From contig NC_003284.9 in the NCBI RefSeq assembly GCF_000002985.6, positions 4,216,001-4,280,000 on the forward strand: DNA of 64,000 nt, read 5' to 3'. The notes under the pieces are model-generated. The model worked only from the letters and a program-made list of their open reading frames with translations. It made no database searches and had not been told where the DNA came from. The position numbers and the translations under genes are program-made. This DNA is from Caenorhabditis elegans (taxonomy: Eukaryota > Nematoda > Chromadorea > Rhabditida > Rhabditidae). This document shows, piece after piece, positions 1 to 64,000 of this stretch; within the stretch, counting starts at the first letter, position 1; each line of letters starts with the position of its first letter.

Positions 1-903
1 AACTTGAAAACTTTCGTGTGATACCATTCGGATATCGAAGAGAATCACATGGCAGTAACCTTTAGAATGTTAAAAGCGGAGTACTGCCAATATGGAACAT
101 TTTAAATTTCATTCCTATTATGCTTAAGTGACAAAATATTTTTTCCTCTCGTTTTATGTTCTAATTGTGTTTGAAATATTCTTATTTTAACAGAGCAGTT
201 TTCTTAAAATGTGGCAAAAACTCATTAATTTCGACTTTTTGGCTGTCAATAAAAATTTTCTAAAATTTTTTGAGAAGTGTTACAATGATAACTGGTCATT
301 TTTGCTTCACATAAGTGGTGGTTTTAAACAGTTTCCCCCCTAGCACTGCTCCAGAAAGACCCACAATGGAATACTAAATGTATGCCTACCTAACTAATTA
401 ACACAGTGTTAAAAAAAACCTTCTGAGATGACTAAAAATGGTATGTTAATTGCATCATTGACAATCGATGAGTTACCCCAGAGACTAAGAACAAGGTACA
501 ATAGAGCACAGTGAGCTGCTTGCGGCCCCTTGGTAACAATGCAAATAAATTGTGACCCACTGTCCTACTTACCCCATTTGTGAATGGGAATGACTGTGTG
601 AGTGTGTCGTCGCTCGTATAAATCTAATTCGATCATAAATTTAAATCAGGGGTGATGTTTTATTTTACAATTTCATAGTTGAAAGATCGATTGCTGAAGA
701 ATAATTACTCTGACGCAATCTAAAGCTAGTCGACTATGATTGTCTCAAAAAACTAAAGAGAAAAGGCGATTGGTTATCAGTCTGATAAATGTGAAATGTG
801 TTAGATCAAACCGAACCATCAGGAATCAACCATCACAGTTGTCGTTTTTTTTCTCGTTCATGGTTCTATTGTCCTATGAACCGCAAAGATCCCAGTAACT
901 AAC
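1..903. other. No gene seen; intronic or flanking sequence
   Basis: AT-rich sequence with no convincing exon on either strand. If the candidate exon at 904-1059 is real, this stretch would be the first part of its downstream intron on the minus strand. Confidence 0.4.
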
Positions 904-1059
904 CTGGATAGAGAATGGGTTGGCGGGGGCTGTCAGGTTGAGTTGCGACTGCACAAGGAGAGCTTGTGGTGGTGCCAGAATCCTGAGCGCTTCGTCGATT
1001 GTCTTTGGCGATCTCGAGTTCAAATCCGTCGACTGTCCGGAGTTCTTACGCTTTGGCAT
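904..1059 (-). CDS. Candidate first coding exon of a leftward gene (partial)
   Basis: A 52-codon exon reads from an ATG at 1059 (MPKRKNSGQSTDLNSRSP...) to ...NPFSIQ and ends exactly in frame at a strong donor, CAG|GTTAGT, at 904/903. There is an in-frame TGA just upstream of the ATG, so the exon cannot extend further as coding sequence. The block is clearly richer in G and C than its surroundings, as coding exons in this genome are. The peptide has a basic start (PKRK) followed by Ser/Pro-rich and then hydrophobic/polar sequence; I recognise no domain. The remaining exons would lie outside the window to the left. It could instead be a chance open frame in a promoter, so the call is tentative. 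Confidence 0.45.
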
Positions 1060-2764
1060 CGCCACCCAATCAAACAATCGATGAAATCAGTGAAGCAGTC
1101 GTGTTGGACGCCGCCTCCAGCTTCTCACTCCCAGATGCTTTTCTCGCCGTCAGGCCGACCTCCGCCGTTTGGAGACTTGGTGCACAGGCTCGCCAAATTT
1201 TCAGTTGATCAGTGTCCTTTATGGTAAACGGTGTGTATAGTGAAAACGCTCGAAGGTCTCTGCGAAAAGCAGAGATTCCCGACCCGTCTCCTGAAACAAG
1301 GCATTTTTCTATGAGACTGATATAAAAGTGTGCGAATAAAATTCATAAGGAAAGAGGCAAAAAAAATATTGAAAAAAAAGAAACGAGAAGATTATAAGGT
1401 ATAATCTCAGAAAGGGAAGTGCTGGTGTGTTGAAAAAAGGGGGAGAAAGAAGAAAGAAAAAAAAGAGAAAAACACAATACTTATGACGTGGAAAGTATGT
1501 GCCCAGAGGTGGCAGCAGGTCGGATTGATGAACAATGACAAAAACATGGTGCCCCTACACACTCACCATTATGATTCACTTTACAAAAATTAAATAGAAG
1601 GATGAACAATGGATGATTAAGGAATTCTGAAAATGATACCAATACCTTTTGGAGGCTCTACACCATCAGTTATGGTATTTTTTGTATTCCGAGAGAAGTT
1701 ACGGTTTTAGGTATTTTAAACGTAAAACCCAAAAATGTGTTCAAGTTTCGTGATAAAACTTTTAAAAAAATTTAAAAATTGTTTTAATGTCGTTTCAAAA
1801 TTTCGAAAAAGAACTAAGTTTCGCTAAAATCTCGGCAGTTGGTCGGAAGTTGATTTTTTGAGATTATCTTTAATTGAGGTATTTTTCAGTCGTTGGGTAA
1901 CAAATTTGGATCATTTTTTAGTTAACTATTGGTTTTAAATGTACCTTAATCAACCAAATGAATTGAAAGAAACGGCTTATATATGCAATAAAGAATGACA
2001 ACTCAAAAAGTTAACTTTGACCGCTGCGACACGGAACAGTGGAAAAAAAGAGAAAAAGTGGATTTTAGGTTTCAAATTTCGAATTTTGAAAATTTGAAAA
2101 ATTGATGACCTTGATTAATTAACTCAATCAATCAATCATATTGAGAGAAACAGAAGATTTGTTAAAAATCGGCTGCCCACGTGTTTCCAAACAATATTTA
2201 TACAGAACGTTCGATGGGAGAAGTAATCCGAATCTGTTGTTTTTGGTTAAAACATTCCTTCTCTCTCGGAATTTGTGATCAATATGAAAATGATGCGCGT
2301 TTTGGAGCATCGGGTGTCGTCGGTGCCGGTGTCGAGTGGCCGCTGGTGGTTCTCAACTGACAGCGGGCTGCGACGGCGGCGGGCGGGCGAAAATTTTTTT
2401 TTTCACACTCCCAGACTAGACGACGTGGGTTTGGTTGGCAAGCCTCTCCCTCTCGCATTTTTTTTCTTCCTTCGTCTTTTTTTGTGTGCTCCTCGTCTTC
2501 ATGCTCTGCCTTTTTTCCCCGCTATTCCTTTCAATGCATAATATTTTTCGGTTGCCGGGTCGGCTGATTGCAGGAAAAACACGTGTTTTGTTGAAGGAAT
2601 ATAGAAGGAATATAGAGATTACTGTAATCTGTACGGGTATTGGTATAAGAACTCAAAACAAAAACAGAACAGCGCCTAAAATTGTTAATGGTGACGTATG
2701 GCCAATGACAAAAATGATTATAACCCATTTCTATGATGCTAAATTGTTCAAATATATTATATAA

Positions 2765-2975
2765 AAGTTTTTGAACAATTTTGGAATTTTATATTTTGAG
2801 TCAAAAAGTGAGCGTCACTTATCAAGAAAATTAAAGCATTATCGCATGTTCAAACCCCTACAATGTTGGAATATAAATATTTCAAACACAATTGAAACAT
2901 AAAACTGGAAGATTTTTTGGTAATTTTAGCACCATAAAAATGATTATTAACAATTAAACTACTGGCCGTAGTCAA
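2765..2975. repeat. Diverged dispersed repeat, copy 1
   Basis: The sequence around 2840-2900 (gcatgttcaaacccctacaa and the AT-rich stretch after it) resembles 29840-29905 closely and the reverse complement of 26800-26850, and it ends near a 'ctactggccgtag' motif like the 'ccactggcgct' end at 30040. This marks a multi-copy, heavily decayed element family. Boundaries are approximate. Confidence 0.45.
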
Positions 2976-3330
2976 TCTTTTACATGGACGGCAAATATTC
3001 TGGCAATTAAAAAAAAATCAAAACCAAACTGAAGTTCAAAAATTTGCTGCTCGTGGTAGACTGTATGAAAAATCGGTCAGAGATTATCCTAAGTATAAGT
3101 TTTTGCGTCATAAAAGAATTGAAAAAAAGAAATGGAATTGAAAATTCTATCGATTTTTTTTTTGGTTTGTGAGATTTCATCAAGGAACATTCAAGTGTGA
3201 GGGAAGAGAAATAGGAAAAAAGGAAAGTTTTGATGTAAAGATGTGAAGACAATGTGTTGGACGAGAAATAAAAATGAATCAGCAGAAAAAAGTGTTTCCT
3301 ATGGTAGGTAGATCGAAACTTGGCGAAGGA

Positions 3331-3347
3331 GGGGGGGGGGGGGGGGG
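3331..3347 (+). repeat. Uninterrupted G17 tract
   Basis: Seventeen consecutive guanines on the plus strand, preceded by GGA. Monomeric G tracts of this size are known in C. elegans to form G-quadruplexes and to need the DOG-1/FANCJ helicase for stability. The exact count may be a sequencing approximation. Confidence 0.95.
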
Positions 3348-5048
3348 TGGAAAAGCAGAATTGTTGACATGGATGGAGCAGGAAGCAATCTTTGAGACGA
3401 TCGATGAAAGAGAAAAAACATTTTTGCTGGCAGCGGCGGCCCTATCTTGAAAATTCTGAGTGGGAAAATGTTAGAAACAAGTATGTGAAGAAAATACTGT
3501 GAGAAGAAAAAAGAAAAAAGATTGGTGTGAAAAAATTCAGATCAAATAAATTTCAATTATCAGGCTCTATAGTATAAATGAAAATAAAGTGCAATGAAAA
3601 CATATAACTTGTGATGAATCTAAAAGCTTTTTTCTGATCATCAGTTTTTACTGATCAAAAACGTGACCAACTTGCCAAAAAAAAAATGCTCGCCACCTGA
3701 CTGAGTCTTTCCTGTCGCCACGAATTAGACTGACAAAGTTGTGTCTGTTCAGCCAGTCTGGACAGAGATGTAAGGAATATTGGGCAACGACGTCCAATCG
3801 CCGGTTTGGAAATCGGGTGAAGGAAAAAAAGGGGAACAGGAAGACGGGGCGATGTCCATTTCGCGAACAGACCAATCCATTCATCGAGGGCGTCTGGTCG
3901 GATCTGTGTAAAAAACGTCCAGATGGTGAAAGGACTCGGAAAAGGGTACCATTAAACCGATCGAGGCCTGGTCTGTTAGAGTGCAAAAATATAGGAAAAA
4001 AAATACAAAAAGAAAATGTAAGATGATTGAGGACATCTTGTCAGAGCCTTAAGTTAGTTGGACATTGGGCATTCGAAAAACCGGAATAAAATTGAAAATC
4101 GCCTGAGGTCTGAAGAAGTCTATTGTAAAACAATGTACAGTATACCAGTTTCTCAATACAATAGTCGCCATGCTGGCTAATACTTCCATCACACACAACT
4201 ACTTATACAAGTGAACACACCACCACGCACAAAAACAGACAGGGGGAAGAGGCAGTTATGGACGTTTTCAATTCGACATAGTTGCCAAAAAAAAAACTTT
4301 TTTTTTGTCCAAAATACTACTTCCAAATGTTACATGGCGTGAGCATGACAAGTGACATCGTAGAACTGAAACAAAGAAAAACCACTAATTAAAATTGAAT
4401 TGAAAAAAATTTCAACTGAAATTTGGCACGACATTTTAAATTATATGTATGCAAGTGTTGTGTGCCCAATAAATATAGTGGTTCAGTAAACACGTTAGTT
4501 TTGTGGTCACCACAGGGAGAAACTTATGATAACGTGAGCTCTTCCGTTTTACAGAAACACCCATATTTCGAGTCAAAGATACAGTATTCAGAAAATTTAA
4601 AATTGTGGGATTTATGCTTTAATCTATTCTGAGTATATTTTAAGAACGTCTAACACATGGAATATACAAGGGAAATACAAAAAAATTCACAAAGTGTGAG
4701 AAAACTTGGTTCAGCCCAACCAAATATCCTAGATAGAGGCGGAGCCTAATATCGATTTTTTGATGTATTCTAAAACGATTTAAGTGAAAGGAAAATATTT
4801 ATGGCTTTTTGTAAAATGTGGAAACTGATTTGAAAAAAGTAGGCATAACCTGAGCACATGAAAAATCAATAACATAATTTTTCTTCTACCTGAATTTTCG
4901 CATTTTTAAACCAAACTTCAGATTTTACTATGCTTTTTAATATGACAAAATATTACAAATAGAGACAACAATTCTAAAAAGATAGGCTTATTTTGTTAAT
5001 GAATTTTTTAAATCTAGTACCGCAATGTTTTATTGGTTACCAAAAGTT

Positions 5049-5367
5049 ATTATCAAAATATAAAAACTGTCACCTCGAATTTGACTGCAGCAACGCGCGC
5101 GAAATTTTAAATTTTCGCTCTCTATTCCGCATGCAGAAAAAACGGCTGGGACCACGGTCTCGCGGGTGATGACAGAAACGGGAGTCGAGAAAATGCGAAG
5201 ATACAACGCAAAAACTGCTGTTTCTTACGTTTTCTCTTCTCCCGCTTCTGTCATCACCCGCGAGACCGTGGTCCCAGCTGTTTTTTCGGCATGCGGAATC
5301 GAGAGCAAAAAATTCGCGCGCGTTTCTGCAGTCAAATTTGAGGTGACAGTTTTTATATTTTGATAAT
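5049..5367. mobile_element. Fold-back (palindromic) DNA element
   Basis: Near-perfect inverted repeat: the left arm begins attatcaaaatataaaaact and the right arm ends in its complement, ...gataat at 5367. Arms are about 150 bp with the centre near 5208. The arms also share the segment containing gggtgatgacagaa and the CGCGCGAA-rich block. There is no room for a transposase, so this is a non-autonomous inverted-repeat relic. The two open frames read through it are artefacts of the palindrome. I saw no certain target-site duplication. Confidence 0.85.
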
Positions 5368-8300
5368 ATTGACAGTTTCAAGTTTCTTAAATTGTATTTC
5401 AATTGGAAAATTCAAAAACTACGACTTTCAATTACAGCTTCCCATAAAAAAAGGAAGCAGCATTACCAAAAAACACGTGTCATCTGAAACAAAAGCCGTT
5501 TGTCATTAAAAAAAAAGTTGGGCGGTTGAAAATGGATGGCGAAGAAAAAACTTAAAGGCGAGCTATCATCGGACGACGAGAGGGCACACACATTGAGAAT
5601 GGGATATGCAGAGCTGGCCGTCCCAATGCTCACAAGAGAAGACGGCCTTCAATGGCCCAACCACGCAGCCAGAAGGGGTGGAGCAATAATAGGCACCCCG
5701 ACAAGAAGCCCGACAACGTCATTCAATGAGAACTGGAGACGGTTAACAAATTTTTAAAAGGAAAGGCAAAAAAACATAAAATAGTTGCCTACAAAATTTC
5801 TGGAAAAAAAATTAAATTTTTCTAAATACATACTAGACATCGTGTTTCATACTGTAAATCGACAGTTCCGAAGGTTGCCTCTAAGCAGGAAACTGGACCA
5901 TAGTCAAGGTTAAGCGCTCCATTGGAAGAAGACAAACTACCGACGCTGACGAGACCTTGTTCCTAGAAAATCGAGGGCGCCATCGGGAATCGTTGGTAGT
6001 ACACATAAGGAAATGGAAAATTGTGAAAAGGAAGGCATGACTGCTCAAAGTAATCTAGGATAGAAAAAGGAAGGAAGAAAATCATATCTTATCAAAGGCA
6101 TTTGAGAATTATGATGAATATGGGAAAATGGGATCTATTATCTTTTTTATTGTTTTTTTTTCATGATAAATTGTGTAGACACACCATATGGTCATAAGAA
6201 AAAAAAAGTATCTACAGCAAGGTTGAACTAGGATATCGAAGATTTTAGAATTACTTGTAGATGAACCTCAAATTCGAGTTCTATGAAAAAGTGGGTATTT
6301 CAGATGTTTTGATCTTTTTTTTTGCGATGAAGGTATTAATTATGGGATGTCAGCCAATTTCTAGGAATCATATCTTCTAGGCGTGGTTAGAATGGTGTTT
6401 TATTGGACCAATGACTCACCCAGGCCTACTGTAGCTCTCATGAAGATTCAGAAGTCCAATGCAGCAAGTGGGCAATGGGTGTGTAGAGCGAGAGAGACGG
6501 GGGAGAATGGGTGTGTGTGTGTAGAGATAGTAGGAGCTCTAGGTTCTGTGCTGCACAGAAGGGACCTACCGGTGTCGGACGGGGCCAATTCCTAAACTTT
6601 TTTTGGGTTTCATGGTGGATTCAGATGTGAGATCCAGTTGAATCGAAAATAGTCTATGGGTTTGACTAGGCCTTTGAACGACAAGACACGATTTGATCGA
6701 TGCCTGGCAAAGAAATAACACGCGTTTTGAAGAGACCTAAACACACGGTACCATTTTGAAGGCAGCGTTCTGTCAGCGGAGGGCGCAGACAGAAGAGCGT
6801 ATTAAGCAAGAGACGTCGTACGGCTAGCGCGTCGTAGCAAACGCGCTCTTTGTGTGTAGTGTACATATAGACCATCTCAAAGCCAGCGACGATGCGAAGC
6901 GTGTAAGTGATGGTTACCGCGGAGACGCAGACGAGGCGAAGCGCACGGCTTAAGATGAGTGATCGAGAGACGGAGACAGGTGACAAGAGCCTGTGTGTGC
7001 AGTTGGCCACACATGCAAGATTGTGTCGCACAATAAACGCAGGCTGTCATGCGGAGAGAGAGCGATAGACGCCAGACAACAAGAGGAATGGAGAGAGCGA
7101 GATATGGAAAAGTTTGCATACAAAACGAGTAAGCATAGAGGACATTGAGAGATAGAGAAGCGGAGAAGTGACAATCTCGCCGTCTGCTAACTCAAAAGAA
7201 GAGGAAAGAAGAGGGACAGACGTCGGCGGCCCGAGGCTGTCTTCCCTTTGAGTGTGTATGCGTTTGCGGCCGTCTTTTCGAATGTCGGAATTATGGGCCC
7301 TTTTGATGGAAAATGCCTTTAAGACGGTTGAATACAGCACTCAGACGACGACGTTGGATACTGTAAGGAAAAACCTCCTTATAGCAAGCGATTGAATGTT
7401 GGGATTTAAAATCTGTGGATAATATCTCATTGGGCGAAAATTGGGAAAACTGCAGGAAAAAAGTTAGGCTTTTTTCCAAACCGAAAATACAAAAATATAT
7501 GAAAATCAACGTAAAAAAATTATAAAATGTGTAACATTAATATCGTTTAGTTACTTTCAAAGTGGAAGATTCTTGGAAAGTGGATAATCAATAGAGAGTT
7601 TGTAAAAAACTTCTAGTCGAGGTTTTGGTAACTAGTAAGGATCATAAAAATTAATTATTGTCAGTGGGATTTAGTCTAAATACATTTACCAAGTATCATA
7701 CTAAAAACTCAAACAAAAAAAAGTCAGTCAACGTTTTCGTAAATTGCTAAATTTTTAAGGGATATCATTTGGAGCAAGCATCGGCAATAGAAACTGACTC
7801 TAAATACAGTTATTACAGTCCAACATGACCAAATATATATCCTAATAAAAACTTCGAAAATTTGAGATTTTTGAAAATTTCATATTCAAGTTTTGGTAAA
7901 TTATCAAACTATTTCAAAAAAAAAATATTTTTTTGTTGTTAAAAATCCAACATTGCTACACTGATAAATTGTAATGCTCAAAAAGTTTAAAACTCGTTTG
8001 GACAATTTTTGGTCGTTTTTTAAAATTATGCTAGGTGGAAACTGGGGACAATTGCCCCTTATTGACTGTATGTTTGAAAAAAAAAACAATTTTTGGCATT
8101 TTTTTAATGGAAATTTCCCCACTACACCTATAACAATTTCATCAAAAACTCTTATCATTTCTAACCAAACCTAGAGAAAAATGCTAAAAACGTTATTTTT
8201 GAGACGAGAAAAAAATTTTTAACCTTGCTTCTGATTTCCAGTTAGCTGGTTGCTATGCTGATAACTTATTTACACATAATTCTTGACTTAGTATAGTTAG

Positions 8301-8697
8301 GAGTTTAGATATACAAAAACAATGGCTTCTTAACAACAAAAATAATATTAATTAGACTATATTTTCATTATTTTCATCGTGAAGCAAAAGTTTTTCACCT
8401 GCCTCACTATTTTCTAGATTTTTCAAGCCACCCACTTGTCAACAATCGGCGAGAAGGAGAAAAACAAAAAACAATGTTCATGGGGGGTGGCCATAACTGG
8501 TTTTTGAATAGGCCCAATGATCCAATAATGAAATGCAAGCTAATCACATCTAATTATGCTCTACATTGTTGCCCATCAAGAAACACCATCTCGGATTAAA
8601 ACATGGCGCACACGAAGTGATCATGAATCAGACATCGATCCACTGAATTAGAAGTTTGACGTACGGATGAATGACGAGACTTTTTCAGACAAAGCGT

Positions 8698-8714
8698 GGG
8701 GGGGGGGGGGGGGG
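8698..8714 (+). repeat. Second uninterrupted G17 tract
   Basis: Seventeen consecutive guanines between aaagcgt and aggaatt, the same length and orientation as the tract at 3331-3347. Confidence 0.95.
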
Positions 8715-9136
8715 AGGAATTCGTGAAAAAGATGAGACATTGATTTTATGCAGAGCATGTCATTTAAAAAAAACGGAGAAAACTTTCTAATCCTCATTTC
8801 AGAAGTTAGTAACAAAAGCAGACTAGGTCGATCTATGAGAAATCAACGATTAATAGATGTGCAAGCTCATAAGAAATAAGGTAGTAAAAAAGGAGTAAAC
8901 ACTGGTAAATGTAGGCCTCATAGAATTGTGACCTTTGAATATAGTAATCCACAGTTAAGAATAAAATTCTTGAACATTTCTAATAGTAAGTAAAACTTTC
9001 GTGAACATGTCAAAGAAATCTAACAAAAATAGGCAAGAAATGATTAATTCGCATCTGTTAAAAACAACATTCCTATTGTCATAGTTAATTCGAGATGTGT
9101 GCATCTTAGTAAGTTTAGTGGGTTTAGTGACCTTAG

Positions 9137-9192
9137 TGAGCACAATGCACACTTTGCGACCGCTGTGAGCCGTTGTGTGAGCATTGTGCAAT
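9137..9192 (+). other. Imperfect hairpin of about 56 nt
   Basis: GTGAGCACAATGC near the left end can pair with GCATTGTGC at the right end, with a small offset and a loop of roughly 25 nt. No mature small-RNA sequence is recognised; it may be a chance structure. Confidence 0.3.
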
Positions 9193-9806
9193 TGAATCAA
9201 TGAATCATGAAAAGTCATGAAAAGTGCAATACTCCGTTGTTTAAAGTAAAGTTATCTTATTTGATTGTTAGTTCCTTTTCCTCTTTGTTCAACCAAAGTC
9301 AGGCGTGTCTCGAGACAGATAGGAACGCGACGACCCCGGCGGGGGACTCTACCAAATAAAAGTAAAAGAGTCAATAAAATAGAATGGAGGGAAGTTAATG
9401 AAAAGGGAAAATGAAAGCTGGGATGAGAGGAAGCAACGATCAGAGAAGCCTCTCGGCGTAAATATTACTGAAAACAGCCCAAAATCAATGAATGTGATAA
9501 TCCGGCGGGGAGCACTCGAGAAAATGAAAAATGTGACTGAAAACCTTGGTATGAAAAACGGGGGAAACACAATTTTTGAGAAAGTGAAATCAATTTAATG
9601 CCAAGAAACTCAAAATGTACCTAAAAAAACTATAATTCATTCAAATCCCAAACTGTATAAAAGGCAGTAAGAAAATATTTTAAATCCTCATTTCAAAACT
9701 TTATGATTAAAAAAACCAGTTTTAAATTGTTTTCTTTGTAGTTCAATATAAAAATCTTTAAAATAAATAATTAAACATGCATTAACAGTCATTTCACGTG
9801 AATAAA

Positions 9807-9808
<2 letters not shown>

Positions 9809-9838
<30 letters not shown>
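9809..9838. repeat. (TAA)n microsatellite
   Basis: About ten uninterrupted copies of a TAA/ATA unit. Confidence 0.9.
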
Positions 9839-10424
9839 TTATTACGCTCTCTGGGAGACGTGAAAGAATACAATAGTTATCAATGTTTTCGTGATTGGGG
9901 CAGCCGGACAGTCGTTTCCATTCCATTAAAATGTTGTTTGTCGGCCACCCGGGTCAAAAACATCCCGGCTCGATGACCACGGGAAAACCACGGGAGAATA
10001 AAACATTTTATATATAATAAATTTCTTAGAAATATGTAGACACCGTTTAATTTTCGTGGCTTTCACTTTTTTGAACTTATTTATTAAAAATGGTATAGAG
10101 TTCAGCATGCCAAAAAAATGCGTGTTGCTATATTTTCACTCTGACACCTTTCAATCAAGCTTAAAGTTCATAAAATCTAAAAAAGAAACTTTCATACTTC
10201 TAATTATTTTCAAACTATGAAAAACAATCGCGGTAGTTTTCTGCCCATTTAAATCTTCTACTCTCAAAATAATTCGTGTTTGTAAAGTGTTTGTAAAACT
10301 TGGAAGTTTTAGAATTCAAACAATAAAATAAAATATTAACAGATTTTATATGAATTTTCGAACTTCTTACTATTAGAATTGAATAAAATAATTGTTACCA
10401 TGTTAATGGTGAACTAATTAAAAG

Positions 10425-10500
10425 TAAGGCCAGTGGGAAAACAATTAAACCCGATTTATATGATTCTTAAACGACCAAATATCATAATTTGACTTAAACA
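10425..10500. repeat. Fragment of dispersed repeat (GCCAGTGGGAAAA family)
   Basis: The segment aaggccagtgggaaaacaa followed by 'gaccaaatatcat' matches the ends of other copies at 26612, 30040 and 62040. It is a short truncated copy. Confidence 0.4.
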
Positions 10501-10597
10501 ATTTTTTTTGATTGACGAGTTCTAAAAGATTGGTAAAACCCGAGTTCGCACCGGTTTTTGACTCGAAATAAATCAGTTTTTAAAAGGTTTGTTAAGA

Positions 10598-10997
10598 TAC
10601 CGTATTTCCTCTATTAGTCTTGCATGCAAGACTAATTTTCGATTGACCCGTAGGGGTGCAAGACTAATAGAGACTTCAAGACTAATTTTCGAAGATCCAA
10701 TAGCTTTGTAAAATTCAACATTTATTGTCAAAAATTTGACTTGAAACAGGCTAAATTATGCAAAATACATAATTTTCTATTGTTTTATCAATTATTTGAA
10801 CACTTTAAAAATTAATTTAAGTGAAAAATGGCGAAATTGTTGAAATTTTCGCAAAATGCTGCTGGTCTGGCAAGAATAGGGCTGCAAGACTATTACCGTA
10901 TTTCCTCTATTAGTCTTGCATGCAATACTAACAGAGGCTGCAAGACTAATTTTCGATCGGTCCGTGGGAGTGCACGACTAATAAGGGAAATACGGTA
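10598..10997. mobile_element. MITE-like inverted-repeat elements, one inside or next to another
   Basis: A complete short element lies at 10894-10997. It begins taccgtatttcctctattag and ends in the complement ...aagggaaatacggta, so it has about 21-bp terminal inverted repeats ending in TA, as expected of Tc1/mariner-type MITEs. A second left end with the same sequence starts at 10598 and is followed by related internal blocks (gcaagactaattttcga) but has no separate right end. This suggests nesting, or deletion between two copies. Confidence 0.75.
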
Positions 10998-12527
10998 TTT
11001 GGTTTTTTAGGGCAATATGATTAGTTTCAGTCATTTCTCCATAACACCCCTTCAAGCAAAACATACATTTCAGATTAGAAAAAGTTCAGAATAAAAACTG
11101 AGCAAATTTGGAAATTTTGAAATTCTCAAGACTCACCGAGTAACAACGCTCACAAAACATTGATGAAAAAGTCTGCTGAGACTTCAGTCATTGAGGTAGA
11201 AATAATTTCCAAAACCAGATTTCTTGTTATCCCACACGTCATAAGGCCATGAAAAACATCTGTCTTCACTGACATAAAACCTACGTTTTTTTTTTTCAAT
11301 CTGAAACAAAAGACAGAGACATAAATGTCAGTTGCATCAAGGGTGCAAGGGCAAATAGTACAAAGTCTATGTTTGAATAGAAATCCGTTAGAGTTTTGTG
11401 ATCGCTGTGAGGTCATCATATTCTCAGTCATCAATTTTCAAGCACAAGTGTGTGAAATTCTCAAAAAAAAAACATATCATGCACTTTCAAACATTCACAG
11501 GTTGAAGGAAACGTGTTTCCTATAATATTTCCTGTGAATTTGTTCAGTCGGAAATGTGATATTCAAGAGATATGGATAATTTCGGAATTTTTAGTAAACT
11601 GCTTGTTAATAACTGCAGATAAATTCTTAAGACGATTTAGATATATACCACATCGAATAATTTATTGGAAAAACGTGCAGAGAAGAGGATGGGTAAAAAA
11701 TAAACATTGATCACAAATTTTTGAAAAAGTTTAGCTAAACATTTTCATATTTATTTATTTCTCTGTGTGTATATTGAAATGTGAAGTAAAATATATTATT
11801 CGATGGAGATTTTGTTTTATGTTCATTTATTGTAAAATTATGCGCACAACGCAAATTAACTGTGATATAACGAATAAAAAAGAACATATTGGTTATATTG
11901 ATGAAAAGTGTACAAAAAGACAATAACTGGGCGGGACTTAAAATTATATCCACAGAGGTCAAAACTGCCTCTCCCATTCTTTTGCTGGAGAATTTTGAAT
12001 ATAAATCGCAGAATTAAGAATAAGACAAGATTAAAACAACTTTTTCACAAATAAGATGTTTCCAATTATGGAACTAATTTGAAACAGGTAAGTTTTCATA
12101 AAGTACAAAAATCCATAACTTGACATATTTGCAAATACTTCTTGTTTTTGCAACTATTTTATTCATTTGACATTCAATCATTTAAAACATTTTGCGGTGA
12201 TATATTATATTTGTTTTGTAAATACAAAAATAGCGTTCGCGTCGGAAAAAATATATGAAATTTACAGAATAGTCTGAGTTTTGCCACTGGTACATGATTC
12301 CTAATTCAAAAATAATATAGGTTTTTCTAGAGTTTTTTAAAAACCATTTTGACTCGGCCACCAGATGAGAATATTTGTTTTTCATCGGATCAATACACTC
12401 AGAATGAGATCACAGAAATTGCACTAACAGGGAGAGATTCGTGGATGAGAGTTTAAAATAAATGAAAATTGGGAAAATAAAATGAAAAATTGTAGATGAG
12501 CCAAAAATATAAACAGTCGTTGAGACT
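10998..12527. other. Intergenic; 3' flank of rab-37
   Basis: No supported exon. The part next to 12527 is the probable rab-37 3' untranslated region; a minus-strand AATAAA lies at 12158-12163, about 365 nt past the stop codon. Confidence 0.45.
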
Positions 12528-15372
<2,845 letters not shown>

Positions 15373-15850
15373 TGTTGTGAGCGCAGAAAAAACTTAAAAT
15401 GAGAATGATAGTGCACGTAAAGGGCGGAGCGATAAAAAGATGAATGGAAGTAGAAGGGGGGCTCAGAACAATGAGGACAGACGTTGAGAGCGCGGCAATC
15501 TGAGGAGCCGCCCCAAATTGGAGAGCAAAAGAGACTGGCGGGAGCTGAGGAAAGCGAATCGAGTCGTCGTCTTACACCGAGAATAAAAAATAACTTGGGA
15601 CGTTATTTTAGGACTAGAAATGGAAATGTAGGATCAAACAATCAAATGGTTTACGTTAAAGATTTTTTCAAAGGAGAAGTAACAAGTCTGACTATGAGTA
15701 CGTTGAACGTATAGACCCAAAACGAGCTTGAAATCACAACTTTCATAATGAAACTTCTTAAAAGTGATCAAAAAATTGGTAAAACGTGGATATTGTACAT
15801 TTAAATAATTCCGTTACTCTTGCTTATCGCCAATTGGAATTATGCCAAAT

Positions 15851-16353
15851 CAGGGATGGGTGGCAATAGCAGTTCAAAAATGCGAATTATCTAAACTTTT
15901 TTCAACATTTGCCGAAATTGTAAATTTTGGCAATTGCCGAATTATCAAACATCCGAAAAATTATCAATTACGAGAGTGTAAAATTATCTTTAGATTTTTA
16001 AATCTTGGGGCAGAAATTGTTTCGCCTAGAAAACTTACTACTGTAGAAATTGCTTTATTTTGTGAAATTTTGAACAAAATAATCGGTAATTCAATTATAA
16101 ATAAGTAAGTGGCTAAAAAATTTGAAATTTCGGCAATTAAAAAAAAGAGTTGCCGAAAAAATACGTATTCCCAGAAAAGATCAAAATCACTGGATTTTTT
16201 TTGTGTTGGGGCGGAATTTATTACCTTAAAACTTTTCTTAGGTTGAACTAAGTTTTTTTTTTCAAAGGTTTGAACTTCGTTTTGCCGAATTATCAAAATT
16301 CAGTGAAATTTGAAGTTTGGTAAATGCCCAAAATGTGATTTCCACTCATCTCA
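15851..16353. mobile_element. Decayed inverted-repeat element (CAGGGATG family), copy A
   Basis: Starts cagggatgggtggcaa and ends in an imperfect complement, ccactcatctca. The interior is rich in 'gccgaattatcaaa' and 'attttggcaattgccga' motifs. The same type of ends and interior recur at 42360-42589 inside a chemoreceptor intron. No coding capacity. Confidence 0.55.
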
Positions 16354-17254
16354 ATACAGTTATAATAATTTAACATATTTTCACTAACTATTTTATAAAA
16401 ATATCAGATAAATTAAGGTTCGGTGAATTGCCAACTTTCAAGCATTGTTGCAATTTTGAGTATACATAATTTTCTTCAAGGAAATTCCTTTAACAATGTC
16501 AAAGTAATCTAGATTTACACTAACTTGAATATATTTTTTAACATTCTCACGTACTTATCACATGAATCAAAAAGTTTTCCTCAAGGTTTACCACACGAAT
16601 TCGGCGAAAAGAGGAAAACTGAAGCCAACTTAGAGTCAGGGTAGAGGGTGAGAAAACGGGAAAGGCTAATGAGCAATATGAGATTATCCAAAAGTATTCG
16701 ACCAAAAAATTAAGTTTTGTTAAAAAAGGCCACCTAAAGGAAAAGAAAAGAGCAACGTAGTATGAAAGAGAGAGAGACAGGTGAGTAAAACATCTGGACG
16801 TTGAAATAAATACGTTGTTTTTCCTTCCACGGGATACAATTTGCCTAGTAATTGAACTCTTTCTTTTTTCTTTGTTCTTGTTTGAGTGCAGCAGTCTGCA
16901 TAGCCATGAAATTGAGCTTGCTTAAAAGTGGCTTGCTTCATAAAACTGCTGCTCTGTTTCGGGTGAACCGTTAAAACGTCATTTTGTATGTGGTCTTCTT
17001 TTGTTCTCATTCACGTAAGTTCTGGGAGACAACATTATTTTGTGAAATGGACGGAATGAAAGTGGTCAGAGAAGGGTTTTATGGTTAGGGGTCTTGAAAA
17101 AATATGTCTAATGAAATTATTTTGAGAAGCTTCAAAAATGCAGTTTTTTGTAATTTGAAAATTTTGTGTTTACAGTAATGTGTAATACTATCCAAAAAAC
17201 GGCCCTATTTTCCCAAACAATCAAAACCATTACCAAAACGCACAATTTTACAAT

Positions 17255-17330
17255 TTTTGCCCTAAAAAATACGGTACCTGGTGGGATAACGACAATTTTT
17301 GTTAAATGCAAAACGGTCATCGGTTTTAAG
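17255..17330. repeat. Fragment of an abundant dispersed repeat
   Basis: Contains 'ggtacctggtgggataacga' followed by 'caatttttgttaaatgcaaa', which resembles a motif scattered at high copy in this genome (established knowledge, not counted here). Confidence 0.35.
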
Positions 17331-19111
17331 AAGTACTGAAATTTCAAACTTAAAACTTAACTATTTTCAAAAAGTCTCATGAAATTCAGAAACATTTTTT
17401 GAACTTTTTACTGTGACATTTGATTATTATGTTGTCATAGGCACTAATCAAAGTTTGAAAAAACAGTACTTTTTGAAGGATAGCACTTTCTTGAATTTCG
17501 CACATAAAAAGCATATTAGAAAACAACAAAAAATGACGGTAATAGAATCAAAAAAAAAGTTTTAGATTATATTTGAATATACAACAAAGTTCAAACGACA
17601 AAATTAAATATTTGTATAGTTTCTAAAAATTTAATTTTATGAAGCCCTTGAGTTTTTGAAAATTATTTTCATGGCTTAAACCACACAATTTTTTGTTTTC
17701 TGACTTCATGTTGTGAATTCATTCTGATTTAAACCGCAATTGCAAGAAAGTGGGGGAACAAGAACTGATTCAGCTCCAAAGAAAAAGGTTCTCGGTAGGA
17801 GTACTTTAAGAGGCCTTCTTCACAATGAACACTTTTTCATCAGAACAAATTGGAAGACGAGACTCGGGAAAAAATAAATTGCACTACTTCTACCACTTCT
17901 ACCACTACCACCATATTTCTGAACTAGCAAGAAGCGAGATTAGAAGAAAACGACGAAAGCGAGTGAATAATACGTCATTTGCAAAGACCAGAATGCATAT
18001 GAATTCGTGTTTTCTTTACTATTATAGAAAGTTATAAAGAGCTGCTTTGGAAAAAAAAAATCTTCACACTCTCTCTCTATCAGTTTTGAGTTCAGTTCCC
18101 TTCTTCTTCAATGTGTGTGAAAATGTTGAAATTTGAAAAATTCCGTGACTCTGAAGCTCAAACATTTTTCGCTCTTTTCGCGTTTTTTGTTCGAGGAGGG
18201 AAAACATGTCTAAAGAAGAAAAAGAAGACGTTTTCCTTTTCTATGGCTGCTCAACAACCGGGCGGTTGTTACAAATTCCTTTGCAAAAGAGCATATTTGA
18301 ACGAGATAACGAGGCTCTTATTGGAAATTTTGTCACTTGTCACAATGTCAAGCAATTTCGACAGCAACGCAAAAAAAGGAAAAAAAAAGAAATCCGTATC
18401 AGAATTCAAACAAATGCTAGGTGATTGCTATTCATGCACTTCTGAGAAAAGAATGAAAAACCAACAAAGTTTGAGAGATTGAATGAGATTGCGGAGCAGT
18501 TTTCTCACAACAACAAAAAAAAACAGGAAAAAGGTTGAATTTGTCCTGAATGGGAAAAAGGAATTGTCAGACAATCTGAGGAGCATGTCTTTAGATGGAT
18601 GACTTGTCAGAATGTAATGGGTGTCCCTCAAAATCATAGATTCAAAAATCCTAGTTTTCATAAATCATTCCCGTTTTTTTTCATACGTTTACGTGTTTTT
18701 CGTCATATTCTAGTGTTTATTTACTCAAAATTCATAAAAAATTTCAATTCGCAACTATTTTCCCCTAGAGACAAAAAGTAGATGAATGGTGAATGGATAA
18801 ATCATTACAAAGTCATTGGTTTGTGAAGATAGCAATAACTGATACTTTTAAAGTATCAGTTACTTTTAAAGTATCAATACTTTTAAATTCTACAATTTGA
18901 AAGCCACCGTTTTATAAAATGTAAAAACCAGTTCAGGTGTAATCTTTTTTAAAGATTCAACTAGAAAAGAATACATTCTAGGCTTAACAAATTGGTAGTT
19001 GGGAACTTTTCAACATTTTGCGCTTCTGGAAATACGGAGATGTGATAATACTAGACACAGTCTACTTTTTAAAAACTTTTTTGAATTTTACGGTAAATTT
19101 TTTGGCTTCAA

Positions 19112-19132
19112 TTTTTTTTTTTTTTTTTTTTT
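19112..19132 (+). repeat. T21 homopolymer
   Basis: Twenty-one consecutive thymines. Confidence 0.9.
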
Positions 19133-19755
19133 GGTTTTTAAGTTTGGTTTTTAATTTTTTGGTTTTTAGAGGTACGCAGCACAAAATAAATATAATTTTG
19201 TTCCAGCTGACTATTTCAGCGTTTTGAATTTTATTTATTTCGAGTCAAACAAACAATCAATGTTTTGGTTTTTTCCTATAACTAAATTTGTTTTAATTAG
19301 GTATGAAATTGCTCGGAAAATCTTAAAGCGCCGATTTCATTTTCCTCTTTCTTACATTTTTGCAGCCGACACGTTTCCGGGTAGGCAATAAACTACTCAA
19401 AAAACAATGTGCAATATATCAACATAATTGCTGGAGGAGCTATTGTAGAGAGTACTGTAGTGCACAACTCAAGTACAATATCAGTTTCTGCACCTGAACA
19501 AGACCAAAAAATGTTTTATGAATATTTATATTGTAAAAATGGAACAAGATCATGACTATTCATTAAAGTACTATTCAGATTCTAATATTTGAAAACCGGG
19601 AAAATTCTGAAAATTTGAGAAACGACTCAAATAAAACTATCTAAAAACCTTGGAAAAGCCTTTAACATTTCTACAGAAGCAGGAAATGCGAAAAATGATT
19701 AAATTGTTCAGAATGAGATGTTTATCCCTGAATTCAATAATTTTTAACCACTAAC

Positions 19756-19812
19756 CGTATAAGTTAAGTCAACGTCTTGGTAAATGGATGATCGTTTCCG
19801 AACTGGATGCAT
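19756..19812 (-). CDS. rab-37: Alternative first coding exon of rab-37 (inferred)
   Basis: A 19-codon exon (MHPVRKRSSIYQDVDLTYT) begins at ATG 19812 and ends in phase 0 at ACG|GTTAGT (19756/19755). The common rab-37 exon 2 begins in phase 0 with VMLLGDS. Joining them gives ...VDLTYT-VMLLGDS, which parallels the vertebrate Rab26/Rab37 start, where a 'YDLTGK' segment directly precedes VMLLGD (family knowledge). A good 3' splice site (ataatttcag at 19847) lies 34 nt upstream of the ATG, consistent with a spliced leader or an upstream non-coding exon. The exon skips the proximal exon at 15280-15372, so two isoforms with different N-termini are expected. It has no better partner nearby. Confidence 0.7.
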
Positions 19813-19846
19813 TTTAATGGTATCCTTTTGTAAATTGCAGCAAAAC

Positions 19847-21052
19847 CTGAAATTATCTAATTTAAGACTTTAAAGCTTCTAAAAACTTAACAAGATGAAA
19901 GAAAAATTAAAGGCCGAAAAAAAAACATGTGAGCTTGAGTAATAGTTAGTTTGAAAGTTTTTGTAGATGGCAAGCGCATCGCAGGAAATAAGAAAACAAG
20001 AAACAAAATGCTTAAAGAAAAAAAAGCGTTCCATCTGAGAAGCAAAACACGCATTTTTCTTGGTTTATTCAGGAAGCTTGCTCACAAAAAATTGGTGAGC
20101 ATTCAGAAAATATTAGAGTCGATGTGTTTGAAACGAAACAATCAACGCAATCCTGATTTTGAAGTAAGTGAGCACCGGGAGAACAGAGCAACCGTCCGTC
20201 TGAGCATTTTTAAATGATGCTGCTCCGTTGAAAAAACGCATAAAATGTGTCGTTATTGAATATTCAGTGGGGGGATTCAATTATGCAAAAAGTTGGTGGT
20301 CTCTTCTCATTGTAAAAGTACAATCACTTCCTATGACGTACTTCACAAACTGAATTGTAAGTGTGAAAGTTGCACTTTCTGGATTTTCCCTAATTTTACT
20401 CATTTTTACGCATTACTCATAATTTTTTCTGAGAGTGAGAAACAAAAATATTGAAAAATAAATTCGAGGTAAACGCGGGGGTGTGTAGAAAAAGAATTGG
20501 GAATACAAAAACAATTTACATTTATATTTCACGTCGGAGCAGACACCATCGTCATAGTTACAAAGGCAATAAAACGGAAGAGCAGTAGGCGCGCCTCAAA
20601 AATTAGAAGGAACGTAAGAGCTAAATTTAGAAATAATTGAAAATGATCATTGCAGAAGATAGAATTTGCGCGGTGAGAAATGTCGTCATTTCTCGTGAAA
20701 CGTCGTATTCAGATATTACACTTTGTTATCTAGGTGTCTACTGGAAATGTTTTGTAATTTTTGATTATTGGGATTTAGTCTAAATACACTTATTATAATC
20801 CAACTTGGCCAAATATTATAATAAAACATTTCACAAAATATTTGGATTTTTTTAGTAGAGCTCCGAAATTTCCGATAATGTTGACTTTTTGAAAATTTCG
20901 AGCATGTTTGAATTACCACATTTTTATTAATTTTAAACCATTAAAAAATTGTTAAAAATTTTTTTAATATGATAAGCGAAAGAGAGTTTTCCCCATTTTT
21001 TTGATGAACGTTTCAAAACATTTATGAATTTTTCGCTATGGTAATAGTTCAT
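19847..21052. other. Intergenic, no gene seen
   Basis: Putative upstream region of the long rab-37 transcript. The plus-strand frame at 19951-20217 does not start with ATG and has no splice support. Some decayed dispersed-repeat sequence is present around 20760-20940. Confidence 0.45.
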
Positions 21053-21645
21053 TTTAAAGGTGGTGTAGTCGAATTTTTTTATTGCTTTATTAGACTCAGA
21101 ATTGTCTGAAAACACCGAATTTCATAATAAAACTTCTTGAAAACTTTTCAAAAAAAAGTTATGGCGGCTCGAAAAATGGCCCAAAATTAGTGAAAATTTG
21201 AAATTTGACCGACTTATCATTGTCGCAGCGGCTGGAAACAATTTTTTTTGAAATTGGCGTTTAATTTTGGTTGTAGATGTGAATCATCTTGCGTTTTCAG
21301 CTTTATTAAGGTATTTAAAAGTCGATGGACGAAGAGAATTGGTTTAAAAATTTGACAAATCTCTTCGTCCATCGACTTTTAAATACCTAAATAAAGCTGA
21401 AAACGCAAGATAATTGACCTGTACACCCAAAATTAGACGACAATTTCAAAAAAAAATTGTTTCCAGCCGCCGCGACAATGATAAGTTGGTCAAATTTCAA
21501 ATTTTCACTAATTTTAGGCCATTTTTCAAGAGGCCATATTTTTTTTTGAAAAGTTTTCAAGAAGTTTCATTATAAAATTCGGTGTTTTCAGACAATTTTG
21601 AGTCTAATAAAGAAATAAAAAAATTCGACTACACCACCTTTAAAC
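21053..21645. mobile_element. ~590-bp palindromic element (TTTAAA-flanked)
   Basis: Two arms of about 285 bp are almost perfect inverted copies. The left end reads tttaaaggtggtgtagtcg and the right end is its complement, cgactacaccacctttaaa at 21645. The centre is near 21345, where aaagtcgatggacgaagag faces ctcttcgtccatcgactttt. The end sequence and TTTAAA flanks fit the palindromic non-autonomous elements common in C. elegans. No coding capacity. Confidence 0.85.
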
Positions 21646-23414
21646 AAATCAAAGTGATTTTAGAGCATTTTCTTTATGTTAACATCTTAAGAAAATTAAG
21701 TTTTAGACTAATTGAAGAATTCGTTTGTTTTAACATTTTTAACATGAATAACTTTTTCTAAGGAATGGAAAACGGAGCGCCAGTTAACATCTGTCAGTTT
21801 TTTTCTAGATGTTTGTTAACTTTAAATAGACTTATAATAGTCTCAAATGAGAAGCTTGAATATTTCAACATTTTCAGTCAAAGTTTTGGTAAATTGCCAA
21901 ATTTTCCAAAAACGTGGAAGTTTTGAAAACTTCTGAGGAATGAATCTCTATAATGTATAAATTTAAATAATAACAACACATTTAAAACTGTAGATACTGT
22001 TCAATTTTTTTCCGAGTTTCAAAATTATGATAGGTGAAAAGCGAGATTTTGGAAGTTATTGACTGAAAATAAAATTTGTTTAAATTTGAAACTTTTAGTG
22101 ATAATTTTATACGTAAATGATATGGACTACAGAACATTCATGATACAACTGCTTGTCTATGAAACTGAAAAAATACTTCCACCTAATTTCTAGACGGCAG
22201 TAAAGCCAATTGAAATCCTCTAAAGCACTTTACCCCAATGTTCTTTTAAACTTTTTCTGCACTTTTTTTTTATTTGGAAAAAAGTGGTAAGACAAAGTGA
22301 AGAAAAAAGAAGAAGTGTATGAGGAAGAGAAGCCCCCCAAAGCAGAATACCTGATTAGCTGTGATAATTGTAGGAGGTTGAGCAAGTAAGTGCGTCAGTT
22401 AGAAGCTCAAAGTACATTGAAAAAGTGTATTTTGTTGTGTGTATGCATCAAGTTGCATGCCATTCCGTCCCTCAGTGTATATTAATCCCCCGGGGCCAAA
22501 AATGACAAAATAGTTGTTTGCTTCCTTGTTAACGCTTTGAAAAATATCAATGTTAGAGAAAAGTGACAGAATAACTTTTTAAAAATTGTCGATTGTTTTT
22601 TTTTTGTTGGAATTTCATGTAAAATAAGAAGTATTTCAAAATAACACAATACAGAATACAACGAGACAACTTCTAAATACCTAAAATTGCTTCAAATAGG
22701 AAAATTTGGAAGACCCCAAGAAACCTCATTACTTTATCCAATTTCCGGTGTTTCTAATGACCATTCGCTATTTTCCGATTAGAAAACTTGATTGATAAAG
22801 CAGAATTGTACGTTAGCACGTTTTGTAGGGCTCAGTAGAATAAGCAGGGTCTGATACATATCTCAGTGGGTAGTTGTGACAGCGATCTATAGGCCACGAG
22901 TTCAAATCCTGAACCCCTCCCCCCTCCCTCCAGAAGTACAAAAAATCTACGACAAGATTATTGCCCATCTTGAACAAAAACTAAAAGATGATAAATTTAA
23001 ATAAAAAGATTATAATTAATTATATCTTAATATCTTAGAACTACATTATGACACTAAGCTCGTTTAAATGAATACGTCTATAATTTTTGCTTAGAATACA
23101 TTTCTATAGGGTTCCTAGGATATAAAGATCGAAGATGAATGAGTTGTGAGACAATATAATATAGGATGTCGAATTCAATTTGCACAGCATTCAGAAATTG
23201 GATGGATTTGATTATCTATTGCTCACACGTCAAACAACTATTTCTATATTTTGTTAGTCGAAGAGAAAGATTTATGAAAATCATTTTTCTTTGCAGAATA
23301 CCCTCATTGTATTTGGGCAACAATGAAATGAGTAAAAGCTCCGTTCCCATTTTCCGGTATTCATTTTCCGTATTGTCTAGCAAAATTTAAAACATAAGGG
23401 AACAATAACGATGT
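21646..23414. other. Intergenic, no gene seen
   Basis: AT-rich with no supported exon. Contains a tRNA-like fragment at about 22850-22920. Confidence 0.5.
22850..22920 (+). pseudogene. Possible tRNA-derived pseudogene
   Basis: An A-box-like tatctcagtgggtag and a B-box-like gagttcaaatcc are spaced about as in a tRNA, but I could not pair acceptor-stem arms or a clean anticodon stem. It may be a decayed tRNA or tRNA-derived repeat. Confidence 0.25.
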
Positions 23415-23428
23415 GCCGCCATAGCTCA
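23415..23428 (+). tRNA. 5' fragment of an interrupted tRNA-Ile(AAU) gene
   Basis: GCCGCCATAGCTCA supplies the 5' acceptor strand (GCCGCCA), the linker and the first half of the D-stem. The acceptor strand pairs perfectly with TGGCGGC at 26592-26598. The gene is cut by a 3.1-kb insertion at the D-arm, inside the internal A box. Confidence 0.85.
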
Positions 23429-23752
23429 CACAGGTAAAGCGCGTCAGGTTAGTGGCAACCTGCCAGCAGGCCGCAGGCTGCTGAATGGAGAACAACTGGC
23501 AGATGAAATCGCGGCCCGCTGTCAAGTTGACACTAAGCCGCCGCGGGCCGGCAACAGGTCAACGTCAGGTTTGTGTCAGGTTCTTGTAGATTCTGTATTA
23601 GGCTTTTATATACCGGGAATACTGCTTTTTGTTATTAAATGCTAATACAAAAAGAGAAAAATTGCCAAAAATTTCGTTTATTGAAGATGAAGAATGAAAA
23701 AATAAATTTGAAAAAAGGGAAAAAAAACATAAATATTATTTAATATTTCGGC

Positions 23753-24535
23753 TTAGTGTAAGCCTCGTCTCGATTCCCGATTCCTTGGATCCATCATTAG
23801 CAGCCACTTGGTCGAATTGTTTATTCTGTGATTCTGAGCAGCATCAGATGGGCGGTAACGTAGAAAATGAGCATCTATCGGCGACAGCTCAAGGAGTTTG
23901 ACATCATTCCGCATCTTTCTGTAAAAAATTAACGTTAAAGTTGAGAGGAACCGCTAGTTTTTTCCAAAGGAGCTAAAAAATTATGATTTTAAAACTCACT
24001 TTGTAAGGTTAATTCTCTTTGCAAAGCATGATCCGAGCCAAGATGGTGTGGGCTTAGCGACGACAAATTCGAACTATTGGTGGGAAGATTTCCTCGTATT
24101 TTCTAAAATGTTTAAAATTTACATTACATTGAAATATTTAATTATGAACATACACTGTGATCATCATCGACGTCATTCCAACCAGTTGAAATCGCATTTC
24201 TCTCCTTTCTCTCCTCCAGCCATTTCCGTGCCATCTCAATCGTTCGTGTAAACGTCGAAAATGCTGAAACACCAATAAATATACGGAAAATAATTATTTT
24301 TGCCGAAAAATCAAAGAATTGATGAAGAAAACAAAGAAAAATCGAAGAAAAAGAAAAATAAATGGTGAAAAAATAATTTCGAAAATGAGAATTTACGGTA
24401 AAGAGTGCGCGCTACCGTTAGTTCGGAGTGTCGTTGCCATCTGAGTTTGGAGCTTCTTTTGAAATTCTTTCTCGCTTTTATTAGAAGTCGTAAAAAACAA
24501 ACAAAAATCACGCTGAGTCGGAAATGTGATTTGTG
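23753..24535 (-). CDS. Spliced coding region carried by the element; unknown protein
   Basis: Four exons close in frame on the minus strand: 24535-24416, 24263-24154, 24073-24000 and 23918-23753. They use donors GTAGCG, GTATGT and GTGAGT and end at TAA 23753. The open sequence is at least ~155 residues. Readable blocks include QRDFCLFFTTSNKSEKEFQ, RTIEMARKWLEERKERN, AKPTPSWLGSCFAKRINLT and DAHFLRYRPSDAAQNHR, and the basic C-terminus is RNRESRRGLH. The first exon enters with one base carried over, so either an upstream exon is missing from my model or translation starts at the internal ATG (QTQMATT). The intron before the third exon ends in a weak acceptor (ccaatag). No domain is recognised; it could be an element-encoded protein or a captured host gene. 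The start is uncertain. Confidence 0.6.
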
Positions 24536-25405
24536 CTTGAAAACAACAAAAATTAAAAAAAAATTTAGTTCAGAAAAAATTTAACTAAAAATTTTCCACT
24601 GATATCAAAAATTTCATAAGGGTCCCCCCTTATGAAACAAATTTTGATAAATTTTTTTTTCCAAAAATCCTGAATACTGCTTTAATGTGTGGGAAATGTA
24701 TATTTTAGTATTTTCCAAAGTTTTCATGGCTCAATCACACTCCTGGGCAAAAAAAATACAACACTCAATTTGGCTTGTTCATAGAAAGTTAATACTTCCA
24801 AAATGGTCTAGCACCGTTGGTAGCGGAAATATGAAAAACTTGTCAAGTAGAAAGTTGTTAGGAATGAAGTGATTGGCAAATTAATCATTGTAACTTTTTG
24901 CCATCTCGGATATCTGAGCAGATAGGAGCACCTAATTACGAGTCAAATATCACTGATTTTGACTGATGATATCTCGGTATTCTGCAAAGAAAGCGAGAAA
25001 CTATCAAACGTAAAACATGGTCCATAACAAAATTAACAAGTTTGTAGTTAATAATTTTTTGATATCTTGCTTGCCCGACGAGGGTCATGGTACCAAAGAA
25101 CTGGCATAGCATGTAGATTAATTAGAGTAATTGAGTAAGGAAAATCTCTATTCAACTACAAAAATTGTTTCAACACATAATTTTACGTTTTTTCCACATA
25201 TTATTTGATAAAAGTTTGAACAAATTTTCAAAAATAATTTTAAACATGATTTCGAGTTTTGGAATCGCATCATAAGTATGAAATTTTAAAAACCGTGAAA
25301 GTCAATTTGTCTTTGTTTCTCACTAACCATATCTAGTGAGTTGATTTAAATAGGAAAATTGTTCGATAAAAACAGTTTTATCCCTTCATTAATTTTGTGT
25401 CAGTC

Positions 25406-25516
25406 AAAAAACTTTGCCTGACAGTAACCTGTCAGTAGGCATTTGCCGGCTCTTAGCCTGCTCCTAACCTGACACTTGCCTGACGCGGTGCGGTAACCCC
25501 AAAACTGTATTTCTGG
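25406..25516 (+). repeat. Direct repeat, left copy, beside the nested palindrome
   Basis: The segment from aaaaaactttgcctgacagt to ...ctgtatttctgg recurs with small differences at 26153-26274. Confidence 0.85.
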
Positions 25517-25614
25517 AGATAATATTTTCAGAAATTTTTTACTTCTCGAAATTTTCCGGAAAACTTATAAAATCGTACTGAAAAATGTCGTTTCTGCCGT
25601 TCAAATGCCCAGAA

Positions 25615-26050
25615 CACAATTTCTGGTAAAAAATTATGGTAAGTTTTCAAGAATGGGCTCATAAAACTTGTTGTCTCCGGTGGCCTATAACTCTGCGAAA
25701 AAAAATCCAATAAAAAAATGAATCACTAACGAGTTGCAGATAATGATCTAATGAACAACTACTCAGTTAAAAACTTTTTGTCAAAAAAATTGTTGGCCGA
25801 GTTAAGAGTGCTTGAAAAAAACGGCAGAAAGCTTAAATGTTCCCGAAATTTTCATGTCCAAACCTCGGCCAACAATTTTTTTGACAAAAAGTTTTCAACT
25901 GAGAAGTTGTTGATTAGATCATTATTTGCAACTTGTTAGTGATTCATTTTTTTGTAGGATTTTTTCCCGCGGAAATATAGGCCACCGGAAACAACAAGTT
26001 TTATGGGCCCATTCTTGAAAACTTACCATAATTTTTCACCAGAAATTGTG
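25615..26050. mobile_element. Nested palindrome inside the 3.1-kb element
   Basis: Arms of about 190 bp with the centre near 25830. The left arm begins cacaatttctgg and the right arm ends ccagaaattgtg. They also share cggccaacaatttttttgac and aacaagttttatggg (with complements). The arms differ at scattered positions, so the palindrome is not very recent. Confidence 0.8.
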
Positions 26051-26152
26051 ATATGAGCATATATGTTGATGTAAAATAGTAAACCATTTGTGTTTTACAA
26101 GATTAAAACAGTTTTGGGAAAAATTGAAAAAAAATTTTTTTTTTGGAGCCAG

Positions 26153-26274
26153 AAAAACTTTGCCTGACAGTAACCTGTCAGTTACCATTTGCCGGCTCTT
26201 AACCTGCCATTAACCTGACACTCGCCTGACGCGGTTCATGATCCGGTGTGGTAACCCCGAAACTGTATTTCTGG
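26153..26274 (+). repeat. Direct repeat, right copy, beside the nested palindrome
   Basis: Matches 25406-25516 over its length (aaaaactttgcctgacagta ... ctgtatttctgg) with a short insertion near 26236. Confidence 0.85.
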
Positions 26275-26539
26275 GAATAATTTTTTCAGAAATTTACACG
26301 AATGAACATATAACTCATTTTTATGAACTTTCACTCAGTTTCTGAAACTTTTATTTTCACTCATCTGACCCATCACCTGACGCGCTTTTCTGAAAATTTG
26401 AGCGAAAATCACTAAGCTGACACTAACCTGCTCTTAGCCTGACAGCGACTTTTAGCCTGATACTAAGCTGACACTAACCTGCTGGCGGCTTTTAACCTGC
26501 CATTCAGCTGCAACTAACCTGTGGCGCTTTACCTGTGCA

Positions 26540-26599
26540 GTCGGTTAGAGCGTGGGTCTAATAAGCCCAAGGTCGCAGGTTCGACCCCTGCTGGCGGCA
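26540..26599 (+). tRNA. 3' fragment of the interrupted tRNA-Ile(AAU) gene
   Basis: Starts GTCGGTTAGAGCG (rest of the D-arm). The anticodon arm TGGGT-CTAATAA-GCCCA has anticodon AAT. The T-arm GCAGG-TTCGACC-CCTGC follows, then the acceptor TGGCGGC and discriminator A. With 23415-23428 it makes a standard 74-nt tRNA. A pol III terminator (ATTTTTAG) follows at about 26603. As it stands the gene lacks a contiguous A box and cannot give a normal transcript, so functionally it is a pseudogene unless the element is excised. Confidence 0.9.
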
Positions 26600-26607
26600 A
26601 ACATTTT

Positions 26608-26960
26608 TAGTCTTAAAGGTGGACTATCGCCAGTGAACAAAGCGTTAAAACAATTTTTATGGTACCAAACGTTTCAAAAAAAAACATGAATTTTTTGTCT
26701 TATTTTGAAAAGTGGTAATCACTCAGTTTTTGTCACTATTTGGAAGTCGTCAAAAAACGTTTTTCTTTCAAATTTTATTATCTTCTGGGGCTTAAAATAT
26801 TAATATTCTAAAATTGTAAGAATTTGAACATTGGGCAGTATTGTTTTCTCAAAAAGTGGTGAAAACTCAGTAATTGACACTTTTTGAAACAAAGTAAAAA
26901 TGTTCAAAATTTTTATCAAAAAATTTACTATGACGCTTAGTAATTTTGTCATTATAGGAG
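26608..26960. repeat. Diverged dispersed repeat, copy 2
   Basis: Begins cttaaaggtggactatcgcc followed by agtg, immediately after the tRNA terminator. This resembles the end of a very abundant C. elegans repeat (AAAGGTGGANTANCGCCAGTG type, established knowledge). The interior around 26800-26850 is complementary to parts of the copies at 2840 and 29840. Confidence 0.55.
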
Positions 26961-28019
26961 TAGTCTTTGACAATTACCTATCCCCACTACTTGTAAAGTT
27001 GATTCTTATAAGCTTTTATTACAGAAATGAACACTAGAACCCTGTGAGAAACTGGGTGGGCTTCTCAGGGCAAGAAATAAAAATAGAAAGCAAAAAAAGA
27101 AAAAATCTGACCCAATCTCAATTCTAAACCAAAAGATATCGCAACTTTTTGAAAACACACAAAGACATTTAGACGGCATTTGACGTGAATGTCAGAAAAA
27201 GGTCCAATGTGTTTCCTTTTCTTTTTTGTGCTCATCCTTTCGAATAGAGCAAGTAAGTCATACATTTTCTTTGGACAGCGAGTCACTTTGAGTAGTAGCC
27301 AATCTGGACAAAATGTCTTTAAGATGAGAGACAAGTTCTAGAGTAACTGGAATTGTAGAATACTCTCGTATAATCAAAAAGCTTTTCAGCAAGAAAACCT
27401 TTGACAATAGGAAAAAACAAAGTATTTTTCTTCTCAAAAAAATCGTCTTAAACACGGAAAAAACAGATGTGCAATGGCGAGTCGATCATGGATTCTTTGC
27501 TAGCTGAAAAATTAAGAAAAAGAAGAAGGTTCAGGAAAAAAGACAAAAATTGTCGTGTAACACATTTTCCTTTTCAAGAAATGTTTTTGTAGCTTGCAAA
27601 CAAAGCCCACCGAGGGTCACCGAATATTTGATTTATGCGAACTTTCTGAGGATGAACAAAACACTCGCGCGGGAATTTTTGGTTTTTGTTGTTCAAGACT
27701 TGTGAATTTGCAATAATTGTTTTCTTGTTTCTTTTATTCTTTTTTTTGTTGTTCATTTTATCTGTTTTCAAGACTAACCTGAAACTGCAAAAACAAGCTG
27801 CTTCCAACTTGAAATATCTAGAAAAAAGCTGGAAACCCGGAGGGAGGAACAAAAAATTTGATTGATTCAAAAACAGAACTGAACAAAATATAAATGTATA
27901 GACACTGGCTGAAAATCAGAATTGCAAAAGATGGAATTTTTTGGAAATTTTGGAGTTTCGCCGTTTAAGTTAAATCTTCCGGATTTTCTGAATCTATAAG
28001 TGGAATAGGATCTTTCATA

Positions 28020-28390
28020 AATAAATTATAATACATCACAGGTAAATTCAGATCTATCAACTGTGGCAGATCGGATTAGGTTTTATCTATGACAGATAAT
28101 ATTCCAGCGATGGAGTTCGAGGCAGGTCATAAGAATTTTGGATTCTATTGTTGGAATCAGATATGTTGTAACTTGATTTTGATCTACAACAAGCGGATTA
28201 TGATCAATCAGCTGTGGAAGATCGGACTCCAACTATGGAGTCTAGAACATTTTCTGACTCCTTAGGTGGGATCTGATATATATGATGCATTATGATCTAC
28301 CACGGATGAAATGTGAACATTTAGCTGTGTAAAGTCGGAAGACCAGATTTCGCCTATAGAAAGTAGGTTTTTACCTGTAGAGTCCTACCA
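28020..28390. repeat. Degenerate tandem-like repeat
   Basis: The phrases caactgtggcagatcgga (28058), cagctgtggaagatcggact (28208) and tagctgtgtaaagtcggaag (28323), each with a nearby 'gatctatcaa/gatctacaac/gatctaccac', recur at uneven spacing of about 110-150 bp. No coding role is visible. Confidence 0.4.
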
Positions 28391-29684
28391 GATTTTTACC
28401 AGAATAACAAAATGATTTGCCACAAAAGTACTAACAAATAATTAAGAAAAAATTCACTTTTTCATTAGAATACTCTGATTAAAGTTTTGAATAGTTAAAA
28501 ATTATGTCTGAAGTTTTATTTTCCATTACAAATGTTGTACTATTCTTTTCCAGATTTTATATGTACCGGTCAATTTTTTGTTTTTCTCGTATTCATTACA
28601 CCCACGCGGAAAAAATTAGCTTCTCTACCCTTCAGTGTTTTGTTGTACCCCGGTATTCTTATCAGACAAAAGGGCACTGGTGGGTATTGTCAGATTTTTG
28701 AACCATGTGACTTTGAATCGACCAAATTTTGTAGCTTTGTAGAATAAAAAAGAACAAAGTCCAACAACGTGATCCATTCGACTATCCGCAATCAAAAAGC
28801 GACCTTGTTTGAAATGTGTCCATAAATTTTGGAGGAAATTGCTTGACCACACATGCATTCACCAAAAGAAAAACCACAACATCAACCATCCCAATTCTCA
28901 GTTTAAGAAATAGAACAAACAAGTGAAAAACACAGCAGCAGCAGCAGCTGATGGTTGATTGTAATCAAAAATATCAAAAAAGAAAACAATTCAAACATTA
29001 TATTACACTGGGTATACTACATTTGTTTCCCCCTTCCCTCACTTCATCCTGATGTTTTTTTCAGAAATATCTATCACCAAAGAACATTTATTCAATTTTC
29101 TGCTCGAAAAACTCTAAATTGACAACCAACAACATTTTGAATTTCCTTTGTTCGCAATATTTCAGACACGTTTTTAGGGTTGTTTATGAAACACTGGTTG
29201 CCCGGTGATAACACTTGTTGCCACCTCAAACATATGTGTCTAAAATTAGTTAGATAGTATCAAACAGCTGACACAAAGAACTATCACAATTATAGATGAA
29301 TCTGCAAGAAGGTTACTTGTTTTGGCTGACTTTTTTTGAATGGCAAGTTAGGAGAATCGCGTGATGGGAATAAACAGATAAATATGGTGAGCCGAATGTG
29401 CATCATTTTGTGGGGTGACTTTTTGTTTTATTTTTTTCACGTCGTTTCGTTGAAAACTGATAAGAAATAAGCGGGAAAAAGTGTTCGTTGAAAACCTAGT
29501 CTGATCATTTGATATTAAAATTCCAAGAACAAAATGGACAGTTGATATTACAAGAAAAAGAGTTAAGTAAAGACATACGGCACGTAAAATGATAATTTGG
29601 ATAAGATAAACTCTGAAAACTGCAAAACAAAGGCGTGACAAAAATTTTGGTTAAAAAGTTTGTAAAAAAATCAAAATTTAAAAA

Positions 29685-30050
29685 TAGTGCCAGAGGGGAA
29701 AATTAACAAAAACCACTTTTATGGTGTCAAAATTATCAAATGTTATATTAAAACTTTTCAATTTTTTTTTTGAAAAATTGTTATTGGAAGTTATTGTAGC
29801 GATAACTGTATTCTTGACATTTTTAAGAAAACTAAAGCACTCTCGCATGTTTGAATTCTTACAATGGTTTGATATTAATTTTCGACACAAAAGTTGATCA
29901 TAAAATTTTAAGGAAAATGTTTTCTTGACCGATGACTTCCAAAAAAGTGGCAAAACTTAGTGATTATCAGTTATTGGAACATAATATGAAATTTTTATTT
30001 TGGCACCATAGAAGTGATTTTTAATAATTTTCCCACTGGCGCTACAAAAT
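29685..30050. repeat. Diverged dispersed repeat, copy 3
   Basis: Runs from 'agtgccagaggggaaaatta' to its imperfect complement 'attttcccactggcgct', giving terminal inverted repeats. The interior shares the gcatgtttgaattcttacaa block with the copy at 2840. Confidence 0.6.
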
Positions 30051-30810
30051 ATTATATCAAAATGTTGTTGCTGAAAAATGTTCTGAATGAAATTTTCGAG
30101 GTGCTAGTGGTACCTCATAAAACATTTTTGTTGCTAATTTGAGGTAAAATATACATTTTTCAAAGTTCTGAAATTTTCGACGAGCATTAAAAAAAACATT
30201 CAAAAATTGAGGTGCCAACTTGTTGTTACTACATTTTGTTGGACAATTTTATCGAAAAATGGTTCAAGTTAAAATGTTAATCTTCCAAATTTTTCTCAGA
30301 TGACATCCGAAATATATTCTGCAAACTTTCATATCCAGACAACAACCGGTCCCCCGTATTTTCGGAAGATTGCGAATTTCTCTCTCAATTTTATCTTTTC
30401 AATCCCTGCTGCCAACAACACAACACACCACACGTGTTGCCTTTTGTTGCCGATGAAACCTGATAAATTTTCAATGGACTTTTATCCAACACTTTCACAC
30501 ATTTGTTATAGTTTCAGGTTTTTTCATGTGTTTATGTCTTTATCGGCAGCAGTCACCATCAAGTAGTCGTTTATTTTCAAATTGTACATCGGCAAAAAAT
30601 CACAAATAGAAACAGTGTAAAGTGTAAAGCAATGTGTTTTCAAATGAAGAGAGTACAAATGTTCCTACTCTAGTACAATATATTAATTAATTACAATCAC
30701 ATCTTGTAGATGATAGAAGTTGGGAAAAGAAATTATTTAAAAACGAAGGTTTGTGAGCTTTAGAAAAGCGCATTGTCGGTCTTGTTCTTCTTTTATCAAC
30801 TTTTCGCAGT

Positions 30811-31134
30811 TCAATTGAATGAAGTCGTCACTGTTTCTGGAACACTGAATAACCTAGGGATTTTTGATAAACTACAGCTATACTTACGGGTTCGACACTT
30901 TTTCGGTTTTTGGGAATCCGAATTTCAAGTGTGTCGATTCATCGTGAATTCGGATGTTCATTTTTGGCTGGTCCATCATTTTTGGCTCTGCTGGGCGGAA
31001 GGTGGCTGAGCTGATTCTGAAATTTTCAATGGTTTTTTAAAAAGATTTTTACTATCCAAAACTTACGCTTCTCTTGTCATGAATTGGTTGAAAACTGCAG
31101 ATTGAGCAACACGGACAAGTTTTGGAGTCGACAT
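30811..31134 (-). CDS. Small uncharacterised protein, 76 residues, three exons
   Basis: Exons 31134-31067, 31016-30888 and 30844-30811 are joined by canonical introns (GTAAGT...TTTCAG; GTAAGT...TTCAG) and close exactly in frame to a 76-residue product. It starts MSTPKLVRVAQSAVFNQFM, continues with FRPAEPKMMDQPKMNIRI and HLKFGFPKTEKVSNP, and ends VPETVTTSFN. There is no transmembrane segment; the N-terminus is amphipathic and basic and could be a mitochondrial presequence, but that is inference. A TATA box lies about 75 nt upstream and a minus-strand AATAAA at 30570-30575. The TATA box suggests a strong or tissue-restricted promoter. I do not recognise the family. Confidence 0.75.
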
Positions 31135-31208
31135 TTTCAAATTGTTTGTGTGTATTTGTGAAACTGAATATCAGGTGGCTGATGAGAGGCTCAGTCTTCA
31201 ATAGCCTG

Positions 31209-31216
31209 CTTTTATA
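31209..31216 (-). promoter_or_regulatory. TATA box of the 76-residue gene
   Basis: TATAAAAG on the minus strand in a GC-rich context (gcgtataaaagc), about 75 nt upstream of the start codon at 31134. The intervening sequence lacks a trans-splice acceptor, so transcription probably starts about 30 nt downstream of the box. Confidence 0.6.
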
Positions 31217-33324
31217 CGCGATCTACGCCAAAGAGGCGGGGTGGCGGCTCCGATTATCGGGGCGAAGACGGCGAGGACAAAGTATACGATCGGTGATGGG
31301 AAAGATAAGAAATAGTGTGGGGAAGCGGTGGAGATGCGACCCGGCCCCTTTGGTGGGAGTATGAACAGGTACTCTTATTATTATGTTCTCCAATTTTGGT
31401 CATTGTTTTTGACAAGTGATGTCATGCCACGTAGCAACAACCGAAAGTTTGCGAGGGGAGTAAGGTCCGAAGTAAGGTCCGCAGGAAACAATGAATGAAA
31501 TGAAGGGATCATAGATTATTAAGGGAAACTGATAAGGCACAATGAAAGGCAATAGTAAATGATCTAAAATAAGTTCATGTTCACATTGACTAATTGGAAA
31601 CTGAACTATAGTCAGAGGAATATTGTGATGTCATTAATTCTTGGATTAATTTTCTATTCAACTGATTGGAACAGGTTTTTTCGACCAAAGATTATTTATT
31701 ATCACTGAAAAATGACCCATAAAGTGTTCGTTGGGTGTTGTCAGAAAGCTAGTGGAAAATGTTGTAAAAAACTAAGTTAATAAACTAACTGGTGATGTTG
31801 GAAGTTACCGAACGCGGAAACCTTTGGCACCTGGCAACTGTCGGCTGCAGGAAGTACGGCAACTTTGCAACAACATGGCATTCAAGTTGTCTAAGCTTAG
31901 ATCTTTTGTATATCATATTTTTGTCTTTTTTTCAACTTTTCGAAAAACATTTCTCACAAATACCTGAAGTTGTTCCTCAGAAAAAATTGAATAAATCCAA
32001 CAAAGATAATCGAAAAACTTTAGATTTAATGTTTTCAGGTCAAGCTGATCTTCTGAATATAACTTTTTTTGCGCCCACGCTTCCAAGAGCCCAGAAGCTT
32101 AGACACTTTTGTTTTGTATGAACAGTTGAATTTAGTACTGTACTTTCATGCACAAACTTTCAGATTTAGAAGTGAATTTTTTGCCATCTTGCAATTCACG
32201 CCTTTTGGAAGGTACAATAAACATGATTGATGCTAGAAAAACGTGGAAATTTGCTGGAAATGTTCTATGTGAACAACAACGCGTACATCTGACCTGCAGA
32301 GAACAGGTGTCACTATTTGGACCGTGATCTTGGCCACCGATCTTTTGAACCTTCTCGACGAAAACGATTTTCTAATAAACAAACATCATTTGTGACTCTA
32401 AAAGACCAAGTATAAACTGAAAATTCGTCACATTTTATAAAAGAAAACAGTTCAAGTAAACGCGGAAAATATCAGCGTCTGTCAACGGCCAGTGGAGTTA
32501 ATTCGAGGACATGTTGTCAAGACCCCTCACTTCTATAAATAGTAATAATCTTTTGTTTACATTCTTCCAACGGACAATTTAATATTACTGTATTGATAAA
32601 TGATGGAAGTTGAGGACAAAATAAAACAATGAAAACGTCAAAAAAGGTGTTTTGCCTGTAATAACTTTTATCTGTAAAACTTGTGTATCAACAACTCTCG
32701 GTTCGAGCGAAGATTGCTTCCCAGAAAACACTTGATCACAAGTGCGATGTTGTGGAAAACAATTCGAACCGGTTCCGATTTTTCTCGATATTTTTGCAAT
32801 GTAGTCGCACAATAAAACAAATGTGTCTGGGTTTTACATTGAGGCTTCAGTTTAGAATGTTTTTAGAATGTGACAAGAAATTGAAGAAAAATTATCTTGT
32901 TGAAACAAATTAGGATAAGAAGATTTGAACACTTGATAACATTAATTTTACATAATGAAGTTTTGGTTTTAAGCAAGGGTCTTTACAAATCACGTTCAGT
33001 TTTTTTTTAAATCTCATTACAAATTTTTACAAATCACTGGCGTTAATTTATATTCAGGAATACCCTTCTTAATCTATGATAGTGGAAAACTTTGTGAAGA
33101 AAACTGTTGGGTGACATTTTGTTTTTAACTGCATCAATCAAAAACGTCAGTTTTCAAAAATGCATGTTATACTACTTTGCCCGAATTTAAATTCCTCGTA
33201 CATATAACTCTCAACCCATTCGTCTCTGTCTTTCAAATGCAACACGTCAGCCTGTTGCCACCACCCGGCCTCTTTTCTAACGGACCAATTACAATTGTGA
33301 ATTCGAGCAGAACCACTTATGTAA
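31217..33324. other. Intergenic between the small gene and hlh-13
   Basis: 31220-31370 is GC-rich and carries GATA-type sites (agataag near 31302; tgataag near 31528), plausible promoter elements for the small gene. A 108-codon plus frame at 31795-32121 has no splice support and no recognised sequence. The rest is presumably the hlh-13 upstream region. Confidence 0.4.
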
Positions 33325-34654
33325 ATGACAGCTTCATCTTCTGGGTGTGGCGGTTTACCAGTTTCCCAGTGTCCCTCTTATTCCTCACTTTCAAAGCTCT
33401 TCTTTATGGATTCATCGTATGATTCATATTACTGCGAGGAGCCCGAGGAGCGACAAACTGCTTCAATTCGTGAGAGGAAGAGAATGTGTAGTATTAATGT
33501 GGCATTTATTGTAAGTTCAAAAAAAAAATTTTTTTTTTTGAGGTATTTCTATTTTTAATCTAATTTTCAGGAGCTCCGCAATTATATTCCAACATTTCCT
33601 TATGAAAAACGGCTCTCTAAAATTGATACCTTGAACCTGGCAATTGCATATATCAATATGTTGGATGACGTTCTGAGGTGTCTTTTTTTGTTGTATTTTG
33701 TTCCGTGAATTGTTGAAACGTGAAATTCATAAAAAACTTATGCTATTGATGAAATGTAAAAAGTTGAACTATAATAATAGGGATTAAAACTCGCGATTTT
33801 GAAAGTCTATGAGTTTTCAGAAATAATTTAACAAAATTGGTTATATATCCAATACTGTAAAAAATGATACCTAAATTTGACAGCATATTGAAAAAAATTA
33901 AACATTTTTCAGTGTTTTTCTTTCTAATAATATTTTTAGTTACTCCAAAAGTTTAATCTAAAAAAAAATTTTTTTGGGAAATTTTGAAATAGAAAATTAG
34001 AAAATAAATGTTCAATGAGTTTTATCTCACATGTATTTCTTGAAAAAAAAGGGTTGGTTTGATGTATTTCTGAAATTATCTAAATGTTCAACTTTTTGTT
34101 ACAGTTTTCAGTGTTCAGTTTTTTCCGTATTTTGCGATTGCACCAAGTACGACTAAAATAACAAGGAAGTTATTGCCACTTTCATTGCTTAGTGAAATAG
34201 TCTCATTCTCAGAATAAATCAGGTTATTATGTTTCGAACCGGAGTGAAAATTAATAAATAAGAATTGAAAAATCTTTTGGGTTACTATAAAATGGATTAT
34301 CGTAGTTCTACTAAAATGTTAGAGTCAACTATAATTGCAAACGAGAACTTAAGGTAAAATTTTTCAATAAATGTAGAAATAAAATTTATAAAAAACCTTT
34401 GAAGTTATGTGTTTTGGGACCTTTTTTTTGAAATTCACAAAAATATTTAATTCCAGAACACCCGAAGATTCTGGTCAGTATATTCAAAAGTGTGTTCATA
34501 TGGCTCGCACAGGTCAAATCGGTGCACCAGCGTGGAGTACAAGTGGTATAGTCACAAACTTGCAAAACCCGGAAAAAAAATCAAAAATTCAGATTTGCTA
34601 GCCCGGCTCAATTGGATCAAGTGGCGTCGTCTTGGAATCGAGCCGATTGCCTAA
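33325..34654 (+). CDS. hlh-13: Basic helix-loop-helix transcription factor, PTF1A/Fer1 group
   Basis: Class II bHLH DNA-binding factor of the p48/PTF1A group, nuclear, expected to dimerise with an E protein and bind E-boxes. Four exons close in frame: 33325-33510, 33571-33677, 34457-34545 and 34593-34654, giving 147 residues. The basic region [19 protein letters not shown], helix 1 [19 protein letters not shown] and helix 2 [17 protein letters not shown] span residues about 45-98. The last exon encodes [15 protein letters not shown], matching the short conserved C-terminal motif of PTF1A/Fer proteins. The N-terminus is short and Ser/Cys-rich. Polyadenylation signal AATAAA is at 34748-34753. 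Length agrees with the known worm protein as I recall it. Confidence 0.95.
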
Positions 34655-34747
34655 ACAAACTCTGTGTATGCGTAAACGGCAGAAAGCAAAATACCTTTTA
34701 ATTGTATTTTCCACGAATACAACTCATGATTTTCTATCTTTCATTTC

Positions 34748-34753
34748 AATAAA
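34748..34753 (+). terminator. hlh-13: Polyadenylation signal of hlh-13
   Basis: AATAAA about 94 nt downstream of the stop codon. Confidence 0.7.
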
Positions 34754-34759
34754 CATACT

Positions 34760-36355
34760 GATTACATTTATTGTGCCATTTCTTTGAAAAACCTTTAAAA
34801 ATCTTACAAAACACATCTAGATTTTATCGTAAACTCTGGAACCTAAAATTTTCCTTTTCCAAAGCCTCAATTTTAAAGAAATTTCAACTAGGAAATGTCA
34901 TGCGTGACTCCACCTACATATATAAACTTCGAATTCTTTTTCTGACTTTGATATTCTTGATCTTATCATCTTCACGTTTCTGTTTCATTGTACTTTTTTT
35001 TTGAAATTAGAGAATTTTTGAAATTCACACGTTTTTCCACAAAATTCATTTTCAGTTCCATTTCGGTTCTTACACAAAAACCAATGAAACTACTTTTATA
35101 CAAATTTCTGCATAGGTTTTATCGCGTGTCTTGTTGATGCCATATTCTGAAACCAACAAGTTTTGCGATCAAAAATGAGCGTTTCATAAGAAAGAAAATG
35201 CGAAAAATGACTATTAAGAAAGCGTTATTATATGATTAAACTGCCACCGATAACGACTTCCATTCCGCAAAATACCTTACCCGCGCAACTTATAATAAAA
35301 TCAGTTCCAAGTCTAAAACAGATTTCATTTTTTCACGGCTTCCAGTATCCGCCTTTGCCTGCACTTTTTCGAGCAAGCCAATTTTATGACCACCTCGTGG
35401 TATTCTGCATAACTCGACACAACAATAAATTATAAAGTTTGTTGTTTACATTGTTTTATCTTACTTTTTCAGTTTAACTGATATTTCTGAGCATAATATT
35501 TTCGAGTAATATTAAGTTTGTAAAGTTTAGTTTTTAATACATAATTGTACTTTAACAATTCTTCTAAAAAAAGAGAGTTCATACAGAGCAACTGTTAATA
35601 CTGTAAATAGTAAAGCAATTGTATGTGTAAATGTAGGAAAACGAATCTTGTTTGCTCATATCATTTGAAATCATCAGATTTTCAAAATATCACTCAAAAA
35701 GCTGTGTATTATTCTTTGTTCACATGAAATCTGGAATCTGCCAACGCAAAATGAGTAACAAGAAAAATTTTGGGTGCGCGTCTATAAGCTTTCAGAAAAA
35801 TCCTGCATGAAACTAGGATTTTCTCCTGTTTTACTTTTTTTTTCTAAGAATACTTTTCATCAAGAAAAGTAAATGGTGAGAAACACTAGAATAACTTCTT
35901 GAGGAAATCACTGGAAACTTAAAGGTGCACACGCAAAATTTTCCTTTTTTAAAACCACCGCATATTTCTTTGGAAAGTTTTTTTGTTTATTGAATGTAAA
36001 CAGTACGACGGTTGCGGTATAGTTATAAGTTATAGGTCCGAGCAGGTGTTCAGACTCCGTTCTCTAATATTTCTTTAAAGTATTATTTTTCACAAGTGTT
36101 CCAATAGAAGTGGAAACAATAAAAGCAATGAAAAATATGGGGATAACAAGTCACTTGGGAATTCACACTAATGTATCACCTTCTAAGAAAAAAAATCACA
36201 TAACAACTATACAGTTTCCACTTATTAACTATTTTCATACTTATTTAGTTTCGTGTTATAGTTTTCATAGTTTTTTAATTTGTATTAACATTACCAGAAA
36301 CTTCACTGCACCATAAAACTTAACACTACTTTTCTATTCAATATTATTTCAGATT
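34760..36355. other. Intergenic, no gene seen
   Basis: AT-rich. The frames at 34771-35004, 35232-35435 and 36110-36316 have no splice or family support. Confidence 0.5.
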
Positions 36356-38085
36356 ATGCCGGCTTTGCAATGGTTTTTATTCATTTCCAGTTTAATTTCA
36401 ATTTTAATTTACACTATGATCGTTTTCACTTTAAAACGTCATCGATCAAATGCTCTACTTGGCGGTTCCTTTTTTAGAATTGTGGAAATGCAGGTAGATC
36501 TTTGAAATATAAGTAAACATCACACTTGATCAGAAATTTCACCAGAAAGAAAATTATATTATGGAGAAATATCAAAAGATTAATTTTCAGTATTATGCGG
36601 AACTATTTTTCTTCGTCGAATTTTCAATCACCATGCGCTTCAGAAAATATAGCTCGCTTTATGCATTTTTCGAGCCAGACACGGAATTTCACGGTATCAT
36701 TCCGCGTATTGTGTCTGGATTTCATTATTATATTAAGGTAAGGTTGAATTCAAAAATTACATTTTTCTATTTTTTCTATTTTATTTCAGATTGTGGTATA
36801 CATTGGGTATCTAACGTTTGCTCTGAATCGACTCACTTCCGCACTCAATATATCATCATATAACAGTGTGAATATTTCAGTATGACATTAACTTTCAATA
36901 CTTAGCCCTAGTCTTCTTGATCTGTCAATGAGTTTCCTTCGTGTGTCATTATCAGTTTCAACGTGGTTTTGCATGTTTTTCAACCAATTCAAAATTACTC
37001 ATTACAAATAAATGTTTTTTTCAGATTTGGACTCCAAAGCTTTTACAGCGAGTCAGAATAGTGAAATGGGCACTGCCTTTAATAGGAATTCTACCAACTC
37101 ATGCTTGGCCGGGTTTTACTTATTGGTTTATGATAACTTCTTCATCTATACGATTAACAAATGATTCCTTATCCACAGCGGTATAATGCTTACTGAGAAT
37201 TTGAGATAATAATTACTTTATAATTTCAGCTTGTTGCATACGTTGACGGAATTTGTTGTCTTGGAACGTGTGTTTTCTGCATGATTTGCTATACTGCAAC
37301 GTGTTTCTTGATACGGAAAAATTGGAAACGTGTGAAAACTGACACGGTTTGTTGAGTTCAAAGTTTATTTTGGTAAAACTTTAAAGAACGATCCGTTACC
37401 ACTTTGGATCAGAAAGTCAGGAACAGCCTCCCCAGGTGGTGCTTCCAGCTATTGTCGTCCTAACATAAATCAAAATCTCAGCCTTAAAAACATTTAGAAA
37501 AATATCTGTACTTTAAGGTATTCCGAAAAAACAATGCACAATCTGCTGCAGAAAGAAGTCTACTTGTTTCCGCCATTTTATCATTTATCGTGTTAATATT
37601 GAACACTGCTGTACAAGTTGTTACCATTTTAATATCCTGGGGTGGTGCGACAACATTACTTTTTGTTCAAGACCTCTCGTAAGTCATAGTTTTTCCAGAA
37701 AATTGTCATCACAAACCAGGAACTGGAAAAAAATTAATCTCATTCGACCTTCTAGAACAAACACATTAAATATATAAGAGTGTTTTGCTGTGCCCAAACA
37801 GCTGGTGAAACTTTAATAATTTTCAGATATCCTATGATTGATCTTATGTATTCCCATTTTCCATGGGCGTTATTAGTCACGTCGGGAGTTCTGAGGAAGC
37901 AAATGATTTACGATACAAAAATTTTCCTACGAACGTAATATTTATCTGGTGAAGGGTAGCATCTTTCAAAAAATGTTTTAAATTTCAGGGCTTTCAAGCT
38001 TGACGATGCATCGGTGAACACAATACGGGTTGGGCATACTGTATCTCCCGCCACACAGAAAACAACAAATAGGACGCTGGCTTAA
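36356..38085 (+). CDS. Chemoreceptor-type 7TM protein, Srg superfamily (srxa-like), paralogue 1
   Basis: Nematode-specific G-protein-coupled receptor, most likely a chemosensory receptor in ciliated neurons (family inference). Eight exons close in frame: 36356-36493, 36591-36737, 36790-36879, 37025-37180, 37230-37346, 37518-37678, 37827-37934 and 37989-38085, giving 337 residues. Seven hydrophobic segments are visible, starting with FLFISSLISILIYTMIVF. Landmarks include FSITMRFRKY after TM2, the long RIVKWALPLIGILPTHAWP segment, and YPMIDLMYSHFPWALLVTSG leading into the cytoplasmic tail, which is the Srg-type TM7 end. The tail is short and Thr-rich. The gene is closely paralogous to 41061-43094 with every intron at the same position. 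The exact class (srxa versus another) was not verified. Confidence 0.85.
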
Positions 38086-39176
38086 TTGGTTTACGTGTAG
38101 TTTTAGGCACTTTTGAAACAGCATTGTCACTGTTAACTATTGTTTGGAATGTTGTTATAAAAAATTTGAATGTGTACTCATTTAATTTACAACTGAATTA
38201 TGGGTTTAGCTGAATTTTTCAGGAAACAAAATGTTTTTTACTAAGGAACAACGGAAGGTCCAAAGAATTTCATGAACAATTACAATGGGAAATTTAAATT
38301 CACATTGTGAAAATTTTTTTACAGCGACTTTCTCATAATAAAGTCTAATTTTGAGCAAAATCATTAGAGTTTTGAACTCACCGGTTTTTACTACCTTGTT
38401 TTGTAGTAAACTTATCAGAGTGAACCCAGTTTGGCTTTTGTGAATGAATATAGCAGTTGCATGATCAAGACCCAATGATGTATGGGAAACACAGTAAATT
38501 AATGCAAATGGGAATGCAATGTATTGTCATTGCAGCGGATGTGGCAAGATCACCACGCATCTCCAAAAACCGTATTTGGAATTCTAATTTCAAGTATCAG
38601 TGTGCTAATTTACAAACAAATAGTTAGTTTTTGGTCCAAAAGTTCACAAAATTTTATTTAAAATAGTACTGCTATATTTGAATGATTAGACTATTTGAAA
38701 TATTCTCAAATGTTTTCATGGTACACGTGTTTCAAGAACTCACATTTTCAGTGAACTTAATGTCTAATTTCTGCTTTTTCAGATTTTTTTTTGTTGATAT
38801 TTTTGGATTTTCGAATTCTCAAGTTTCATCAATTAAAAAAAAATTTAATGAGTATGAAATTTGTTTGGTAAAACAAAAAATCTCCAAATGTTAATCCTCT
38901 TATTCCTCCCAACCATTGTGTTTCTCAATTAGACAAATCGTCAGTGTCTCGAGTGCCCTTCGTCAATCGATAAACTGACCTCTGTCTTCCCAACCAACAC
39001 ACTGAGACGCGCTCTCCACACAACGCTGGCCTAGAATTCTCCATTGCCGCGTCCTCTCGACTGCACACACATTCAAACACACACTCTTTGCCCGGTTTAA
39101 TACAGTTTTGCATTTTTCTCACGAATAACGACGGTTTTTTTTTTCCATTTTTTATTGTCTGTTTTATAGAATAAAA
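38086..39176. other. Intergenic; taf-11.1 promoter side
   Basis: No gene seen. 38925-39120 is GC-richer with CT/CAC-rich sequence, as expected for the promoter of the following gene. Minus-strand frames here overlap that promoter and are not supported. Confidence 0.5.
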
Positions 39177-40728
39177 ATGAATGCCAACGATTTGTTTGGT
39201 GGCCTTAGTGAGAGCAGTGGGAGCAGTGACGAAGACGACGACACTGTGATGCCACAACCAACAGGCGCTCACAATGTGCTTGCAGATTTGGAGCTCAGGT
39301 AATCTTTGCTTATATTATTAAAATTATATCATATTATTTTTTCAGCGATGACGATGGAGATGAGGATTTTTCAAGAGATGGAATGCGCTCTGACGAAAAC
39401 CAAATTTCGCCGGGACAGGAGTCCGTACCAACTCCGATCACACCGAGAGCACCAGTCGTCTTTTCACTTTCCGACGGAGAGGATTCTATGGATATGCCGG
39501 ACATCGACCAGATGATGATGAAACGGAATGCCGCTGCTGCCGCGGCCGCTGCTGCAGAAGAGCAAGCTGCTCGAGAAGCTGAAGCTGATAGAGTTGCGGA
39601 GGCGAACAGAGCTGCGGAAACCGCCAAGACTGCTGAGAAGCGAAAAGTGAGTCATTTCTTGTTTCCCGACGATGTATAATTATAATATAATTGTAGATTG
39701 ATAAAATTTCAAAAAGCGAGCCACCAAGAAAGCAGCCACGTCATGATGATAACTCTGAAGCTGGGCCCAGCGGGCAGATTTCGGTACGTAAAATCTGTGA
39801 TACTTAACTAATTCAAAAAGAAATGGACTGAATATATTGGTTACCCAATATTAATCGCCGATGAAACACTTTTCAATTACAGGGAGACGACGACCTTCTG
39901 GACACAAACATTTCGCTGGAAAGCTTCGACTTGAGCAAAGTAAACGATGCAAGGTACCAAGCATTGATTCAACAACATCAGCCGGAAGAAGAAGCGTAAG
40001 ATTTTATAGAAGAAGTATCGATGCGTTTATATAAGAACAAAAAGCACCCAAACGGACAAATTTCGTATGGAGACTTCTCAAAAACTTCCTCAAATTTTTT
40101 TGACCGTTCACAATCTTGAGAAAACACTAATTTTAGCCAACATTTCCAATTTTGCAACGTTTGCGTGTCGCAGCAGTATATAAATATAAATGAGTAGAAT
40201 CCAGAATTAATATAACTCCTTTAACACGCTGGCACATTCGATTATCTAATTTATTCATTTTTCAGGCCTGGCCCCTCACGTCCAGCACCAGCTCGTCCAG
40301 CGCGGAAACTTGACGATGAAGAAGAAAATGAGCTTTCGCGATTGAAGACACAAGTTTTGCTTTCCAACTTTTCACAAGAGCAACTGGAAAGATATGAGTC
40401 ATACAGACGGTAATATTGGTAATAAAACACAAAAAAATAATAAATGATGAACTTCAGCTCTTCATTCCAAAAGTCGACTATTCGCCGTTTGATCAGTCAG
40501 TACACTGGAGGAGTGAACGTTGGACAGAGTGTGGTCATCGCTATCGCAGGATTGGCTAAGGTGTTCGTCGGTGAAGTTGTCGAAGAAGCATTGGATATTC
40601 GTGACATAAATGAGGAAGAAGCTAGCAATCCACTACAGCCGCATCATATTCGTCAAGCGTTCCTCCGGCTCGGAGAGCAAGGAAAGCTATTCCCACCAAT
40701 TGGTCCGAAACAATCCCATCTTGAGTGA
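39177..40728 (+). CDS. taf-11.1: TFIID subunit TAF11
   Basis: TBP-associated factor 11, a histone-fold subunit of TFIID that pairs with TAF13 and contacts TBP/TFIIA at core promoters. Six exons close in frame: 39177-39298, 39346-39646, 39697-39783, 39883-39995, 40266-40409 and 40458-40728, giving 345 residues. The N-terminal ~200 residues are disordered: an acidic [10 protein letters not shown] stretch, a run of nine alanines, an Ala/Glu-rich helix and Pro/Arg-rich linkers. The conserved TAF11 fold is at the C-terminus: [51 protein letters not shown] and [13 protein letters not shown]. The N-terminus is longer than in vertebrate TAF11. A variant poly(A) signal AATGAA is near 40794. Identification is strong; the '.1' suffix is from recall. 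Confidence 0.95.
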
Positions 40729-41060
40729 ATAATTATTTTTCTTTGGTTTTCCGTTTCATTTTTATTGCTTTGTTTTACATATAATCAGATTCTAATGAAA
40801 AAAAGTAATCACTGACTGCCTATGTGGAAACAGAAAACTTTAAGTTACATTTTGACCGGAAATTTGTTTCTCTGACATTTCAAAAAATGTCACGTGCACA
40901 AATATCAACATAGAACTAACTAGAAATATATCTAACCAACTTATTTTTTCTGAAAGCAGTGATCAACAATTTGCCGTTACATAATTGTAGATGTCGGCGC
41001 AGTTTAGTTTGACACGGACACTCGCCAACTCTCAATGTGCTCTGACCAGTCTGACTCGCG
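40729..41060. other. Short intergenic gap
   Basis: About 330 bp holding the taf-11.1 3' end and the upstream region of the second receptor gene; nothing else seen. Confidence 0.5.
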
Positions 41061-43094
41061 ATGCCTTTGGAGCAAACGTTGCTTTTCATATTAGGCCTGA
41101 TTTCAGCTCTTTTATATTCAATGATTGTGAGAACACTTAGAAAACATAGAAAAACATCTCTTCTCGGAGGAACTTTCTTCAAGCTTGTTGAGCTGCAGGT
41201 ATAATAACTTTCTCCTAGAAATCTTTTTTATTAAATACTCTTTACAGTTTTACGCTGAATTAGTTTTCTTTATCGAATTTTCGATCACAATGCGGTTCCG
41301 AAAGTATACAGATTTTTACATGCTGTTTGAGCCAGATACAGTATTTATTGGTATTATTCCGCGAATTATTTCTGGCATACATTACTACATTAAGGTATAT
41401 TTTTTAGTGATCTGGAAAACGTTTTCAAAAATTAAATAAATCCGCCGAGTTTCATAATCAGACCTTGAGAAGTCGTTAAAAGTCGTTAAAACATAGTTCA
41501 AAAAAAGAGTAAACTATGAATAATGCGGTAATTGAGCTTACTAGTTCTCCACGTTTTTGTACGTAGAGACTCCGGCTTTTTTGAGAAAATGTATGTTAAA
41601 GCTCATAAGTACCAAAATTCGTCATGCTTTGTGCACCTGAAAGTCAACAAACTATTATACAAACACCAACACAACCCGTAGAATTAACGATTAAAATGTG
41701 CAAAATGAATTATAAATTTATTAAAAATTATCTTTCAGCTATCTAGTATAGGCTAGTAAAAGTGGAGGTTATAGCTAAATTTTAACTTTTTCTGTTCAAT
41801 TTTTTGAATTTCGGAGTTATGTAAAAAGCAACTAACGTAGCTACTTTGCTAATAAAAGTAATCAACAAATGCACATTTTCCAGCTTGTTGTCTACATAGG
41901 TTATTTGTTTTTTGCTGTTAATCGACTTTTCACCGCTTTGATGGTGTCTTCATACGACAAGGATAACATTTCGGTTTGTTGAAATTCCAAAATTTTCAAT
42001 ATTTATTATGTCTTTCAGGTATGGGGTACAAAAACATTGCAGCGGATAGCCATTGTTCAGTGGTCTATTCCAATTCTTGGACTTCTGCCAACACATGCGT
42101 GGCCCAATTTTGACTTTTACCTTCTCATTACTCCAACTGCAATGCGGCTGAATAACGATGCAGTTTCAACAGCGGTATTCAAAAAAAAATATTAGTTGAA
42201 AATTATTGTTCAAACTTCAGCTAATTGCCTACATTGACGGAATGTGTTGTTTGGTGACTTGTGCATTTTGTATGATTTGTTACATTATAACAATGATACT
42301 CATTAAAAAGAATTGGAAGAAAAGCTCAAACACGGTACAAAATTTTCAGATTTTCAAATCAGAGGTGCGCGGCAATTTTTCATAATTGCCGATTATCGAA
42401 GTTTTCGAAAATCGGCAAGCGCTAAAATTTCCCAAAAAAAGTAATATTTTCTGCAAATTTAGGCGCTTTTAAATTTGTTTTTATTGTTCACTTTTTAAGT
42501 TGAAAATTCAAAAACCATCGAATGTTTTTTTTTTTCATATTTGGCAACTGTTGCAACTGCCCGAAATTTCCAATTACTGTTCATCCCTGCTATACCATTC
42601 AATTTTAAGGTCTTCAAGAAAACAGGCGCAACTGCAGAACGAAGCCTATTCATTTCTTCATTTTTATCGTTTTGTGTCCTAATGCTAAACTTGACTGTGC
42701 AAATATTGAAAATTTGTATTTCTCTGGGTGGAATGACGAATATATTTTCAGTTTACGATGTTTCGTGAGTTTATCCAAAAACAAAAACCGTGACTTGTCT
42801 CACTAATCCCGGTAGTTGAAAATCGTTGTAACTCTGAATTATAATTTGTAGGTATCCCATGGTGGACTTAATGTACTCACATTATCCTTGGGTACTTCTC
42901 GTGACTTCATCTGTTCTTAGACGTCAACTTATATACGATGTGAAGATGCTTATAAGAAAGTAAGTGGATTTTTGTGTGCGTGGGGGTCATAATGAAGTTA
43001 AACTTATAGCTCACTGAAACTGGACGAAGCATCAATGAGCCTGTCTCGTGGCGGACAAACGAATGCCGTCTCAAAAACGACACCTGCAACTTGA
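41061..43094 (+). CDS. Chemoreceptor-type 7TM protein, Srg superfamily (srxa-like), paralogue 2
   Basis: Paralogue of 36356-38085. Eight exons close in frame: 41061-41198, 41248-41394, 41884-41973, 42019-42174, 42221-42334, 42610-42764, 42852-42959 and 43010-43094, giving 330 residues. The first four exons have exactly the same lengths (138, 147, 90 and 156 nt) as in paralogue 1. Conserved blocks include FSITMRFRKY, PRIISGIHYYIK, LLPTHAWP and YPMVDLMYSHYPWVLLVTS. The tail is again short, with Ser/Thr. The third intron has grown to 489 nt, and the intron before exon 6 holds a repeat (42360-42589). AATAAA lies at 43130-43135. A ligand cannot be predicted. Confidence 0.85.
42360..42589. mobile_element. 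Decayed inverted-repeat element (CAGGGATG family), copy B
   Basis: Starts cagaggtgcgcggcaa and ends ttcatccctg. The interior contains attgccgattatcgaa, aatcggcaagcgc and gcaactgcccgaa motifs, as in copy A. It fills most of an intron of the second receptor gene. Confidence 0.55.
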
Positions 43095-44653
43095 CCAAAC
43101 AATTTTCGCTTTCGTTCTATATTTGGAAGAATAAAGACCACTTTGTTCTCATGTTTTTTATCTAGGATGCAATCTTTTTTCTTATTTCACGGTGTTTCTC
43201 TTTTTTTTCCCGATTTTTTTCCTGATTCTTCAGTGGCTGCCTGCATAATTGCATAATTTCATTAGTTTAGTTTAGTTTTTTTTTAAATTTAATTTTTTAA
43301 GCAGTATGGGATAAACTGATTTTTTAAATGAAATTTTCAAGGCTCTGTTTACAGTATAAAAAACATGGCAAAATCAAAAGGATTTATTATGATCCTAAAT
43401 ATTCAAATTCAAAAATTTCCGAATTAGAGGCGATTCGGGCAGAATTTTATTTCAGACTTGTTTTGTTCAAACCAGTATCTATCGCTTTGGATTTTCTGGA
43501 GTATCACAAGTGAGGGATGCACTTGAATATAGTGCTAGAAAAAGCAAACATTCTAGTTAAACTTTTGAAAAATGTCGGACATTTTTTATTGTGTTCATTT
43601 AAAAAGTTGAAAAAATCCGTTTGTAATTTTTTTACAATTTTTATACTAAAGTTTAGCTCCTTTGTATCTGAACATCGTAAAAGTTCAAACCAGCAACATT
43701 ACTTAAAATTTCACAAAAAGTCCAGATTTCTTGAACATTTTGAATTTTTTGTTATGATTTTTGAGTATTTATTTGTGATAATGATGTTAAACTGCAAATC
43801 TTCAAAAATAATGCTAAAGCGCTAAGAGACCATTTTGTAAAAATTTGGCGCCGTCGTAGAACAGAAGTAGAAGAAGAAAAACAGGCAGTATTAAAGTCGT
43901 CTATTCAACTTTAACAAAATTTTTAACTCTCGTCTATGTTTGAAGCTTGAGATATAAATTATTTACATAAACATAATACATAAATATAAGCCAATCAAAA
44001 AAAAATTCGAAGATTAATTCAATCATTTCCGCCAATTTACTGATTTTTATTCAATTATTCGGGGTAGGTACACAAATTTGTCAAATATTTGGTTTCTATC
44101 AAAAAAAAAACTTGTGTTCACAAAATAACGTGAATCTATCAAATTGTGCTAAATAGGAGAATAATCAAATTAAACAATCTTTTCAGCCGCTTACAGGATT
44201 CCAAAACTGAAGATTTTTTAAAAGTTTATATTTGATGTCAGAAAGGAAAAATTACACAGCACAGAACTATTCAATTTATCCAAAAATGCAATGTTTGATT
44301 CATTTTGTTTTGCAAATTTTTTTTTTTAAAAATAAAGTTATATGGACATACATATAATACACATGTTTTCTGTTGTAAGCGAATTATTATCCCTTGTATA
44401 TTCTCACACATTTCCGCCATCTTCCATCTTAAAAATAAACATACGGCGTACGCCGTTCCCTCTGCTGCTGTCCCACTGCTGCAAGTCCGCAATGTGTCGT
44501 CAATTCCGATGTGTGCACCCGCGGTGACGTTTGCGGTACACACACGCAAGTTGCTAAGCCACACACGTTCGTCGACTCTATTTCTCGTCCGTGCTCATTG
44601 ATTTTTAGAACTTAAATTAGTTTTTACAAATAATTTATTGTTAATTTTCAGGT
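43095..44653. other. Intergenic between receptor 2 and the TMEM87 gene
   Basis: Apart from the coding-like blocks near 43353-43914, no gene is seen. 44440-44600 is GC-rich and probably the promoter of the next gene. Confidence 0.45.
43765..43914 (+). pseudogene. Isolated coding-like exon, possibly a receptor-gene remnant
   Basis: A 50-codon frame ends NNAKALRDHFVKIWRRRR then TEVEEEKQAVLKSSIQL and a stop. Its basic then acidic tail looks like the cytoplasmic end of a membrane protein. A further open block at about 43353-43512 (YYDPKYSNSKISELEAIRAE...) lies upstream, with a tttacag acceptor in front, but I could not connect the two with splice sites. It may be a decayed gene or an extra exon of a neighbouring one; evidence is weak. 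Confidence 0.25.
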
Positions 44654-47600
44654 ATGAAAACCGTAACCCTACTACTGGCGTTAATTAGCCATGTAGCCTC
44701 TAATCTTTTAATGCCCGGAATATACACAGAGGTTGTAGAAATTCAACAGGGAAAGGTAGAGTTTTGTTAATCAAATTTTAAAAATCAATCCTCATTTCTT
44801 TAGTATCAACTGATTGGAGTCCCACAAGCTGCTCTCAATGGAACGGTCGTTCAACTTGAATTCACATGTGATCCGGAAGTTGAACTTGAGTTTGATGTAA
44901 GTTTTCAGCTATAAATATTGATTTTTTTTTTTGAAGTAATTCAACTTCATCTAATTATTTTCCACTCGGACGTAACATGAGTCAACTATTATTTCGAAAT
45001 CGATTATTCAAACTCCTCTTATCTATATTTTTTCTATAGCTATAATTTTCAGACTGAATTTGTCCTTCGCTCTTCGCCATGTGACAAGGAATTCTTTAAC
45101 ACGAAGGAAAACGAGAGACGCCAAAATCTGGTCAGAATATATGAGCTGGAAGAAAAAAAAAGTATTATTGTTTTTTTCAGGTTTTCTACTTCAACGAAAC
45201 AAATCAAAATCATATCCCTGATACATTCGATTACAACGAAATAGTGTACTACAAGTCTCCAGTGCAAACTATTTCCTGCAAAGGTTCTCATGGACGTTTC
45301 CTGTTCCCCAACCCAACTGGACCAATGGCAGTAAAACAAGTAACACCAGTACACGTAGACAGAGTAAAGAGAGATGCTGGTCTTGGATCTTTCCATCCTG
45401 CACAGAGTATTCCAAGAGACGGAATTTATTACATGATAATTAAGGTAATCCTGGAAAACAATAACTTGAAAGTATAACTCTAATAAACTTCAGGTCGTCG
45501 GGAAGTCATTCCCATCTAGTCCGAATTCAAACACCAACGTCACAATTTCGGTGCAATGGAAAGCACCGTATGGGTATTTGTCTGCAATCGACTGGCCACT
45601 GCTAAGGTATTTCAACTTGAAAAAATATATGCTAGAATAAATAAGTCACTGAACGTTTTTTTTTTGGTTCCCAGAGAATGAAAATTTGATATTAAATCTA
45701 AAATCCAAATTGAACTTGAGTAAATTTCTGAAACTTTATAATTTGTATCAGCTATCAATTTCTGGCCTCCCAAAACTACCCAGTGAATAGCTGAGATCTG
45801 AGTCCGAAAATCATTGAGTAAAAAAGTAAAAAAGCACTAGAATTCAATATATTTTTTAGCTCACCGAAAACAACAATTTAGGGTCGTCCTATTTTTGCAC
45901 TTGAATGTTAAGCAAATCATATTTTGAATAATAGTCATAATATAATTTGAATTAATTTCAAAAAAAATTCCTGACTTTCGAAAAATATATTGTCAAAACC
46001 ACGAAACTGAAAGCTGACATGAAAATACTATACATTCTGAAAGAGATTCATCTGCTTCCATCTCTAAGTTTATTGAAAACCTAGTTGTTATAGAGTTACT
46101 ATAACCACGGCAGAAGTCATATTCATATGCTCTTGCTCTTTTCAAAATTAAGTTTTCTACGTTTTTTTTTCATGATCTCGGGAGTATTACAACCAGTTAC
46201 AGATTCTACAAAATCATGTGTGTCTTCTACTCGGCTCTAGCTCTCATTTGGGTTTACTGTTGCATTAAGTACTATCGTGATATTCTTCGAATTCAATATT
46301 GGATTGGTAAGATCTTAAACGATTTACTGATTGAAATTTGAATTCCTTAACTTTGCTAGATGCCTGTAATTTCATTTTAAAATTATCAAAAACTTAATAT
46401 TAATTAAACAGGCGGCGTCATTGTGCTCGGAATGGTGGAGAAGGCGTTCTTCTTGTCGGAATACGCAACCATGAACGACACTGGATCAAGCATTGACGGA
46501 ATTCTGGAAGTGGCTGAAATTGTGTCATGTGCCAAGAAGACAATGTCAAGAGTGCTAGTGATAATTGTTTGCGTGGGATATGGAGTAGTGAAGCCAAGAT
46601 TGGGGCAAACTTTGAATCAAGTCGCAGGCGTTGGTCTTGTTTATTTCATTTTCTGCTCAATTGAAGGAATTGCGAGAGTTTCCAAGGTATATTTGGAAGT
46701 TAATTTTTGAAAAATCATAAGGCCGTCTTATAAAAATAGTACTATTCTTTTTGATCTTGGTGGGTTTGTGGCAAAGAGTTTTGTCAAATTCACTTCCGAA
46801 AAAGTTAAACTGACAGTCATCCCGAAAATATTATTTTTTTATTTCCTCTAGAAAGTACTTAATTTCCAAAAAAATATTTTCAATACAACTTATATATTAT
46901 GCATTAAAGCTATTGGTGGTAGCGCAAATATGAAAATAAAAATTTTAACTGGCTCAATTCAAAAGAGCGCTGACAAAATATATTACAAAATTTATCACTT
47001 TTTCAGTTAGGACAATTTAACATTAATTCAATTGCAAAAATAAAGTTATGGCTTTTAGCAGGTTTCCTAAAATACTTTAAAACCATATCTATTGCGACTG
47101 ATCAAAATTTTGAAAAAAAAAACGCCTCATATAAAAATTAATTTTTCAACTTGTCCGTATCGTATCGGCCGGAAATTATTTTTTAAAGAACCGTCTTTAA
47201 AGAATTTGGTATTTTAAATAGTTTCAGGCATTAAGCAGAATTTTTTTTTCAAAATCATCGAACAATATTGAAAAGGTGTTTGCTGATAAGATTAGATCGA
47301 AGTAAGGTGTTATTTTAAATATAATGCACAAACTCGTTGTTAGGAAAAAATCGATAAACATACATCTTCGTTCTTCCAGAACACGGTTGAGGCGACCCGA
47401 CAAAAACAGTTCGCTGCTCTGCCTCTCGTACTCACCGAGATGATCATCTTCTATTGGATATTCACATCGCTGGCTTCCACAATCCGCATGCTCCGTCTCA
47501 AAAGAAACGATATCAAGCTCAATGTGTACCGTCATTTCGCCAACACTTTGGCGTTCTCCGTTATTGCATCAGTTATCTTCATGCTGTGGAGTATGATTTA

Positions 47601-48276
47601 CCACATCTTCCCGACTTGTCGTGTTGATTGGAAAGAACTGTTAGTTTGTATAAATCTTTAAAAATTATAAAAACTTTTTTTGCAGGTGGGTCGACACTGC
47701 TTTCTGGCACGTGCTCTTCTGTTTTATCCTAGTTGTCATTATGATTCTCTGGCGTCCATCACAAAATAATCAACGATATGCTTTCACACCTCTTCTTGAT
47801 GACAGTGAAGATGAAAACGATCAAGGTGAGCATTGGATGTTAAAGTTTGAGTATGCATCTATTGTAGTCCAAAAAGACATATGACCATAGTAAATCACTT
47901 CAAACGTTATCAATTTCAATTTTCAATTTTCACAAAAAAATCTAATCTTTAACTAACATCAATCAAATACACTCTTCATTCAGACGAAATTTTCAACGCA
48001 TTTGCTCCTGGATACGATATTCTCACCGCCCGGACATCTGGATCTGGGGCTGAAACTAGAAAACTTAGAGAAGCTGAGAAGGAGCAAGAGAGAAAAGATG
48101 AAGCTATTAAGGTTTTTGTACAATTTTTGATTAAATATTTCATGCGTATCTTTCAGGAGGACTTGAAATGGATTGAGGAAAATATTCCGACAACACTGGC
48201 TGATACACTTATCGGAGGTCTGGATGACAATGAAGAATTCGAGTCAAAACAGCTGGAAGTTAGCAAGATGTTATAA
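44654..48276 (+). CDS. TMEM87A/B-type GOLD-domain seven-transmembrane protein
   Basis: Orthologue of the TMEM87 branch of the LU7TM (lung 7TM) family, Golgi/endosome-associated membrane proteins implicated in endosome-to-Golgi traffic and mechanosensitive currents. Eleven exons close in frame: 44654-44755, 44804-44896, 45053-45130, 45181-45444, 45494-45606, 46203-46306, 46412-46686, 47380-47639, 47686-47825, 47984-48111 and 48157-48276, giving 558 residues, close to vertebrate TMEM87A. A signal peptide ([16 protein letters not shown]) precedes a luminal GOLD-like domain of about 200 residues with [19 protein letters not shown]. Seven TM segments follow, with [19 protein letters not shown] and the [11 protein letters not shown] loop typical of the family. 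The cytoplasmic tail is acidic and then charged ([20 protein letters not shown]). Exon 3 must end at 45130, leaving a 50-nt intron. AATAAA lies at 48561-48566. Confidence 0.9.
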
Positions 48277-49931
48277 TTTGGTACCTGTGTCATTGTTCTT
48301 TCTCATTTGACGTCATGTTATGCATTCCATCGATTCACAATGTTCTTCAAAAAACTCGTTACTTTATAATTAATTTAGTGCAATACGGTTAGTCCGTGTG
48401 TGTTCTGCAATTCAAATTTCACGTGGTGTATAGTTTTATACGGATGGTCCTTTATCTTTTGACTAAATGTTCGTTCGAAAGTTTGTATTTTTATTGTAAA
48501 TTTTTTGAATGCGATAATAATAGCTTATTTTGGTGTGTTGTGCTTACTTAATGATTTGTGAATAAAGAAAATGAAGATAATCATATCAAATAAATAATTG
48601 CAGATTTTTTAACTTTTAAAGTTGTTGGAACTTATTTGGTAGCCGACCCAGAGGGTAAAACTGGTAATTTTCTAACCAGTGAAAATAAAAACACAACCAA
48701 ATGTCACGTTTGTTTAAAAATTACCACATTTTAAAAATATTTTTCTAGTCGCGCAACGTTCTCCCAACGCTATTGCTCAATGTCGCCCAATTCACCGATT
48801 TCATGAGGATTTTTAACAGGTGTGAATTAACTGGTGCCTGGAAACATTTTAAAATCTCAAAATCAGTTTGATGAAATTAGTTACCTATTTTTTCAGTTGA
48901 CATTAAAAACTTCCACAATTTTCAAACTTCGACAATATTACTCAAAAAATGTTTTCTAGTTCTCACAATTCAAAGTGGACTGTTAAATAAAATAAGTACG
49001 ACGATGTTCCCACAAATGTAACCGTGTTTCATTTCAGCCGTTTCAATGTTTACCACAAAGTGCTTGTTTGTTTGTTGGGGCTTGTCATTAATCTGTAACA
49101 AAGCTGTAATAATATGCATTTCTGATAATGTAAGCGCCAATAACAGTACAAAAATAAACTTCATACAATATTCTACATAGAAAGAAAATGCATGGATGTG
49201 CTTAAAGATGTATTGGTCACGAAAAAGCGGCCAAAGCTTAAAGCTTAGAAGTTGAAAGAATACAGTGCCCAAGTTCTAGGCAGTGTGCATTCACAAAGTG
49301 AGCAATGAAAACAAATCAAATTTATATGTCAACGAAACTTTAACTGATGAAGCTTTGATTATTTTAAATTCAACATTTTTTTAAACACTTAGTTTACAGG
49401 CAAAAGTTTTTTCTAACACGAACGGAAGGTACAAGTCCAAAGAATTGAGTTTCGCTTTCGTTTCATCTTACTCTTCAGTCACGTGAACTATCTCTGCGCG
49501 GTCACGAAATTCAGATTTGCAACGTCGAGTCGTAACATGTTACACAAATTGTTTTCATAATGAGATGTACGTATGCATGCCTGCATCTTCTTCATAGTCA
49601 GTTCGTCGTCTTCTTCTCAAGTAGTCAATGCAAAAATGCAGAAGAAGCCTTCGGATGAGTATTTGAGAAGAAGGCGCAAAATAGCGTGAAACAGCCGTCG
49701 GCATCATACAATCGTAAGTGGGAGGAGACCTCCTCCCTCCCACCGGACGGCGCACGCAACAGCCCGTAGACAGAAGAGACGCAGAGGTACGACCTAAAGG
49801 TGAAATGGAGTGCGGACTGGCGTGGAGACGCAGCCGAATGAAGAGACTGGGTAGGACAACGGCACAAAGACAGCTAGCAGTCACTCAGCTGATCATACCG
49901 AACTGCGGTCCTGCTGCCTGTCCTTACCGTC
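48277..49931. other. Intergenic between the TMEM87 gene and coel-1
   Basis: 3' region of the TMEM87 gene (AATAAA at 48561), then AT-rich sequence. 49560-49900 is GC-rich and likely the coel-1 promoter. The 1.65-kb spacing argues against an operon. Confidence 0.5.
48561..48566 (+). terminator. Polyadenylation signal of the TMEM87 gene
   Basis: AATAAA 285 nt past the stop codon. Confidence 0.65.
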
Positions 49932-52900
49932 ATGGAAGAAGGCTGCAGCACACTGGTGAGAAGCCTCGAGCAAAAGTATCTCGACGATGATGAGGATATT
50001 GTTCAAGACATTATTTTCACAGGATTTGTGAGTTTTTTGAAATTCAAACTGATCTTCTAACAGTGCATCTTCCAGACGGGTTGCTCGCCATGTAAGATGG
50101 CAAGCCAGAGAGCCCTAGAACTTCTTGTGCTGAACAACATGAACATTGACACAATCGGCGATTCCGAAAAGTTGGCCACCCTAGCATCCCATGTTTCTGA
50201 GGTAGGGACAACTTGTCCATTAGAATGAAAAATCACAATGTTTTCGTTGTGTTTTCCATTTTGTTTTTATTTTTTCTTCTTCTCTTCTTGTTTTCCCTTT
50301 CGTTCAAAAAGCCCAGAGGGCGCCCCACAGCTGAGAAAAAGAAAATGATGGGAGACCCGCGTCACATGTGTTTTGGCATTTCCTGGATTGAAAAGATGAA
50401 TTGTCAGAACATGATAAGATATCAGTGATCATCACAAGAAAGTGCAGCTGTTTGCATACACAAATTGATTTATAGTTAAAAAATTTTTATTTCAGGCGGA
50501 TCTCGGATGGAATCAAATCTCAAAGTGGTCGGATATAGCTTGCATCTTGAAAAATTTGCCGCATCTCCGTGTGCTAAACATTGGTCATAACCCGCTGAAT
50601 CCCGTGGTAGGTTGATGGTTTTTTTTGGTGGTGCCCGAGAGTGTCAAATGACTTGAATCTTGAAAAAGGAACCAATGTTGTTTCTCGTGACTTTTGGCAA
50701 AACTTGTGATAGAGCGACCGAATGAATGGCAGTTTTGTTTGCACTTCCGAAGTGATATAATATTTTGAAAAGGAAAAGAGAAACCAAATCAACAAAAAAA
50801 CGGAGAAATTGACTTTTGTATTGACTAGTGAGCTTTCATTTTCCGATGAAAAAGAAACATTTGTGCAAAAGGTCATATTTTGGAAAATTTCAAAATTTCA
50901 GATTGATCATGAATTGCCAGTCTCCACACTACACACCATTATTCTTAACGGTACCCATTTGCCATTCAAAACCCTCCAATCTTTCCTCTCAGTTCTACCA
51001 AAAGTCACCGAACTTCATATGTCTGACAACCAATTTAACGACGACGACGACTGCGACGAACCCATCAGCACCACCGTCCGAACTGTTCACCTCAACAGGT
51101 ACTATTGATTTTTCACTATTGATCAATGTTTCAGTATGTTCAAGGTTTTTCCTTCTTTTTTCTCTATAGTTTTTTGTGTATAAAGAGACGGGCAATTCAA
51201 ATTCGCTGCGCTCGCATTGTTTGTGTTCCATTTTTTTTTTGGGGGGAAAACTGGAATTGAATTTCTTTGCGATTTGGAGTAAGAAAAATTGAAAAGTAAC
51301 CAAATTTTGATGCTTCAGTTCTGCTTCACTTGACACGCGCATTGACATATACACATTCTCGACTTTCACTCTTCCATGAGGCTCCGTATCGAATCGCACT
51401 TGCCTCTTTCTGCTCATATTCCAGAGACCTGGCTGGTGTCATTCATAATAATAATGACCAGCGGGCCGAAAAGTCACATTTTTGTGGCCTTTTCGGAAAT
51501 GTCGGAAATGCACACCGGAACAAGTTGAAATCTAGGTCCACTATGTGAAACGGAAATGAAATTATGTTTGCGACAGTAAACGTGAACATGAAAATGTGGT
51601 CATTTGAACCAAATAGTCGTTGTGAGGCTTTGTTGGGGGCAAACACCAGATATTTGAATTTGGAGGTTGCCGCAAAAGTATATTCCTTTTTTGTTGGAAG
51701 CTGTGCAGAGTTTGATATTACACTTCTGATCATTTGGAAAACATTTCGCAAAAAAATTATGTTTCTTAAAACTTGAGATTCTGATATCTTAAGCTTGAAG
51801 GTGGAACTTATCGAAAATACTTAAAATTCCCAAAAAAAAATAAATTGATATCAACAGATTTTTATGAGATGAAAAGGGAAAGTTATTACAAAATCACAAT
51901 CAAAAATGTATTTTTACAAATTTTCTGCTTTTTTCACTTGTCCCTCGACTTTGGTCAAACTTTTTTTACTATATCCGTGTTCAATTTCTGAAAATTTCAA
52001 ATTGTCGCCCACTCCTTTATGTACTAAATTAATGCTTTCAAGACACGTAATATAATTTTTAAGCCTATTTTTTCCAGATGCGGGTTCCTGAAATGGTCGT
52101 CTGTTATGAATGTTGTCAAGCGATTCCCAAATGTGTGCTCAGTTTTTGTTTGCGAAAATCCTTTAAAAGATGTCACCCACTGCAAACATTTCGAACAACT
52201 GCCGTTTTGGAATTTCCTGAATTTAGCCAAGGTACATTTACGGTGGTGATGGGTTTTTAAAGTAACTTTTCAGTAACTTAACAAAGTAACTTAAAGAAAC
52301 TTTTTTAAAGTTGGTATTTATTAGTTTTCAAAAATAAATTGCCGATTCCCAGAAAGAAATGTGTGCATTTTATGAACATACTTAATTTTCCAGACCTCTA
52401 TCGACTCTTGGGACAGTCTAGATCAACTCAACAGAATGACCTCTATCAGCGATCTCCGTGTGCCAAACATTCCATTATTAGACGCCCTCACCAATGAAGA
52501 GCGGCTGCATCTTATCATTGGTCGTCTACATCATTTGCGCGTGCTCAACGGCTCCAAAATATCAAGCGAACAAAGAGAGCAATCTGAACGGTTCTTCATT
52601 CGGTACTATCAGGTTTGTAGATCACGTTTTCCACTATCAGTTTGTCAACACATATATGTTATAGGAGCAAAAGGAGAAACCTCTGCAATACAAAACTCTG
52701 ATTGATAAGCACGGGAACCTCGAGAAGTTGGTGACCATCGACCTGACACCGAAGAAAGAAGCCGTTGTGAAGATCTTGTGCGAGGAGAAGGAAGTGAATC
52801 AGGAGATTACTATCTCACTGGAACCAACCGTACTCGACTTTATGAAGTAATTCTTTGTTTCTTTTTCTCGCTTTTTTCAGAAGAAATCTTCCATATGAAA

Positions 52901-54163
52901 AGTAAAAGAAAAAGTAAAAGAAGATAGAAAGGGAAGATCTTATGATTTAATTAAGTTGAGTGCATCCTCATCGGTTCTCATTTTCCTACTTGCAGAATCT
53001 TAGACCCAAAAGTTGGAGTGAAATTCACACGGATGAAGCTGTTTCTACTCCGAGAGGATGGCCGGACAGACGATTTTTCATCGAGTGATTACAATATGCC
53101 GTTACACTACTTCAAAATTGAGGACGGAGATTCATTTTTAGTTCAGGTAAACTTAAGCCGTAATTGACACTCTAATCCAAACATAAGTGGGGCACAACAG
53201 TATAAAGATGATCTTGGACAGTGCGCTGGTAGCGGCTAATAAGAGACACTCTTGTTTGACCTGCAAATACATTCAACGAGCTTGTTGTATCCTCATCTTC
53301 CCGTTGTCCACAAGACCTATTATGTACGGTGAGCGTATGCTTACCAATTAAGAAGCTGTTGCCAATGAGTCACCTGTCCATTTTCCCGGTCGGATACAAA
53401 GCCCTACCGACAAGACAAAAGGCTTTTGTGGTTCTTGGTGGGCTGGAGGAAATCTGGTTTTTTTAAAAATAATTCTTGGAATCAACACGATAGGAATGAG
53501 GATATTTTGTTAAATTTTGAAAAGCGAAAGGGTTGCGTAAAATAAATTAGTGAAATAACGACCCGTTTCTTACGCAAGACCACCGCTTATCTTTTTCGCG
53601 CATTTTCAAAATTCAATGAATTTTCAAGCAGGGATGAGAAGGGAATTCGGTATGAAAGAGAAGTTTATGAATATTAGAAAATAGAAAAAAAAATAAAATG
53701 CCTCTTAAATTTAAGGATGTCTTCAGAAAACCGAAAAATCGAAAAATGAAAAATTGAAAAAAAAACATTTTTACTGTAAAAACACAAGGATACTAAATAT
53801 AAATGTATCAATACTGTGTCGATTTTGTTTAAAAACTTTTTTTGAAATTTTTATGTTATTGCAAATTATTGCAATTTTGGCGTATTGAAAATTCAAAAAA
53901 ATTCAGCAGATATTTCTATGGCAATGCTGAATGAGGTGTAAATAATTCAATAAAAATAATATTTGTTCCTTGACAGACAAGTTGGAAAAAGCTGAAAGTC
54001 CAGCTAACTTTAGGCATTTTTTACAAAATTTTTTTAAAGTTATTAAGTTTTTTTTCTAAATTTCTAAGTTTAAAAATAAAACTAATTTTCGAATTTTCAG
54101 GAAAAAATAATTGTAACCAGAAGACGGCGTCCACCAAGTTCCACGTCAAGTTCTTCTTCGTAA
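49932..54163 (+). CDS. coel-1: Tubulin-specific chaperone cofactor E-like protein (TBCEL)
   Basis: TBCEL proteins destabilise microtubules by committing tubulin to degradation and act in the cytoplasm. Nine exons close in frame: 49932-50027, 50076-50201, 50496-50606, 50902-51098, 52078-52231, 52394-52612, 52665-52846, 52996-53146 and 54101-54163, giving 432 residues. A leucine-rich-repeat region covers residues about 35-270 (LKNLPHLRVLNIGHNPLNP; LPKVTELHMSDNQFN), with the LRR cap motif SERFFIRYY near residue 300. A C-terminal ubiquitin-like domain follows (VNQEITISLEPTVLDFMKIL; MPLHYFKIEDGDSFLV). The CAP-Gly domain of TBCE is absent, as expected for TBCEL. The end is basic then Ser-rich (RRRRPPSSTSSSSS). 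The fourth and last introns are about 980 and 950 nt. AATAAA lies at 54495-54500. Confidence 0.93.
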
Positions 54164-55287
54164 TTTTCATCATCCCTGGCAGGGATTCCCTGCCACATGT
54201 ATTGTATAAAATTCAAATTTAGTTTCCTTGCCACAAACAACTCTGCTATTCACGATTTTTGTTTCGTTCAACTAGCCAATTTCATGTTCTATTCCGCCAT
54301 GCTTTTTTTTGGTTGAATCACATCGATTACGTAAAGTTTAAGACCATCCAGGTTTTCTCAATGACCCCCCCCCCCCCATCAGGTGAACTAGATGATTATC
54401 ATCACAGTTCAATTCTTCTGCAGTTCCATTTTTTTGCATTTAATAGTTTTTCTTTGTAGATAGTTATTTTTCCGGTTTGGATTTTTTGATATGCAATAAA
54501 TATTCCATTGTACATAGAGAATCAAGATTTAATTGCGAATAAAAACAAGTGTTTTCTAGTATTTTTCAAAATAAACTAAGTTACTGCAAAAGAGGTTGAA
54601 ACGGCGTTTGCCTAGTATTTTAAAACTTCAAAAATTATTTTCATTTTTGGAGAACTGTGCTCAAAATATAGGTACATTACCAATTTTTTTTGAATCATTC
54701 ATAATTAATAAAATTAAATTTGAAACTCATTGAATTTTTTCTATCTACTTCTACAATCATGAATGGCACGCTGAGTAATGCACCAGTTTATTACTGAAAT
54801 TTTTTAAAAGTTTCCTTTTTCTGTAATATTTATTGATGTATTCATGCTTATTTCTACTGAAAAGAAACATTTTGGATAAATAGTTGTATTATATTCCGTA
54901 AAACTTTTTGGCAAGCTGTGTGTCATTTTCAACCATACGTTTTTAGAATAGTTTCCTACCACTTAAAACCCTAAAAAAAATAAGCCTGCAAAATTAATAG
55001 TAAATAAATATAAGCCTAAAACCCCAGTTTTTGAGCAAATCTACAGGCCTGATAATAAAAAAATGAATAAATACCCAACTTTTTGTGAAGATGTTTTTAT
55101 GATGACACATGCTTCAGTTAAAAGATCTGGAATATGATAGTTCAAAAAACTTTTTTTGAGACATTTTTGAAATATTAAAACTTCATTGATCTAAATTTCA
55201 TCAAAGCAAAACCAATTCACAAGCAGGAGTTTTTTGAAGTGAACAATTCCTAAATTGGGAAAAAAAGCAAAGCATTAAGAGTAACAT
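54164..55287. other. Convergent intergenic gap between coel-1 and mec-18
   Basis: Contains the coel-1 3' UTR with AATAAA at 54495-54500 and a C13 run at 54365-54377. The remainder is AT-rich with no gene. Confidence 0.55.
54365..54377 (-). repeat. C13 tract (G13 on the minus strand)
   Basis: Thirteen consecutive cytosines within the coel-1 3' UTR. Confidence 0.9.
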
Positions 55288-58190
55288 TCATTTTTTCACT
55301 GGTCTTCCAGCAGATGGTGGACGCCTCGATGGTGTTGTCGAGCCGTTAACTTTCTTTGCAGGTGCTCCTTTCGCGGCACCAGCTGTTTTTGCTCCATCTT
55401 TGTTGGTTAGACTGTCCACCTAAATTATCAATTAGTTGAATATTTATAGTTGAATCTTACTTTGGAATTTGTTCGTTCTCGATCCCAGAATTGTCGAAGG
55501 TTTCGTCTCAAAATCTTTCCACATACACTTCTGGGAATTTCCGAGATGAAAAACACACCACCACGCAGCTCTTTGAAAGTTGCAATTTTTCCTTAAATGT
55601 TCAATTTGTTTCGTTTTTCAAACATTTAACGTTACTACCAGAAACATACTGCCGAACTTCCGCGGAGGCCAAAAGTGGATGCTGAGCGTTCTTCACCACA
55701 AACGCTGCAGGAACTTCTCCTGTAACATGATCCTGTCTTCCAACAACTGCACAATCATCTATTCCAGCATGTGCTCGTAAAACAAGTTCTACTTCCGAGG
55801 GGCAAATCTGAAACATCGAAATCAATTTATTTCTGAAAAACACCTGAAAGTTCAACTAACCATAGTTCCTTTGCATTTGATAATGTCCTTGATTCGATCT
55901 AGTACGTAAATTCTTCCAACTTCGTCATAAAACCCAGCATCGCCTGATCCAAGTATTTTTTTAAAACTTAGTAATAGCTATCCAGAATCTTACCTGTTTT
56001 AACAAATCCAGTTGCATCAAAAAGTTCAGACGTAGCTTTTGGATTTTTATAGTAACACGGCGATACTTGTGGTCCGAGCACAATGATCTGACCGGGTTGA
56101 CGTGGGAGACACAGCTGCTTGGTTTCCCAATTCACGACTTTGAACAGCATTCCTGGTAGGGGATTTCCCACAGATTCAATTTTTTCATCTAGATACGGAG
56201 ACATGGTGCAGATACCTCCAAGTTCGGTCATCCCGAATGCTTAAATAAAAACATAATACTAAACTTTACAATTTAAATTTTATCTAAAAACCTACATTGT
56301 CGGAAGTCTTTAATATTCAAGCGAGATTTCATTGCAGCAGCTGAATTCGAGTCAATCGGCGCACCCGCGCAAAGAACACTTCTAAGATTCGGAGTTTTAT
56401 AATCGTCCACAATTGCATCAGTTGCCATCCAGTGTACAATAGCTGGGGTAATATGCATCACGTTTATCTAAAAACGGCATATCCAAATTAATTGATATAA
56501 CTTTGAAATATCAACCTGGTTATTTACTAATGTCTCCATGAACAATCGATTCGACTGCTTGGAAATAAGGTAGAGACTTGCTCCATTGATAAGTGCGTAG
56601 TAGGCAGAAACTATTCCATAGATATGAGCAATGGACAAGGGTAATAAAAAGCGTTCTTTTGTTTGAACCGGCCCGTATAACGGTAAACTGATTTGTTGAA
56701 TATTGATGATCAACGAACGATGGCTAAGTTCAGCTGCCTGAAAGTTAAATACATTAAACAACGTTTTTAACTTAGAAATGCTCAGAAACTACCTTAGCAA
56801 GTCCGGTTGTTCCACTTGTAAATAGGATCAACAGAGGGTTTTGCCCTGAAACTTGTTGAATCGGTGTTTGCACTTCTTCACTATCTACAACTGAACTCTC
56901 TACGTCTCCATTAAGTTCTTTGGATTGGCCAGAAACTTCTGACACGGGCGATGTCAAATCAGCTATATCTTCAGGCAGCACTGGGGTTAGATTTCTGAAA
57001 AATAAGGTTTTTCAATGCTAATCAACTTACTAACATCTTAGCCAAAGACATTTCTTTCACGAGCGGTGGTCTGAAATTAAGGAAACTTAATATAAACGTA
57101 TTGTATTTTGCAATAAAAAAAAAACTAAATCGATCTGGCCAATTCTCACTTTTGTTTCACATCAATTGATCTGAAAATTAAAACTCTCATGAAAAATGAT
57201 AATCAAACACGACTCGAACCGTTTTCGTGCACTGTCCACATTAATTCGCTCAGCTGTCAGGACGTCTTCAATTTGCCGAACATGCTTGATACGTCCTCCT
57301 CCTCTCATCTGAGCCTTTCTTCTAACGTCGTCGGCCTTCTGCATAAATTGGTTTTCAACAATCAAATGGGTGGCTTCCGAGAGGTCAACCAACGTCCAAA
57401 TTTCGTCTGAAATTTGAAAAGAAGAATTGATAAAATGTTATTTAAGACGTTGCAATTTTATTATATGTAACAAAATTGAATTAGTTTTTAAAGTTAATAG
57501 AAAAAAATTTGCTTAATTAACAATGGCAAAAAATGTTTAGAGTATTCAAAATTTCCAGTCAATTTTTTTTTTGAAAATTGTGAATTTTTTGAAAATATTA
57601 AACCATGCTAAAAACTTTCCCCTACCTTGTTCATATATCATTAATTAAAAGTATTTTGTCCCATTTTTCCTTTTATCTTTTCGCAACTTCCGAACCAAGG
57701 TTTTTTCAATTTTCGTATATGTTAGGCAAAAAGTCGCACATAAATGTCAAAAACAGAAAAATAATTTTAAGTTCAAAACTGACCAACTGCATTCCAACCG
57801 TTTACAGCGACTGCAGAACATCCAATTATTGAGCATGCAAGGTGAACAAATATCGCTTGTCCGGTTGTTCCAGTTATTACGGCTACTCTACTTCCAGACG
57901 TTACCTAAAACAATCCACGTTATGAAAATGCATTGTCACCACTGGCACCTGAAGCTCTTTTAATCTTGTCGCACACATTTCACACCAGTTTCGTATTTCT
58001 GAATATCTCCATTGTTTTCCACTGTCAACATCAACCTCAAAAATTTTAAATTCTGAATTTTCTACCAAATTTTAAAACTTACAATTGCCAAATTACTCCC
58101 ATGCGCGGAAATTTTCGAGAAAAAATAATCGTGGAACGATTGAGCAGCAGTTTTGTCCCAACTTATTTGAAATGGGTTTTGAATCTCCAT
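55288..58190 (-). CDS. mec-18: Luciferase/4-coumarate:CoA-ligase-like protein of touch neurons
   Basis: Adenylate-forming (ANL) superfamily member; mec-18 is known as a touch-receptor-neuron gene. Thirteen exons close in frame: 58190-58083, 58035-57949, 57904-57784, 57406-57220, 57070-57035, 56994-56793, 56737-56516, 56467-56296, 56239-55994, 55943-55861, 55807-55639, 55591-55461 and 55419-55288, giving 631 residues. Motifs present are the AMP-binding P-loop LFTSGTTGLAK, SFGMTELGG, TGDAGFYDEVGRIYVLDR, KDIIKCKG and the catalytic lysine in GKILRRNL. So all core residues for adenylation and thioester formation look intact. Unusual points are a ~40-residue Ser/Glu-rich insert just before the P-loop (SEVSGQSKELNGDVESS...) and a basic, Pro-rich tail without a peroxisomal SKL. 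An in-frame upstream ATG at 58310 would add 40 residues; I prefer 58190 because MEIQNPFQ fits the family start. Confidence 0.93.
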
Positions 58191-58393
58191 GCTCACAACC
58201 TTCTTGGAAGGCGAGGCAAAGGAATGAATACAAGAAGTGCAAGACTGCTTCTGGAAGAGCTCCTGTTTCGCATCACAAATGCATACCAGTGCAACAAGGA
58301 GCCAACCCATCGGATGACAAACATTTGCTATGTTTTACCATGCAATCTTGATACATTTGGTCAATGCTCTCCTCTTTTTGTTATTTTCATCTG

Positions 58394-58718
58394 ATGTCAA
58401 GAAGAGCGCGAGAACTACTCGAGCGAATCGCTCAAATGGTTATTGTTGCAAAGTGCAAGTGTGCATGGCAAAGGTAATCAAAATCGGAAATTTCTATATT
58501 AAAAAATATGTTCCAGATCAAAGTCAATGACTCATGTGAACTGTCTTCGAATCGACACGTGGATAGTAGACGAATTAATTGAAGCAGTAGCTCTTGCCAG
58601 AATGTTAGTGTTTCTTTTTTTTTCAGGCACTAAATTATTCTAAATGTGTTATTACAGAGATAACGAATCATCGGACGGTTCAGTAATGTATCCAGAAAGT
58701 TTGGACAGTTTGAAATAA
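58394..58718 (+). CDS. Small uncharacterised protein, 75 residues, three exons
   Basis: Plus-strand gene lying between mec-18 and the K2P gene. Exons 58394-58473, 58517-58603 and 58658-58718 are joined by canonical introns (GTAATC...TTCCAG; GTTAGT...ATTACAG) and close exactly in frame to a stop. The product starts MSRRARELLERIAQMVIVAK, has two nearby cysteines (KCKCAW), a middle block CLRIDTWIVDELIEAVALAR that looks helical, and an acidic tail DNESSDGSVMYPESLDSLK. No signal peptide or domain is recognised. The first exon starts about 84 bp from the mec-18 upstream ATG on the opposite strand, so the two may share a divergent promoter. The stop codon overlaps an AATAAA at 58714-58719. Further upstream exons are possible. 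Confidence 0.7.
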
Positions 58719-58734
58719 AATATTAATCTGCTCA

Positions 58735-58740
58735 TTTATT
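58735..58740 (-). terminator. Polyadenylation signal of the K2P gene
   Basis: TTTATT on the plus strand (AATAAA on the minus) 46 nt beyond the K2P stop codon and 17 nt beyond the stop of the convergent small gene. The two 3' UTRs must overlap. Confidence 0.65.
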
Positions 58741-58785
58741 ATACACCCGTTTTTCAACAAATTATCATGCCTTCAGAAAAAATTA

Positions 58786-61700
58786 TCACACATCTGATTC
58801 TTTCTGTATAAGGTACGGTACACAAATCGCCTGGTTCCTCAATGGAATCATTATTCGTTTTATTGCATTTCCATTCAACCGGACAAATCCTCGCTCGCCA
58901 AGCACTGGGCGATCATAGCTCTTGTTTTGTACAATATACCCGTCTTTTTCAGTAATGTCGTCTGGCAGAATCTGGATTTTTTGAATAATTGGTTAAAATA
59001 AATCATTACAATTGTAACCTTAATGTTTGCTTCCTTCACAACTTTTGCCAAGTTTCCAGTTAACGGCTCGTAGAGCACATTTTTATGCTGATAGTTGAAT
59101 TGCAGCAGATAGCTCATTCCCAACTCTCTTGCTTCTTTCGAACTGAGAACTGCGCCTCGTACTAAAACAAAAGAAATGTACATATTAAATATTTAATAAA
59201 AAGTATACCTTGGACAAGTTTTCCACCAGCTGTTTTAATCACTTCAATTCCTGTATGTTTCAACAAATGCTCTCCAGCTTGGAGCCCGCTAAAATTAATG
59301 AAAATAGTATAGAGATTGGCATCACGAAAGAGAAAAAACATACGTCATCACAGCTCCTTTTGCGTCTTCCATTTTTGTACCCAAGTAGTGAATTTTCCGA
59401 ATATACTCAGTACCAGCAAGATCAATGCACATAGTTGCTCTGAAAAGTTTTCAAAACCTACATTAAATTTTCCATTTAAATAGTTTAAAGCAGCAGCTGA
59501 ACTTGAAAATTGTCTTTATTCGTGTACAAAATGCGCGTAACTTTTTTTTACAGTTTTTTGTAGCTACTAGTATTCGGTCATTTTTGAAATTTAGTATATG
59601 AAAACTTAAATTTTAAGGGAGTTATATACATAGACGTTCTGGCGTTTTAATATATGCACATCAAATTAAGTTTTTAGCTTTTAATAATGGCTTGCAGGTG
59701 AACAACAAGTTCTTTTTTATAAACCTTTTTTGCTTTGAAATTATGCATTACAAGTCTAAAATGGATAAAATCACATAATTATTCAAAATTATGATATCAA
59801 ATATATCTAGTAGTTCATCAACCATGCAAGCACAATTTTCTTGGAACTGCGCCAAAACATTAAACTATTTTTTTGTTGCACTTACAATGACAACCCAAAA
59901 ATAATATAAGCCATTGTGAAGAACACATAAACCTGCTCGTTCGGCACAATGTCTCCAAACCCGACAGTTGCCATCGTGATAAAACAAAAGTAGAATGCTT
60001 CGAAATACTCCAGGTGTTCCCAGGACTAAAATTTTTATGATTATTTATCACTGGCAAATAACTGAACCTGAAACAAAAAACCTCCGATAGCAGTGTATGC
60101 TAGCAGAACAAGTAATACCATGAACACAGGTATTCGAAGTTCATCTCCAGCGGAATCTTCCGAATCAGAGTCAATGTCGTGTAAGTTCATGGATCCAGCT
60201 TTCGATGATCCCATAACCGAGCTTGATCTTGATTGAGATTGAGATCGATATTGACTCGTGATCTTTTTAGACTGGCGACGAAGCTGGAATAATAATTTGA
60301 ATAATTTGTTTCTTAATGCAACTTTATGGAGGTTGATTAGTGATGTTTTGCTTTAGAATTTTTGTTATCACTGTTTGTATTCAGAGCCCTCATTTACAAG
60401 CATTCTTGCTCTTATATGCAAAGAGAAACAAAAACGGAATCTCCTCGGAGAAAAAGAGGATAAGTTAGAAATGCATAAGAACGACAAATGTGTGATCTTT
60501 TTTGTCACAGTTGTCAACAGAAAAATGTTAGTTTGGTGTAGAACTGAAAGTATGGATGCGGAAGCAGAACTTTTAGGAAACCGAGAATGGAAAAAGAGCA
60601 ATCATCAAGATCCAGGGGGGTCTTACCGCGTGCGCAACACTACTTCTGCGTCTTGCAATCAACTGAAAATCATTCGAAAGAGAGTGCGTTGGTAGATCAT
60701 TCCAATGCAAGTACAAAAAAGCATTGTCAAAAAAGCCAAACCTTTCTTTTAAAACCACGATAGGACCTGTAGAGATAACTTAGAAACTCTGAGAGGAATT
60801 TTCCAATGTCTGCAATTGTAACAAGGAGAAGTGGGATGCCCAGCAGTGCAAAAATGATGCATGCTACTCTGCCAGTTACAGTGATTGGAACCAAGTTTCC
60901 ATAACCTGAAATAAAACATAAATTTATTAAAATTGAAAATCAACTCTCTTCGGATTTCGTGAGTTTAAAATTTGATTCACGACCACTTTGTATAATTACG
61001 ATTAAAAAAAAAATTTTAAGCCTCACAATCAGGTTTAAAAGTAAGTTTTAACGGGACACTGACAAAAATTAAAATCTGTGGAAATATTTGTATTTTTAAG
61101 TTTCAATAAAAGCTAAACTAATAGAGCTATAACTCAATAACTTCAAAACCAATCTCCAATTCAATCAAATTTTAACATTTAAAAGTCTGTTTGGATTATT
61201 CATACAAATTTCGTAAAATAACAGAATAAAACATGGTGCAATGATAATTATGACATCACTATGTCTGAAACATGTTTCAGCTATCGTGCAACTTGAAAAG
61301 GGCGTTTTTTCGCACTACCATCGTCCTTTTCTATAATTGTTGCATCACTGCAAAACCACAAGAAAACATTTAAACATTATTATCATTTTTTTTCTCCACC
61401 TCGACTAAAAACCACACGGTTTCCGGAACGATTTTTGACTTGTACTACAATTTTTTGTTTCAAAGTATTATATTTTGAAACTTACCAATTGTCGTAATAA
61501 CCGTGGCGGCGAAAAACATCGAATTCGGAAATGTCCAGAGAACCTCGTCTTCTCTTGTTTTATTCAACAAATGTTTTGCGGTGATAAACTGATTTCGATA
61601 AGCTTGGAACATGTTTTTCACTAGTTGCTCGAAATATTCCTGATTTATCGCGTTAAATGCTTCCCGAGAAATTCGATTGTCAGAATCCTAAAAATTTCCC

Positions 61701-63212
61701 AAATTTACTCTCGTTTTTTGAAGTAAACTAGCCTGAGTAATATTCCATATATGATCTTGAAACTCATCACGAAGACCAAGGATTGTAGTGAGTTCGTGAT
61801 TTCTTGTCTGAAAACTTCATTTTTGTTTTTCAATTTCAGTGCAATCCAAAAATCATGCAAACTTGGTTCAATTTTTGTACAATTTTGATTTCACTATTCA
61901 GATTCATTTTTTAATCATTCTCCAAAAGTTATATTTAAACTCGAGTTAGGCCCTTAACTTAGGTTTATTTTCTCGGGAATGAACTTTTGGACTTAGATTT
62001 AACTTTTTTTATCCAATTGTGTATTTTACTTTAGATTTAGGTGGCGCTAGAACAATTGTTCAAAATCACACCATGGTGCTAGAATGACCAAATATCATAA
62101 GAGCAATGTTCAAAAATATTTTGATGTATGTCTATTTACTTTAAAAAAGGGGAATTAGCAAGTTTTTAGTTTATACCTCACATTTTAAAAATCATATATT
62201 TTTAAAGTTTCATTATTTAAATCATTCTGTAGGTACTTAAAAATTGTAAAATCTCAAAATTAAACATGTTTTTCAAAATTCAAAGTTATTCACTTTTTCT
62301 ACAAACTTCCCCAACTTTTTTGGAGTTGTCTGCCCTATTTTTTTACTTTTTAAGTATGTTTTGAGAAAACGCCCTACACCCGCTACTCGATCTGCAAAAT
62401 TTCTCACCTCAAGTTCCTTCGGAGCCTCCAGATATCGAAATAAAAATGCGCCGGCAATGAGATATAGGAACAGCAAAATAACCAGTCCAACGTGAGGTAG
62501 GATACGTTTTGCATACTAAAATTTGAAAATATTTAAAAGTAAGGTTTTCAATTACTTTAAAATGGAGTTTTTGCAGATTTTCGTGGTGAAATAAGTATTA
62601 ATATATACATATATATTTTGTAAAATTGAACAAACAACACCATTTTATAAATTTGCAAACGTTTAATTAATTTAATTTTAATTACCTGTTTAGTTTACTC
62701 TCATCGTTATACTGTTGTGTTTCTTCTATGCACTTTTTTTGCACTTCTATTAAGGTTTCTATCAAAGTTTTTTTTTTTTTTAATTTCTAGGTTTCTAGGC
62801 ACGTAACTCGTGAATTTTCATACGCAGTGTCAAGTCGCTGCGACGTGAATATGGTATCAAAAACATATCTGCAGTTCTAATTAATCCTGAAGTTTTATGA
62901 ATCTTGCACTAAGTACCAATTTAGAAAAACATCGTATTTTTAACTTTTATATTCTCTAAGTTCATCAGATTTTTTTAATTCTTAAAAATATGAACACCTA
63001 CCACAAATAACTTTTTCTCTTTAGTCTCCACTTCTGTTTCATCATCTGAAATAGGGGGTCCAGCAGATGTCAAGTCCATTTCCATCGGAATCTCATTAAG
63101 TGATGACAGTGAGCTGTCTGCCGAGCCCTGTGAGTTGAAAATTGAGGGGTACTAAACGTTTTGTATGCCAAGTTACCATATCGAATGTGTCCACAGCATT
63201 GTGAGTGTACAT
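58786..63212 (-). CDS. Two-pore-domain (TWK/K2P) potassium channel subunit
   Basis: Background (leak) K+ channel of the plasma membrane, active as a dimer. Thirteen exons close in frame: 63212-63177, 63127-63002, 62515-62408, 61807-61733, 61687-61486, 60905-60742, 60662-60627, 60283-60068, 60025-59886, 59439-59344, 59288-59209, 59161-59019 and 58971-58786, giving 535 residues. M1 is VGLVILLFLYLIAGAFLF and the first pore is VITTIGYGNLVP. M2 is ACIIFALLGIPLLLVTIADI and M3 is VFMVLLVLLAYTAIGGFLF. The second pore is TMATVGFGDIVP, followed by M4 VFFTMAYIIFGLSLATMC. Both selectivity filters are intact. An acidic N-terminus (~54 residues), a Ser/Arg-rich cytoplasmic M2-M3 loop (SQYRSQSQSRSSS) and a ~165-residue C-terminal tail are likely regulatory. 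The intron between the fourth and fifth exons has a GC donor (CAG|GCTAGT). There is an in-frame TGA upstream of the start ATG. The member of the twk family is not assigned. Confidence 0.93.
62039..62110. repeat. Fragment of dispersed repeat inside a K2P intron
   Basis: ggtggcgctagaacaattg followed by 'gaccaaatatcat' matches the GGTGG-CGCCAGTG family ends at 26612, 30040 and 10427. Confidence 0.45.
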
Positions 63213-64000
63213 TTTTGTACTGCTAATTCAATTGATCCAGCAGAAGAAGCCACTTTTGCTCGGGATACACCAGAAAGTGGAGAATTGGGAGAGAGAGAGG
63301 AATAATGAACAACTGGTGGGTCCACAAGAAAATCACTACATTGTGAATTGGGATGAGCAGCCGAGACGATGAGTGTTACACATATCGCTGAAATGACGGA
63401 ACATGACGTTTTTTGACACGTTTTTGTAAAATTTTGATATCTCGGAAAAAAATGAGTTAGACATAATGATGACCAATTTCGGAAACTGGGGTGTAACCAA
63501 TGACATCAACGGTGAAATTTTAAACGAATTTATATGACAAATAAAGGTTAAAAGAAAGATAAAATAAAGGTTATGTACCCGAATACGAATAATTTCAATG
63601 TTGGTCTAGACAACAGTAACACATCTGTCTGTCTAAGTTGCAAGATAACAAAATTTGCGGTTAGCATTGTCCACTTCCAGTACATTTTTGCATTATTCCC
63701 TGCTGCTGAAATTTAGGCTTGACTATTAACTTTACTGTAAAGGTCTCATGCACTATAACCTATTTTATCAGCACATCTGCAAGTTTCGAAACGATTAGAC
63801 ATTTCCGTCTAGACATCTGTTCTTCTGTAAAAAGTTCTTGTATTGATTGTTTTTTTCATTTTTCCAAATTGTCGAAAGTGTATCTATAAATCGCTCTCTC
63901 TTATCGCATATATAGTTGATCATTCATTCATTCAAATTAGGAATTTTTCTACGCGTGTTATTACGCTATTTTTGCGACACTCTTGTTTCGTCAAAACTTG
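63213..64000. other. Upstream region of the K2P gene
   Basis: No exon recognised. Contains GAGA-rich sequence near 63290-63300 and otherwise AT-rich DNA, presumably promoter. Confidence 0.45.

Follow-up and report, generated by a model that had tools for sequence, protein, structure and literature searches.

In yeast and in Dictyostelium, the retroelements Ty1/Ty3 and TRE, respectively, integrate at pol III genes under the guidance of pol III factors. Among DNA transposons, the closest described system is Dada, whose members lie within tRNA and other small RNA genes (PMC3706591, PMC8869645). As described in the cited parts of these papers, Dada insertions cluster in two parts of the tRNA gene, the A box and the anticodon region; 5S families exist as well; the duplications are 6-7 bp long, each family uses a fixed site, and the U6 and U1 families have no terminal inverted repeats. 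The same sources place Dada-tV in tRNA genes of several isotypes, namely Val, Gly, and Ala. In our search of open-licence papers we found no description of tRNA-targeting DNA transposons in Caenorhabditis, and the literature searched reports no tRNA targeting for the CACTA/CMC superfamily. Here we describe a split tRNA gene of Caenorhabditis elegans whose inserted element is, in our fairly confident reading, non-autonomous and belongs to a CACTA-like (CMC) clade of cut-and-paste transposons that prefers tRNA-type genes.

The window is the whole stretch of 64,000 nucleotides that was analysed (C6:4216001-4280000, C6 being chromosome X), and the genome search covered 100,286,401 bases in 7 contigs. 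Within the window, at X:4239415-4242599 of the genome, a tRNA-Ile(AAU) gene on the plus strand is divided into two parts. The 5' part (GCCGCCATAGCTCA, 23415-23428) begins with the acceptor strand and breaks off near position 14, within the A box, while the 3' part (26540-26599) comprises the rest of the D-arm, the anticodon AAT, the T-arm with the B box, and the acceptor strand. A run of five T on the same strand (26604-26608) reads as a likely pol III terminator. The preliminary description had taken the two fragments for a complete 74-nt tRNA-Ile, and the joined flanks do score as one: ARAGORN calls tRNA-Ile(aat) on them (74 nt), and calls no tRNA in the window as it stands. Rfam at the gathering threshold finds the 3' part alone (26535-26591, 30.2 bits). 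Genome-wide, the 60-nt 3' part has 22 matches at 100% identity, the window locus among them. The exact joined 74 nt is present without interruption at 20 of the 21 other places, and the remaining one has a single-base difference in the 5' part of the tRNA. Since the joined sequence is identical to 20 other genomic copies, the tRNA identity is no chance fit.

These 20 identical and uninterrupted paralogous genes, together with the sister elements described below, also uphold the view that a tRNA gene was disrupted at this locus by an inserted element with inverted ends. An intron is ruled out, both by the break at about position 14 and by the 20 uninterrupted genes. The split copy is presumably dead, the break lying within the A box; with no fewer than 20 identical genes left, the genome would tolerate this loss. 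A young insertion is plausible: all 74 of the 74 tRNA bases are intact, and the best sister pieces of the element, which lie on several chromosomes, are 94-97% identical to it, with others down to 74%.

The inserted element (23429-26537, 3109 bp) lies between the tRNA halves and is bordered by a CA target site duplication, with the left copy at 23427-23428 and the right copy at 26538-26539. Its left terminal inverted repeat (CACAGGTAAAGCGC, 23429-23442, plus strand) and its right one (reverse complement GCGCTTTACCTGTG, 26524-26537, minus strand) agree at 14 of 14 positions, as had been claimed for both the perfect 14-bp ends and the CA duplication. Over 29 nt, the two arms (23429-23457 and 26509-26537) are 90% complementary. 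On the right side, a subterminal array of AACCTG/CCTGACAC units occupies positions 26373-26528 (TRF period 40 at 26445-26530), and related units are found at 23442-23582, 25407-25489, and 26153-26235. An internal inverted repeat (25605-26060) consists of two 197-nt arms, 25605-25801 and 25864-26060, that are 91% complementary. Twelve nucleotides within the element (26478-26489) match the 3' end of the tRNA (26587-26598), which by our own estimate is within chance.

The preliminary description had also proposed a genome search for sister copies of these ends, and many sister elements are indeed present. With at most one mismatch, the end pattern gives 87 genomic matches versus 11 for the reversed control, so that chance may account for about 11 of the 87. 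Fifty-eight of these ends pair into 29 elements, between 0.5 and 6.7 kb long, including the window copy; the other 29 ends stayed unpaired, and the analysis covered 25 of them. A target duplication of at least 2 bp is present in 27 of the 29 pairs (2 bp in 23 and 3 bp in four), and two pairs have less. Across these 27 copies the duplications comprise 12 different dinucleotides and no motif. The TA duplication of Tc1/mariner elements appears in 2 of the 27, at odds with membership in that group. The flanks of the 29 copies fall into 24 clusters, so few copies repeat one site.

We scored the target sites by a pol III A box plus a spaced B box on the joined flanks, and used 400 window positions as controls. 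A score of at least 13 is reached by 26 of the 29 joined flanks versus 5 of the 400 controls (Fisher p ~2e-33), and a score of at least 15 by 20 of the 29 versus none of the 400; three of the paired copies score below 13. The terminal sequences form about six subfamilies by eye, and each subfamily contains copies scoring at least 13. At default settings, ARAGORN finds a tRNA over the junction or at most 12 bases away in 11 of the 29 copies versus 0 of 1000 window controls, leaving 18 junctions with no call. At 85% thresholds, the corresponding numbers are 16 of 29 and 12 of 1000. The default calls cover ten isotypes (Ile, Asn, Phe, Arg, Val twice, Thr, Leu, Pro, Ala, and Gly), and several further sites are degenerate or tRNA-derived repeats. 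Thus the original observation was right but understated: most paired copies of the family lie in tRNA-type sequence, and the window locus is no one-off. Since the genome search with RF00005 scored only 63 of 8106 candidates, no tRNA gene count is drawn from it.

That an ordinary transposon landed once, by accident, in one tRNA gene would agree with the standard insertion anatomy of the locus, but it is contradicted by the flanks of the sister copies and is scarcely credible. The element and its tRNA flanks might instead have spread jointly by segmental duplication, in line with the likeness of some flanks (24 clusters for 29 copies). However, both the isotypes and the junction positions vary among the copies, and the 27 copies with at least a 2-bp duplication each repeat their own flank, which contradicts joint spread for most pairs and makes it most improbable. 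As a separate observation, the copies L084/L085 and L112/L113 belong to different subfamilies, and their insertion points in homologous tRNA-derived flanks coincide to the base. These flanks are 96.6% identical over 297 bases; the duplication TTC is common to both.

The junctions were placed approximately on the tRNA by setting the A box start at nt 8. In 13 of the 20 best main-family sites (score at least 15) they lie at about tRNA nt 8-22, with a median of 17 for the 20, and among the sites scoring at least 13 they range from about -10 to +44. By our own reading, the elements lie in either orientation with respect to the tRNA. Among the fetched unpaired ends, 7 of 25 pass a strict one-sided test versus 15 of 2000 controls; several of the others have flanks of tRNA-derived repeats by eye, and some show nothing tRNA-like. 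Rfam detected a tRNA in 5 of 20 single flanks, of which 4 reach the gathering score; this is what half genes would be expected to give. Additionally, an independent pattern composed of the last 7 end bases and a B box gives 14 matches versus 0 for the reversed control. Eight of the 14 belong to the main family, four belong to the sister family described next, and two have ends that differ by at least 2 bases.

The sister family, with ends CACAGGTGATTCGC, was first noticed through a second tRNA-Ile(AAU) 3' part that abuts its end. Its end pattern gives 109 matches versus 4 in the control; 58 of the 100 matches listed were combined into 29 pairs, and the analysis left out the remaining 42. Among the matches listed, 11 of the 29 pairs score at least 13, versus 5 of 400 controls, and 18 score below; two of the 11 high-scoring copies adjoin a whole tRNA gene. 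ARAGORN at default, run here without a control, places a tRNA at 6 of these 29 junctions. The junction median of the sister family, again among the matches listed, is 31.5 (8 sites) versus 17 for the main family (20 sites; p 0.0055). These 8 positions come from the 11 sites scoring at least 13; I:8949140, X:11933528, and X:16061410 were omitted for the absence of a clean duplication or for inverted flanks.

Three sister copies have unusual flanks. The copy at V:17118936-17120012 (L191/L192) is bordered on either side by one and the same stretch of a 5S rRNA gene, with the two flanks inverted relative to each other (99 of 100 bases), an arrangement around 5S sequence seen in this one copy only. 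Inverted flanks are found as well at III:700919 (L167/L168; 100 of 100 bases). At I:8949140-8953171 (L161/L162), the element lies between part of a tRNA-Ile(AAU) and a whole tRNA gene of another kind, Lys by our own reading, and lacks a duplication; the arrangement may have arisen by one-ended transposition or by recombination. Some Dada-tL copies are similarly bordered by two different tRNA genes, according to the cited parts of PMC3706591 and PMC8869645.

Among the matches listed, the 244-bp copies with ends CACAGGTGATTCGC (L157-L160, L163-L164, L177-L178, L189-L190, and L193-L194) differ from many long copies with the same ends, in that none of the six scores at least 13. A target set by the ends alone is ruled out by these copies, none of which is in a tRNA gene. 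They also bear on the idea that insertion was random and that mainly the copies in redundant tRNA genes survived selection. The redundancy of tRNA genes, with 20 other identical Ile copies, would indeed make such insertions tolerable. However, most introns and intergenic DNA tolerate insertions too, yet 26 of the 29 main-family sites are tRNA-type, and copies of 244 bp with the sister ends survive at sites other than tRNA genes. Selection alone does not account for the concentration in tRNA-type sequence, and we judge survival without targeting very unlikely.

Next, we consider the transposase. The closest long relative of the window element, L145 (II:2018651-2025348), is 94-95% identical to it in the three longest aligned pieces and carries degraded transposase pieces on its plus strand. 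A Pfam search with six single open reading frames of L145 gave no transposase match, and the pieces strung together with X matched DUF1258 weakly (1.3e-3). Pieces at II:2277791 matched Transposase_21/tnp2 at 7.5e-6 with 25.7 bits, under the curated cut-off of 28.6; this locus is taken as a putative relative from its 42% identity to one L145 piece. DUF1258 is found at 1e-61 inside a 10.3-kb sister element with tRNA-type flanks (X:16061410-16071751), in which, within the 2 kb fetched, an open frame of 184 aa is present. DUF1258 is a family with no named function, and by our own reading it would be a tnp2-like transposase. The PF02992 profile had no match over the genome, but it had none in its 14 control genomes either, and the result is uninformative. 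The window element itself is apparently non-autonomous: it has no match to the transposase piece of the relative, and no Pfam match over the cut-off in the 10 frames scanned of the 12 of at least 60 aa that overlap it.

The relatives also carry cargo. At L145:4274-4705 (minus strand) lies a cyclin-A-like fragment (Cyclin_N 1e-12), whose best solved relatives are cyclin A2. The fragment is common to several copies, with cyclin-like open frames of 144 aa in L145 and 125 aa at X:8410126, and we take it to be a gene capture by the transposon. Through L145, a remnant of the same fragment can be identified in the window element on the minus strand (24005-24200), as two pieces, 24005-24076 and 24084-24200, with one stop each. 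Additionally, L143 and L144 (6.3 and 6.7 kb), whose main aligned pieces are 95-98% alike, contain degraded LINE-like pieces between CACAGGT ends (Exo_endo_phos_2 4.7e-10 and RVT_1 4.4e-5 in L143; RVT_1 0.063 in L144).

CACTA/CMC elements are characterized by ends starting with CAC, subterminal repeats, and target site duplications of 2-3 bp. The present elements have short inverted ends beginning with CAC (CACAGGTAAAGCGC), subterminal AACCTG/CCTGACAC units, and 2- or 3-bp duplications in 27 of the 29 paired copies, four of them of 3 bp; in place of the strict CACTA start, their ends read CACAG. CACTA/CMC elements have a tnp2-type transposase; the candidate counterparts here are the tnp2- or DUF1258-like pieces of the long relatives, with the tnp2 match under the cut-off, and none was found in the window copy. 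In view of these matches in the relatives, we place the clade with the CACTA/CMC elements, to which it likely, rather than certainly, belongs. MIRAGE1, by its name a CMC element, comes from the same species and would belong to the same superfamily as the present clade. CMC elements are present in C. elegans (PMC12239620), among them MIRAGE1 (PMC7930041, PMC5554785); the cited parts of these papers report no tRNA target sites, and those on MIRAGE1 do not mention its target sites at all.

A mechanism can be proposed from these data. The substrate of a tnp2/DUF1258-like transposase would be the CACAGGT inverted ends, probably along with the subterminal repeats, and the enzyme would join the element ends to the target DNA with a 2-bp stagger. 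We infer that the target is chosen at integration, where insertion may be guided by the gene-bound pol III transcription complex (TFIIIC/TFIIIB) instead of by base sequence alone; targeting of tRNA genes would probably run via the pol III machinery. The many isotypes, the absence of a duplication motif, the A-box-centred scatter, and the occurrence of either orientation fit pol III docking better than sequence recognition.

Alternatively, the transposase could read A-box DNA directly (in the sister family, the anticodon region) with no part for the pol III machinery, as proposed for Dada. The concentration of main-family junctions over the A box, at about tRNA nt 8-22, argues for such recognition, as does the good A box retained by the degenerate tRNA-derived sequences that make up many main-family target sites. 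Dada, for which sequence recognition is proposed, uses the same two regions according to the cited parts of PMC3706591 and PMC8869645. On the other hand, the junctions of sites scoring at least 13 are spread over more than the A box and occur in both orientations with motif-free duplications, the sister family is centred further in, and a 5S gene also serves as flank. Direct recognition is an alternative that we consider rather unlikely. A bolder reading, to which we give slightly less than even odds, is that the CACTA-like clade as a whole finds pol III genes through docking to the initiation complex, whatever the isotype or base sequence, and that its subfamilies differ in landing position. 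The clade would then be convergent with Dada on two tRNA-gene regions and would be a DNA-transposon counterpart of Ty and TRE. A second, CACTA-like case of homing to tRNA genes would make pol III-guided integration of a DNA transposon testable in a genetically tractable animal. The family is also a source of tRNA gene loss and of tRNA pseudogenes.

Compared with Ty1/Ty3 and TRE, which are retroelements inserting beside tRNA genes, the elements described here insert inside them. Compared with Dada, their duplications are shorter (2 bp in 23 of the 29 copies, 3 bp in four, and less in two, versus 6-7 bp), and their targets are looser, with ten isotypes and junctions from about -10 to 44 instead of a fixed site per family; unlike the U6 and U1 families, the window element has perfect 14-bp terminal inverted repeats. 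Membership in Dada is ruled out on duplication length and site fixity, transposases aside. Among the literature searched, tRNA-homing DNA transposons are described only for Dada, and the present clade would be a second, CACTA-like case that differs in duplication length and in its looser target, yet enters the same two gene regions. This agreement reflects either convergence or the openness of these parts of the gene.
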